DNA from: Branchiostoma floridae
Lineage: Eukaryota > Chordata > Leptocardii > Amphioxiformes > Branchiostomatidae
Length of the DNA: 64,000 nt
Assembly: GCF_000003815.2 (NCBI RefSeq)
Contig: NC_049986.1
Location: 11,196,699 to 11,260,698, forward strand
Reading direction: 5' to 3'
Numbering within the stretch: position 1 is the first letter of the stretch; each line of letters begins with the position of its first letter. The notes under the pieces are model-generated. The model made no database searches. It saw nothing but the letters and a program-made list of their open reading frames with translations, and was not told the origin of the DNA. Position numbers and translations under genes: made by a program. Positions 1 through 64,000 of this stretch are shown here, one piece after another.

Positions 1-1177
1 ATCCTGGGAGCGTGCCCAGAGGCAGGTGGGAAGGATCCTGGAGGAGATTGCCAGACTGCTGATGGGCTGCAAGAGCGTGGGTGAGTTATGGGTGGGGAAC
101 ATGGGTTGGTAACATGGGTGAGTTATGTCATGGGTGGGGAACATGGGTCAGTGTGTAACAATGTGGGTGAGTTACAATGTCATGGGTGGGGAACATGAGT
201 TGGTAACTTGGGTGGGTAATGTGTGTGGGGTGACTTCATGGTGAGTAATGTGGTTAAGTAGTAATGTGTGTGGGTAGCCTCATTAGTGAGTAAGTTATGT
301 GGTTATTTTCAAACATGATGGATAATCTCTTGTAACAAATTGTTATTGCAAGTCTGGAGAAAATTGTAGCCATAGTGCCTTATCTGTACAGAAATCTGAA
401 GAAAAACTTGAATTATTTCTCCTCTGTATGTCTTAGATGGAATGTACCACCAGTTCTATGGAGATGAGTTCCTGCGGCTGTTGTTGCTGCGGTTCGTGTT
501 CTGTTACTGCGTCTTCAGACTGCACAGGGCATTCAAGGTCAGTTTATATGTTGCCATATGTACATTCCTTCTTCTCTTACAAATTTTTAATAGATCTGTG
601 CAAAAAAGGTTGAATTCTATTACAACTTTCATCCTGCTATCTTCTCCACGTATAGCAAATCTGACGCTATCTGGCTTTTAGCTAGGATTTTATTGTAGGG
701 GATCCAAATTTCTTAGTGACTAAGATTCACCACGTGGGGAACACTATAGATGCAAGGTTTTATAGAAGTTTAAGTTAAAATGGTGCATTCTCAGGTATCC
801 TGAAGGGCAAATTACTGTCCTAGTGGTCTTCAACTGTGACCTAGTGGCATTGCTGGTCAATTTTTATGCTCATCAGAGGATCTGCTCCCGAGTGTAAGGG
901 CCTCTTCAGGGTGTCTAGAGCATCCACTTTCTTATTATTTTCAGAACAGTGTGTTAAATTGATGCCTGGCTATAAGCCTGGTTGCTACATGTGTTTTTGC
1001 CAAAGTAACTATTTTTTACATATTCCCCAGGGCCCAGCATACTACCCCCAGTGTCACCCCGAGCTGCCGAAGAACGAAGTTCTGGAGGCGCTGACCGTGC
1101 AGAAACAGCTGCTGGATCTGGCTTCCACCCTGGACATCAGAGCCATGTTCTACGAGATAGATGAGTCTCTAGAGTAA
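1..1177 (+). CDS. C-terminal three exons of an unidentified conserved protein (5' end outside window)
   Basis: Three exons join in frame. The first runs from before the window to 80 and ends at a GTGAGT donor. The second is 437-537 (acceptor TCTTAG, donor GTCAGT). The third is 1031-1177 (acceptor CCCCAG, stop TAA at 1175-1177). Phases are 1 and 0, so the join is consistent. The visible 108 or so residues are helical, with a hydrophobic arginine-rich stretch (FLRLLLLRFVFCYCVFRLHR) and an acidic tail ending FYEIDESLE. This looks like the end of an alpha-helical repeat or scaffold protein, but I do not recognise the family and give no function. The reading frame is open across all three exons and codon use looks normal, so it is probably a real gene. 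The upstream part is missing. Confidence 0.7.
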
Positions 1178-3480
1178 CAGTCTTATATGTGGTAACCAAT
1201 ATGTTTGACCTACTGTGTAGTGTATGAACTGTATGAACAAAAAGGTTTATCCTTGTCAAAAGTCAATCTTTTATTAGATAAAAAAAATCATTGATCCTTT
1301 CAACAGTCAATCTTTTATTAGATAAAAAAATCATTAATACGTTGGGAGCAAAACTTTCTATAGAAAGATAAAGAGCTTCCACTAGTCAGTCAGAGACAGG
1401 TCAAAGAATTATGATTTTTTAATGCATTTGTGTAGCATGACAGTTGTTTTACCCATCTTGCCAGCAACAGTACATGACACTTAGTTTTGCTTGCCGATCT
1501 GGTATATGCACATGGACAGGTGCAATTAAAATTTGCATGGGAGTTTAGATTACCATCTATTACCATTGAGACAATAAAAGATATCTTTAGCATCTGAAGC
1601 TCCATTCATATAGGTACATGTAGATATGATTTTGTTCTAGTGGAATTGTTTGATCATCTCACATATAGGCCCACATCCTTAGCTGAATTCTGCACTAAAA
1701 GCATTCAAAATGTGCATGTACATCAATGAAGGGTCTCTTTTTTTCAGTTCCACCTCAGTTGTATAAGGTAGAAACAGATTTTTGTTATGGCAAACTTATT
1801 ACATGTAATAGAACTGTACTCTCTACATCAAGCCATTACCCATTTACCTCCTGGATGTGATAAAACTCAGAACTTCTAGATCACAGGTATGTGTAGTTCA
1901 GTAAGTAGACTTGTCCCATGAATGTTTAGGTAGCTAGTTACATGTACCAAGGAGTTTGTGATATTACAACAATAAGTAGATAGGAAAACGTCTGAAGTGT
2001 CCGCTGTAAGTATTTGCTGTTGATAAAAAGTATTTATTGTTGACGAATGTTAAAGTACTACTGTTGTACATATGGATATATCTCTATATATATTGCTGTG
2101 TTGCAAAGCCACATATTGCTGTGCCAAATGAACATTTGTTGCCAATGTCCTTCCTTTCAAGTTAATGTATGACAGATATCATCATGTAGAAACTGTCACA
2201 ATAGATGTGAGTTAGTAATGTGCTAGTATGCTAAAAAGCTTTTTGTAAACCTATGGTAGCTATCGTTGTTTCATATTAGCCAGATCATTCATAACAGTCT
2301 AGAGTGAAATTCAGAATCTTTGTAGGTGGTTTCAATGATTAAGCATTTATAACTCTGAATTCTTATGTAGGAATGTTAGTGTGTAGCACAGGTTATAGAT
2401 AAATAAATGAAAATAAAGTGAAAAACAAGTAATCAAAGTCATATAGACAGACTTCACCATATTGACAAGTCATCAACAATATTGACAGACTTAAACTGTC
2501 TGAACCAGTTTGTTTGAGTGAGTGTTTCTAACATTTACTGTTGGATATTACTGTCTTGTATGTCATTTTCATCCTGTCACAAGATGTAACAGTGATGCTG
2601 ATTGGACTATTCCCACCTAAATCAAAATGTAATACTAATAGCTATCCTTATTGTTAAATTCCCACCCATACCAAAATGAAACAACCAACCTGATTGAAGG
2701 ATTCCAAATGAAACTCATGCTTTTTAAGTTTTTGAAAGCCCTTGTGTACTCTGTTATAACAATTCTATGAAGTTTGGTTTAAAAAGGTATATATTTATAT
2801 ATTTGGATCCATTTATTTTCTATCATAAGTTTTATTAAAAACTTTAGGCTAATTTTACTCATACTTACTTGTTTATGTTTTCTTAAGAGGCATGTAAGTT
2901 GTACAATTCTATAATACTTTTTAATCATTGTTGGTTTGTATCTGTTCAACATTTGTATATTCATATTCGTTGTTGAATGTGATATATGTTTTTTTCTGCT
3001 TACCTGGCTATTTTCATGTATAATTTGTGTAACTTTCTTATTTCAAGTATGTTTACAGACAGGAATTACACTTCCAATTATATACTTTTAGTTACACATA
3101 GAGTATATTAAATGTGTCTTTATTCTGGCTATTGTAGATATAGCATTGGAGCTGTGTACATTTGTATGACAACAGTTTCAGTATTGTCTTGAAGCTTCAA
3201 TTACATGTATTTACATTGTTGTTGGATATTTTGTTGTACTTTGTTCATTTGTTATAATGCTTAACCAACCAGTCCACTTCTTTACCCTTTTGTACAATCT
3301 CTTTAGCTTGGGCTTTGATATTGTTCATTGAAATAAAACATCGAAATATTGAATAACCAACACTCAGGGATCTTTTAGATTGTAACCATATTAGCAATAT
3401 AGAAAATTAAGATATTCTATCTACTACACAGACTATATAGATGATCTTGGGTAATACATTTGTAGGTTCACACAACAAAT
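1178..3480 (+). other. 3' UTR and AT-rich spacer
   Basis: No coding exon is seen. Candidate poly(A) signals AATAAA lie at 2402-2407, 2412-2417 and 3332-3337 on the + strand, so at least part of this stretch is likely the 3' UTR of the preceding gene. A direct repeat of about 30 bp (GTCAATCTTTTATTAGATAA and following A-run) occurs at about 1261 and 1309, 48 bp apart. Confidence 0.4.
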
Positions 3481-3530
3481 CCTAATGTCTATATTGCCCC
3501 GAGGACGGTAGGAAACGACATGTATTCACA

Positions 3531-3662
3531 TACCCTGGGAGCCAGGCAGGACCGGGTAGCTAGCGAGTTTTGTTCAGGGATCCAAGGCAGTCAGCTAGCC
3601 CGCCGATCTCACATAAGCACTCCGGGGAGTTTAAGCCTGAAGGAGTTATAAAAGAACTCTGC
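3531..3662 (+). repeat. Dispersed repeat, 'ACCCTGGGAGCCAG' family, one arm
   Basis: This begins TACCCTGGGAGCCAG and runs through a conserved block ending in CTCCGGGGAGTTTAAGCCTG. The same block recurs about 300 bp downstream at 3829 with roughly 90% identity by eye. Related ends occur at 30289-30508 and 49113-49267. It is probably a non-autonomous inverted-repeat DNA element represented here by one arm. Confidence 0.6.
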
Positions 3663-3828
3663 TAACGCTTTACACTAATTCCACACACTGCCCCTTTCAC
3701 TTGTGGTACCCACAACCAAAAAGACAGATGGGTCAATTATGTTTATGTCATCTACAGCACTTGTTATCATAATCAATATGCATTAGTCATGCCAAACGGT
3801 GGGGACTTGCCAAGATATCTGTGAATAC

Positions 3829-4017
3829 TACCCTGGGAGCCAGCCGGGATCGGACAGCTAGCGAGTTTTGTTCAGGGATCCAAGGCAGTTAGCCTGCCGA
3901 TCTCACATTAGCGCTCCGGGGAGTTTAAGCCTGAAGAAGTTATTAAAGGGCAGGTGGACTTCATCGGGCTTAAACTCCCCGGGGTGCTAATAGGAGATCG
4001 GTGGGCCTGACTGTCCG
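3829..4017 (+). repeat. Dispersed inverted-repeat element, 'ACCCTGGGAGCCAG' family, second copy
   Basis: This copy starts TACCCTGGGAGCCAGCC and carries an internal palindrome. GCGCTCCGGGGAGTTTAAGCC (about 3910-3931) pairs with GGCTTAAACTCCCCGGGGTGC (about 3967-3988), and the flanks GCCTGCCGATCTC and GAGATCGGTGGGC also pair. The right terminal repeat is not clear, so this end may be truncated. Confidence 0.6.
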
Positions 4018-4820
4018 GACCACCGAATAAACTGTCCTAGGTTTGCTATCAAGTTGATGTCAAACATAGTTTCCCCTTCCAATATGAGATATTGATTTGT
4101 GGGTTGTTTATTTAACATCCTCGACAGAACGTAGAGGCTGATGTTGTAAAATATAGACTTGCATTTAAAGTATTTGTTGAGATAGGGCCCTGTTAATGAC
4201 CTGAAATTCCCATAATGAGAAGCTAATCATGAGAAGCTTGATGATCGCCTTGTCTGACCTGAAACATAATGACTTCAGCAATTATTTACTTGCACGCCAT
4301 TGATAGTAACCTCTGGCAGTTTTGTATTCGGCCTGGTCTCATATATCTTGTTTCAAATAGCACAATGTGGAACATCTGTATGCATAGGCATTCCAATAAT
4401 AAGAGTCACTAAACAAGTCTTTTACATTTTGTCTTATTCGTTTAATACACCAGTACATCCAGAAGGATTTTTTTTTCTCGATAAAACAGCGATTCTGTAA
4501 CGCCCATCTCTGTGCGGGTAAATTATGATGATAGGCAGCACCTGTGCCACGATATTCATTGGGGATGAGGAAGGTGGTTGTAAGAACAAGATAACACACA
4601 TTGTCAAGTAAACAATACATTATTGTTCTTTCGGGGGTATAAATATTTTATTGTTTCACAAAATAGATAACATAGATGAATGTGATGACTTATCAGATAT
4701 GTTAACCAATCCACACACCCTATAATTATATATACAGAATTCTACAGGAAAATTTCATCTAACGTTACATGTACAAGCTAGTAGACAAACAGGCTTTCAC
4801 AAAATAAGATTAAACTTTTG
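4018..4820. other. Spacer without recognised genes
   Basis: AT-rich DNA with short overlapping open frames on both strands (about 4300-4620). None shows splice context or a recognisable motif. I see no gene here. Confidence 0.4.
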
Positions 4821-6518
4821 ATGTGGCAGCCCTTCAGAAAGAGACAATCACAGGGAATGTACACCTGAACACCGCTTTTGGCAAAGTGCTAAGGAAACGT
4901 CTCGTGTATGATCCACTAACCAATTGTTATATTCTTAAGATTGTCTTGAATATCATCATTCTTCATTTTAAATGGTCGTACTTTCGAACTTTAGGCCAAT
5001 TAAGGCTCCAAAATTCTAACCCCTTTGCGAGCCTTCCGCTATTTCCCCATTCTCGAAAAGATCTATATTTTGGCAATTTGGCGGTCGTTTAACAGTTTTC
5101 TGGCCGCGGTCGTGATCGGTACTGCAGATTAGGCTCTGATAGGGTATAACCTCCCAATTTGTAAATCTGTCAAAACGTACAACAGATCAAGCTCAAATTC
5201 AGCAAATGCCTTCCCTAACAGATCACGACACCATCACAAATATTTAGAATTAGATTTCAGACTTTTCAAAAACACCAGTTGACAATTTGTGGATGACTCA
5301 CGCGTAGCCATTTAACAAGGTGCCCGTCCGTCAAAGCGCCCCCTACATTAATGTACAGATTACCTTTTGTGCGTAATGAGTTCATTTAAGATATATATGG
5401 ACATCATCCGCCTTTCCATGACAATTTTGGCATTTCATTCAACTGTTTGTCCGCTTGTATGGGGTGATGGACTGTCAGAGAAGCCCGACCATCACTCAGA
5501 AAACATTACGATTTCACCCCGACATCTGCTCGGAGACCTGATCCGATTTCTCATGAGTCTTACAACTTTGGCCTTTTACTTTACTTTTCATCCTCTTATG
5601 TAACAAACATTTGGAAAACAAGCCGTCATTGATATAACAAAGAGATATACCTGCAAAAGGTATAGATTGGTAGACTGATTTTCTAAAAAAAATACTGTAC
5701 TGTGTGTCCAAGGAGCTCCTTGGTGTGTCTTAGCCTCTTTGCAACAATGCCATTTTTTAGATATCAAATATCAGACTGGCATGGTTTGCTGATGATACTG
5801 TTCTCAAATAAATCATTCATACCAGAAGGAAAGACATCGAACGTCCAACCTACAATTCCAGACTGCTAGGAAATTTCCAAAATGACAGCCAATGTTGAGT
5901 AAAAGGCTAGATTTGTCAGGAGAAAGCGGGTGATGTCTTCCTTTATACTTTATCGAACAAAAACATGATGTGTTTATGAATGTAGGCGGCGCTTCGAAAA
6001 ACGGCCACCATGTAACATGGGCTCCTTGCAAGGCGCATAGAAGTTTATAATTTTTATGTCAACTCGTGTACTTACAATTCTGACATCTCATTCTAGATGT
6101 AAGTGAGGACGTCTTGACCTGTTTGGAAAAGTATTCACGGGCTTTAGCCTAAAGTCGTATATATTTTCGCATTTTTACAAGTTGGAGGTTATACCCTTTG
6201 AGAGCCTAATCTGCAGTACCGCTCCCGNNNNNNNNNNNNNNNNNNNNNNNNNNNNNNNNNNNNNNNNNNNNNNNNNNNNNNNNNNNNNNNNNNNNNNNNN
6301 NNNNNNNNNNNNNNNNNNNNNNNNNNNNNNNNNNNNNNNNNNNNNNNNNNNNNNNNNNNNNNNNNNNNNNNNNNNNNNNNNNNNNNNNNNNNNNNNNNNN
6401 NNNNNNNNNNNNNNNNNNNNNNNNNNNNNNATATGACATGTCTCCTTTACACTGTTGAATAGAAGTGGTCGATTTTGCAAATTCTCTGTGATTGTCTCTT
6501 TCTGAACAATAGCCACAT
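4821..6518. mobile_element. 1.7-kb element with long (about 345 bp) terminal inverted repeats, interrupted by an assembly gap
   Basis: The left end ATGTGGC...TTCAGAAAGAGACAATCACAG (4821-4853) is the reverse complement of the right end (6486-6518). A second paired block, TACTGCAGATTAGGCTCT with GGGTATAACCTCC (about 5118-5155), matches the reverse complement of about 6185-6220. The paired blocks lie at equal distances from the two ends, so the arms are about 340-350 bp each. The gap at 6228-6430 falls inside the right arm. The core (about 5165-6170) has no recognised transposase. A perfect 16-bp palindrome (CCAAGGAGCTCCTTGG) sits at 5708-5723. The architecture suggests a foldback or non-autonomous DNA transposon; the superfamily is unknown. 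Confidence 0.7.
6228..6430. other. Assembly gap (203 N)
   Basis: A run of N inside the right arm of the inverted-repeat element at 4821-6518. Such arms are hard to assemble, which may explain the gap. The true length is unknown. Confidence 0.99.
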
Positions 6519-7682
6519 TCGTTGAGATAAATATGTGACAGTGCTTTGTCTGTTGTCTATCGATCGATTCAATTTGGAATGCATGATAATATATGTGGAC
6601 TATCTAATGAATAACAGTGCAATATAACATCGGACGCTGGGAGGTGCTTCTTGATGGCTGGCCGCGAATTTCAAAATTATCCAAGATTTCTTTCAGGGGT
6701 TCCATTCTATAATACAAAATGATGAATTCCAGTTCAGATTTCATTCTGATTACCCTGATGATTATTTTCACATACATAGACACATACCTGGCGTTGAAAC
6801 TTTATCTTTCTGTACAGGTAATACTACCTAGCTACTTAATTCTTTTCCTGAGAGTCATATCCGATATCTGTTACATAACTTTGCTATGCTTCCAATTGTT
6901 ATCTGTTTTTGTCGAATATCAAAATCTCACTTATCATGTTTTCAGAATTGATACCGAGGATAATGAGAGTAAAGACTGCGACGCTGGAATGGCTTCACAA
7001 ATTTACGTCATCTTTAAGCAATTTATACAGTTTTCTTTACCCCGTTTGCCTCATTGCGAGGTTTACGTTGTTTATTACATAATTATACGAATGAAAAAGC
7101 TCAACACATAAAAGCAGGATAGATCCATCTGCATTGGAGGAGAGCAGGCCATTTATTTACACATGCGGCATGTAAAGTTAAGTTTGGTAAAAAAAAGAAT
7201 CTCACAATTTCTTACTTCGACAATTCTAGCAACAAAGACAACATCAACAAAACATGACAAGACAAAGTCCATTCATTAACTATTTTGGCTGCCATGAACT
7301 CTACCATGGAGAGCTAGTCGAAACATAAAAGAAAATTCACTGAAAATAGCGTCAACATTCTCTTTACCAAATCTAGCTAGTCTTTTGTCATGAAAGAGTT
7401 TTCACACTTTTCATCACCCCTTTCCAGAATTCCTACAAGTACATTTATCATCACAAAATCGCACACTGAAAAATAAAGCAAGCAAAAAAACTGAATAAAT
7501 CTTTGTACTTTGTACAATATATAGATTCACATATGTCATTTCACATGGTGACAACAAACATGTTATGTTGCATTGATAGGCAATTGATATGGACGTTTCC
7601 AAAGTTTCCGAGGTGGGAAAGGGGTTAAGAGAAAACAATTCTGTCAGAGGTCTTAACAAACAAAACCTGATAGTAGGATGGA
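6519..7682. other. AT-rich spacer without recognised genes
   Basis: The longest open frame (6719-7111, +) encodes a hydrophobic low-complexity peptide with no recognised domain or splice context. I treat it as chance in AT-rich DNA. Nothing else is recognised. Confidence 0.4.
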
Positions 7683-8040
7683 AGCCTGGTATCCATATCA
7701 TACTACAGCTAGCACCAGTCCGCTCATCTGATGACTTCTAGCTTGCCAAATCGCCCAGCACCCGGCCGTCATAATTTGGACGTCATTGATTATTCCGGGT
7801 ATTCTTTACTATAGAAGCAGTGAATCGGGGACGGAACTACTGTGTACATGTTCAATCCCTTTCATCATACCGTTGCGAAGACCGCGTAACCTGCAGCCAA
7901 TCAAAGCTCTCGCTCATAATTCTAGTCGAGTATCATACTGCCAAACGGTCTTGTATTTAACGGGTACCGGACTTTTTGGCTTGCAACCAATCAGAGGTCA
8001 GAGGAGCGACCCGGAGATAGAATAGTATGGATACCAGGCT
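7683..8040. repeat. Inverted-repeat (MITE-like) element, 'AGCCTGGTATCC' ends
   Basis: The left end AGCCTGGTATCCATATCATACT pairs with the right end AGTATGGATACCAGGCT, giving a 358-bp element with terminal inverted repeats of about 17-20 bp. The ends resemble the AGCCTGGGTACC ends of the elements at 12082-12206 and 13605-13748. It lies just downstream of the Neverland-type gene. Confidence 0.65.
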
Positions 8041-8395
8041 GACAAGGCCTTGCCTTCCCCTCAGACCATTATGTTGGAAAATGGCGCCCTTACAGTAATT
8101 CCTTTTCAAAAGTTGAAGGGTTACAATATGTTGGGATACAATATATTGAACGATGGTCCTCAAGAAAATGTTGCTTTGTGAGAATTCGAAGATCTTAACA
8201 TTCTAAGATTTAAATTTGCTCTGTTCTTTTGACATCAAGGAGCCTTCATCTTGATGATACATAAGCATCATCGGACAAGAAAATATATCATATTCATGTG
8301 AAGTTCGTATTGGATAGCAATCAACATAAACGAGAGATGGAGATGAAATTTGGCCCCTTTCAACTTTTGAAATGGAATCTCCGTGCAGACGACAT

Positions 8396-10824
8396 CTACC
8401 AGTCCAGACTGTTCCTCTCAAACTTGAACCTGGGGCTGTTCTGGCTGTAGAACTGGGAGTACCAGCGGCGGTGCCGGGAGATGCTGGAGTCTTCCCGCAC
8501 CAGCAGCGGTCTCGGCACGTAGCACTTGTTGTTCCAGATCATGATGTCTCTCTCCACCTGGGGACAAGTGGAAGAGAAATATATAGTTCTATATTTCCTG
8601 CGTAGATTTGGTATTTAAAAAAATTCAGTACCTTATTACCTTTCGATGAGAAAGTCGTTCACATCACGTAAGTCAAAACTATAGCTAGTCATACAATAAA
8701 ACGAGAACAGCGCATATTACTTCTGACCATTTCTGTCATCGCATCTTGATGTTAAAACAATTTCGCAAGCAAAAGTTTAATTTCCAGTAAGAAAAGACGT
8801 CTTGGGAAGTTGTTACCTGTACGGACTCTCCCCAGAGTAAGAACTTGGCGAGGCAGGTGGGCACCCACCGCCCGGTGTACACGCTGTGAGTCAGCCTCTG
8901 CAGCAGGGGTTCCACAGGTGTGATGGACTGCACCAGCATGAAGTTCCCAAATCCGGACTCCAGGAACAGGAACACGATACCAGGGCCGATCTGGGGAAGG
9001 ACAGACCGACTCTATAATGAAATGTGCGCCCCAAGCTTATGGCTCATTAACATCTCATTAAATGTACAACATGTACGCCCCAGAAGCCTGCAGCCTCAAA
9101 CGGACCATCGTATGGGCCTGATACGGGATAGTAGAATCTGGCATAAAATCTGGAAATTGGCCAGGGGAGTCGGTCCACGACAAAGTAACTCCACTAGTAG
9201 CAAACCTTCCCTGCATGGCAAATCATTGTCCCTATAATAGCCAGCGTAGTCAGTCTGGTAGAGACTAGCATCTTTAATTTGGCTGCCGTTTCGGTCTACA
9301 CACTAATCTCAGCAGGACCATTTGAGTTTCATGAATGCGCAAGTAAATGCGCAAGCAAACAATGCAAAAATAGCCCCTTATTGATAGATTTCAATATTCT
9401 TCAATCAGAGGTTTCGGTCGGGGTTATTTTTGTATGGCCATTTCTACGATTCTGTTTCCGTAGAGGGGGGAAATGAAAACCTCTGCTTTCAATATTCTAG
9501 ATACAAATATACAAAATCTGTAAAGTCAAGTTCAACTGTAGTCAACCCGAGTGTCACTCACCTGTCGGGCAGTGGCCTTGATGTCTGCGATGGAGATCCT
9601 ATGACCGAACAGGTACATCATGTGCTGTGTGAGCATGGTGCTGCTATGCGCGTCAGGTGCCGGGTCAGGCTGCCACTCCGCCCGCCACACGTGCTTAGCG
9701 AAGTCCCAGGAGGAGGAGTAGATACTGGAGAGGTCCACACCGGCGGCCACGATCGGTCCGTGCAGGTAGTTCAGGTGAGCGATGTCTGCCGCGTTCTCTG
9801 GAACCTCCTGGTTAACATTCAAGTTCAGCAGAATTTAACATACCTCGAGTTAGACTCTTCGATTTCCAAACTTAAACTTGGGTGGTAATAATGATTGAGT
9901 TACTATCAGAAAATTTTCGTGAATGACAACATCAAGTCTTCTTTGAATCACCTCAAAGGCTTGAAGTTCTGCATGCCTGACACGTGCACGTGAGACACAT
10001 GTATGATAGAACAGAGAGGGCAAGTAATACATATCAAATTACTATAGCATGTCATGTTTTTATTAGATTTTAATGAAATAGCGCATGGTTTAAATGGGAC
10101 ACGTCTGTCGTCAAAGCACCTTTTCGGCTTGATAAGCAAAGTATCTGTCGAACTAGCACTCGGTAATTTCAAAGGTGCTGATTTCTTCCGTTCAGCTCAC
10201 AACACATACACTGTGATAGAAAATGCGTTTAACAGTTTACGAGGCCTATTATGGTTCTAGATTTTAATGCAATAACGCATGCTCTAATTCAGGTACGTCT
10301 GTCTTCAAAGCAGGCTTGTCATAAGCAAAGTACATGTGCATGTCCAACTAGCATTCATCGGAAATGTCAATAGTCCCGATTTCTTCGTTCAGTTTACAAC
10401 ACACTGCGACAACATATTCCTTAAAGTTAAACAGTTTACGGTGTCTGTATTTACCTCGATATGTGCGTTGATGATGTGTTCGGTGGTGCCCCGACAGGTC
10501 CAGTCGCCGCTGGCTATCTCATCTATGATGGGCGGTGTCCAGGTGGGCTCTATCCCGTCACAGTGATACCAGATGTAGACACACCCATTCCTCTCCAGGC
10601 ACGGCCACGACTTCACTCGGGCGAAATCAGGAACTAATCAAGTACAAAGTAGTGTTGTTAGAAATGCTGGGTCACATCTGCGAACAGGGGCCCCACTGGG
10701 CTGTTTGCGAGGACAACAAACAAAAGTGTATAATGATCAAGAAATATACATAGCTTATGCTCATAACTATCTTTTAGGCGTTTTTGTTTTGTTTTACTTG
10801 TTTTGTGTTACTTTTTAATGTTTT

Positions 10825-10904
<80 letters not shown>

Positions 10905-13900
10905 CGCATCTTTTGTATCGCATATCGTGCTTTTCTTTTCCGCACTTCTTTCTTCTGACCTTCCTTCAATTTGGAAGCGTGACAGAAGCATTACGCTGAG
11001 AATGTAGTAATTATCGATTACCAATACGGGATTATCGTTGCGTATCGAATACAAGTATCACACTAGTATCGCACAAAGCAAGCGATGAAATAAACCGAAA
11101 TGATTTAGATGTAGAGTGTTAGCTGGGAGTCAGTGATCATGTGATTACATTATCTGGCCACAACGTTCCCAGATAAATGAGTTATTGGTCTGTCTATATC
11201 TGTAAAAAATCAAAGAGAATGGCGTAACCTGAAATAAGACAAAAAGGAAATTGGAGCAAATGAGATAAGGTATAAATGGAATCAACCTAATGAAATAAAG
11301 TAAAGTGAAGAAGATGAAACAGAATGAAACGAAATGGAAGAATATCCAAAGAAGGATGCGTGGCAGATGTACTTTAGATCCTCAACGGACTCCATAATCA
11401 ATGGACCAGTTACAAAGTTGTTCCAACACGAAGGAAGCACTCACCATGAATCTACACAGATGAGTTTTCATTCGAATAGTCAAGACCAGCTTTAATTCTT
11501 TTTTTCCGTCCCTCTCATTGTTTGGGAGTCAATGTTGTTGATTTTCATCAATTTTATGTACTGAAGTTCAGATTTTGGGAACGGATGGGGTGAAATTTTT
11601 GTTCGTTTCAACAAGCAAATTTCTGTCCCGGGACAGAGGAATGGATCCTGGAGACTGCCCTGGCACTCACTACCCACCTTTCTCGGCGTATGGGATGCCC
11701 ATACACTTGCCGTCCTCTCCCCTGAACTTCCAGCCGTGGAAGGGGCACTGTAGACAGTCTCCCACCACCGTGCCTCCCATGGACAGGTCCGCACCCAGGT
11801 GGGGACAGTAGGCATCCAGCACAGACACGCTCCCACCAGCACTCCGGAACACGGCAAGCTTCTCTCCTAGAAAAACGGGGTTTTGTTACGGTGGTACAAA
11901 GAATATTAAATGCCTTTGGTCCTTCCGGAACACAGCAGGTTTCTACGCCAGAAAAACGTGCTTTTGTTACCATGTTTCAATGAATAGGAAGGCAAGTAAA
12001 ATGTGTTTAATTGGTCCAAAAGGATTTATTTTTGTAGCCTCCGCTAGGCCTTCCTAATGGGATCTGGATAGTAGAATTCGGTAGCCTGGGTACCATACGG
12101 ATAGTAGTTCGCTCCTATGTTCGCTTCTGCTATCCACAGAGAAGCGACTGTATATAGTGTATAATGAACACCGGAGCGAACCACTTTCCGGATGGTACCC
12201 AGGCTAAGAATTCGGTAAATGTATGGTGAACAAGATATAAAAAACGGAAGTTCCGCTGCAGTGTCTTGGACAGCCGATAGGGGGCCCACAATAGAACTTG
12301 ACCTTCGTTTTCTTGCCACCAACCAAGTATCACGCACACACGTACACACACAGACACACGCACACGAGCAGACAGACCAAAAACAATGCCTCCATTTTTC
12401 ATGAAGGTAACAATGGTAACTGCGCTAGCAAATAAAACCCTATGGTGGCCAAATTCCTTCCAGTAAATCAGTCTTTCTTTAGCTACATAATATAACTTCA
12501 ACTTAAACGATTTCAGCTAGCGTTATTAGTCTGGTGGAGACTATTCTTACTCAGGGTATTATCTCATTATTTTTGTACAATGCACACATAAAGATATAGT
12601 GACAATTTGTCCCCATATCTTTATGTATGCAATGAAAAAAGAAGAAGTGTAATAAAATTGTAATTTCCATCGCTGTATCAACATCTCACGTGACAAGCCG
12701 ACTACCTTATGATGTAAGGTAGTCGGCGTCATTAGGGCAAAAGAAATTGCCACACCTCATTTGCAGAAGATCCTGTATCTATTTGTTTAGAACAAACCGT
12801 TGAAGACCACGCCCCCACCAATTGACTGTGATTTCAAAGTGCCCCTCCCACTATTCATTGTGCAGTGTGTAATTTGTGACACGGCCCCGCCCCGGGCCGG
12901 TTAATTGCTACTCTAAATGAAGATGTAATTGTAACTGCAGATTTAAATGCACTGTTAAGTTAAGTCCAGTGCATGAGGCAAGGTTGTCTTGGCGGATGCC
13001 TGCACTTTACCAGTAACAGCCTTTGTAAAAAAAACTTGTTAAAATACATTTCCTGACGCCCCTTGGGATTTTCAAATGGTACCGCCCTAGTAATTAGATT
13101 GTGTTGAGCAGATCAAGGGCTCAGCATTTGTTACTGAGTAATTCATGGCTTGTTTTCGGACGCATTGATCGCCGTTGAGCGTGCTGAATACACGTATGTT
13201 GACAGTAGTCCCAGTGACATGCCACACCCCAACGAAACTCAGAATGGCCGCTTCCGGAATCAACAAAGCGTGACTATTGGTCTGTTGGAAGTCTGTGTCG
13301 GTGCGACATTGGCATGACATGTCGGGACAATTGGGGTATTGCAGGTCTTACTTTGGCAACCCAAGCCAAACTGACTCATTTTTCTTTACACGTGCAACAG
13401 AGCGCTGAAAATGGATCACGCTGTGGTTAACCCTGCTCTTTGTTCTCAGTAGAAAGGGTTAACACGCTTTGTAGACACACTGTAGTGTGTGATGGGACAA
13501 TTCCGTTAGAAACATACGCCACCCCGCCCACCAACACACATACACACAAGCACACACTAATAATGCATATTCGAGAAATATAGAATGACTGTCCCTGTGT
13601 GGGTTAGCCTGGGTACCCAATCCTGAAGGTACTAAGTAGTTCGCTCTGACGTTTATCATACACTATAACGTTATACAGTCGCTTCTTTGCTGTTCCAGAG
13701 AGATTATAGGAGCGAACTAATAGTACTAACCGGATGGTACTAATGCTAAATATGGGTCGCCAAGCATTGACATGTAAGCTGTAACGCTACAATAAAAAGT
13801 TACACGATTACTTTACACCAATAGAGCATCAATGAACGCGGCCTGTGCGTTGATATATCTCGACAAAGAGCTGTAAAAACCGTGACTCAGAAATTCAAAC

Positions 13901-14341
13901 ACGCAAAGCCTTACCGAGTACTGTTACTCCCTCCACTTGGTTAGGTCGGAGTTGACAGGAGTCCATCACCCTGAACCAGCCGTTCGGGTACACGGGCGGC
14001 AGCTCGCCTCTCCTCCGCCGCCGACGCACGTCGTTCGCAACGTCCTTGCGAGTGTAGCCGGCAAGTTTGTTGTACCCGACATCGTGAAGAGTCCGACTGA
14101 TCTTCAATGGACACAGTAGAAGCCGGTAAAGCCAGGCCGCTATGGCAACACCAACGCCATACAGGGCGAGTTGACTAACAGGTGGGCACTGCCATGGTGT
14201 TGACCAGAACTTGTCCCCGATGAGGGCTAGCGCCCATGCAGCATGGATATCCACTGCCTTGTCCTGTACCAACCCTACCGTAGCTAGGGACGGCACTAGT
14301 ATGACCAACACCAGTAGGAAAAGGTACCTGTAGGTCGGCAT
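8396..14341 (-). CDS. nvd: Cholesterol 7-desaturase, Neverland/DAF-36 type Rieske oxygenase
   Basis: Six exons (read on -): 14341-13915, 11866-11678, 10633-10455, 9807-9562, 8990-8817, 8557-8396. Their sum is 1377 bp, 458 aa, with all junctions GT-AG and phases consistent. The N-terminus has a hydrophobic anchor ([10 protein letters not shown]) and a second hydrophobic segment near residues 55-75. The Rieske [2Fe-2S] site is C163-x-H165 and C183-x2-H186 ([18 protein letters not shown]). A mononuclear iron motif E269-x3-D273-x2-H276-x4-H281 follows. These two sites and the PYAEK segment fit the Neverland/DAF-36 family, which converts cholesterol to 7-dehydrocholesterol at the endoplasmic reticulum. 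The family is lost in mammals but kept in many other animals. The first ATG of a 5' exon that opens with the membrane anchor was taken as the start. Introns 1 and 2 contain MITEs and a (GT)n tract. Head-to-head with HSD17B8, 1.24 kb apart. Confidence 0.93.
10831..10902. repeat. (GT)n microsatellite
   Basis: About 36 uninterrupted GT units in intron 2 of the Neverland-type gene. It creates spurious open frames of Cys-Val and Thr-His repeats on the two strands. Confidence 0.98.
12082..12206. repeat. MITE-like element, 'TAGCCTGGGTACC' ends, in nvd intron 1
   Basis: TAGCCTGGGTACCATACGG at the left pairs with CCGGATGGTACCCAGGCTA at the right. An inner pair GTTCGCTCC and GGAGCGAAC also matches, so the 125-bp unit can fold almost end to end. 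It is the same family as 13605-13748. Confidence 0.8.
12583..12633. repeat. Short hairpin in nvd intron 1
   Basis: CACATAAAGATAT pairs with ATATCTTTATGTATG around a loop of about 17 bp. Confidence 0.5.
12697..12727. repeat. Perfect 13-bp hairpin in nvd intron 1
   Basis: GCCGACTACCTTA is separated by 5 bp from its exact reverse complement TAAGGTAGTCGGC. It is probably a tiny foldback remnant. Confidence 0.8.
13605..13748. repeat. MITE-like element, 'TAGCCTGGGTACC' ends, second copy in nvd intron 1
   Basis: The left end TAGCCTGGGTACC and right end GGATGGTACTAATGCTA are imperfect inverted repeats. The inner GTTCGCTC and GAGCGAAC, and a shared core (ACAGTCGCTTCT and the GTATAATG-like stretch), tie it to the copy at 12082-12206. 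The right end is more decayed. Confidence 0.7.
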
Positions 14342-15515
14342 CGCTGTTGAGTCCGTACCTCTGCCCAGGTGTCACCCCCCTCAGTAACACGAGCGGCCGC
14401 TTTGTTTACGCTATAAGATGCGGCTGTTTTACGACATGGTAAACAGAAGCTGGAGTCACCAAGCACGCTGCCATGACGGCAACAAAACAAAACAAAAAGA
14501 ACGTAACCCTAGCTTCAGGACGAATCGAACAGGTGTTTTGAAAGTCAACGCCCTGTCGTACGTACGTTCGACGTGTTCCAACGTACGGCTCTGACAGAAG
14601 ACGTTACCAAACTATGATGCTTGTTACCATGACGACGTTACGAGTTTGTCATCGCAAGGCTACCGAGTCTTTGATCTACAGTACTGCTGACGCTGTTGAG
14701 GCAAATATCAAACGAATCCACCCACTCAGACGGCACAAAGACTTTTGATTGGTACATGGGATTAGCCAGATAAAATCGCGCGCTTCGGAGGGCCCCAGGT
14801 AACAACCGGTCTTCAGCACAATGAGTTGTTACGTGACGAGCCTGTGACGAAGGTGGAAATATTTCATTGTCGTCAGAAGCAACGAGAACTTACGAAATCA
14901 AACCAAATGTAGAAAAGGGGCAGTTCTTCCTCTTATTTTCTTGAGTCTGCCGTGTTCAACTTATTGAAGATTCTGTATCCTATGACGTTACTTGTTAGAC
15001 ATTATAATGAAGATTGATTGATTAAGGAGAGTTGTCACAGGTGTTCAAGGTGTGGTTTACCTGTAAAATCACACTGTCATTGTTGTTAACATGTTGGTTA
15101 CTAAACACCCATTGATGTACAACTTTACGATATTGGTGATCCACAGACACTAAATATGTCTATCAGACAAAGAGAGGCCAAAACATCAAAAAAATATTTC
15201 CTGTCTGCCTGAATCTTTTTCTCTATTGTAAAAGTTAGAATCACAGACACAACGTAACAGGTGCCAGCTCCATTTTGAGTACGAATCCCTGCTGATATGT
15301 GCGTCATCTATCAACATTAATCTGAACTGCAGGGAAGCTTGCGCTTCTGTACATCTTTGAGTAATGACCTTGCATTCAATCAACCAATGGTGTGGCCGTT
15401 TTTCTCAAAGGTATTTAAACCATGTATTTCGAGTTTTGCGCTGTCAAACTAACAAACGATGGTGAAAACCATATTCAAACTTCGCGGGTGACAGAAAAGT
15501 GAGACCTGTTCTCTT

Positions 15516-15593
15516 ATTGGTCAGGTATAACACGACGTCTTTCATTGGCGGAGAGGGCTTTCTACTCTAGTTTCGCAAGGCAAGATGGCGGCC
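15516..15593 (+). promoter_or_regulatory. HSD17B8 core promoter: two inverted CCAAT boxes and a YY1-like motif at the start codon
   Basis: ATTGG (CCAAT on -) occurs at 15516-15520 and again at 15544-15548, 28 bp apart, a spacing common for paired NF-Y sites. AAGATGGCGGC at 15583-15593 matches the YY1 consensus and contains the ATG of HSD17B8. This arrangement is typical of TATA-less housekeeping promoters in animals. That it functions is inference. Confidence 0.55.
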
Positions 15594-18182
15594 GGTACTG
15601 GACGTTTGGTAGGACGGTTGGCACTTGTTACAGGTGATCATAGCTGCAATAAAGTTACATGGATATCAGAAATGTTTAGTATGGAGTATGTTAAAGTGGT
15701 GGCTACAACGAGACTGAAATTTCGTGATTTGCCTAGCTCCTCAGTTCAAAGTTTGCCCTTTAACAGCAATGCCAATAAAACCATGCAGGTCATCAATGCA
15801 GTGGTCGAATACTTCATGTACATTTAAAACATTGAAACAAAAAGGCTCGTTTATATGGAAGGTTATCATTTACATAAAGGCTCAGCAAAACCCACTGACA
15901 ACATATATTATTTGGTTGACCAAGAATATAGATTTAGGTTTAGAATATATCAAAGACCCATGAAAAAATAAATTTAGGTTGACATTTGCATTTTGAAGTG
16001 AGATTTGAAGCATCATCTGCATCCTTCAGTCTCAGATTTGATGCTAAATTATTCATGTAGCACTTTTCAGATTAATGGTTAATGTTATGTTTTATGACTA
16101 AAACTATCCATTTCATTGCAATTAGTTCCATTACAGCATAATCCCTCATTTTGCACATTTTATGAAATGCTGTGCCATCATTCCCAAGCTGGAAGATTTT
16201 GCATATTGCTGTCAACTTAACTTCCGTCCGGAAACTGATTTTTGAAGCTACTAGTAAACGTGTGTCAACTTTTTACTAGGTGGAGGCAGTGGCATTGGGA
16301 GAGCAGTCTGTCAGGCATTGGCAGCCCAGGGGTCAAAGGTGGCAGTGGTGGACATCAATGAAGCACCAGCCAATGAGACGCTCCAGTCCCTGTCATGTGA
16401 CCAAGGCTTACAACATCACAGTTTTGGCTGTGATGTGTCCTCTACCCAGTCTGTCAGTCGACTACTGACTGATGTTACCCAGAAGTTTTCCTGTGCTCCT
16501 TGTATCACTGTGAACTGTGCTGGAATCACCAAGGATGAGTTCCTCTTGAAAATGGACAACAGAATGTTTGATCAAGTTATCAAAGTCAATCTCAAGGTAA
16601 GATCTTAGAAATTTATCAAACAGTATAAAAGGGGTAGTTTCTGCTGATATGGTCTTGTAAAAGTTTGTTTGCGGTTGTCATTGACTTTGCATAATTGAAA
16701 AACTTTTTCACTTCATGATATATTTCTGATAGCCCAGCTGTCTGATATGGTCTTGTCAAATTATGTCGGTAAATATCAGTGACTTTTACAATTGAATACT
16801 AGTACCACCTTTTTTCCAGGGCACATTTCTGATAACCCAGGCAGTAGGCAGGGCTATGGTAGAGGGCAAAATCCAAAATGGTTCCATCATCAACATGGCC
16901 AGTATTGTTGGCAAGGTGAGGACCTTAAGTTGGACTTGTACAATTTTACTATTCTATATACCAATAAATTACCTGTATCTATGGTACAAGAGATTTACAT
17001 TTTTCTTCCTCTATACTAAAAATTGTAATCTATTCCATTTAACTAACAGGTTGGAAATCTTGGTCAATGCAACTATGCTGCCTCTAAAGCTGGAGTGGAG
17101 GGGCTCACCAGGACAAGTGCCAAGGAACTAGCCAAGTGAGGATAATACTCTGCGTATGACCTTTGTTAAGAGTCAAAGCATGTGCATGTACTACAGGGAA
17201 TTCATACATGGAAGAGGAGTTTATTGACAGATATGCACACAAATTTGCCACTTTGTTTTTCAAAGAATTTGTCACACTCAATAACTCATAGCAAATCTAT
17301 GGACATTATCATTATCAGCTGTCTTTATGCAGTTTTGATTTCTGCCATTTTCTTGCTTTATTTATAGGTTTGGAATCAGGTGTAATGCCGTTCTGCCTGG
17401 ATTTATTGAAACACCAATGACTGATGCTGTGCCACAGAAAGTTCTGGACAAGGTGAGATGAAAGAACCTCTTTGATTGGTAATATCAAATCAACAATGAC
17501 TGATGCTGAATCAAATGAAGTGCTGGATGAGGTCAGATGAAGGAGTCTATTTGATTAGTGAGATCAAACAACACCATTCAATGGCCACCTTACTATGTAA
17601 AAACATCAATTTACACATGTATATTTTCCATTTCAGTTTAGAGATGTTATACCAATGGGCAGGCTTGGCAAACCGTCAGGTAAGAAGGTCATGTTAAATG
17701 ATAACATTCTTTATTTCCTTTGTCAATTTCTTTGTCAATAGATGATGCTATACAATGACTTAAAAAGGCCTGAGCAAATGAGGATTTTTTCCAGATATAG
17801 CAGATGTTTGTGTATTCCTGGCTTCTGAAGAGAGCAGTTATATAACAGGAGCAAGTATTGAAGTAACAGGTACGTTGTCTTAACATAATCACCTTATGTA
17901 GAAACAAGAATAAATTTGTGAATCTGAAATATGCAAAACCAAGGACGTTATATTATATGTGATATAACGTCCTTGGCAAAACCAATGACCTACATCTCTG
18001 GCAACCTAACAGGAAAAAGTGCAACTGATTTTTTGCTTGTGTATGCCTAATCATGATGACTACTGTCATATTTTAAGGTCCAATATTAAGTCAGATATTG
18101 TTCTTGATTCAAGCATGAGCTGTGGTATAGATAATAAATAACAGATGGTTTTGTTATTCCCTTAGGTGGCCTGAACATATAA
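15585..18182 (+). CDS. HSD17B8: Estradiol 17-beta-dehydrogenase 8 / mitochondrial 3-oxoacyl-ACP reductase subunit (SDR family)
   Basis: Eight exons: 15585-15633, 16280-16596, 16820-16915, 17050-17135, 17368-17452, 17637-17679, 17795-17869, 18166-18182. Their sum is 768 bp, 255 aa, all GT-AG. The Rossmann motif TGGGSGIG is at residues 16-23, NCAG follows the central strand, and the catalytic set is S150, Y163 and K167 (NYAASKAG). The PGFIETPMT segment and the C-terminal GASIEVTGG are typical of FabG-like SDRs. Similarity along the whole length to vertebrate HSD17B8 (LVTG, CAGIT-DEFLL, SIVGKVGN, PMG-LG, EVTGG) makes the call firm. In vertebrates HSD17B8 pairs with CBR4 in mitochondrial fatty acid synthesis; that role is known for the family and inferred here. 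A tandem duplicate of the exon 5 end lies in intron 5. Confidence 0.95.
17413..17570 (+). repeat. Tandem duplication of 3' half of HSD17B8 exon 5 and its splice donor
   Basis: Unit one (17413-17491) contains the exon 5 end and its GTGAGA donor. Unit two (17492-17570), with a period of 79 bp, repeats ACAATGACTGATGCTG and the following donor region, with GTGAGA changed to GTCAGA. Identity is about 75-80% by eye. The second unit lies wholly in intron 5. Confidence 0.8.
17939..17976. repeat. Perfect 15-bp hairpin in HSD17B8 intron 7
   Basis: CCAAGGACGTTATAT, an 8-bp loop, then ATATAACGTCCTTGG. It is probably a miniature foldback element. Confidence 0.85.
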
Positions 18183-19427
18183 CAACCTGCTATGAGGACT
18201 ATGCAGACAGCTCAGGGATCAATTTAGAGTCATTTCTATCTTAAAAAAACTGTTTGGTTTTCAACCAGTTTTGTACAAAATTTGATAGACAAAGGTTTCA
18301 TCTTGTAAGATTAATGTAAGTGGGATGGAAGGGAAGAATACTTTAAGGAAAAAAAATGAGCGTAATTGTGAGGAATTAAAAATTTTAAGCTACATAAAAT
18401 CCTGGTTGCTTTGGTCAAATGATGACCTTGATTTCATATTCATAAAAATCTATTGAGAGTGCCTCTCCATTCTTGATAATAACTCAAGATTTTGCTACCA
18501 TTATGACTACCATATATATATATATGCATACACAGGCTTATATAAGAGTCACTCTTATATAAGGTTGACCCATATAATACTTATGTAAGTCAAGATTACA
18601 TATCTCAAGATATTAATAGCCATACTTTATTGTACAGTTCTTTGCAAACCAGTTATACAGTAAAGCAACTTTATGTACAAAACAACAAACTCAAAATGAG
18701 TGTGGAACTGAAAATAATTGGAACTACAGGAGTAAAATATAAGGCAAATAAACTTGTGATCAAATCATGATAAAGTGACTCAAGTAACCAATGTTGATCC
18801 ATGGTTTTGTATAAACTAAGTGTTAATATAGTGGCTTTGTAAGTAGTGTGGTTAATGTGCAGAGCTCCAGATAATGATCAATCCTCTGTAGAAGGGTAAA
18901 TACCAATTCCTTGCAATCCTGGCACGCCCATGCATCTATCATTCTTTTCTTCTTTTAAAAGTCTTTCCACACATACCACATCATTGCACAATAACAGGTG
19001 TAAAACTGGAAAATACAATCCATGTGTAATAATATGCTTTAATAATCTGATGGCACAGGCAGAAATATTGGTACATGTACATGTACATCTATGTTACTGT
19101 TTTTTCATGGGTTCCTTTCAAGCATCCTTTATGTGTACGCATATCTATATACATCTTCACAGCTATTTTGTACCCACTGCACTTCATCCATGACCTGACA
19201 AAAACACCTTTGCACAAAGAGCAGCAACAACATACAGCAGCACACTAAGCCCTGCCTATTTATCTCTAATCCGCTGGTCGTGCATTGCAAGAGAACTCCA
19301 TAGGAATAAATACTCATCCATACAAAGTTATAGCATAGAAAATATCAATTGCATTGATAATCTGCTTATCCTTTAGTGCTATATACGTAACATATCAAAC
19401 TTTGACAAAGACCTTAAAGGTTGTATA
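18183..19427. other. HSD17B8 3' UTR and spacer to the convergent DNTTIP2 gene
   Basis: No gene is recognised. A short (TA)n tract lies near 18513-18524. HSD17B8 (+) and DNTTIP2 (-) are tail to tail, 1.8 kb between stop codons. Confidence 0.5.
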
Positions 19428-19636
19428 TACTATAAATGCAATTAAGTTCGCGGGGATTTAATTTCGCAGTAGCGGGGAAAATGACTTCGCGTGGTTTTAA
19501 TTTCGCGGTAACACCATAGACTGCAGTCTAATACCATTATAAAAAAATGTTTGCGGTGGTTTTAAATTCGCGGTGAAGTGGTCACCGCAAAAACCATGAA
19601 CATTAATCCACCGCGAACATTTCTGCATTTACAGTA
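19428..19636. repeat. MITE-like element with 'TACTGTAAATGCA' ends and internal TTCGCGG repeats
   Basis: The left end TACTATAAATGCAATTAAGTTCGCGG pairs with the reverse complement of the right end ACCGCGAACATTTCTGCATTTACAGTA. Internal copies of TTTAATTTCGCGG recur. The pattern of CG-rich words on AT-rich DNA is common among miniature elements in marine invertebrates. Confidence 0.75.
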
Positions 19637-19995
19637 CATCCTCAAACATATATAAGCCCACTGCTAATCAGGACAAAGCTGCGCTGTCCTTGTAGTTCAG
19701 TCATTCTTGGATGATGCAAATGACCATCATCACTTCACAAAGTAACATAGGTACTCGACATACATTTGTACTACAAAATGGACAACTTTTATATTTACAA
19801 GGTGATGAACATTTTCTTTTGTTCAGTCAAGAGTTACAGTCCTCTGCAGCTCAGTGAATGAGGCTACACATCCCTTATAAAGGTGGTAATATGGCCCACA
19901 TTGGAGCAACCTATTTCCAGATTGGTTGAAACCATTCAGAACCATTCAGCCTGCTTTTACTAGATCAACACCTGTGAAGGCCAGACATGTCCTCA

Positions 19996-22900
19996 TCACT
20001 TCTGTTTCTTCAGTCTCTTCATGTGTCGACTCGCTCCTGATGGGCGTTTCTTCCTCAGCTTCTCCTGAACATCGGAGTACTTCTTCTTGTTATACCTAAA
20101 AGATAAAGGGAAATTGCTTCATGTCCAGGTACTTCCAGCCTGCTACCTTAATGGGAGGGATTACCAAATAGACTTTCCTATGCCATACATGGTTAAGACA
20201 TGCAAATACAATCACTTCAAAACACAGTTATTTACCTACATTTCAAATTTTAACCCCCACTGCAAAGCTGGCAGGTCTGAATTGGTTCAAAACGCTACAG
20301 GTCATCTCCGGAATTTCAATGAGCTACAGCTAAAAGAATGAAATAACACCAGGATTTCACCCCCTATTTCAATGGGTCAGTCCAGCCAGTGACCTCCAAT
20401 TCAGAGGTCACCTACAGGTCTAACATGACACAAAAGTCACAGCAAGGAGCTTTTACCTGATATAAAAGCTCCTTGGTCACAGGTTGTTTGTTTTTTTGCA
20501 AACTTTTAGAATAGACATGCTTCTGTCATGCGTAACAGAAAACTCAACCTTTTTCATTTAAAAAATTGCCCAGGAAAATATATTTGATTTAATGTTCGGG
20601 CTAAGTGTGCCCTAAACTGCATAACTCCAATTTTTGCCCCTTCCCCAAAGTCCCTCTTTTCAACCTCCTTGCTGTTATTAAGTGATGGCAAAGAAAATAT
20701 GGATGCATGTCCTGTTTCTTCATGTCTCGTGTTTGGCCACAAGACATGAAGAAAAAGGTACGAAATGGGAAGCCTGATAAAAATGCCTAAAAACACGTCA
20801 GAACAGCTTAGAGAGTAGCATTTGGGTATACCACAAGATGCCAGTGTCATTTTATTTTGCCAGCTCCAAAATTAGAGAATCTTGAAATTCTTTGGGATCA
20901 TAGGTGCTTTGTCACATAAATACAGGTAGTATTGAAGTGAATCCAAAACTGTCAATTTTACCTGCAGTTTTAACCCCAGCTAATAGGAGGCGCTGGTGAA
21001 ATGGGTCCTCTTAGGTAGGCACAAACACTCATCATCATGGCTGCCTTAGGGTAATTATTTACACCTGTCAATTCCATCCAATGCTAATCAGGTGTTTAGT
21101 ACTTTATGGAAAGACCCAAATCAAATGTTATAATTATCTTTATATAAATAAATCCTCATATGTTGTAAGTTGGGACCAGATGTCAACATTAGATTTTAGG
21201 ATCAGAATAGTAACACACTTATACTAGCATCACATATTTTGTCTGATGCAATAAAGTGAACCCTCTATCATGGCCACAAGAGAGACTTTCTTTCGGACCC
21301 ACCAATCGCCTAGTTTCTCTCAGCTTTTAGGTACATAAATGAATATTTAGTCATCGCAATGAGCAAAAGTGTTCATTAATACCGGGTTATTTGCAATAAG
21401 AAAGTTCTCAGACTAGAGGTAACTATTTTTGTTGCTTTCAACATACTTACTTTCTGAACTCGGCATCTGCCAGTAGTTCATCCACAATGGTAGCCTTCCT
21501 GTCCTTCTTTGGGACCCGTGAACGGTAGAAGTCAGCGGGGCTGTCCTCCACTGTACCCATCTACATGTATGTGTGTAGCAATACATTAGCAACATTCAGA
21601 GAGCCTACTTAGATATGTACACACTTGCAGAGTACACAATATAAGACAAATGAAAAATTTTCAGCTAAATTCTAAATAAATTTTTGTGTCAAAATATTTT
21701 GGATCCAAATTAATTTTCTCAGAAGGCCACGCTAATAATCACAATTTTATTTTTCAGAAAACTGAACTTTTAATTTTAATTCTATTTAAAAAATTTTAAA
21801 TGTCCTTGTTGTTCAGATCTTTACTTTACTATGCTATACTAACATTAATTATTGAAAGTAATACGTACCTGGAAGTACTTAGGGTATGCCTCTCTGTCAT
21901 TTTTCTTGTAGAATCTTTTGGGGTCCAAAACCTTTCGCATCTTCAACACATCCAGGTCATTCTTAGTTTCAGCTGTCAGCTCAGGAGCCTTCATGTCAAA
22001 CCATTTCCTGCCTGTCGATGCTTCGCGTTCCTCCTGTAATCATGCACACAAACATATTATGTTAATGTTCACAGAAGGTAAACATCGTTTTTGCCCTGTT
22101 TCTTCTCCAAACAAATAAGGTCCAGGACCAGGCAGCTGTTACCATGGTTACCGGTAAAGTAGCAGGCACCCTATGGTATTTGGTTACATAATGTAAAAAA
22201 TGGCTTGATACAGAGCTAGAGGGGCTCAGGTCACTAAATTTAGAAATGTGTTGGAATAAGAATAAACATAACAGTTGCCATTGTTAGACTACAACATGTG
22301 AAGGTGAACATTATGTATTTGCTGTTACCTTTCTAGTTACATTATGTATTATGCTAAAATATAACAAATTCATGCACCTATCCAATTCTTAAAGGTCATC
22401 CCCTATATGTGTAGCATATAAAATTTTAGAAATTATAAAAGTATAAAGAAAATTCCTTGGGGGAAAACTATTCAGCCATGGTACAGGAAATATAACCTGT
22501 AACTTAGCTGTGACATATACAATACAGTTCCATGTAAGTCATGCTACAATGCTAAAGTACAAGGCACCTTTCTTTTCTTCTTCAGCTGCTTGACAGTTTC
22601 CTTGTAAGGAGGCACGCTGTGCTTCTGCTCAAAGTCTGGAGTCACCACACTCTTTTTCATTATCTGGAAGAAACAACAAGAATTAAGTCTTCTTTCCAAA
22701 AAGTTTAACCATGTTTCCGTCTACTTTTGATCACCATCTTTCACGAATACTTTATATCTTTTTAGTACCACACCAATTTTATTTGTTGCTTCTCAAATTC
22801 TGCTGTCCTATTTTTTCCACTTTGAGGAAGGAAAGAAAAATTTACTGCCTCTCCTGACTTCCAAATAAACGATGGGCCTCAAATTTCTGTGCCTGTACAT

Positions 22901-25900
22901 GTTAATATTGGATGGTAGGTATATTATTTTTTTCACAATTAGAGTTTTGCTTATTAGGAACCACCATAAATATTGATTTGTTGCGTAAAATGTACCAAGG
23001 AAATCTGAAAACTTATTATTTGTTAAATCTGTTGTTATCTATGTTGTGTACATGTATCTTGATCAAGCCCCTCGATCTCTACACCCCAGACTTTTTCAAC
23101 AACAACAAAATTTCTGCCTGCCAGTCCAATGTTTTTCTGAAAGAATTCAAGAAGGGACAAATTAAATTGGTGTGGCCTAGAATTGAGAAAAAATTATCTG
23201 CAATCAAGCAGTACAGATACATGTTACATAGTGCAGAGTAAATAATTATAAATGGCAGGGCTATTTGTCCTAGTAGTCTAGTTATTGGCCTAACAGACTG
23301 ATTACATGTACTTAGTTAATGGAGTATGCTTCTCACTTTGCCATATATAGATTTAAAAAAATAAAATGACCTATAAATTGTCCTACAACAACCATCTGCC
23401 AATCATTTTGCATAGTTTCTAACTCTAACCATTTCCAGCTTATATCTGAGCACAAGATCTCAGGGATTCCTGAAATGGGTGTCTGATTCATCAAGACATT
23501 CACAATGAGTTATAATGGAGGGCCATTTGTTCAATTCTTCACAAACAATGGGATGTAATACTGGGAGAAGGATCTCAGTATGATGGTCACCGTAACTGTA
23601 AACTGGTTATTAGATCTATGAGTATGGAAAACAATGGGGATATCAGATCCTGTTTGGCTGTTTTCCAAACTTTGAATGTTTTTTCTTCCTTCTAGTACTC
23701 TGTAGTAAACAACATGACATTTGGTCAATGACCTCGCTTCAACACTGATTGATTGGTACAAACCAGTCCAACAACTGTACAGTTGACTGGATCCCGCCAC
23801 TCTCAAATTACAACACACCTTTTTCTTCTTTGGTGATCCTAATTTTTTAACAAGTGTACAATGTGGTTTAAGTTAAGTGTAAATGCACTTGAATATTGAG
23901 TCTTTTATCAAGTCCATTCTGACATTGACAGCACTGAGGTTACTGAGTGAGAAAATTGATATAAAAATCTTACAAAATGTCAAAGTTAGTTCTTTAATGA
24001 AGCCTTTTGATTTTAGCAAATCCACCTCATCAAAAGAATCTCAGACCAAAAACACCAAATCCTACAGCTGTTTATATGTTACCAAGCCAGGTACTGAACC
24101 TTTGCTCCACACAATTGCGGTATGCCACACTTTTATGTACATGTGAAATTATTTGAAAATTTTAGTGTCCCAAAATCCATGATCCAAGCGCTACAATAGT
24201 GCAGGGATACGAGGATTGAAAATATAATTCTCCATGCAGAGGTTCTATTTGAGGGTTTTTTTCAGGTCTACATTTTTTCGTCTGCCTTAGCCCAAGCAGA
24301 GTATTTGGGTGGGAGGGTATAAGGTGGGGCTTATATAGTCACTGTTTTGTATCTGCCCTGGAGGGAGGCAGATGAAAAAAAACGTGGAGAATAGAAAATA
24401 CTGCATATTAACACAGAATTATCTGATGTTTTTATCAGCAGGTCTTTGGTACTTTACAATGGTAAGGGCAGTGATAGTGAACACACTTTATCTTTGCAAG
24501 GGCCACAGACAATTTTGTATCAATACAGAATCGATACAAAATGGATACAGAACAGCAGGTAAGTTAGTTATGCTGTCCTAGATACATGTATCTGTAGGAC
24601 AGATCTTTCTCGAAAATAGGAACAAATCCAGCAAACATGTACATACATGACTCTACATTGTACAATAGGGTCTGTAATTCAAGAAACATATTTGAAACCA
24701 TCATCCAGGTTGCACCAACCATGGCACAGACTAATCATTACATATATGACCCTTTCCATGTTTCACTGAAGTCTAAACTGCTCCAATGCTGCTCTCTTTC
24801 TTTCTTTCCTAATCATAGACAGTTCTGATGTTATATTCTGATGTTTATCAAGACATGATCACACAGAAACTATAACCCAGAATGGTCTGTGTAAAAATCA
24901 TCAAAGATGCACAAAGTACAGATAAAAATATGTAGCCATGTATTTCTAATCTGAGTGAAAAACAACAACTGCAGACCACTTGGCATATTAAAATTTCAAA
25001 CATCTTCCAGTAGATCTTGAACCCTGTCTATATCGTGACTTTTGCTGTAAATACAGCATGTCTGTTGACCAGATGAGCAAATAGCAGTGGAAACTGGAAA
25101 GCTAAGTATAGTGTTAAGTTAACACTGCAATGAAGCATCCACAAAGTTGTTTGTATGCAGACGTGCAACTCCTGCGTGCCCCCAGGGTGTAGAATGCTGC
25201 AATTTACGCAGGAACGACCCTTCAGATAAGCCCTTTTAACCTGTGTGCATAACTGTCATTATTACTAGTAGCAGGGTGGGGCAGACATTCATCACAAAAA
25301 GATATTGTTCAATCCTGCTTTTAGTAGTGTCAACCAATAAACCTAGAAAATGCAGCATACTTATCATAATGGCTGAATAACCCGATGGTAATGATAAAAA
25401 ATGACTGGGTTATAATCAGGAATTTGACACAACCTTGAACCTGAGATTTAACAAGGCTATGCTGTATTGCATCTACATGACATTTGTACATGTCAAATTG
25501 TTACTTTGAAGCATTGTTACTGTTAATCAACATGAAAGAACTGTGATGAAGACATCTTGTAAAATGTCTGTAAACCTGAAATGTCAGGGTTAATTTGATC
25601 AGTCCTGCTGAAACAAAGACCATAACAGGATACCCAGCACACATGCACATTTAGTGTAGTTGTGGGGGACTAAATTTCAGACATGTTTTGCTCTTGGTTT
25701 CAAAAGGAAATATGGCACACTGACATCTATGATCAAGGATATACAGACACATCATCCAATTCCAAATCATGACCTTACTGCACTGGAAAGGCGTATCTGA
25801 AAATGCAAAATAAACTTCTAAAACATAAAATAGCTAACTATAAAGGTGTCAATTTTTTAAAAATTCAGACAATGTGCTGTACATTTTATACATTGACTGA

Positions 25901-28900
25901 TATAGTTGCCACAGTGATACTAAGTCCATGATGATGAAACAGAAAACTATCTAGCCAGCCAGAAGACACAAGAATGAAGCACAGCCAGCCATCCTACAAT
26001 ACCATCATCATAAGTCTTGTCCACACATTGTGGAGAACCAGATGTTGAACAGGATCATAACTCAAATGACAGTCCTGAACAACTATGATCTGGATCATGA
26101 ACAACTATGATCTGGATCATGGTTCCTTTAGAGGACAACTTATCATTTACTCTCATGTTAAATCCAACTATTTGCATCATATGCACAACTGCTTCAGCAG
26201 AGGAATGTGGCAGTGCACAGTAAACAATATCAAGAGGTCAAGGGTCACTTCAGCTGTGCTTCAGTTCCAAAGGACAAAAACAGAAACACACACGGTAAAC
26301 GTGATAGGATGTATATGTCCTCAGTAATACATGTAGCCTCTTGATGCAGTAATTAATTTTGCTTATGCTTCTCTGACAAATAAATTCCCAATTTCTTGTT
26401 TTCATTTTCATGCTATTTTGGGGCAACTAAGCAAAATGTACTCTACTGTAAAGCTACTGCTTGCATAAAAGCTGTTTAATTAAAATCATTAGCCCTGTTT
26501 CACTAGTTTACTAACTGGTAATAAGTAAACAATAAAAACAAAGGTGAACACTAAGCCTATTGTGCTGTTTCAGTTAGCCTTGAAAATAATTTGTCATGGC
26601 CTTTGGCCATGTATGTATTGTTCCCAGCAACATCAGTCAGTCACATGATTGTGCAGGGGTGATTGTTTATCCAACCGAACATTCAACATGTGCATTTGAT
26701 AACATGTCATGTTTATAAAAATATACAAGTCAGTATCTTTTTGGCAACTAAAATTCCCACAATAACCAGGATCCAGGTTCTAGTTTGTGGAAACATTCTA
26801 TTGTTCTTTTCTGATTTGAGCAAAAAAAGTACAAATGTATTATTCTGGTTAGATGTAATATGATGTATCCTATCCCAAAACACGAATATTCTAGGACCCA
26901 CAATTTAGGAAAGCCCTCGCCTTCTTAGGTTTTTCAATGTATTCATGTATCAAATGCTCAACATTCATTGTTTGAAATGTCTGACAGCTAAATGGCTATA
27001 CTGTGGTACAAAATGTTGTTTTTCTATTTTAAAGCCCACTCTAGTCTATTATATATAGTATTAATTGAAATGCTTTTCCTGAAAAATCTGGGAACCAAGA
27101 AATCATTTAAGTGAGGCCTAAAACACTCTTGGGCAAAAAAGGCAGTCACAACGATTATGGAAGATAAAGGATGTTAAGTGCAGATGGTGTACACAGATCA
27201 CAAAATGTAATAATTAGTGTTACATATACAAACATGGGTGTGTATGGATAGTGTCTTCCACTGTAGAACATGCGGTTTGTTGACAATCAACCCTTCTGCC
27301 TTCGCATGTTATAGCTCACCTTACCAGTCACCTGTCCAAGTACATGTACACAGCTGTGTCCGATCACAACATTGTGGACAAATTAGTTGTTCCTTTTGTT
27401 GAAAACTGTTTTCTAGCTGTAGCCTGTATCCCATTTACTGTTCTTGACAAGCACTATTGTTTCTTTGACAAAAATATGACATCAATCAAGGTATGGAACA
27501 ACTTAGTATTTTACCTAATAATAGGTAATTCATTTCCAAATCATGTATTTGCTTGAATTTTGTATTCATCAGCAACAGCATTAGACATATTCCTGAGGGG
27601 TTAAATTCCATTGACAGCTCTCCACTCTAGCTGCATTTTCCCTTTGGAGTATCTAACAAACAGCAGTACAGGTGTTGAAGTATGTATTTGGGGAGTAAAT
27701 GTACGTTGTAAGTGTATTTGTTGTTGTCTGCATTCCCACGGTGCAATTCAGCCAACTAAGCATATCATGTTGACTGCCATACTGTTATGTTTGAAACTTT
27801 GAATAAAACCAAATAATCATCATCATCATGATATTTGGTATGTTGGTCAGTGCTGAAAGTGAAAAAAAATTATATCATGGGGCCCCTGACATGCAGTTAT
27901 GATATCTTGTGTACTGGACATGTTTTCCCAAGGCAGCTCTTGGGCTTGCACAGACGTGGTAAATGTTTTTGGCCCCTAGCAGCTTCTTTGGAACTGCAGG
28001 GCAAATTTGGACATTTTGATGGAGGAAAATTTTCAAAATAGGTCACAGATTATAGACTTTATATTTGTAGGTATTGGCAGTATGATGTACATATTTATGC
28101 TAATCATGCAGATGAGTGCCTCATTTGCATAAATTGCTACAATGACCTTCTTTGCTAGGATAACACTATACTTATTCACTGTTCTTGTGTAAGGGGTTAT
28201 CTACAGTATATAAAAGTGATACACAGTGACATTCTGGTTGCAATCTCCAGTTTTGGACTCTCAAAGTATCAACTTGATATGTATGCAAATGATTTCACTA
28301 TCGGAGACAAACCTCCTGTCACAAAGGCAGCATATTCCTACATCATGAACATTACATATTTTCATGGAGTACGTAGGACATACATTTAACTTCATACCCC
28401 CCCAATTTTAACATCACTTTTTCTTATCAAAATTTTGTAGCTGGATAGAATTTGTCACAATGGTTACAAATAAATTCAAATTGTGGCTATAGCATGCTAC
28501 CTTCAACCATTACGTCATTTTGGAAAATATTTTCCACAGACTTTTTTTTCAAATGCCTAGAGGCTTGAACCTTGAACGTGGACATCTTTTTGGATGCCAT
28601 CACGGGTCACAATGGATCCTTAAAATTGGCTTAAAATTCAATCAACTGTGAAAAATTACCATTAACACATTCAAGTTAATCATATACAGGTGGTATCAAG
28701 ATCTTAAGCTCAATTAGTATCACACACCAAAAAGGTTTTATTCTGGCATGCACCAAGGAGATTCTATTTAGGCAAACACCAATTAATACTACCTCTTCAT
28801 CCTGTCTATCCTTCATCAGGATGTTTGTCATGGTGGTGGTTTCTGCTGTCGGGTGTCGGTTGTCCAGGTTCAGGTACGTCTCCCCGACATCAATGCCAGG

Positions 28901-31900
28901 GTCAAGTTCAGAAGACAGCTGAATCCTGGGGGAAAACATGTCAACTGATATAAAAATCATGATCACAGACTATTACAAAATATTTAACGCTAACAAACTC
29001 AATACAGCATATACCAATGCCAGTCTAGAGTATAATTTCAAGACTTTTCAATACCCCCCTCCCCATGCATACACCCACCCACACACATTCCTATCTTTGT
29101 TCATACTAGTGGGATACACAGGTGGGATAAATAACTACTAGTACTTGCTGTCACCAATGCTTCACATGTAGTGAGAAAGGTAGGTGTTCATGTGTCAAGT
29201 GTTCCCCTTACCAAAAGTCTTTCACCTAACAATGAGCAGCTGACTATACCTTCACTGAATCACTCTTTCAAAAGTCTTTCTGGCTGGGAATCTGTGTTGT
29301 TGATTTTCTGTGACTACTATATACACACTGGGGCTGTGATCTAGTCAAAATCTTAAACATCATCATAACATTAGTTCAGAGTTTTTAAAAATAAAACATA
29401 TATCCTTGTAAGAGCTTTTGGAGGATTACTGTCTTACAATGTACATGCATAACGTTAATACATGTATCACCTCTTTCAAAGTAGTAATGCCACTTAGGTC
29501 AATTTTTGCCATTTTTATACCCTAGCCCCCAGATTCTTTGCTTTGGCCTTAAATTAATATCACAATAATGTGATGTACATCCGTACATGACTACATGTAT
29601 TGAAATTTGAATTCATGATAAATGCTTCAATGACCATGCTAATTGTTAACTTACAAATTTATTTTACTTACATACCCCCAAACACCATCCATGTAATATC
29701 ATGTGCTATTTATCATATACATTTTTATTGATATTCATGTTCACCACAAACAATGTAAAATATATAAGAGATATCTCTTGCACTCTTTTTTTTCACTCTT
29801 TTTTTTTTAAACAGGTATGTTTCCATGCTGGCTTCTGACATGGCATGGGTAATTTTACCACCTTTTCATACACCCATCTACTCCTTTTTGTTATAACAAC
29901 AAAGAGTCCAGCTTTTGGGGCGTGTGATCCTTGGCAATTGGATGAATCTAAATGTTGTAGCCAATTAGACACAGACTTCACCATCACAGCCAGACTGCAG
30001 CACTTCCAGTAGCTTGTGTCCTTGGTTGTAATTGTTTGCTACCTGCAGTACCCTGCCTACACTGTATGTGGGCCATCAGATAACTGTGAATAAACCTTGT
30101 ATAATATAGTAATGTTGAACCTTTTCATACCATGTAAAATAAACAAGGTTGGCCCTTTTCAAAGAGCCATTAGGTTACAAATAGACACATCATTAAGTCT
30201 GCAGAGCCGTTTCAGGAACTGGCTCATTCAATCAATCTGCCCTACTTTTTTCTGAACAGGTCCGAGAAGATGTCATCTTCATTTTAGTACCCTGGAACCA
30301 GACGATACCCAGGGGCGGCAGGCAGTTTCTTTGGTGGCTCAATGCAGTCTGCCCGCCATTCCAATTAATGCTCCTGGGAGATTTAGCCTGAGGGAGTTCC
30401 TTGGGCTTTTACTCCCCGGAGCGCTAATTTTAGATCTGCCGGCAGACTCTCTTGGGCTGCAGAACAAACTATGTAGCTGGCTGCTCGGTCCAGTCTGGCA
30501 CCCAGGGTACATTTTATTGGCAATAGTATACAACATGAACCCTTCAGTGTATATAGATCAGTATGCAGTTTTCCACCATTCTACGAATGGATATACGTTT
30601 TCACATATACATGTATCTGCATTTCACTTTTATCAGCCATCTACTGATAACTGTTAGTGTTATGCAACATGTAAGGCACATCATATGACATCGCACATCA
30701 TGCGCTGCTGTACTGCTTTGATGTAATGATGAACTACAATGTATGTCTTTACAATCTGAACCTTGAATGTGAGTGGGTGTGTACATCCTGTACCTGGTGG
30801 CAGTTCCATGTAACACAATCAATACCTTAACCATTATGAAGATCTGTAACTAAAAAACAATCACTAATACACATACGCGTAATGCCACGTTGGGTATATT
30901 TAGTGGAGCAGGACTGGCGTTCCAATGTATCTTCCCATGTAGATGTGGTATATCATGATGCAAACAAGGCCTTTTTTGGCCAACTTTGTTTTGCTAGCAT
31001 ATTGACCACAAGCAGACTCTTTTGCAGCAGCAGGCCACTTTGTGGAGTGGATAAGAATGTTTATCATTCAAAATACCCAGGTGAAATACTTGGGTGCATA
31101 TGTTGCCGGGACCTTCAATTAATTACACAATCCTGTTTAGACTACAACTTACAGTACAAGTATCATGCTCAGGCAAATAACATCCTTGTTTCAGCACAGA
31201 GAAACAAGTACCCATAGTAGTCCATACCATCATGGCATGATAGTGAGTGTCCTTCTGCACCAAATCCACTGTTTTCCATTCAACCATATAGACTTACCTT
31301 GTGGTGGTCCTTCATGCCACAAAAAATGCCTTCCTGTTAGTGTTACATACATGTACATCACTACAAGAAGAAGCACTCCACTGCATGTACAGTTTGGCCC
31401 TAGGCACCACATTCCATGTGTAACTGTTAATAAATGTAATGTTGGCTAGGTTGTGTTCCCACTTCTCGCTTACCATGCAATAAAGCCATCAAAGCCTGCA
31501 GGTTGCTTGAGTGCCTCACCACTACCGGTACACTTTTTAAGTATAACCTATATGACAAGTTGGCAGGGTTTATGCCCCGTCTAATAGCACTTGCCCCAAC
31601 AATCTGTACTGTAGGTAGCCACTATCAGGTTACACATAAACACGAGCAGGGTGGAATATGAATCTTCTTGCAACCACCACCCTACAAACAGTTTATATAT
31701 GATTATCAGTGTGAGGTGAATATACGATTCAGGATTTTCAGCATACCCAGTAATCATTTGGCCAAGCATACCCGGTAGATTTCAGGGGGCACAGTACATT
31801 AAGCCCACCGTGCAGTGTTATGTTTCAAAAACACACATCAATTCTTCAATTGAAACCCTTTCTTTGAGTTTGACTCTTTGCGATCGTATAGTGGTCTGGC

Positions 31901-32969
31901 ATGAAATTGTGCCAAAATGAAAAATTGCCATTTCAATTTTCATTTTTGTCAGTGTGATTTGGTAGGAGGTTGTTTCAGGTCACCCATGTGGGCCCACAAG
32001 ACCCTACCAATCAGCCTATTTTTCAGTTAACCACTAAGTTCTGAATTACCAGGAGGCTTATTATTTCCTTTACCTCAATCCCTGCTTGTACTTACCTTTG
32101 TAGAGGCTGTATATCATATGTGGCCTACTGAAATAACGACAAGTCAGGTTACAGGCCCTGAAGAATGATTCATTAAGAGTTAAACAATCTCATTGGCCAA
32201 ATAATCCGTAACAAACGTCTGATCATTTGATAGTCGCTTTTCATTGGCTGGGGCAGATTTATTCCATGACGTCAAACCATTTACTGGCTTCTGATTGGCC
32301 AAGGTCACATCATGCGGTACCCCCATCGAAAAGCACCTGGACCGTCTATGCCCCGTGGCCCAATAAAAAGAGACCGTAGCCACCGTATTAGTAGTTTGCT
32401 AAAACAATGTAAACATACATAAACTCCTCCCGTCCATTTCGTATGCGTGAAAGAAAGTGAAGGAAATCTACACGTTAATTATGGAGCGTTGGGGTTTTCA
32501 CACGGACATGTCTTTCACACTTTGAGACTTCAGCTAGAAGCTGAGAGAGACATGATGCTAGAAGTTTTGCTCACTGTTTCTTGCGCCACGAAGACTTTCC
32601 AGGCTTCGGGCCCGACAAATCGGGTACGATGACTTCGGCCTGCTGCTCGTCTTCAGCCGACGGCCGCTTGTCGATCATGAACGAGGCGGCAGATGTGGCT
32701 GTAGACGTTCCCGCCTCGGCAGCGGCGGCCGAACTCGTGGCTGAGGCTGACTCCGCCATCTTGGCCCGCATGCTCCGACTTGCCATCGCCACCAGTTCCT
32801 CCATTCCCCCCTCGTCGTCGCTCTCAGACGACTCCATAGCCGAGTCAGAGTCTCGGGGATCTCGGGAGGGTCTGGAGGAAGCCTCTGGTTTAGACTGTGG
32901 AGGACTAGTCTTGCAAAGTCCGCCCGTCACCCGCCGCGCTGGGTCCGTTCTGCGAACCATGTTGCCCAA
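19996..32969 (-). CDS. DNTTIP2: DNTTIP2 / Fcf2-type pre-rRNA processing factor
   Basis: Six exons (read on -): 32969-32575, 28925-28793, 22663-22568, 22033-21869, 21560-21451, 20095-19996. Their sum is 999 bp, 332 aa, with GT-AG junctions and matching phases (2,0,0,0,2). The N-terminal third is low-complexity, with Ser/Glu/Asp and Ala runs (ESSESDDEGG). The middle has LDPGIDVGETYLNL. The C-terminal half is the Fcf2 domain: VTPDFEQKHSVPPY, KWFDMKAPELT, LDPKRFYKKNDRE-YPKYFQ, then TIVDELLADAEFR and a basic tail. These match vertebrate DNTTIP2, a nucleolar protein of the small-subunit processome; yeast Fcf2 acts in early 18S rRNA maturation. The protein is less than half the length of human DNTTIP2 because the long acidic N-terminal region is short here. 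The start may instead be the ATG three codons on (32960). Intron 2 is 5.9-6.1 kb. Confidence 0.93.
20443..20476. repeat. Perfect hairpin in DNTTIP2 intron 5
   Basis: CCAAGGAGCTTTTA-type arms: AAGGAGCTTTTA pairs with TAAAAGCTCCTT around a 7-bp loop. The CAAGGAGCT word also occurs in the palindrome at 5708-5723. Confidence 0.75.
22664..28792 (-). other. Large DNTTIP2 intron 2 without recognised internal genes
   Basis: About 6.1 kb between exons 2 and 3. Open frames up to about 110 codons occur (for example 22912-23241, +), but they have biased AT-rich composition and no recognised domain. A 17-bp direct repeat (GAACAACTATGATCTGGATCATG type) occurs near 26078-26120. Confidence 0.5.
30289..30508. 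repeat. MITE-like element, 'ACCCTGG(A/G)(A/G)CCAG' ends, in DNTTIP2 intron 1
   Basis: The left end ACCCTGGAACCAGAC pairs with the right end GTCTGGCACCCAGGGT. Internal complementary blocks include GCTCCTGGGAGATTTAGCC against GGGCTTTTACTCCCCGGAGC, and CAGTCTGCCCGCC against GGCAGACT. The core resembles the repeats at 3531 and 3829. Confidence 0.75.
32188..32366. promoter_or_regulatory. Cluster of CCAAT boxes in DNTTIP2 intron 1
   Basis: CATTGGCCAA (about 32191), CATTGGCTGG (about 32242), GATTGGCCAAG (about 32294) and GCCCAATAAA (about 32360) form four CCAAT-type sites within about 170 bp, 200-400 bp downstream of the exon 1 donor. Possibly an intronic promoter or enhancer; function is inference. 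Confidence 0.3.
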
Positions 32970-33003
32970 TCTTGTTTGGGACTAGACAGATGGATACCCA
33001 CGG

Positions 33004-33011
33004 CCGGAAGT
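33004..33011 (+). promoter_or_regulatory. ETS/GABP-like motif upstream of DNTTIP2
   Basis: CCGGAAGT lies 35-50 bp upstream of the proposed DNTTIP2 start codon. GABP/ETS sites are common in housekeeping promoters. A single short match is weak evidence. Confidence 0.3.
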
Positions 33012-33111
33012 CGGCTGTAGCAGCGCCCCCGTGCGGATAATTCCGCCCACCGCGAACGGACTCAGGGCGCAGCTCCGGCAACTCAGACCAGTCTCGAGCT
33101 TCACTTAGCAT

Positions 33112-36100
33112 AACTGTAACCTTGCCTAATCAATTAACAAACTTACCAATCAATTCGCTTAAAACATCCAATAGCTGATCGATTAAACCTTTAATATATC
33201 TGTCCCTATGTTGATGACCCCTGACGCTTTAGTCCAGGGATGGCCATGGACAGCCACCCCATTTGCCATACATTTCCCATTCTCAGACAAGTTGAAAATA
33301 CTTTCCTGTAAAAATGTTACTCCTATTACATACCTGCTGCTTCAGAATTTCTAGGTCATTCAGTCTTGTTGGTATGCAAACCGCGGGCCATGATTCCCAT
33401 TTGCCTCAACATATGGTGTTTGGGGGTTGATGGTTTCATCAAGCCAATATTGTGATTAACTATACAGTGAGCTTTACAAATCACAGTTGATTGCTTGTTG
33501 TTGCTTGTCCAAAGAAATTTTAAGTTTGTGTGTCTTTTTTCGCTATTGAAATGAAACAAGAAGTAACTACGATTATTTTGTCGGTATATCATTGGGTAGG
33601 TATTTGGGGATGGTCCTGATAACTTATGTTAACTTTAATGTATTAATTGGCAATTATAGGGAACGCCATGGGCCTATATGTTATAATATTATCTGATGTC
33701 ATTGGTATTATTCTACCAGACTCCATTGGCTGTTGGAAAAATGGTAGTGATTTGGCAATTTGTTAGATTAATCAGTCGGCCATAGACATAGAGTGACCAT
33801 TTGCGACCAGCGGCCACTTGTATTTTAATGACCTCTGATAAGACAGCCCCCCTATTTCACGCCCATGTCCACATTTTTTTTTTCAGTTCACCGAAAGGTC
33901 TATTAGAGAGTATGTATCATAGCTGTTTAACGGCATACCGTCGCATGCCTTATACGTACAGGTCATAGGTGATATTTGCAGGTGAACATTCCCAGTGAGT
34001 TCGATCTATGGACAATCAGCAGAGACGTTTGCTGCCCTGTGGAGCTATAGAAGAATTTTGACAAAGTTATAGTTATTGACATATTTGGCGTGACACGGAG
34101 TGACCCCCAAGATAAGTGCCGTGCTGATTGTTACCCACACACATCTAGATATGAACGTAGATCTCAATCAACAATGGCTCGAGCGCTGTTGCCGGTGGGA
34201 AAGGCTTTCAGAGGAGCCTCCACCTTGGAACGGAGAAGTTGAACGTTTTGACGCGGTCTGGGATTACATCAACGTCTTTATAAACTATACAAACATTGTC
34301 AGATTAGGCCGGCTTAGGGAAAAACCCCGTAGCATTGGTGATAATTTTGGCATTCCCGTTGGGGTGCGCTTAAACTCCTCACCCCCCCCCCCCTATTTTA
34401 CAACTACATTAAATTTGTACTCCCATTTCACACAGTGACAAAGAATTGATTAGTGAGTTCTCTTGTCTGTACTGAAGGGCCTGAAAGTGAGTGGGTAGGG
34501 TAGTGAGTCACCCCACAAAAATGCCCGTTGTTCACAGTGAGCAGCAGAGAAGTACCGGGCGGCTTCCTGATCTGACGCGCGTTCAAGTACTAGCCTCCAC
34601 TGAACAGCCGTTTTGACTTGCATGTACAGTTTTTAAGTTCTAATTGTAAGGCCAGTTTTCTGACAGTGGTTCACCCAAACCACGGGTGACAAATATTTGT
34701 GTCTCGCGATGGATCTGTAGCACATGCTTGGTATTGGTCTTGTTGTATCTTGTTGTTAGTATTCGGTTCTCAAATGTCGAGCATATGCCGTGTTTTTTCA
34801 GTTTTTATGCAGTACTCATGTTCCTGTCTTCACCGTAAAAAAGATTAGACAGTTCTTGAAGTAGTTATCGAGTCCAAAAACGGGTGGGTTGCTGCTGCAG
34901 TGAACTGTCGCGCCTGACAGGGTCACGGTCAGGTCGATCACGCCCGAAGATGACTATTAAACCGCCGAGGGCAACTTCACCACTGGACGGCACTGTCAGT
35001 GTTGAGTGCCAGTTGTAACTTGTTACATATATGGTGTAGGGAACAAAATGATTTTCAAAGTAGTGCTGGATTTCTTACTAGGGCCATACGGAGTCATGGT
35101 CACCAGGCCACAACGAAGTATTGTGGATGTCGATGGGCATAATGTTATGATGAATTTCCGTGCCAATGATTAAGGGTGGAGTGTTAACATGCACGGTGCT
35201 GTTTAACCAATTATGTGGGGAAATAATGCATATAGCAATTTTAGGCTGATGTATGATGATACATATCTATTAAGAATACTTTTGACCGATTAACAAAAAA
35301 ACAAGAGCGATTGGATCATTTCTAGTCGCAATTCTCTACTGCGCAGACGTGGCATCGTTTTAACTTAAAGCGCCAGGAGTTTTCGGCAGTATCTGTGACA
35401 TCCCATGCAACCCAAATAACAACAGATCAAAGATTCACTCTATATAAAAACACTCCATGTCTAAAACTGGGGGCACCGTGAATGACTTAGTACGTGACGA
35501 CTGGTAGGTGTCCGTGGCAAATCAACATGGTGGCTTAATTAGGCACCCGGAAGTGGCGGTGCATCGCCGCTAGTGGTCGCTTTGCCGCGGAGTGATACAA
35601 CCCAGATACTACACAATAATTCTATTCACTGCGTCATGTGTTGATCGCAATGGCACAAGAAGGGTTATATAATCATTACCGGTGTTAAGGCCTGCAATCT
35701 CCCAGAGTGTCATATAGCAATTAAGCAAGTCGTTATATACGTTACAAAGCAATTAAACAAGTCATTTTTTGTGAGATTATGTGAGTCAAGCTCCGACATA
35801 AGGATGAATGGAATCTTTAGATGAGCATGTCTATCATTCTGCCCTGAAGTTGTCACTACCTGTAAAAAGATCAGAATTCGAAAGCAACAACTTGATTGTA
35901 CTACTAGAAATATAATGAATAATAAATTCATTGCGCGATACACGCAATTGACTATTGAGTCATAAAAAACAAAATGCAATTATTCATACATCATGAATGA
36001 TTAATAACTATCTTTAAAGCGAATCGACCAATAACGCTACTCAACGCTACTCAGCGCTTACTTCACAACAGAAGAAGAAGAATGTGCATGCATGCTTGTG

Positions 36101-36545
36101 GGTTGGACGTAACGTTATGTATTCATGTTGAAGTGCTGTGCTACGAATGAATGAATGTATGCATGCATGGACTTTGGCATGCATGTTTGAATGATAGGAA
36201 TGAATGTATGTATGCATAAATGCATGCTTGTTTATATGAACACATGCTTTTAGCCTTATCGACTGATAATAAGCGACGTATCACGAGTGTTTCTCCGAAG
36301 TTTGATTTTGCAAGTAAGGTTCCCATTTGCTAATATCACTAGATCATCTTCTCTAGTCATTTTGCCCAGGCCAAAGTAGTTTTATCTTACAAGGGATAAT
36401 ATCATGGCTTTTTCTGATCAACCATGCAAATGGGGACCTCGTTTTAATAATCCATATATAACAAACTTAACAAAAATAACTTACCTTTCAAATGCCACAA
36501 GTATGGAAATCAGATCATTTACTTCTATGGAATGTTCGTATAGGC
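33112..36545. other. Intergenic spacer between DNTTIP2 and the NmrA-like array
   Basis: No exon with splice context is recognised on either strand. Present are a poly-C run near 34380-34391, and a degenerate ATGAATGTATGCATGC-type tract at about 36145-36235. An open frame at 34100-34438 (+) has no recognisable domain. Confidence 0.45.
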
Positions 36546-36561
36546 CGGGGGGGGGGGGGGG
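36546..36561. repeat. Poly-G tract
   Basis: A run of about 15 G residues on the + strand, followed by spacer up to NmrA-like copy A. A (CA)n tract follows at about 36754-36772. Confidence 0.9.
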
Positions 36562-36719
36562 CAGGTTTATAGCATTTTGTCATTAATTACGAAAATTTTG
36601 GATTCTGATTTTGAAGACCCGTCAGCCCCCTTTGTGTTATTCTCCTTCAAAGTCTGGAACAATACCGGCTCCTGTAGTTCATGTAGTATGTCCATAGTAT
36701 GTACATAAGTCATGATACC

Positions 36720-36800
36720 AAAACCGGAAGTTCCGCTGCAGTGCCGTAACAAAGCACACACACACACACACACTGTGACACACCCATACACACACACAAA
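36720..36800. repeat. Dispersed repeat shared with 12239-12360
   Basis: AACCGGAAGTTCCGCTGCAGTG followed by a CA-rich tract matches AACGGAAGTTCCGCTGCAGTG followed by a CA-rich tract in nvd intron 1. The shared word contains the palindrome CGGAAGTTCCG and a PstI-type CTGCAG. Confidence 0.5.
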
Positions 36801-37161
36801 CATACCATATAATGGAGTCTACTAAATTTTGTATACCATAAAGGGTTGTAATTTTATTGCTGGTGTACACAATAAAACTGCCGATACACAAAAGCCTGAA
36901 TAACTACTTATAATTACTAGTGTATTAGCACAGCGTTTGTTTTTGTCCCAGTGTTGTTTACACTTCAATCTGCTGTCCAAAATAGATCTCCCTAAAAACC
37001 AGTCTGGTCATATGCATCACCGTTAAAGACGATGCTACAACAGAATTTGTTTCCTGGCCCCTTTGTAACGAAATTCTTAAACTAGTATGAAACATTTGCA
37101 ATTGCTTACATGTACTGCTGAAATAACTAGTGTCCGGCAAACCCAGTGTATATACCTTCAA

Positions 37162-40100
37162 TTATTTCACATATTGAGCTTTGCCCGCTGTTTTGTCCAT
37201 GGCTAGCACGCTCAACAGCGCCTCCTTGTTGTCCTGCACCCACTGGTCCAGGCTCCTGGTGCCCGGGTACAGCTGGCGGGTCAGCTCGGCGCTACGGTCC
37301 GGGTTACCCAGGCGGTAGAACTTGAACATGTCGCCGAGGTGCTTCGCTCCCGGGAACGGCAGTTTGCCGAACGCGTCCGAGGTCATCTGTGAACATAAAG
37401 GATAGACAGGTTATAAGTTGTCTACAGCATACAGGTCGTGGATTGATCAATCTGTTCTGTGACCGTTACCTACCGTATATACTTTCATCACTTTTGGACA
37501 TGAAATCCACGGCCGTGGAAGTACTCAATGCTATTTTGGGCCGTGAAATTCTTATTCTTATCAACCTCACACAAGTTTTCCCCCGCTTACCTTGGTCGGC
37601 TTGAACACCTTCGGCGCCAGGTGCTTGGAGAGAATGTCTGCGTGTTGCTGGATGGTGATGTTGTCCGCACACAAGCCCACGGTCCGGCCCAGCCATTCCG
37701 CCCTGTTCTTGAAGATCCCCCTGATCGCAAAACCCGCGTCAGGAACACTGATGCCCTGCATAGGAGCGCCCTCCATCGCCCATCCTGTAAAATTACACCA
37801 AGTAACAAAAAGTCAGTTGTTGAAATGTTTTTGTTTAAAACTAATCATTGCACCTGATGTCACATACTATCACATTTCCAAACCGGGGCCCGACCGGGAT
37901 GTTTGTGAAAACAAAAAATAGAAATATAGTATACGTAAAAAATAAAAACAACGACTATTCTCTTTACGTTTTGTGTCACGGTTTGGTGTCATACTTTTCG
38001 TCCCCAAAAGCTGCCCGGCCGGGCCCCGGTTAGGTAATGTGACGTAGGCCTTAGCTGGAAGAGCTATTTACTGTACTGCAATTACACTAGCCATTCTATA
38101 TACATAAGACTGAATTCGTCGATCAAGGTTATGAAAGATCCGCAGCACAATTTTTTTGTCAAGAATGAGTGATATACCTAGCTCATACGTCCCATCCTCC
38201 AGTTGACGCGGCTTGAACACGGTGAGGTAGTTGTCGTAGTAGGCGGGAAACATGATGTAAGTGGCGGGTAGGTCGATAGACCTCATGTACTCCTCGATGT
38301 GCGCTTTGGTTTCGAAGTGCAGACACGGGAACCCCGCGGTCTTCTGGACGTCTTCGAGGCTGCTGAACACCACGTGTTGTACACCGGCAGCTTTTGCTGC
38401 ATCCGCCACAGCCTTTCCCTAGAGTAGATACAATTTGAACTAATTGGGCGAAATATCCGCGATATCATACGTAGTACTACGAACTAGATCAATAGAAGAC
38501 ACTCTTGGTATCATATATTTGCCGACTTCCGTCAATTTTTTTTCTGAGTGTAAAGTTTACTTCCGAACCAGTGGGAAATTATTTCTTTCTAGTCTAGTTC
38601 ACAAAAATGTTTAAAAAGCTTACCTGCTTTATTTCCAGTTGATCGAAGTCTGGGAGTTCAAAATACTGCTGGGTCATGATATAAGTACCGTATGCACCCT
38701 GGACAGGAGAAATATATGTTGCGATAAACTGCATGTTTGAGTACCAAGCCGCTTTCAAATCTTATCAAATATAAACCCAATGATAAACCTAAAAGTTTTA
38801 CCACCTGTGATTACGTTTAAGTTTTCGAAATGTCCAGCATAGTTACAGATGTAGGTTTTTTTTTTCTTCGGATGTGTTAATTTTCTTCTATCTTTTCTTA
38901 CTTCTTTCTTTTTATATTTCTGACATGAGAGTTCAATGAAAGCACCCATGCAAAACTTGTCTATGTTCGTATATACTTATTCTTGTAAATGGGATTCTAA
39001 GGAAATGACAATGTTAGAACTATACCACACAAATGCACAAGAAGAAACTGATTTTGTCAAGAACAATTGCGCATATTTGATTGCATGCTGAACATTTTGA
39101 CATGTTTACATTAATTACATGAATTCATAACTAAATTATGTTAATTTTGGCGACACCTCAGGGCAAGCCTAATGGTATAGTATTGCGTGCGAGTAGCATG
39201 ACAAAAGACAAATAACTGTGAGATAAACATCTTGTATGTTCCAGAAGGCTGACCTGCAATGCCCTCTCCAGTGAGCCGGGATCGTCATAACTGCCTTCAA
39301 CGACCTCAGCACCTCTCTCCTGCAGTGCCTTAGCCTTGGCGCTAGAGGCGCTCCTCGTCAATATCCGGACTTTGAAATCAGAATCTTCCAGAAGGGCATT
39401 GGCCACCCCGCCTCCTTGTGATCCTGTGTAGATAAGACAATGAAGGTGTATCAATCAGTTAATCGATATTGGGATATGTCATACCTGTCTGCTCTTGTTT
39501 CGATAGGAATCTGCACCATGCAGTGTTGTGATGTCTCAGCACTTATGAAATACAAAAAGAGGCATTTGCTTCGACATCGAGTTTAGCCCCCTTAGCACAT
39601 ATGTTGAAAGTGTACAAAGACAAATATTTAGATATTTACTTCCGCCCACTCCGTGATGTCCCGCAGTATTACACAACGTCCGGTTTAGTTTTGACATGGC
39701 TGCTTTGATCACCATGCACAAAATGTATACATGGTAATCTTGATCATATGGAGAGCATGTGAAATTGTTCCAGAGAGTTGGTATCAAACGTGATGCTGGA
39801 ACTCTAGCCAAATCATCTACAGGGATAACAATCTTCGGACTATTCTTGAGGATAGACTAGTACACACCGTCAGCAAAATACCAGCGGAGCTAGATTCGGA
39901 CTCGAGACAAAGAAACTGTCGCTGGTAACTTATCATAACTTGAGAAATGCTGTGTAGTTACGTTTATCATGAGGTCTATCATTATACAGTGCTTTGATTT
40001 CTACGAGGGTGAGTCAGAAAGTAATGCAAGTGGTTTCATAACAGAGTCGTTCTTTGATGGAATGAGTTGAAATTTGGCACAAAGGTTAAGACATATCTCC

Positions 40101-41718
40101 TTTTGAGGTTGAAATATCTAAATTTGTTGCTCATTATTTTATGAGTGACTGAGCTGCTTTCAAGGTGACCACACCCTTGGTATCCCGTCAGAAGAAAAGT
40201 GAGGTCCAATTAACGTACAATTAAGAATTTCCCTAAACCAATTTTTGCTATTGTAGGAGACACAGCCTGCACATGTAATAAGCTGCATTTTTCTATAAGC
40301 CACATGCTTAATTTCAACTCTGAAATCCGAGCAGTTTTTCTTTTTTCGTTGCTGGTATTGAGTGAGGCATAAGCGGTCGTCAGGGTCATGAGATCTGTAG
40401 CGTTTTGATTAAAACTGCCTGTAGCCTTCTTTCCCATTAACAAAGAGAAATGAAACTTAGCACACTTTTTGGACTTTAAACAGTTAATAACTGTGTAAAG
40501 TTTCGTTTCTTTTGATTAATGAAAAAGTAGTCTTTTTACCAACAACTCACGAATTCGCGTATAAATCCAACAGCTCTATAACACAACTTATCACATCCTA
40601 GCAGCTGTAAATATAGAACCATTACGAGTTTAGAGATGAAAATTGGCACGCAACCTATAGAGACATTTGGTATTATACATGTATAATTTCAACCTCCTAC
40701 AGTGATTTTCAGTGGGTCATATTTAGAGGAATTGATAGCCTGACAAGCTACCAAGGGTGTGTTCATCTTGAAATCAACTCAGTTGCTCAAAAAAATGATA
40801 AAGACCAAATCTGAAACATTCAATCTCAAGAAGACATATATCTCTACTTTTGTGCCAAATTTCAACTCAATTGATTAAAAATCGAGTCTGTTATGAAACC
40901 ACTTGCATTACTTTCTGACTCACCCTCGTACTTTGATGAACCCCAGGCCTCCAGTCCTGACTGGACCTCCAGACAAGCCAGAGAGAACCAAGACGACATG
41001 TGATGGATGGCCTGGCTGGTTGATGGATGAGTTTTGCACTCGGGGCGAGGCGTGTGACGCTCCACGGCGTAAACACCGTGCAAGACATATCCCGTAAATT
41101 CGCTGACGTAAGATTCTAAGATATGGAGACATCTCTGCTCGTCCACCACACACTCACACCATCTCTCTCCCTTTTGCCCACTCCGAACTCTCATGATCTC
41201 AACGTGTCCACTTCACAATACCCCCTGTCGCACAGTCGGCGAGCTTCGGTCGTATTTGCTGATCGCCAGAAAAATCACCACCGTTTTAAATCTGAAATAT
41301 TTACACTGGACGACTATAGTATGGGGGGCTGGGAGAGCAGTTAACCTTGGGACGACCGTGCATATTACGGCCAAAAATGTCATGATTTAACTATCTACCT
41401 TGCAGATTCGTCGGCCGCTCGCCTTTTCCTGCTGTGACTCACACAAACACTAAAACCTCCTTGCTATAAGTGTAAGAATACCTCAGTGGCTCTCCGTGGA
41501 AAACATAAGCACATTTCAAAGTAGATCAAGGCATTATGGAATTGGAGGGCCATACAGCAATCGGATTTCTGACCTCTAAGAAGATAACATAACAATTTCA
41601 CCAGTTCTAGTCGTTTTGTTAATTATTTTAATATGTAACTGATACTGCTTAACCATACGTAAAACGAAGGAGGATAAAACTCGCCTGTTGCTCCGAAAAC
41701 GGTGATGAGTTTCGCCAT
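37162..41718 (-). CDS. NmrA-like family protein, copy A (NADPH-binding atypical SDR)
   Basis: Six exons (read on -): 41718-41685, 39423-39254, 38698-38624, 38418-38178, 37784-37591, 37386-37162. Their sum is 939 bp, 312 aa. The N-terminus MAKLITVFGATGSQGGG carries the GxxGxxG dinucleotide motif. Further family landmarks are VRILTRSASS, GAEVVEG, HVVFSSLEDVQK, EEYMRSIDLP, GISVPDAG and FPGAKHLGDMFKFYRLGNPDR. The layout matches vertebrate NMRAL1 (299 aa), a redox sensor that binds NADPH and shifts location with the NADPH/NADP ratio; that role is inferred. Intron 1 uses a GC donor (GCGAGT) where copies B, C and E have GTGAGT, and it carries a 925-bp mariner-like element. Intron 4 carries a MITE. 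The C-terminus is about 10 residues longer than in B. First gene of a six-copy array, divergent from copy B. Confidence 0.92.
37870..38050. repeat. MITE-like element, 'CACATTTCCAAACCGGG' ends, in copy A intron 4
   Basis: TCACATTTCCAAACCGGGGCC at the left pairs with GGCCCCGGTTAGGTAATGTGAC at the right. The core (AAAAAATAGAAATATAGTATACGTA and TATTCTCTTTACGTTTTGTG) matches the element in copy F at 62856-63058. Confidence 0.8.
39145..39160. repeat. TTTTGGCGACACCTCA word in copy A intron 2
   Basis: The same 15-16 bp word is present in intron 5 of copy E (55280-55295) and copy F (62776-62791), followed by AGG. It appears to mark a short dispersed or homologous intronic block. Confidence 0.5.
40004..40928. 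mobile_element. Mariner/Tc1-like non-autonomous element in copy A intron 1
   Basis: The element starts CGAGGGTGAGTCAGAAAGTAATGCAAGTGG and ends with its reverse complement. It is flanked by TA at 40002-40003 and 40929-40930. The inverted arms extend about 190 bp, to ACCACACCCTTGGTA and TACCAAGGGTGTG. TA target duplication and a CGAGGG...AAAGTAATG terminus are known of mariner-type elements. The 925-bp unit has no recognisable transposase; a 77-codon open frame at 40210-40443 (-) is not diagnostic. Confidence 0.85.
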
Positions 41719-41849
41719 GTTTCCCTGAGTCGGTTGTTGTTTAATATCCAAACCACAATGAACAAAGCTCTAGATGTTGTATCTCTCTAGATCTTGGTGT
41801 TCTGCCAACTGTTCAATCACCACACGAAGTGTTGTTTTTATGCACACGC

Positions 41850-41886
41850 CTACCCCGTGGGTTGTCCCATTATCCAAATGGGTACA
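41850..41886 (-). promoter_or_regulatory. Upstream block shared by NmrA-like copies A and E
   Basis: TACCCCGTGGGTTGTCCCATTATCCAAATGGGTA lies 132-167 bp upstream of the copy A ATG. A related block lies 147-187 bp upstream of the copy E ATG (61451-61491). Both contain an inverted pair CCATT...AATGGG. Conservation in flanking DNA suggests a shared promoter element. Confidence 0.45.
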
Positions 41887-42039
41887 CCTAGGGTCAACAG
41901 TCAAACTTTGGGCAAATTATGCGAATAGCTGGGCGTGTGGTTCAATATTGAATGACTGCGTTACGCCTTAGAGTACCAACAACAGAAACAAATACGCAAA
42001 TGAAGCTCTTTGACAAAAGTTGAAATAGATCTATATATG

Positions 42040-42239
42040 TAGCCTCCAAAGCAGGCTCTATGACGTTTGTTTCACTGTTTATTTGTGTTGTTTTCTGATT
42101 ATATAAAGTCTGTACTAAGAGCTACCTTTCTTTAAACACCATTGCGCAGCAACAAGTCTGAAGCTGTTTAATGGATAAAAAAAACGTCACCTTATATAGG
42201 AATTAAAATGGCATGTCATGAAGCCTTCTATGGAGGCTA
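42040..42239. repeat. MITE-like element, 'TAGCCTCC' ends
   Basis: TAGCCTCCAAAGCAGGCT at the left pairs with AGCCTTCTATGGAGGCTA at the right (15 of 18 bases). The 200-bp unit lies upstream of copy A. The ends resemble those at 46128-46257 and the single arm at 48601. Confidence 0.6.
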
Positions 42240-43719
42240 TAGCTTATCAGGAAGGGTTGTACCATTATAAATCCGGTTGGGGGTGCAGAACAAAAAGTGC
42301 AAGTCATGCGATTTAGCAAACACTTAATATCTAGATAAGGCCATGCCCTTCAAAACACGTTCTACAATGGGAATTCTATGCAAACTAGAAAGGCAACATT
42401 TTTGTAAAAATGCAGAATGTTTTCCCTGTAGCCTTTTGTAAAGCTAGGCACACAATACTATACCAATAGGCTAGCATATACAGTACATGTATATGTATTA
42501 TGTGCGAAGGAAAAAAAGGGACACCTTACATCTGCTTGTCTTTTGACCAGGTCACTAAACATATAATTATAGGCTCGCCCTATGATATTTGTGTAGGATT
42601 AAAAAGGCCCGCCCTACATCTGCTTGTTTTCTACCAGGTCATTAATGTAATTTATGCAACTAGGGCCATTTATTGAAGTACTGTGACAATGAATATACTT
42701 TTGGGCATACAAAAGAATATTCGCAATTGTGCTTGACATATTCAGTTTCTTTTTGTTCATTTTTGTGAAATAGATGTCATTTGGAAAAGTCTCATAGGAA
42801 AAGTCTCAAGTAATTTGGAAAAGTCTCATTTGGAAAAGTCTCAAGTCTCATTTGGACATTAATAATGAAGGCTTCCCCCACATTATTGAGAGAACTTTCT
42901 GCATCAACAGAGCTGCGCCATACATCTACTTGATGTCTGTCCACCCTACATTTGCTGGCCGTGGAAAGTACAGACGTCATCGTTGACGTCACCGTTGACG
43001 TCACTGTCAGTTGTAAGCTCTGATTGGTTCGTGGCAGAAGAAGAACACACCAGCAAAGACATTGTGTTTTTTGTCCCTATCGGGGACAACATAATAACCT
43101 CGTGAAAAGGGAGTCAAAATCTCATCTCCATGAAAAAAAAAGTCCATGAAAACTTACCAGGATAACCCACCTCATAAAGTGGCCAAAAGTCCTTCAATTT
43201 CTGTCATTTTTATACGTCTTTATGTGCCCATAAACAGATAAAGAAGCACAAAATTTTCCAAAGAAAATAAGTTTTAATGCTGTTTACTCCGTACTATTTT
43301 CTACCCTCGTCGGGCACCTTACACGCATGCGCTGATAGTCATGTGATAGTTATTCGATGGTTTCTTTCATCATGATGGGATACTTTCATTACATAGGAGG
43401 GTCAGAGGTTAAGAATACGTCATATTTGCATTTCCGCCATGTAACTACGTTAGGTAGTGAAAGCTCAGTGTCTATAAATATCTAGCTACGGGAAATTATA
43501 TTTATAATCATAACAGACTTTTCTTCAGACTCTTGTTTCTTTCGGTATCTATAACGTTATATATCCCATGGGAATGAGACTCTTTGCAAAAAAAATGCTA
43601 GTGAGAAAATTCCATGACCCTCGCCCCCTCTATTGTTATTGGGTGGGCCGACTACTCACTCTTTGCAGCCAGGGGCTGAATTGCGAGGAGTTTACAATAG
43701 GCGGGGCTAAATCGCAAGG
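42240..43719. other. Spacer between divergent NmrA-like copies A and B
   Basis: No gene is recognised. A degenerate tandem repeat of GGAAAAGTCTCA(AG) words occupies about 42783-42857. A CRE cluster lies at 42973-43003. Confidence 0.5.
42973..43027. promoter_or_regulatory. Three CRE-like sites plus CCAAT box
   Basis: GACGTCAT at 42973-42980 and two full TGACGTCA palindromes at 42984-42991 and 42996-43003 are spaced 11-12 bp apart, about one helical turn. ATTGG (inverted CCAAT) follows at about 43023-43027. CREB/ATF proteins bind TGACGTCA. The site lies between divergent copies A and B, about 1.3 kb from A. Function is inference. Confidence 0.45.
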
Positions 43720-43799
43720 GTCTGGAGCGAGCTGCCATTCGGCGCCACTCAGGTGACCTCAATACGACTGTCGCAAGTGTCTGGAGCGAGCTGCCATTC
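43720..43799. repeat. 57-bp partial tandem duplication
   Basis: GTCTGGAGCGAGCTGCCATTCGGCGCC occurs at about 43720 and again at about 43777. The intervening GGCGCCACTCAGGTGACCTC block recurs in direct orientation at the far side of the adjacent foldback element (about 45409-45436). Confidence 0.7.
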
Positions 43800-45412
43800 G
43801 GCGCCGCAGATTTCCGTTTCGTAAACCGACGTTGCCTTCGAGAAGCGTCGTTGCCAAATTTTAGAACCCTCGTTGCCTTTTTAACCGACGATGCCATTTC
43901 CGAGCGACCGATCTTGAATTCCGAGTGCTCGCGGCATGTTCGTGAAGTTTCCGTAGCTTCTCGGGAAGTTTCTATAATTCATGAGGGCCAGATCTTGCTC
44001 CACTGTGGGAAGAAGATCAGTAAAGACCTTCTCAGTCGGACTGTAACTCTGTCTTCTACTTTGCTGAGGTGTACCGAAGCGTCACATGACGATATACGTA
44101 CACCATTTTGTGAGTAAATTTGGCCAGAGTGCCATGTAGATAGACTGGAGTCATTGGTTATGTAGGATTTTTCTCCGACTCTAACACTAACAGTAGAGGG
44201 GGGTGGACTGAAGTCACCGGATTGGAAATTGGTAAAGGTTACTGACCAATTCTGGACTGGATCAAGGAAGGGTTTGGGCACTTTGGAAGGAACTTTTAAG
44301 ATATTTCTGGGTTGCATCTAAGGTTAGGGATAGAACCTGATTTGTACCTCTTCCACCCTCACCACATTTTTTGGAACAGTCCATTATTGAAGGAGGGGCT
44401 GGTAACACAAACAAGCGGCAGGCATTGTCATTCACGTACGGTGTTAGTGGAGTTGGGAGTCAATAAGTCAGAGTCTGACAAACTGAATCACAACGTCACC
44501 AACACCTTTTTTTCAGTAGACGCTAGAGCATATAGCAGACAATAGCTGTTGTACTTGTAAATGTACTAGGCTCTTACGGTCAGGTCGATAATGTATGTAT
44601 GTATTTGACACTTCTCACATGCATGGCATTACATTGATGCACATGTGCGATCGCGACCTGATTCAAATGTCGGATTTACATACAGATGAAGTCTGGTAAC
44701 AAAAGAAATAAATTTGTGGACACTTTGCCCCTTCTTACACTAATTCACCCTTCATGTAGACATAAGAAGTAATAACTTTGATACAAGCGCTTAGAAATAA
44801 AGCACATCGATATCTTTAATAACATGATAATATAATATATTTATTGCAAACTCATGCCCGAAGGCTAATTGCAAAAATACATGTATGAAAGTACAATGAT
44901 GATAATGATATTGAATAGGGGTCATCAACTAGTGATACTTCTAATATTTCTTATGCATACTGTTGTATTGTCAGCATACCGATATCCCATATATAAATAT
45001 AATGCACTTTAACCCAGCCACTCCAACTAACATCTGTTTTGAATAAAGAACAGTATCCTGTACAACTGAAAGTCAAGACCTGCTTATTCCAGCCTCCCTT
45101 ACAGTACGTAACAGCACAACACATTTCTGTTCTTCCACAAGTTGCGAGAAAAGTAGAATAAGAAAAGGTTTGAGCGATGATAGAGAACCAGCGCCAGAGT
45201 CACATGCTTCGAGGGATGCAATTACCCACAATACTAAGAGTTCCGAGAATTAACGAAAATTTCACGAACATGCCACGAGCACTCGGAATTCACGATCGGT
45301 CGCTCGGAAATGGCATCGTCGGTTTAAAAGGCAACGAGGGTTCTAAAATTTGGCAACGACGCTTCTCGAAGGCAACGACGGTTTACGAAACGGAAATCTG
45401 CTTCGGCGCCAC
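43800..45412. mobile_element. Foldback-type element with arms of about 175 bp
   Basis: The left arm (43800 to about 43968: GGCGCCGCAGATTTCCGTTTCG, AACCCTCGTTGCC, GAGCGACCGATCTTG, GGCATGTTCGTGAA) is the near-perfect reverse complement of the right arm (about 45238-45412). A direct block, GGCGCCACTCAGGTGACCTCAATACGAC, sits just outside both arms (43741 and 45409). The core is about 1.27 kb and holds an open frame of 112 codons on - (43979-44317), which I do not recognise. The superfamily is unclear. Confidence 0.7.
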
Positions 45413-45429
45413 TCAGGTGACCTCAATAC

Positions 45430-45695
45430 GACAGTAATTGCCCCGGGTGCGGCCAAGGTACTGTAGGTTTTGAACCACTCGCACATGTGGCGGGTTCTTT
45501 AACGTGCCCGGGGTGTGGCTCTCCCCAGACACGGGACCTCCATTTAACGTCCTATCCGAGGGACGACTCATTTTCACCTGAGTAAAGTGAGGAAAGTCGT
45601 GTTAAGTGCCTTTCCCATGGGCACAAGATCGGTAGCACGGCAGGCACCTCTCGGTCACGAGGCGAACACAATACCACGGTGCTACGCGACCCCAC
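45430..45695. repeat. Dispersed interspersed repeat (marine-invertebrate type)
   Basis: The string with CGGGTTCTTTAACGTGCCCG, ACACGGGACCTCCATTTAACG, TCCTATCCGAGGGACGA and CACCTCTCGGTCACGAGG resembles, from memory, a repeat scattered widely in marine invertebrate genomes. I cannot assign a class. Confidence 0.4.
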
Positions 45696-45959
45696 CATCT
45701 GTAGCTTGGACACAAAGCTCCAGTTACTGAGTATAAAAGGTGAACATACCGAGAAGAATAGCGCATGAACACCTGTTAGCACTCTATGCTGTGATTGGTC
45801 TTGGAGCTAATCTCTGGATTCGTGTCACTGATTATGTGGGTAACAGGGCGTTGGCTTCACCAGAAGACGCTTCATTCCGAAGGCAGCTAACATCAGTTGT
45901 TGTAAGGTCCGGTCCTTGTAGGAGTCTGAGTCTGAGTCAGGATTCAAAGGTCAAGAGGC

Positions 45960-48900
45960 ATGGCGAAAGTAATCACTGTTTTTGGAGCGACAGGTGAGTT
46001 TTCAAGTGATTTTTCAAACCACTTGTTTCTGGAAATTGCAAACAAACAATACCGGAACACTACTTTCTTTCTCTCGGCAGGCTCACCCTACAACAGCGCA
46101 GACAAGTAGTCCGTCTTTCACAATATGTAGCCTCTACCAGGCACGTGCACCGCGGATGGCTGGTTAAATCGGAGAAATTGGACTAATAGAAGGAATAGTA
46201 TGCTAGGGAAGTCGGCCGGTCAGAGAAGGCGCTATCCGCGGAGCCTGGCAGAGGCTAACAATGCATGTGTATAAAGCCGTCAATAACTAGATAGCCATCC
46301 CATCCACGATATTCTTACCAAAAACACCAACGTTACCAAAGGAAACTAGCAATGCTTCATCACATTCACCTGCAAGGCAGAAACAGGTAGAAGCCAAGAC
46401 AATAGGTAGAAGCCAAACACTTTTAAAATGGGCCTGCCAAGCACTATGGCTAATCCCAGCTACATCCAGCTGTAATCCAGTGTACCATTGTATATTGTCA
46501 CCACTATCTTTTTTCGTTCCTACGCAATACCTTTTTGCTAATTCGGTTGCACCACCGGAACCACAACCGGCCACACAAGAGTAAAGGTGGTATCTCATTG
46601 CACTTGGGGCACCGGTGCGGCACTACGGGGTTCGTTCACTGTGGGACTGTTGTGTTATTTTCGACATTTTTTAAAATATTTTTTTTATAATTTAGAACTT
46701 AGTTAGAAGACTACAAAATGCACAGAACGTAAGAAAATTCTTTGTTCATCTCTAAAATTCGTTGAGTAATCTTTCAAACCTCCCAGTGCCGAACCGGTGC
46801 CCCAAATGCAGTGAGATACCCATGCCGCAGGCGGGGCTTTGTCGAGTATTGTTTAGATGTAGCTGAAGGTTCATACTGGCTTTAGCTGGTAACCATACCA
46901 TCGTGTTATTACAGCTGGAAAGACAGGAGACAGAAAAGGGTCAAAATGCCCCTTATCCAGCCTGTTGTTGGTGTACCAGTGCGAATGTTCAGGTACAGGT
47001 ACGGTTCAGGTCCAGAGGATCAGGTTCCGGTCCGAACCTAATTGTCTGTGAAAACTTATGAATGGGCGATACGCAAAGCTATGGTCCATTTCGCTACTGA
47101 GGATTCTGCTTGGTGACTTCCACTGGCGTTTTAAAGTCCTAAAATTCGCTTCACTGATTCTTTTCAGGGCCGGACCGGTCCAACAATTTAAGGGAAAAAA
47201 ACGATTTTGTACAGGTACACCCACTTTACTGGCTTATGAAAAAGTTATATAATCTCCAAGCAAATGCGGTGGAAGACATACATGTATAATGTGAAATCAA
47301 AGTCCTATAGGTATGCGAAACCTACACATTCTTGGCTTACAGGGACACAGGGAGGTGGAGTGGCCAATGCCCTTCTGGAGGACCCAGAGTTCAAGGTGCG
47401 AGTAGTGACGAGGAGCGCCTCTAGCGACAAGGCTAAGGCACTGCAGAAGAGAGGTGCCGAGGTCGTTGAGGCCACTTTTGACGATCCCGCCTCACTGGAG
47501 CGGGCACTGAAGGTAAAAATGTCGACCTGGTACGACAGAAGTACTCCTAACTGAAACTTGATATCATTCCCCATAACTGATGAAACTTTGATTTGCCGTC
47601 CTATTACCCTCTCCAACTTTTAAACAATTATGAAGAAGACAAATGAGATGCAATACAAAGCGTTCTTTTCTTTCATTTCTGCCCAGGGCGCCCACGGAAC
47701 GTTTGTGATGTCTACCCAGACTTTCACTGAAGGTGTAGACTTTTATACTCTGGAGATCAAGCAGGTATGAGCCTTTGGTTGACACTTCACGGTCCGGTAG
47801 AAATACAATTATGTCATCAACATTAAAACATCTCATGGAGTATCTAAAGTCGCAAACTTGTAAAAGACTCTAATCTTCAGATTACGTTTTGTGGCCACAA
47901 AATCCGAACCAACACGTCCCATAAATTGTACAGAACCTGATAATAATCACAGGACTCACAGCCAGGATATAAATCTCTCTCCACAAAATTTCTCCAGTGT
48001 CAAAGACACGGGATGGTTGTTTGAAACTTCTGACCGTTTCCAAAATCACATCCGGTTGCTTGAGTAACTGCTTTTTGGCTTAATAGTATTTATCACTAGC
48101 GATAAAACGTGAACAAGACTCTTTACTATCACATGTTTATGTACGCACGTAGTTTCTCTTGATTTTGATTTGATTTTTACGAGTATCTTCTCCAAGGGTA
48201 AGGCGGCGGCGGATGCGGCCAAAGCTGCCGGTGTACAACACGTGGTGCTGAGCAGCCTGGATGCCGTAAAGAAGACCATGGGGTTCCCCTGTCCGATGTA
48301 CGACGCTAAAGCAGAGATAGAGGAGTACATGAAGTCTATCGGCCTGCCGCTTACGGCCATCAAGTTTCCCCCCTACTTCGACAACTACCTCTCCCTCAAA
48401 CTGATTACAAAACTGGAGGATGGGACTTTTGAAATAGGTACATGTATCTTGTATTATGATGCAGTATCATATCCTGGTATTCAAACCTATTGTAGCACCC
48501 CCACCCCCCCGAAGTCTCATGGATTTCCACAAAAAGCCCTGTTAGTTACAATAAATTACTATGTCGGATGTCATTTAGTTATTGACAACGCCGCAGTGAC
48601 GTAGCCTCCACCAGGCCTTACCGCGTATTGTGAAATTCGGCAGAAAATGGGATTAATTGGCCAGGGGCTTGAGTCTAGGTTAACGTGATTATAAAACTGT
48701 GTGAAAAATCCAGTATGGTGGCCAAACTCCCCAGGCAAACTATTTTTCATATACTGTATAGTATGTCCGGTAGACTAACCATGATTGTGTTCTGAATTCT
48801 TCAGGTTACTGCATGGAGGGCGTTGCCATGCACGGCATCAGTGTTCCTGACGCTGGTTTTGCCATCAGAGCGATCTTCAAGAACAAGGACGAGTGGCTGG

Positions 48901-49574
48901 GTAAGACTGTGGGCTTCAGCGGAGACAAACTCACCATCCAACAACAAGCAGACATTCTCTCTAAACACCTGACACCTTATGTGTTCAAACCTACCCAGGT
49001 AAGGAGAAAGAACGTACCAAGGACTAAAACAAGGTTTCAGTTATCAGAAGTTAGTATCATGGCGTGTCAAGTGTTAATTTTTCGAGCTCAGAAAGACAAC
49101 CACCCATTCATAACCCTGGACGCCAGACTACGACATAGCGGCTGCCAGGATTTACGCGAAATTTGGATCCAGCCGACTATAGATATAATTATCGGGGCAT
49201 GTCTAGCATGGCTAGGCCGTCCGGGTAAAGCCAAGTAGCGGCCGCGCGGTGCTCTGGCATCCAGGGTAGCCAGCAATTCACCGTACGTCTTCCGAAAATA
49301 CAGTGCATCCGAGGTCTGTGTGGATGTTTATCTATTTAATGTATCAATTCATCCCCACATCTATCCTTTGTGTTCACAGATGACATCGGACGCGTTCAGT
49401 CAACTGCCTTTCCCAGGAGCAAAGGACGTCGGTGACATGTTCAAGTTCTACCGCCTGGGTAACCCTGCCCATGACGTTGAGCTGACCCGCCAGTTGTACC
49501 CGGGCACCAGGAGCCTGGACCAGTGGGTGCAGGACAACAAGGAGACGCTGTTGAGCGCTTTAAAGAGCGCGTAG
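45960..49574 (+). CDS. NmrA-like family protein, copy B
   Basis: Six exons: 45960-45993, 47343-47512, 47687-47764, 48197-48437, 48805-48998, 49380-49574. Their sum is 912 bp, 303 aa, all GT-AG, with the same phases as copy A. The dinucleotide motif GATGTQGGG follows the MAKVITVF start. RVVTRSASSDKAKAL, HVVLSSLDAVKKTMGFPCPMYDAKAEIEEYMKSIGLP, GISVPDAGFAIR and FPGAKDVGDMFKFYRLGNPAHD are family landmarks. Exon 3 is 78 bp, one codon longer than in A and C. Three inverted-repeat elements sit in intron 1 and one in intron 5. A poly(A) signal AATAAA is at 49884-49889, and the 3' UTR block GAAAGAATTCTCAGGAACGCTCAATGAATATG-like (about 49600-49640) is shared with C and D. The biochemical role is inferred from NMRAL1. 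Confidence 0.92.
46128..46257. repeat. MITE-like element, 'TAGCCTCTACCAGGC' ends, in copy B intron 1
   Basis: TAGCCTCTACCAGGC pairs with GCCTGGCAGAGGCTA across 130 bp. The core holds TTAAATCGGAGAAATTGG-type sequence, related to 48620-48660 and 56026-56060. Confidence 0.75.
46589..46820. repeat. MITE-like element, 'GGTATCTCATTGCA' ends, in copy B intron 1
   Basis: GGTATCTCATTGCACTTGGGGCACCGGTGCGGCAC pairs with GTGCCGAACCGGTGCCCCAAATGCAGTGAGATACC: inverted ends of about 35 bp around an AT-rich core. Confidence 0.85.
46969..47222. repeat. Possible inverted-repeat element, 'GGTGTACC' ends, in copy B intron 1
   Basis: GGTGTACCAGTGCGA at the left and GTACAGGTACACC at the right are short imperfect inverted ends. 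Inner words CCGGTCCGAACC and GGCCGGACCGG are also complementary. Weaker than the neighbouring elements. Confidence 0.4.
48601..48675. repeat. Single arm of the 'TAGCCTCC' repeat in copy B intron 4
   Basis: GTAGCCTCCACCAGGCCT followed by GTGAAATTCGGCAGAAAATGGGATTAATTGGCCAGGGG. The second word has relatives at about 9122-9165 and 56026-56055. Confidence 0.45.
49113..49267. repeat. MITE-like element, 'ACCCTGGACGCCAGA' ends, in copy B intron 5
   Basis: ACCCTGGACGCCAGA pairs with TCTGGCATCCAGGGT (14 of 15 bases) across 155 bp. The ends resemble the elements at 3531, 3829 and 30289. Confidence 0.8.
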
Positions 49575-49883
49575 ACTGTATACCGAAAGCACATGTCGCT
49601 TGAAAGGAAAGAATTCTCAGGAACGCTCAATGAATATGTTAGAACTAGAGAGGCAACATTTGGCAGCAGTTTAGCACATGTCCAGGAAACGTACTTTAAG
49701 TGGAGTGTCCATATCTTCAGAAACGTTTTTAACATTTGACAACACTCTGTAGATCTACTGATATTTCGTATGCACTATAGAGTAACAATGACACAATGTT
49801 TGCATTAATATTTTATAATCCTGGTGTTAGATATCGTTGTCTACATAGGCAATTGTAACGGTTAGTTTGCTACTCCATCGTCT

Positions 49884-49889
49884 GAATAA
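49884..49889 (+). terminator. Poly(A) signal of NmrA-like copy B
   Basis: AATAAA about 310 bp after the copy B stop codon, in the context TGAATAAAGA that recurs after copy C. Confidence 0.6.
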
Positions 49890-50087
49890 AGAAAGCTTTT
49901 CATAAGGCCATGGGAGGAAAGATCTTGATGTTTTTTTCAGTAACGACCTGGCTTCTCTGACTGTCCCTTACCAAATATAAGTCGCTGAAAAGTTATTGAG
50001 GGAAAACGGATGATGTCCACATAAGTCCGGATAGGGACCCTACCGATTACGTACAAGCAGTGATCATGATGATTGTACAATATAGGC

Positions 50088-50307
50088 TGCGACTAGCTAC
50101 TCTTCAAGAGGTTCGCTCCGGCTGTTTTTTTTTTTTTTCGACGTGTTTTAGAATTTAGTCGGGCTTTCTATTTTATGTGCTGTTTTCATTTTTGGCCAGC
50201 AAACACGAACAGAACAGTACAAAATTGAAAGCCCAACGAAAATGACTAAAACACGTAGAAAAACATGTACAGCCGGAGCCGAACCTCTGCTTGGAGAATA
50301 GCGACCA
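50088..50307. repeat. MITE-like element between copies B and C
   Basis: GCGACTAGCTACTCTTCAAGAGGTTCGCTCCGGCTG pairs with CAGCCGGAGCCGAACCTCTGCTTGGAGAATAGCGAC. An inner pair, CGTGTTTTAGAATTTAGTCGGGCTTTC with its complement, extends the stem to about 85 bp per arm. Confidence 0.85.
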
Positions 50308-50440
50308 TGGTGTACACATAGGCCTCTCCGATCGAACGCGGCGCCCCAAAGTAGGCTAGAAAACATCAAGCATTTATACATAAAGTCCAATGTTCAACAA
50401 CACGTCACAAAGTCATGTGAAACATTCATGACTCAACAAC

Positions 50441-52752
50441 ATGGCGAAAGTTATCGCTGTTTTCGGAGCGACTGGTGAGTTTTCTATTGATTCTTCACGC
50501 CATTCTGGCGTATGTAGTGCTGATACACATCCTAGATATACAATGAGAGTGCCAGGATCATTAGCAGCAACATAGCTTGATTGAATCAAAACTATTTATC
50601 CTGCGAAACCTAAATCTTCTGGCTCAACAGGATTACAGGGAGGCGGGGTGGCCAATGCCCTTCTGGAGGACTCTGACTTCAAAGTCCGAGTGGTGACGAG
50701 GAGCGCCTCCAGCGACAAGGCTAAGGCACTGCAGGAGAGAGGTGCTGAGGTCGTTGAGGCCAGTTTTGACGATCCTGGCTCACTGGAGCGGGCACTGCAG
50801 GTAAAAAGTCGGGAATTCGAAATGACATAAACAGTCAACATTTGAAAATTTATAGCATACAATGAAATATGCGCAATTGTTCTTAACAAAATGAATTTCT
50901 TCTTGTGCACTTTTGTGGTATACGAGTTGTAATATTGTCATTTCTAAGGAACGTTAGAACCACATTTACAAGAACAAGTATATACAAACATGAACAAGTT
51001 TTGCACGGTTGCTTTGATTGTCCCTCATTTCAGAAGGAGAAAAAGAAAGAGGAGGGCAAAGAAAGAAGAGGAACACAACAAAGAAAACAATATGTATGGT
51101 ATGACAAAAGTACTCCATGAATGGAACTTGATATCTTTCCTCATCACAGTTGAAATAAATGTGCTTTAAGTGGATTTTTTGTTGCTCCTTTCCCTTTTCT
51201 CTCGCCAGGGCGCCCACGGAACGTTCGTGATGACCCAGTATGCCATTGAACGCCCAGATTTCTACCAACTGGAGATTAAGCAGGTACAAGACTTGGTTGA
51301 CACAATTTTAAGCTCACATGATTTTGTTCACCACAGCCAAAGCATTCGGCAAATTGTACGCCCCTGTGGTCTTGTCATCATACTGTTGTACTTGACGTCT
51401 ACTCTATTACTTCAAAATATAACGAAAGCATGATTTACAGAACTGCCTGGAGAACTAACTGTATGCCGGTGCGCCACGCTCCCTAAGGAGCATGCGGAGC
51501 TGAGTGCGTGAGTATGACCCCATCCCCACCCCAAAGTTCATGCTTTATTCGTAGCAATACAAAATTACAACTGAACGAGACTCTTTGTTATCACATATTT
51601 ACATATGGTCTTCGAATTTTCTAATCCTAGGGTAAGGCTGTGGCGGATGCGGCAAAAGCAGCCGGTGTGCAACACGTGGTGTTCAGCAGCCTGGATGCCG
51701 TCCAGAAGACCATGGGGTTCCCCTGTCTGCTCTACGACTCGAAGGCACACGTCGAGGAGTACATGAAGTCTATCGGCCTGCCGGTCACCATTGTGAAGTA
51801 CCCCCTCTACTACGAGAGCTACCTTTCACTCCGCCTTGTGAAGAAACTGAAAGATGAGACCTATAAAATAGGTTTGTAGGAGTTCTAATTGTTGTCCATT
51901 TCAAGCCCCCGACGTTTGTAGACAAACTCTTTCTGACATCCAAGGCTACATAAGTCTAAGAACCCTGTGTACTGCTATGCAAGAAATTGAAGAGGTGACT
52001 TTATGATCTATATATATGATACAAATCCATGACACGTATACAGAAGAAGACCAAGAATGTATGCATATGTTGGTGACTTTCAGTCCTTCGATATATTCCC
52101 ATTGTCTAAAATGACCGGTTTTGTTGCGTAGAGAGCCACGCCACGTGAGTTGTACTTACCATGTCAGGTATATATCCCGCTATAGTTAGTAGAAACGGAA
52201 CAGTGACTATTGTTTGCCTTGTACTGAATTCTCCAGGTTACGCCATAGAAGGCGCTGCAATACACGGTGTCAGCGTTACTGACATGGGATTTGCCCTCAG
52301 AGAGATCTTCAAGAACAAGGACGAGTGGCTGGGCCGGACTGTCGGCTTCAGCGGAGACAAACTCACCATCCAGCAACACGCGGACATTCTCTCCAAGCAC
52401 CTGGCACCGAACCTTTTCAAACCGACCAAGGTAAGCGGGGGTAAACGTACTAAAGTTTAATGTTTGCCACTGTAGCATACGTATGTGTGCATGCATTCAT
52501 GTTAATGGCTCCAAAGCATCAATTATACCATCCGTTTATCCTTAATGTTCACAGATGACGGTGGACGAGTTCAGCAACCTGCCGTTCCAAGGAGCGAAGC
52601 ACTTCGGCGACATGTTCAAGTTTTGGCGCCTGGGTAACCCCGACCATGACGCTGAGCTGACCCGCCAGCTGTACCCGGGCACCAGGAGCTTCGACCAGTG
52701 GGTGCAGGACAACAAGGGGGCGCTGTTGAGCGCTATGGCAAACAAAATGTAG
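50441..52752 (+). CDS. NmrA-like family protein, copy C
   Basis: Six exons: 50441-50474, 50631-50800, 51209-51283, 51631-51871, 52237-52430, 52555-52752. Their sum is 912 bp, 303 aa, all GT-AG, in the same phases as A and B. The start MAKVIAVFGATGLQGGG carries the Rossmann glycine motif. RVVTRSASSDKAKALQERG, HVVFSSLDAVQKTMGFPC, VEEYMKSIGLPV, GVSVTDMGFALREIF and FQGAKHFGDMFKFWRLGNPDHD follow. It is the most compact copy, with a 156-bp intron 1, and may be the least burdened by insertions. It is closest to B by eye and follows it in tandem, 866 bp after the B stop. AATAAA at 53125-53130. The role is inferred from NMRAL1. Confidence 0.92.
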
Positions 52753-53124
52753 AAATATACATGTAGTATGTGTACTGTAGTCACATGCATGTTTGGAAGA
52801 AAATAATTCTCAGTAACGTTCAGTGAATATGGTAAATTTACTGCTTATTGCAACAGTACCGCTGTCTGAAAAATTACGTCATTCTATATAGGTGATGAGA
52901 AATGAATATGAACTGACAAGTTTGGGGACTTATGAAAACTTTATGTTTCAAAAAATATTCTTTAACATTGGACAAAACTCTGTACCGATACTCATATCCG
53001 CTGCAAAGTAACAATGATATTATGATAGATCATTTACTTTAATAGTTGTTGGTTTGGGCCACAATTACAATGTATTAGATTTCGTTGTCTCACATAACCA
53101 ATTGTGGAAGTTTATTTGCTTTTG

Positions 53125-53130
53125 AATAAA
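53125..53130 (+). terminator. Poly(A) signal of NmrA-like copy C
   Basis: AATAAA about 370 bp after the copy C stop codon, in the same TGAATAAAGA context as after copy B. Confidence 0.6.
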
Positions 53131-53577
53131 GATGATGCCTTGGGATGAAAGATCGTGATGTTTTCTGAGTAACGGCATGGCTTCTCCAAATGCCCCTTAC
53201 CCATCATGATAAGCAGATCAACAGCTGTTGAGGGAAACAGATGATTCACATATCTTCCTACTAGTCTTCATAATATGCGTGAAGGCGTCTTTTACAACCA
53301 TTTCTTGCGCTGTAATCCTAATGTCTTGCATATTTTCACATTTTCCACAACAAACAATGTGCAGTTATCGAGATGGAGCAAAGGGGTGTATTTGAGTCAC
53401 ATGGCGGTCTCTTTTATTGCAAAAGGGGCGGTAAATAAAAAACATCACACTTGCGTACTACCTCTTGATAACAAACTTGGTGTGTAACGCCTTGAGGCGG
53501 CTCACCTGGTATGCTGCACAAACAAATTTTAAACAAACACAGTTGGGGTCAGAAGCCAGGTTTCAAAGTTCAAGAGC

Positions 53578-54301
53578 ATGGCGGATGTTATCACTGTTTT
53601 CGGAGCGACAGGTGACCTTTCACATTATTTTCAAACCATACTATGTAATCTTCAAGCTGCCACACATGCATGTACGTGTTCATATTAAATGGTAGCTCTC
53701 TGATCAGAAGCAGTCACGTAGCCTGATTGAATCAAAGCTATTTGTATGGTCTGACAGGGACACAAGGAGGTGGAGTGGCCAATGCTCTTCTAGGGCAACT
53801 AGAGTTCAAGGTCCGTATAGTGACGAGAAGCGCCTCTAGCGACAAGGCTAAGGCATTGCAGGAGAGAGGTGCTGAGGTCGTTGAGGCCACTTTTGACGAT
53901 CCCGGCTCACTGGGGCGGGCAGTGCAGGTAGGGCTGTCTACCTGGCACTGTGAAAGTACTAGCTACGTCGACGCTGGAACTTAACATCGTTCATCGTCAG
54001 CGTTGAAATATATATTCACAAATTAGATTTTGAAGTCGTTTCTTTTCTGGCGATTGAAAGTGTCCTCTGTTTATGATGATACAGTGTTTATTTCTCTCGC
54101 CAGGGCGCCCATGGAACTTTCGTGATGACCACGAATTTATTTGAACTTCCAGACTTCGATTTATTTGAACTTCCAGACTTCGGACAACAAGGGGGCGCTC
54201 TTGGACGCGCTCTCAAACTGCACAGTGCAACATTGAACAGAGTGTCCTCCAAGCAGAGGTTGGGTCGGGGTAGAGTAGTGGCCAGGCCGCGAGATTTCTA
54301 A
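53578..54301 (+). pseudogene. NmrA-like copy D, internally deleted (exon 3 fused to exon 6 remnant)
   Basis: Exon 1 (53578-53611) and exon 2 (53758-53927, 170 bp) are intact with good splice sites. Exon 3 opens at 54104 with GAHGTFVMTT, but a 24-bp unit is then tandemly duplicated (54135-54158, 54159-54182). The sequence next jumps to GGACAACAAGGGGGCGCT, which is the exon 6 segment of copy C (DNKGALL) in a shifted frame. The frame stays open to a TAA at 54299-54301, so a 133-aa product is possible, but exons 4, 5 and most of 6 are gone. The 3' UTR block shared with B and C survives at about 54389-54428. The product would keep the dinucleotide motif and lose the substrate half. Most likely a pseudogene. 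Confidence 0.85.
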
Positions 54302-54429
54302 CAGCCTCCTCGAGCAGTGTAGTAAGAAATCCCCGACACTGATATCCCCGATCCAACCTGTGCGTAAAGGATAAAGTATGTGCACTGTTTGAAAGGAGAG
54401 AATTCTCATCAACGCTCAGTAAATATGAA

Positions 54430-54990
54430 AACATTACTGCTTTATTGGCATCTTTCTCTAACGTTGATGATTAAGAACAGTCTACATGGTGGAAAATACA
54501 TATGACCTGATTGGTTGTTTGAGTAGGCTAGGGATGCATGTAGATACCATTCTTTAACGTTTTCCATTAACACCTTTGCTCTTTTACTCAACTGAACATC
54601 TACTTATAAGGGATGAGGTATTTGCTTGGAGACCTTATTCTATTTCCTATTTTGGGCTTTTAGATCTAATTACATAGCTCATAGTATGTCATTAATTTCA
54701 TAATTAGTTAGATGTAATTATGATAGTAATCATAATTTATGTAATCATATATAAGAAACATCTAGTCATAAGACCAACAAGATGTAACAAGACCTAGAAC
54801 GAATGATGATTATACCTATATTGTACAACCTTCCTCTTGAAGAAAGGTAGAAGATGTATTTCTAATACTATATGCAGTTTCAACTGTTGTTGCCTTCTTG
54901 TCTTCTTAGTGTATAGAGTGTCTTGAGTATGTTAAGTTAAGACACAGGATAAGAACATCCACGAAGACGTCTTCAGACGCTGAGGACAAT
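54430..54990. other. Spacer between convergent copies D and E
   Basis: AT-rich, with repeats of TAATTATGA/ATCATAATT type near 54690-54750. No gene is recognised. Confidence 0.5.
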
Positions 54991-55210
54991 TGCTAGTCCA
55001 GGGATTTTTGCAGCACCTCCTTGTTCTCTGCCACCCACGTGTCGAAGCTCTTGGCGGCGGGGTGTAGCTGGCGGGTCAGCTCCACACTACGGTCAGGGTT
55101 GTGAAGTCGGTAGAACTTGAACATGTTTCCGAGGTCGTCAGCTCCTGGGAAACGTAGCTGGGCAAACGCCTCAGCTGTCATCTAGGAGACAATACACACG
55201 AGAGGGGGGA

Positions 55211-55461
55211 TTTAGTCACTACTGACGTACGATATAGAATGCTACATGGAAAGCAAAAAATGCTCAGTTCCCATCTCATTTTTGGCGACACCTCAAGGAC
55301 GGAGCCAGTAGTACATTGTTCTGTTTGACAGTAACAACCACTTCCATTTAGTCAATACTGACATGCGATATAGAATGCTACATGGACAGCAAAATGAGCT
55401 AAGTCCTATATCTCATTTTTGGCGACGCATTGTTCTGTAAGCCAGTAACAACCACTTCCAT
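55211..55461. repeat. 136-bp tandem duplication in copy E intron 5
   Basis: The unit starting TTTAGTCACTACTGACGTACG (55211) is repeated from 55347. Shared words include GATATAGAATGCTACATGGA, TCTCATTTTTGGCGAC and CAGTAACAACCACTTCCAT. The second unit lacks about 20 bp. Confidence 0.8.
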
Positions 55462-57309
55462 CATCAGGTAACTGACTGGTGCCTACGACAGTTGAATGAT
55501 CTAGTACTACAACAGACTTACGTCGCTGGCCTTGAACACCTTCGGTGCCAGGTGCTTGGAGAGAATGTCTGCAGTCTGCTGGATGGTGATTCTGTCACCG
55601 CTGAAGCCCACAGCCTTGCGGATCCACTGAGCCCTGTTCTTGAAGATCGTCCGAACTGCAGGACCCATGTCTGCTGCACTGACGATGTCCATTGCAGCGC
55701 CCTCCATCGGGACTCCTAGAGAATTACAGTGTGTCAATTGATTGAAGGGGTATGCATGGGGTATGCCTGATAAACGAAATAGCAACTTTGGAGTGACATT
55801 ACGTATTTACTACAACAATGACGGCTACCAATTTTACCAGCCCACCCTTAGCAATACAAAGATATTTATGCTTGACATTTCGCTCATCATCAGACAGTGC
55901 GGTGTAGCAGAAAGTGGTCAAAATCAACCGCTCTGTTGGAAACCCTGTGACAATAAAGATATCAATACAAGTAAGTACCCAATGGCCTCGACCAGACCTT
56001 TGTACGAGGGTATATGATCGTAGAATTTGGCAAAAGGGGAAATAATTGACCAGGAGGGAGTCCGCACCAGGAAGAATACCCTTTCTTTTCGAAGGTCACA
56101 AGCTGCACTCCTCTGAATGGCAAGTTATCTGGCCAATTTATTTTTGCAGCGGCCAATGGAGTCTCGTAGAGACTACTTACCCAAAACGTATGTTCCGTCC
56201 TTCTGTTTTTGTGGCTTTAGAGAAGAGATGTAGTTCTCATAGAAGGAGGAGTATCTGACGAATGTCACTGGCAGTTCTATGGACGTCATGTACTCCTCTA
56301 TCTGCCCCTTGGCGTCGAAGTGAGGACAGGGAAACCCCGCGATCTTCTGAACATTCTCCAGGCCGCTAAACACCACATGGAGAACCCCGGCAGCTTTGGC
56401 GGCGTCCGCTATGGCCTTGCCCTACGTTTGATGTGAAAATGTGGAAATGTAGTTACTCGCGATTCAGCTAGCAAATCAGAGAAAGAAAAACTAGAAACAA
56501 CAGAGGACAATTACGAATAAAATACTGAGGGGCCAGATTTTTGCTGAGCTACTTTTTTTTCAGAAAGGGTAATGTTTGGCTACAGTGTGGTAAATCGTAT
56601 TTTGAGCTACACAGGGAAGAACAGTCGTTAAACATACTTGTTTGATTTCCCTCTCCTGGTCCATATGTTCCCAATAGTTGGTCAACACAAACACTCCGTG
56701 TGCGTCCTGTAGGGGAAACAAACACATGACGTCCATTACAATGGGCCATTTTTGCTGTATTTCACTTTTCACTATCCGACGTTACGACTCACGAGATACA
56801 ACCATTCCCTCGGCTTTGTCTTGATCGTCACTGGAAGCTATACCGGATACAAGAGATTAGGCCAATCACCAAGAAGAGATTATATAATAAGCTGCATGAC
56901 ATAACGAAATCAATTTTTCTAGTACCAAACTGCAGTTTTGAGACGGTTCACCTGCAGGGCAGGTCCCAGCGTGCTTGGATCGTCCAGACTTGCCGTAACC
57001 ACCTCGGCACCTTTCGCTTGCAGTGCCTTAGCTTTGTCGCTAGAGGCGTTTCTCGTTACAGCTCGGACTTTAAAGACTAGGAGAAATAGGATCGATTTTT
57101 TAATTTTTGCAAACTTTTTTAACGATCTAGAGGATCATTTCCTCGCTATTAGATTGAGATATTTTTCATGTGATAATTTGGTCGGAAAGTTATGTTAAAA
57201 CGTCTTTAAAAAGTGCGATTTGGGGCATCCGAGGGCGAATTCAAATGATATGCATGACGTCATTTTAGAGAGTCGCGTTCTTGTAGTAGCTCTACCCCTG
57301 TCCGCTGTA

Positions 57310-57492
57310 ATGGCGTCTTGTACTACCGGTCGTGTTAGTACAAAGTCCAGTGGACGTTATTGTGTCGCAGGAGGCCCACATGGCGTTAGCTGTAAGAATA
57401 GTCAGTCTACCGAGGGGATATCTATGCACAGATTCCCCAAAGTTAAAAATGACAGAACTGCGGCTGACAAATTGAGAGTCTCAGCGAGCTAG
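57310..57492 (+). CDS. THAP-domain fragment of the transposon
   Basis: The frame starting MASCTTGRVS contains RYCVAGGPHGVSCKNS and GISMHRFPKV, matching the N-terminal half of THAP zinc fingers (C-x-n-C and the FP motif). It stops after 60 residues, before the conserved W and the C-x2-H end. It may be a first exon or a decayed fragment. An in-frame upstream extension begins at 57220. It lies antisense to copy E. Confidence 0.6.
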   Translation: MASCTTGRVSTKSSGRYCVAGGPHGVSCKNSQSTEGISMHRFPKVKNDRTAADKLRVSAS

Positions 57493-58066
57493 AAAACAGT
57501 GTACAAAATTATGTATCAAGTTTGTTCAGAGGCATGGTTCCTTCCGCGACATCTACGGCTCCGCACACTTCGAGCTCCGCACACTTCGAGCCCTCGTACT
57601 TCAACATGAACCTTGAGATTATATTGGGGAGAGCTGTGGGAGGACCAGAAGGATTATCGCAGGAAAAGTTCCAACTATTGACACCGCTGGTCTGCCGACT
57701 CCCAGTCACGGAACGCGCGCGGAGAAGGGTGAATTCGCCACTGTTTATCACAGCTGCAGGACGTTTATCTGTCACATACTAGTAGTAATTCACCCTGTAA
57801 ATTTACCTTGTATTTCGCTTGTTCTGGTCATAACTGTGTTGCCATTATTGTGAAGTACTTGTACGCTTTGACTCCGACACAAAACAGCACAAATGATTCT
57901 TGGATTTTACATCTTTGTCGGCGTCCGGATAGATTTCATAACAAAGTGAACCGCTTATACCGAACTCGTAACAACAATGATGCCGACGCTGTCCCAAGAT
58001 TTTCAAGCACGAAAATTTGCTGACCGTATTCAAAATACGTTGGAAAAATAGTCACTAGATTTTGTC

Positions 58067-58710
58067 ATGAGTATTGTAGTTTTTGGTCTCCGTAAAACCA
58101 AGTTACGAGCGAATCTGGGATTTTTCGTCGTCGACAACAACAACTCTAAGAAAAATGGCCCCAAAAAAGATGGCGGCCGTGCGCTAAAAACCTCAGAGAC
58201 TTTTCGAATTTTCTTTCACGGAAACACCAGTCTGTATGTTTTTCCTCGAATCACTAGGAGCTTACGAAATCTGTGTGTTGTTTAGTGTCTTAGCGGTGGA
58301 CATGCTGTTGATAGATGAGTTAAAGTAGTTTGGTTTTGTATAAAAACTTCTAGCGTAACCTGAGCATGTAAACAAAGGAAAATATATCGAGGTTGCGGGA
58401 CCACAAGCATGTACGTACTCGTTACTATGTCATCGATAACTCGTTTTTTTTTGCTCGTGTAGCTACAAACTTGGCACTTTTGTCGCTAGATTTTGCCATG
58501 AATATTGTAGCATTTATATGTAGTACTGATATGGTCTCCGTAAAACCTAGTTACGAGTGAATCTTGGATTTTTCGTCGTCAACAACAAAGAAAAATTCCT
58601 CACAAAAAAATGGCGGTCCCGTGCCATGCGCTATTATTTAACCACACTTTTCGAATTTTCTATCACGGAAACACCAGTCTGTGTGTTTTCCTCGAATCAA
58701 TAGGAGCTTA
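58067..58710. repeat. Internal direct repeat within the transposon
   Basis: About 58050-58285 and 58480-58710 share TAGATTTTG-CATGA-TATTGTAG, GGTCTCCGTAAAACC-AGTTACGAG, GGATTTTTCGTCGTC, TTTTCGAATTTTCT-TCACGG and AGGAGCTTAC-AAATCTGT. Identity is about 85% by eye over roughly 220 bp. Both units contain an AAxATGGCGG word. Confidence 0.75.
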
Positions 58711-59689
58711 CAAAATCTGTCTGTTGTGCAGACAAATATGAGACAGAAAGAACAGTCACTCTCAAAATGTTTCACGGACTCGTCACAATCTGGAGGCGTT
58801 TAGCTAGCTATCGGCCGTGCTCACGACTAGAAATAGTCAGTCTACGACGTAACATCTATCCGATAAAAGCTTACAGGTTTGTAAACAAACACATACTTTG
58901 AGTGGGAATGTATTTTGAATCGCATTTCTTGTGGCAATGAGGTTGCTTCTCATTTTAAATCCTGGCGAACTGTACGTAGTTAGTTGCTCAGCTGTTGTAT
59001 ATTTGTACGCGACCGAAGCTTTAGTCCCGGTTTCGCTAGCAGACACAAGCTGAGACCGCAAAGAGGCACAAATTTCTGCGCTTCCGCTAGAAAACATCTT
59101 CAAATTAATGTACAGCATGGCCTCCTTACTGAGGATAATGTAAGCTAATGCTATCATTTGTGTATAGAAGAAGCGATGACTGTTTGTCCCCGCTTATTCC
59201 ACACGCTACAATAATGAACTTTCTCCCCGCTTGCGTTACGCACGCTTGGTACGTGCATCAACTTCAAGTGCCTCTAAGATATATTTCAGTGGCGTGAATA
59301 CGAACGAAATTCTCTTCAAGTGAAGTGAAGTATGTGTTCTTTAGTCGTGCCGAGTTTCGTCAATGAATTATGTTTCCTTTATAAGATACGGGTCTATCAA
59401 ATGTATATTATTCCCCTAGTCAACCATACCAGCTAGTAGGGACTAACTAAAATGACGTCACGGCATGTTCCTAATTAGTTCCAGCAAAGAGCTCAAAGTA
59501 CACATTTTTATGTCGCTGTTTGAGGGACTTCCGGACGGACAATTGATTTGAAACTTGCATTGACTTTTTCAGAAAAGATCAAATTTTTACATTATTGGTA
59601 GAAAATGCTACAGACGATTTCATTTCAGTTACACTTTAAAATCCTGGTCTTCAAGAAGGGCGTTGGCGACAGCCCCTCCCTGTGTTCCT

Positions 59690-61270
59690 GTAAGATTAAC
59701 ATGCTTTTATGTGTTCTTAAAGATACCAATATGATGAGTAAGCAAGCGACCTCTCAGCAAAGGACAACACAAAATGACAACACCATAGTCGAGAGTAATG
59801 CAGTATTTTTTAAATTTAATTTACATCAAAGGTTTTGCTTATTTCAACCAGTGATTTTAGTTCTTCTGAATATACCGATAGTGGGCACTAGCGACATCTA
59901 TGATGTTGGATCTTCAAAAAACGCCTGTTAGAAGCAGGTCTTTGACTATTTGCATAACGCACTTGCCTCGATATACGAAAGGTTGATAGGACGGTGGCTT
60001 TGTCAGCGGTCATGTTATCCGCATCCACGTGCAACTTACCAAACAGACCACGGATGAATGATGAACAATCACGGTGACCTAAAAACCTCACAGTAAAATG
60101 TTTTCTTTTAGTCCTATTCTAGACCTATGGTAAATACTTGCCAATCACTGCGGGGACATCAGACTATGAGGACAATGCTCCTGGATAGTTTGTAGACACA
60201 TTGAGCAGATTTTGGAATGTACTTACATTTCAAAGTCTGCTCAAACACGCATAACAAGTAACCAACATAATGCTGCTAATACTGCTTAACATTTCCATAC
60301 TACCATTCTCATCAGACACAGTGCAAAGAAAATGCAATGACTGACATGATATTGGTCGACCCAGAAGTGCTATGTGTTTTGTCTGGACTCCTGTGTCAAA
60401 TATTGTTCTGATAAGTAATGGGTGGATGTCAAAGTGAATGTCGACTTAGACAGATCTGGTCTCCCCTAAGTGTACATCTGGTGGGGGTAGTCAAATAATG
60501 GATTACCCCAGGCTCTTTTCAACCTCCTTTCACAGGCCAAAAGGCTATCATTTTGTGGGACTGCCTGTATAGTTGTGAGATTGCCAATAAGTTTAAACAA
60601 CAGAATCTTTTTCCCCTGATATATCGAAGCTTTTGCTTATTTTTTTCCACCTTTAATTTAGACTAGAGTAGTCGCTTACTATACTGTTTTAGTCTGTTTT
60701 TTTCTTTTGTCACCTGCAATTAGCCCTTGGGCAACAGTTTGCAATAAACTTATTATCATCCATGCATAGGCGGTGCCAAATTGTCAGAAATTCAGATCTC
60801 AAACAGATAAAACGTTAGCTTAGAATAGCTACATTGCTTTAGAGGATTGTACAATCATTCAATATAATAGCAAGGCGAACGCAAGCTATTTCATGCTGCA
60901 AACGTTCTTTCAAAGCAAGCAATAGAAAACTTAACACCGAAATCAAAGCTTCTGAGTTGCCCACACCTGTCACTAGTGCTGTTCTCATCGAGTTCAGCCT
61001 CAGGCTGTTGCTCTATGATTTGCCCGGCATGTGACTCCTTGTCTGTCTCAATGGCTAGCGAGGCGATGCCTAAAAATGAACAGCTTCTGAACGCAGCAAT
61101 CGTCAAGACGCAAAACGCTAACCGAGTAACAGACTGGTGAGTAGAGAAGCCTTGAACGGCATGCAACAGGGCCCGTTAAACGTCCTCTCGGTCGTTTTCA
61201 TAGCCGGCACACATGTACATATAACATGAGTAGTTTTATACACGTCTTCTCAGAGACATTTCAGACTCAC
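59690..61270 (-). other. Intron 1 of NmrA-like copy E
   Basis: No separate gene is recognised. A short open frame at 60891-61166 (-) lacks any known motif. Confidence 0.5.
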
Positions 61271-61304
61271 CTGTTGCTCCAAAAACAGTGATAAGTTTCG
61301 CCAT

Positions 61305-62508
61305 ATTGCTGGAAGTCTGTCAGTGTTGTCGCTCCTTGTTGAATGAGGCTAAAGGAAAGCTGGGTGGTCCTGCGTCGCTCTTCCTGCCCTCTCGGTAGCC
61401 CCTGACAAGTTAAATGTCGTTTGAATGACGTGACCTATTTTATACAAACGTACCCCGGTGGCATGGGATGTTCCATTGCACGAATGGGTAGGGCAGTCAG
61501 CAATGCAAACAAATATGCAAGTCATGCAGTATCACTATGGGACGGTAGTCATGCTGTTGCATGGAGAGTATGCAAATGAACAGTCTACTGCAGCATTAGC
61601 GTCGTATGCAAGTCATGATTGACTTTTGTGCCGCTATTTTCTGATGAAAAACGATTTTGACATATTTGTACCGAATAATTCTAATGAAATAATAGTTGAA
61701 ATACCTCGAACATTGCCATCTTAAAACGCAAACTTAAGTTTCGCGGTCTATCTTAAGACACCTTCATCTGGCCTTAATCACTTCATCATCTTGATCACTT
61801 TGATTATCGAGAGAGGCAGTCAATGTTTTTATTATCTCAGCCCACTTTATTCCGTATTGTTAAGTTGCTTGTATAGTCATTTTTTTTTTGTTTCTTATTC
61901 CGCCTGAAGCAGTTCCTTGATGCACAATTTTTTTTATCAATATTAGTCATAGCATATATCATCGATTCTCTTATCAAGAAATTTAAACCGAAAACAAAGA
62001 GTTTCTGTACATATTCTTGACCATGAACCATATCCATTTCACATATCACAAGCTCCATTCTCTGCCACATACTATCCTTGTGTACCTTTATACAATCTCC
62101 GGGTTCCTGACTTTCTGCCACATGCCAACCTTCACTTTTGTAAGCCTGCCGAAGAAATTTGTACGCAGGCCAGCTCAACCATCACTTCCTGCCAGTCTCT
62201 GCTTACAACTCAGTCCGGAACAAACTTGGACCCGGGCCAGCGAAAAAAAAAACTTGAAAAGACACCAATACAAACAAGCAAACAGGCCGAAAACAATATC
62301 TCGGAGGTAATGATGCAATCCATGTACTTATGCATACCCAAGGCGATCTACATATATATGAAAATACAGAACGAATGTACTATATTATATCTGTATCTTT
62401 ATAGATATGTAGACTGTGTGCATGAACAAGTTTAGAAAATAAAAACAACCGTGAAGACGTCTTCAGATGTATGACGAGTTATTGGCAATGTCTGAACTGA
62501 GACACTAG
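61305..62508. other. Spacer between copies E and F, with copy E upstream block
   Basis: The block at 61451-61491, TACCCCGGTGGCATGGGATGTTCCATTGCACGAATGGGTA, resembles 41850-41886 upstream of copy A. The rest has no recognised gene. Confidence 0.45.
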
Positions 62509-64000
62509 CTAGTCTAGTGCCTTTAGCAGCGCCTCCTTGTTCTCTGCCACCCACGTGTCGAAGCTCTTGGCGGCGGGGTGTAGCTGGCGGGTCAGCTCCA
62601 CACTCCGGTCAGGGTTGTGAAGTCTGTTGAACTTGAACATGTTTCCGAGGTGGTCGGCACCAGGGAAACCCAGTTGGGCAAACGCGTCAGCTGTCATCTA
62701 GGAGACAGTGCATAGGTTAGAAGTGGAAATAGTCACATTTTGCATAGGCAATAAAGAGCTTACTCTCCATAATTTTTTTGGCGACACCTCAGGGACGTAA
62801 CTATATCTGCATAGTCGGTATAACCGCCCTTTCGCGTATTAACACAACAGCTTAGGCTAACGTCACATTTCCAAAACCGGGACCAGGCCGAGCTGTCTGT
62901 GGAAACGAAAAAAATAGAAATGTATACGTAAAAATATACGGAAGTGATGCCCACGGCTATTCTCTTTCCGTCTTGTGTAGTCTTGTGTCTTCTATATCAT
63001 ACATTTCGTTCCCGTAGGAGGCCCGACAGGGCCCTGGTTTGGAAATGTGTCGTAGGCCTTGTAATTAAGCCGGAGCCAGAAGTACCTTGTTTGGTTTGAC
63101 ATGATAATAAATACTGCTCGCATTGAATGACTGATGAGTTACCTTTGACAGTTAATTGATCTAACATTACTACTACAACATACTTACATCGCTGGCCTTG
63201 AACACCTTCGGTGCAAGGTGTTTGGAAAGAATCTCCGCATGTTGCTGGATGGTGAGTCTGTCTCCGCTGAAGCCCACAGTCCGGCCCAGCCATTCCGCCC
63301 TGTTGTTGAAGATCGCCCGGACAGCAGGACCCATGTCTGCTGCACTGACCGCGTCCATTTCAGCTCCCTCCATCGGGACTCCTATCAACCACGGATATGT
63401 AAAGATTGATTAATGACTGAATATACATTTTGTATACTCTATAAATCAACATTGGAGTGGCATTACAACAATCGTTTCCATCCGTTTAAAAATTGATCCC
63501 TTCATTTCATTATATCTAAGGTTGAATTTGCAAGCCTCCTTGGCAGGGTTATGGATTGACCTTTTTTCTTGGCTTCCTGGTTGTATTGTATGTATATTGT
63601 ATAAGTTGCTATAACCCAGTGATAATGAATATCAATACCAAACACCAGAGCCTCCTTACCCAAAACGTACGTCACATCTTCCAGTTTCTGTGGCTTTAGA
63701 GAAGAGATGTAGTTCTCATAGTAGAAGGGGTATCTGACAAAGGTCATCGGCAGTTCTATGGAAGTCATGTACTCCTCTACCTGCCCCTTGGCGTCAAAGT
63801 GAGGACAGGGAAACCCCGCGATCTTCTGAACATTCTCCAGGCCGCTAAACACCACATGTTTCACACCGGCAGCTTTGGCGGCGTCGGCTATGGCCTTGCC
63901 CTTCGATGGATATCAACGCAAAATGACAATATTTATAGCAAGGTCTTTGCCTATGGCCAATTGCAGTACGTTACAGTGGGTAGGGAAAGTATACAGATAG
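62509..64000 (-). CDS. NmrA-like family protein, copy F (last three exons; 5' part beyond window)
   Basis: Exons (read on -): 63900-63660 (241 bp), 63381-63188 (194 bp) and 62697-62509 (189 bp, stop TAG). Lengths and phases equal those of exons 4-6 in copy E. The coded sequence includes HVVFSGLENVQKIAGFPC, VEEYMTSIELPMTFVRYP, AADMGPAVRAIFNNRAEWLG, FPGADHLGNMFKFNRLHNPDR and the end WVAENKEALLKALD. No lesion is seen in these exons, so F may be the functional partner of broken copy E, to which it is nearly identical. Exons 1-3 lie past the window end. Intron 5 holds a MITE that copy E lacks. The role is inferred from NMRAL1. Confidence 0.9.
62856..63058. repeat. MITE-like element, 'GTCACATTTCCAAAACCGGG' ends, in copy F intron 5
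   Basis: GTCACATTTCCAAAACCGGG pairs with CCCTGGTTTGGAAATGTGTC. It is the same family as 37870-38050. In copy E the flanking intron words (CACCTCAAGGAC, then GGAGCCAGTAGTAC) are directly joined with no element between. Confidence 0.85.

Follow-up and report, generated by a model that had tools for sequence, protein, structure and literature searches.

Analysis of a 64,000-nucleotide stretch of Branchiostoma floridae DNA (the window) leaves us highly confident that exon 2 of an NmrA-like gene has been split by a young, non-autonomous Kolobok-type element, which would have been inserted in trans at a TTAA within the exon and probably renders the gene a null allele. In the history that we propose, the family to which this element belongs would descend from an element with a THAP transposase, would have lost the catalytic part and the THAP frame while gaining an internal duplication, and would then have spread in two subfamilies, of which B is the older and A the younger. 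Cut-and-paste by a transposase provided in trans would have placed the element at the exon-2 TTAA and duplicated the TTAA; this insertion is young and most likely makes a gene of the NMRAL1/HSCARG type a null allele. The case offers an example of a THAP/Kolobok family that lacks its own transposase, has recently spread and has struck a coding exon, and such insertions would be handy presence/absence variation markers in the very heterozygous amphioxus genome. It leaves the understanding of Kolobok elements unchanged and constitutes a clear, fairly ordinary breakage of a gene by a mobile element. The features are collected in Table 1.

Table 1. Features of the element and of the interrupted NmrA-like gene, in window positions.
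Feature	Position	Strand	Basis
Non-autonomous Kolobok-type element, subfamily A, 2,562 bp, ends AGACTAGG... / ...GTTACACT	57074..59635	+	BLAST-extrapolated ends; tips common to copies elsewhere
TTAA target-site duplication, left copy	57070..57073	.	29/32 copies TTAA/TTAA
TTAA target-site duplication, right copy	59636..59639	.	29/32 copies TTAA/TTAA
Degenerate long inverted repeat, inner part, left arm (TGACGTCATTTTAG...)	57255..57274	+	90% complementary over 20 nt
Degenerate long inverted repeat, inner part, right arm	59441..59460	-	20-nt arm, 90%
THAP-exon remnant over three frames (57310-57477, 57476-57706, 57555-57737), including VPTIDTAGLPTPS and TERARRRV	57310..57737	+	tblastn, L043 THAP exon
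16-bp tandem duplication GCTCCGCACACTTCGA within the THAP remnant	57558..57589	+	Repeat search
Two diverged ~0.45 kb units, internal tandem duplication	58040..58727	+	Repeat families D1, D2, D4, D5, D6; self-hit 76%
NmrA-like gene exon 1 (MAKLITVFGATG)	61271..61304	-	Gene model
NmrA-like gene exon 2, 5' part, 48 bp	59640..59687	-	Direct-repeat position and gene model
NmrA-like gene exon 2, 3' part, 122 bp including one TTAA	56952..57073	-	Direct-repeat position and gene model
NmrA-like gene exon 3	56638..56706	-	Gene model
NmrA-like gene exon 4	56181..56421	-	Exon similarity and gene model
NmrA-like gene exon 5	55522..55715	-	Exon similarity and gene model
NmrA-like gene exon 6 with stop codon	54993..55181	-	Gene model

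The interrupted NmrA-like gene

NmrA-like genes form a tandem array in the window. The interrupted copy, which NmrA-like paralogues adjoin, is a six-exon gene running on the minus strand from 61304 to 54993. The initial annotation had proposed that a transposon splits its exon 2, and this holds: removal of the element together with one copy of the target repeat restores an exon of 170 bp, the length also found in four siblings within the window (39k, 47k, 50k and 53k). Exon 2 of two paralogues just right of the window (locus L048) likewise fits 170 bp, with 160/170 and 155/170 identical positions, when the pattern CAG + 170 bp + GTAAGG is required; a freer boundary finder missed one of the two and gave the other 162 bp from an inner CAG-G start. 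The 53k sibling (53753-53930) is apparently a lone exon 2, with no matches to other exons nearby among the matches listed.

Joined without the insert, the gene has an open frame of 298 codons with zero stops or shifts, and the 298-residue protein matches NMRAL1/HSCARG structures with an E-value of 1e-76; the insertion is the sole lesion seen in the coding sequence. One of the right-hand paralogues (L048b) carries the target letters TTTTAAAGTCC unoccupied and aligns with the joined flanks in a single alignment (600/602 bp, 82%, 57 gap positions), as against two alignments, one on each side of the insert, for the unjoined sequence. No second allele was seen in the assembly with the right flank as query, its 601 bp being found once at 100%.

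If the insert is kept in, only 30 residues are translated before a stop a few bases inside the element. The gene is lengthened by 2,566 bp, a length not divisible by three, and the THAP remnant of the insert lies antisense to the NmrA-like gene. It is improbable that the gene still works with the insert spliced out as a tolerated intron: under a crude home-made matrix, applied to donors within the first 400 bp from one end of the element and acceptors within 400 bp from the other, a pyrimidine-rich acceptor (CTATTTCTCCTAG) at the far end of the element in gene orientation scores 7.0, in the range of the native acceptors (5.0-7.5), but the best stop-free in-frame donor/acceptor pair reaches 3.1, against 9.5 for the top-scoring pair without that restriction, and the donor of that in-frame pair scores -0.89 compared with 2.4-8.4 for native donors. 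Loss of this paralogue is likely, and the insertion most likely turns this gene copy into a null allele.

Termini, target site and classification

A genome search gave at least 46 matching rows (40 of 55 candidates scored); of these, 29 start at query base 1 or 45, end at 2565/2566 and match at 94-100%. The 33 copies examined, namely the window copy and 32 fetched with their flanks, cover 37 of the at least 46 rows; 32 of the 33 carry both tips, and the remaining copy (L037), which is without the left end, was left out. Alignment of copies across the genome, envisaged in the initial annotation as the way to fix the termini and the duplication length, gave a clear result, with tips that agree in the 32 copies and TTAA on both flanks in 29 of them. 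Of the other three, one borders on Ns at one side, and two carry a changed sequence at one flank (TCAA and ACAA). The flanking four bases played no part in choosing the copies. The neighbouring 10-bp flanks differ among all copies (one flank consisting of Ns), and the copies thus represent separate insertions. The ends read AG...CT in 32/32 copies, partly by construction because copies were chosen by their tips (32/33 passing); the BLAST-extrapolated ends, which are independent of that choice, place the left end of A and the right end identically. The tip sequences are common to the 15 copies of subfamily A, and the right tip also to the 17 copies of subfamily B, at different sites.

These many copies settle whether the target duplication is of 4 or 8 bp. 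The insert claimed at 57071..59636 is real, but the element proper spans 57074-59635, and the 8-bp repeat ACTTTAAA is present at 57067-57074 and 59633-59640 but is not the target duplication. Among the 29 copies flanked by TTAA on both sides the direct repeat is 4 bp long in 14, 5 bp in 13, 6 bp in one and 8 bp in one, the last being the window copy; since a repeat of 8 bp occurs in that copy only, it is the TTAA duplication plus four chance matches.

The P superfamily makes 8-bp target duplications, and a P-like element that duplicated ACTTTAAA had been offered as an alternative. The direct repeat at the window site and the THAP-type domain both speak for such an element, the THAP domain being likened to the DNA-binding domain of the P-element transposase in the title of a reference in PMC6004289. 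The likeness to P elements is confined, as to the apparent 8-bp repeat, to the window site, 1/29 of the TTAA-flanked copies; the true duplication is of 4 bp, TTAA, and across copies this refutes the P-like reading, to which we give practically no credence.

The Kolobok affinity suggested in the initial annotation is borne out by the agreement of the TTAA duplication, the AG...CT ends and the THAP remnant, which matches the intact THAP exons of locus L043. PiggyBac-type elements likewise duplicate TTAA, as seen here in 29/32 copies, and their termini are of the CCY type. That the window element is one of them is very improbable, and we reject this reading: it has AG...CT ends and a THAP remnant, no piggyBac domain was found in the insert frames scanned, and its termini are of the RR...YY kind that, in passages of PMC9587614, distinguishes Kolobok from piggyBac. 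The same passages define Kolobok, as distinct from piggyBac, by TTAA duplications and 5'-RR...YY-3' ends, both of which the window family shows. Parts of PMC6004289 describe Kolobok transposases as usually carrying a THAP domain and a C-terminal AVPTIF box, and Table 5 there gives AG ends for ten Xenopus XKol copies with both ends.

The window element is a non-autonomous member of this known superfamily, and any link to a Kolobok transposase would rest on its ends, its target and its THAP remnant. Compared with the Xenopus elements (XKol, T2-MITE) as portrayed in those parts of the literature, it shares the TTAA duplication, the AG terminal dinucleotide, a THAP domain with a VPTI box and the existence of non-autonomous relatives. 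Unlike the superfamily at large, the window family has no detectable catalytic domain, its THAP frame is broken, and it carries degenerate inverted repeats of ~190 bp as well as a duplication of 0.45 kb in its interior. KolobokP, reported from three Branchiostoma species in passages of PMC9587614, belongs to the Kolobok lineage too, but its long direct repeats (~450 or 660 bp in the account given there) are terminal, whereas those of the window element are internal and long terminal direct repeats were not found in it. The family may already be in Repbase, as Kolobok families from the genus Branchiostoma are named in the literature, among them Kolobok-2_BF of B. floridae in a portion of PMC6004289.

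Inverted similarity of the two ends, reaching well inward, had also been claimed and was recovered. Ungapped, the tips match at 13/21 positions when both start just inside the TTAA, compared with 3-10 after shifts of 1 to 8 bases, and the inner TGACGTCATTTTAG arms are 90% complementary over 20 nt. The two ends aligned over 230 bp give z = 4.3 against dinucleotide shuffles, though the best of 1000 shuffles reached 84.2, above the 82.9 of the real pair.

The THAP remnant and coding capacity

A THAP-like start had been noted on the plus strand of the insert, and it is borne out by a tblastn search with one of the intact THAP exons that the genome holds elsewhere. Two such exons lie ~0.66 kb apart on contig C207 (L043:2954-4109), near the contig end; they match Pfam THAP with E-values of 1.6e-14 and 2.3e-13, both contain the box AVPTIDTAG, and the first matches the solved THAP2 domain (E 3.8e-5). 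This first exon matches the remnant at 77% over 56 residues in two frames, including VPTIDTAGLPTPS, with an E-value of 2e-33, and a third frame of the remnant matches with E = 1e-6. Pfam THAP scored against the remnant pieces joined by X gives E = 0.0058 (17.8 bits, below the curated cut-off of 23.9), a trimmed piece gives E 0.095, also under the curated cut-off, and the 97-residue THAP frame of the element has no Pfam match. Because the intact L043 exon matches the remnant, the THAP assignment is sound. The L043 pair may be a duplication of the first exon of a fuller Kolobok-like element that is truncated where the contig ends. Within the remnant, the 16-bp unit GCTCCGCACACTTCGA occurs as an exact string in two copies in 20/32 elements, in one copy in 10 and in none in 2.

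No stop-to-stop frame of the insert exceeds 118 residues, and no transposase was found among the 15 insert frames scanned for domains, which yielded, besides the weak THAP match, sub-threshold matches to ESF1, zinc finger and cyclin-T2 domains (E 0.028 to 0.15). By these frames the element is not an autonomous Kolobok, which would encode a DDE catalytic domain and an H2CH finger. In 15/15 copies of subfamily A a single shared codon terminates the THAP frame; the frame read-out placed only 3/17 B copies, and the letters around the stop are identical in 29/32 copies. One B copy (L036) reads these letters in another frame and has an unbroken frame of 228 residues, for which Pfam gave no match. 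The shared stop argues that at least subfamily A spread after loss of the frame and would have been moved in trans.

Age of the copies and the search for a partner

The insertion had been called fresh, in agreement with the divergence of the 15 A copies, whose pairwise differences average 0.59% (range 0 to 1.02%) and whose distances from the A majority sequence are 0.12-0.55% (0.31% for the window copy); the closest copy to the window element shows 7 differences in 2,561 compared bases. The 17 B copies differ by 1.86%, and A differs from B by 2.68%. Judged by these divergences, subfamily A is a recent spread. Heterozygosity of 3.2-4.2% is given for sequenced amphioxus in a section of PMC12500494. 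At that level two alleles would be much more divergent than two A copies are, and we would expect the insertion to postdate the common ancestor of most alleles and still to segregate in the population. A fuller proposal, toward which we are tentative and somewhat doubtful, is that subfamily A is still moving and younger than the usual allele split, that the window insertion is a segregating null allele, and that the driver is a genomic Kolobok transposase sharing little with the family beyond the outer tips.

The B copies (L022-L033, L035, L036, L038-L040) have a left tip, AGACTTGCAGAAATA, unlike that of A and a right tip as in A; this change at one end may mark how the family restarted its spread. 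L034 and L040 are ~0.15-0.25 kb longer than the others (2,818 and 2,701 bp) and seemingly carry further insertions.

Searches of the genome with the left end, the right tip and the THAP sequence did not find an autonomous partner. The left-end search (40 of 43 candidates scored) recovered at least the 15 copies of A and the 17 of B, together with a fragment at 100% that lies next to Ns, another at 93%, and six further pieces ranging from 75 to 83%. The right tip occurs exactly at 30 sites, made up of 29 examined copies and L042, and with one to three mismatches at 22 sites (three of them examined copies), compared with 12 for a reversed control pattern. Several candidates for the partner were rejected: L049 (C16) is limited to the rightmost 210 bp, L050 (C14), which adjoins Ns, to the leftmost 325 bp, and L052 has no more than 53 bp of the right end in common with the element; L053 shows a tip of the right type and a weakly THAP-like stretch (E 0.18), but its three frames are full of stops; and L044 (C16) is a distant relative of ~2.1 kb at 65%, with one stop in the THAP frame.

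L044 (about 3219-5300) and L045 (about 4136-4506) are more distant relatives, at 65-74%. Their tips beside TTAA are AGAACTGGTGAAATG or nearly so, and they have the layout of AG, 7 bases and GAAAT in common with the window element. A stretch of 326 bp between two TTAA sites on C17 (L054:180-505), with the tips AGTGCCGCTGAAAT and AGTGTCACTGAAAT in inverted order, is 76% similar to the right end of the element over 50 bp and looks like a miniature relative.
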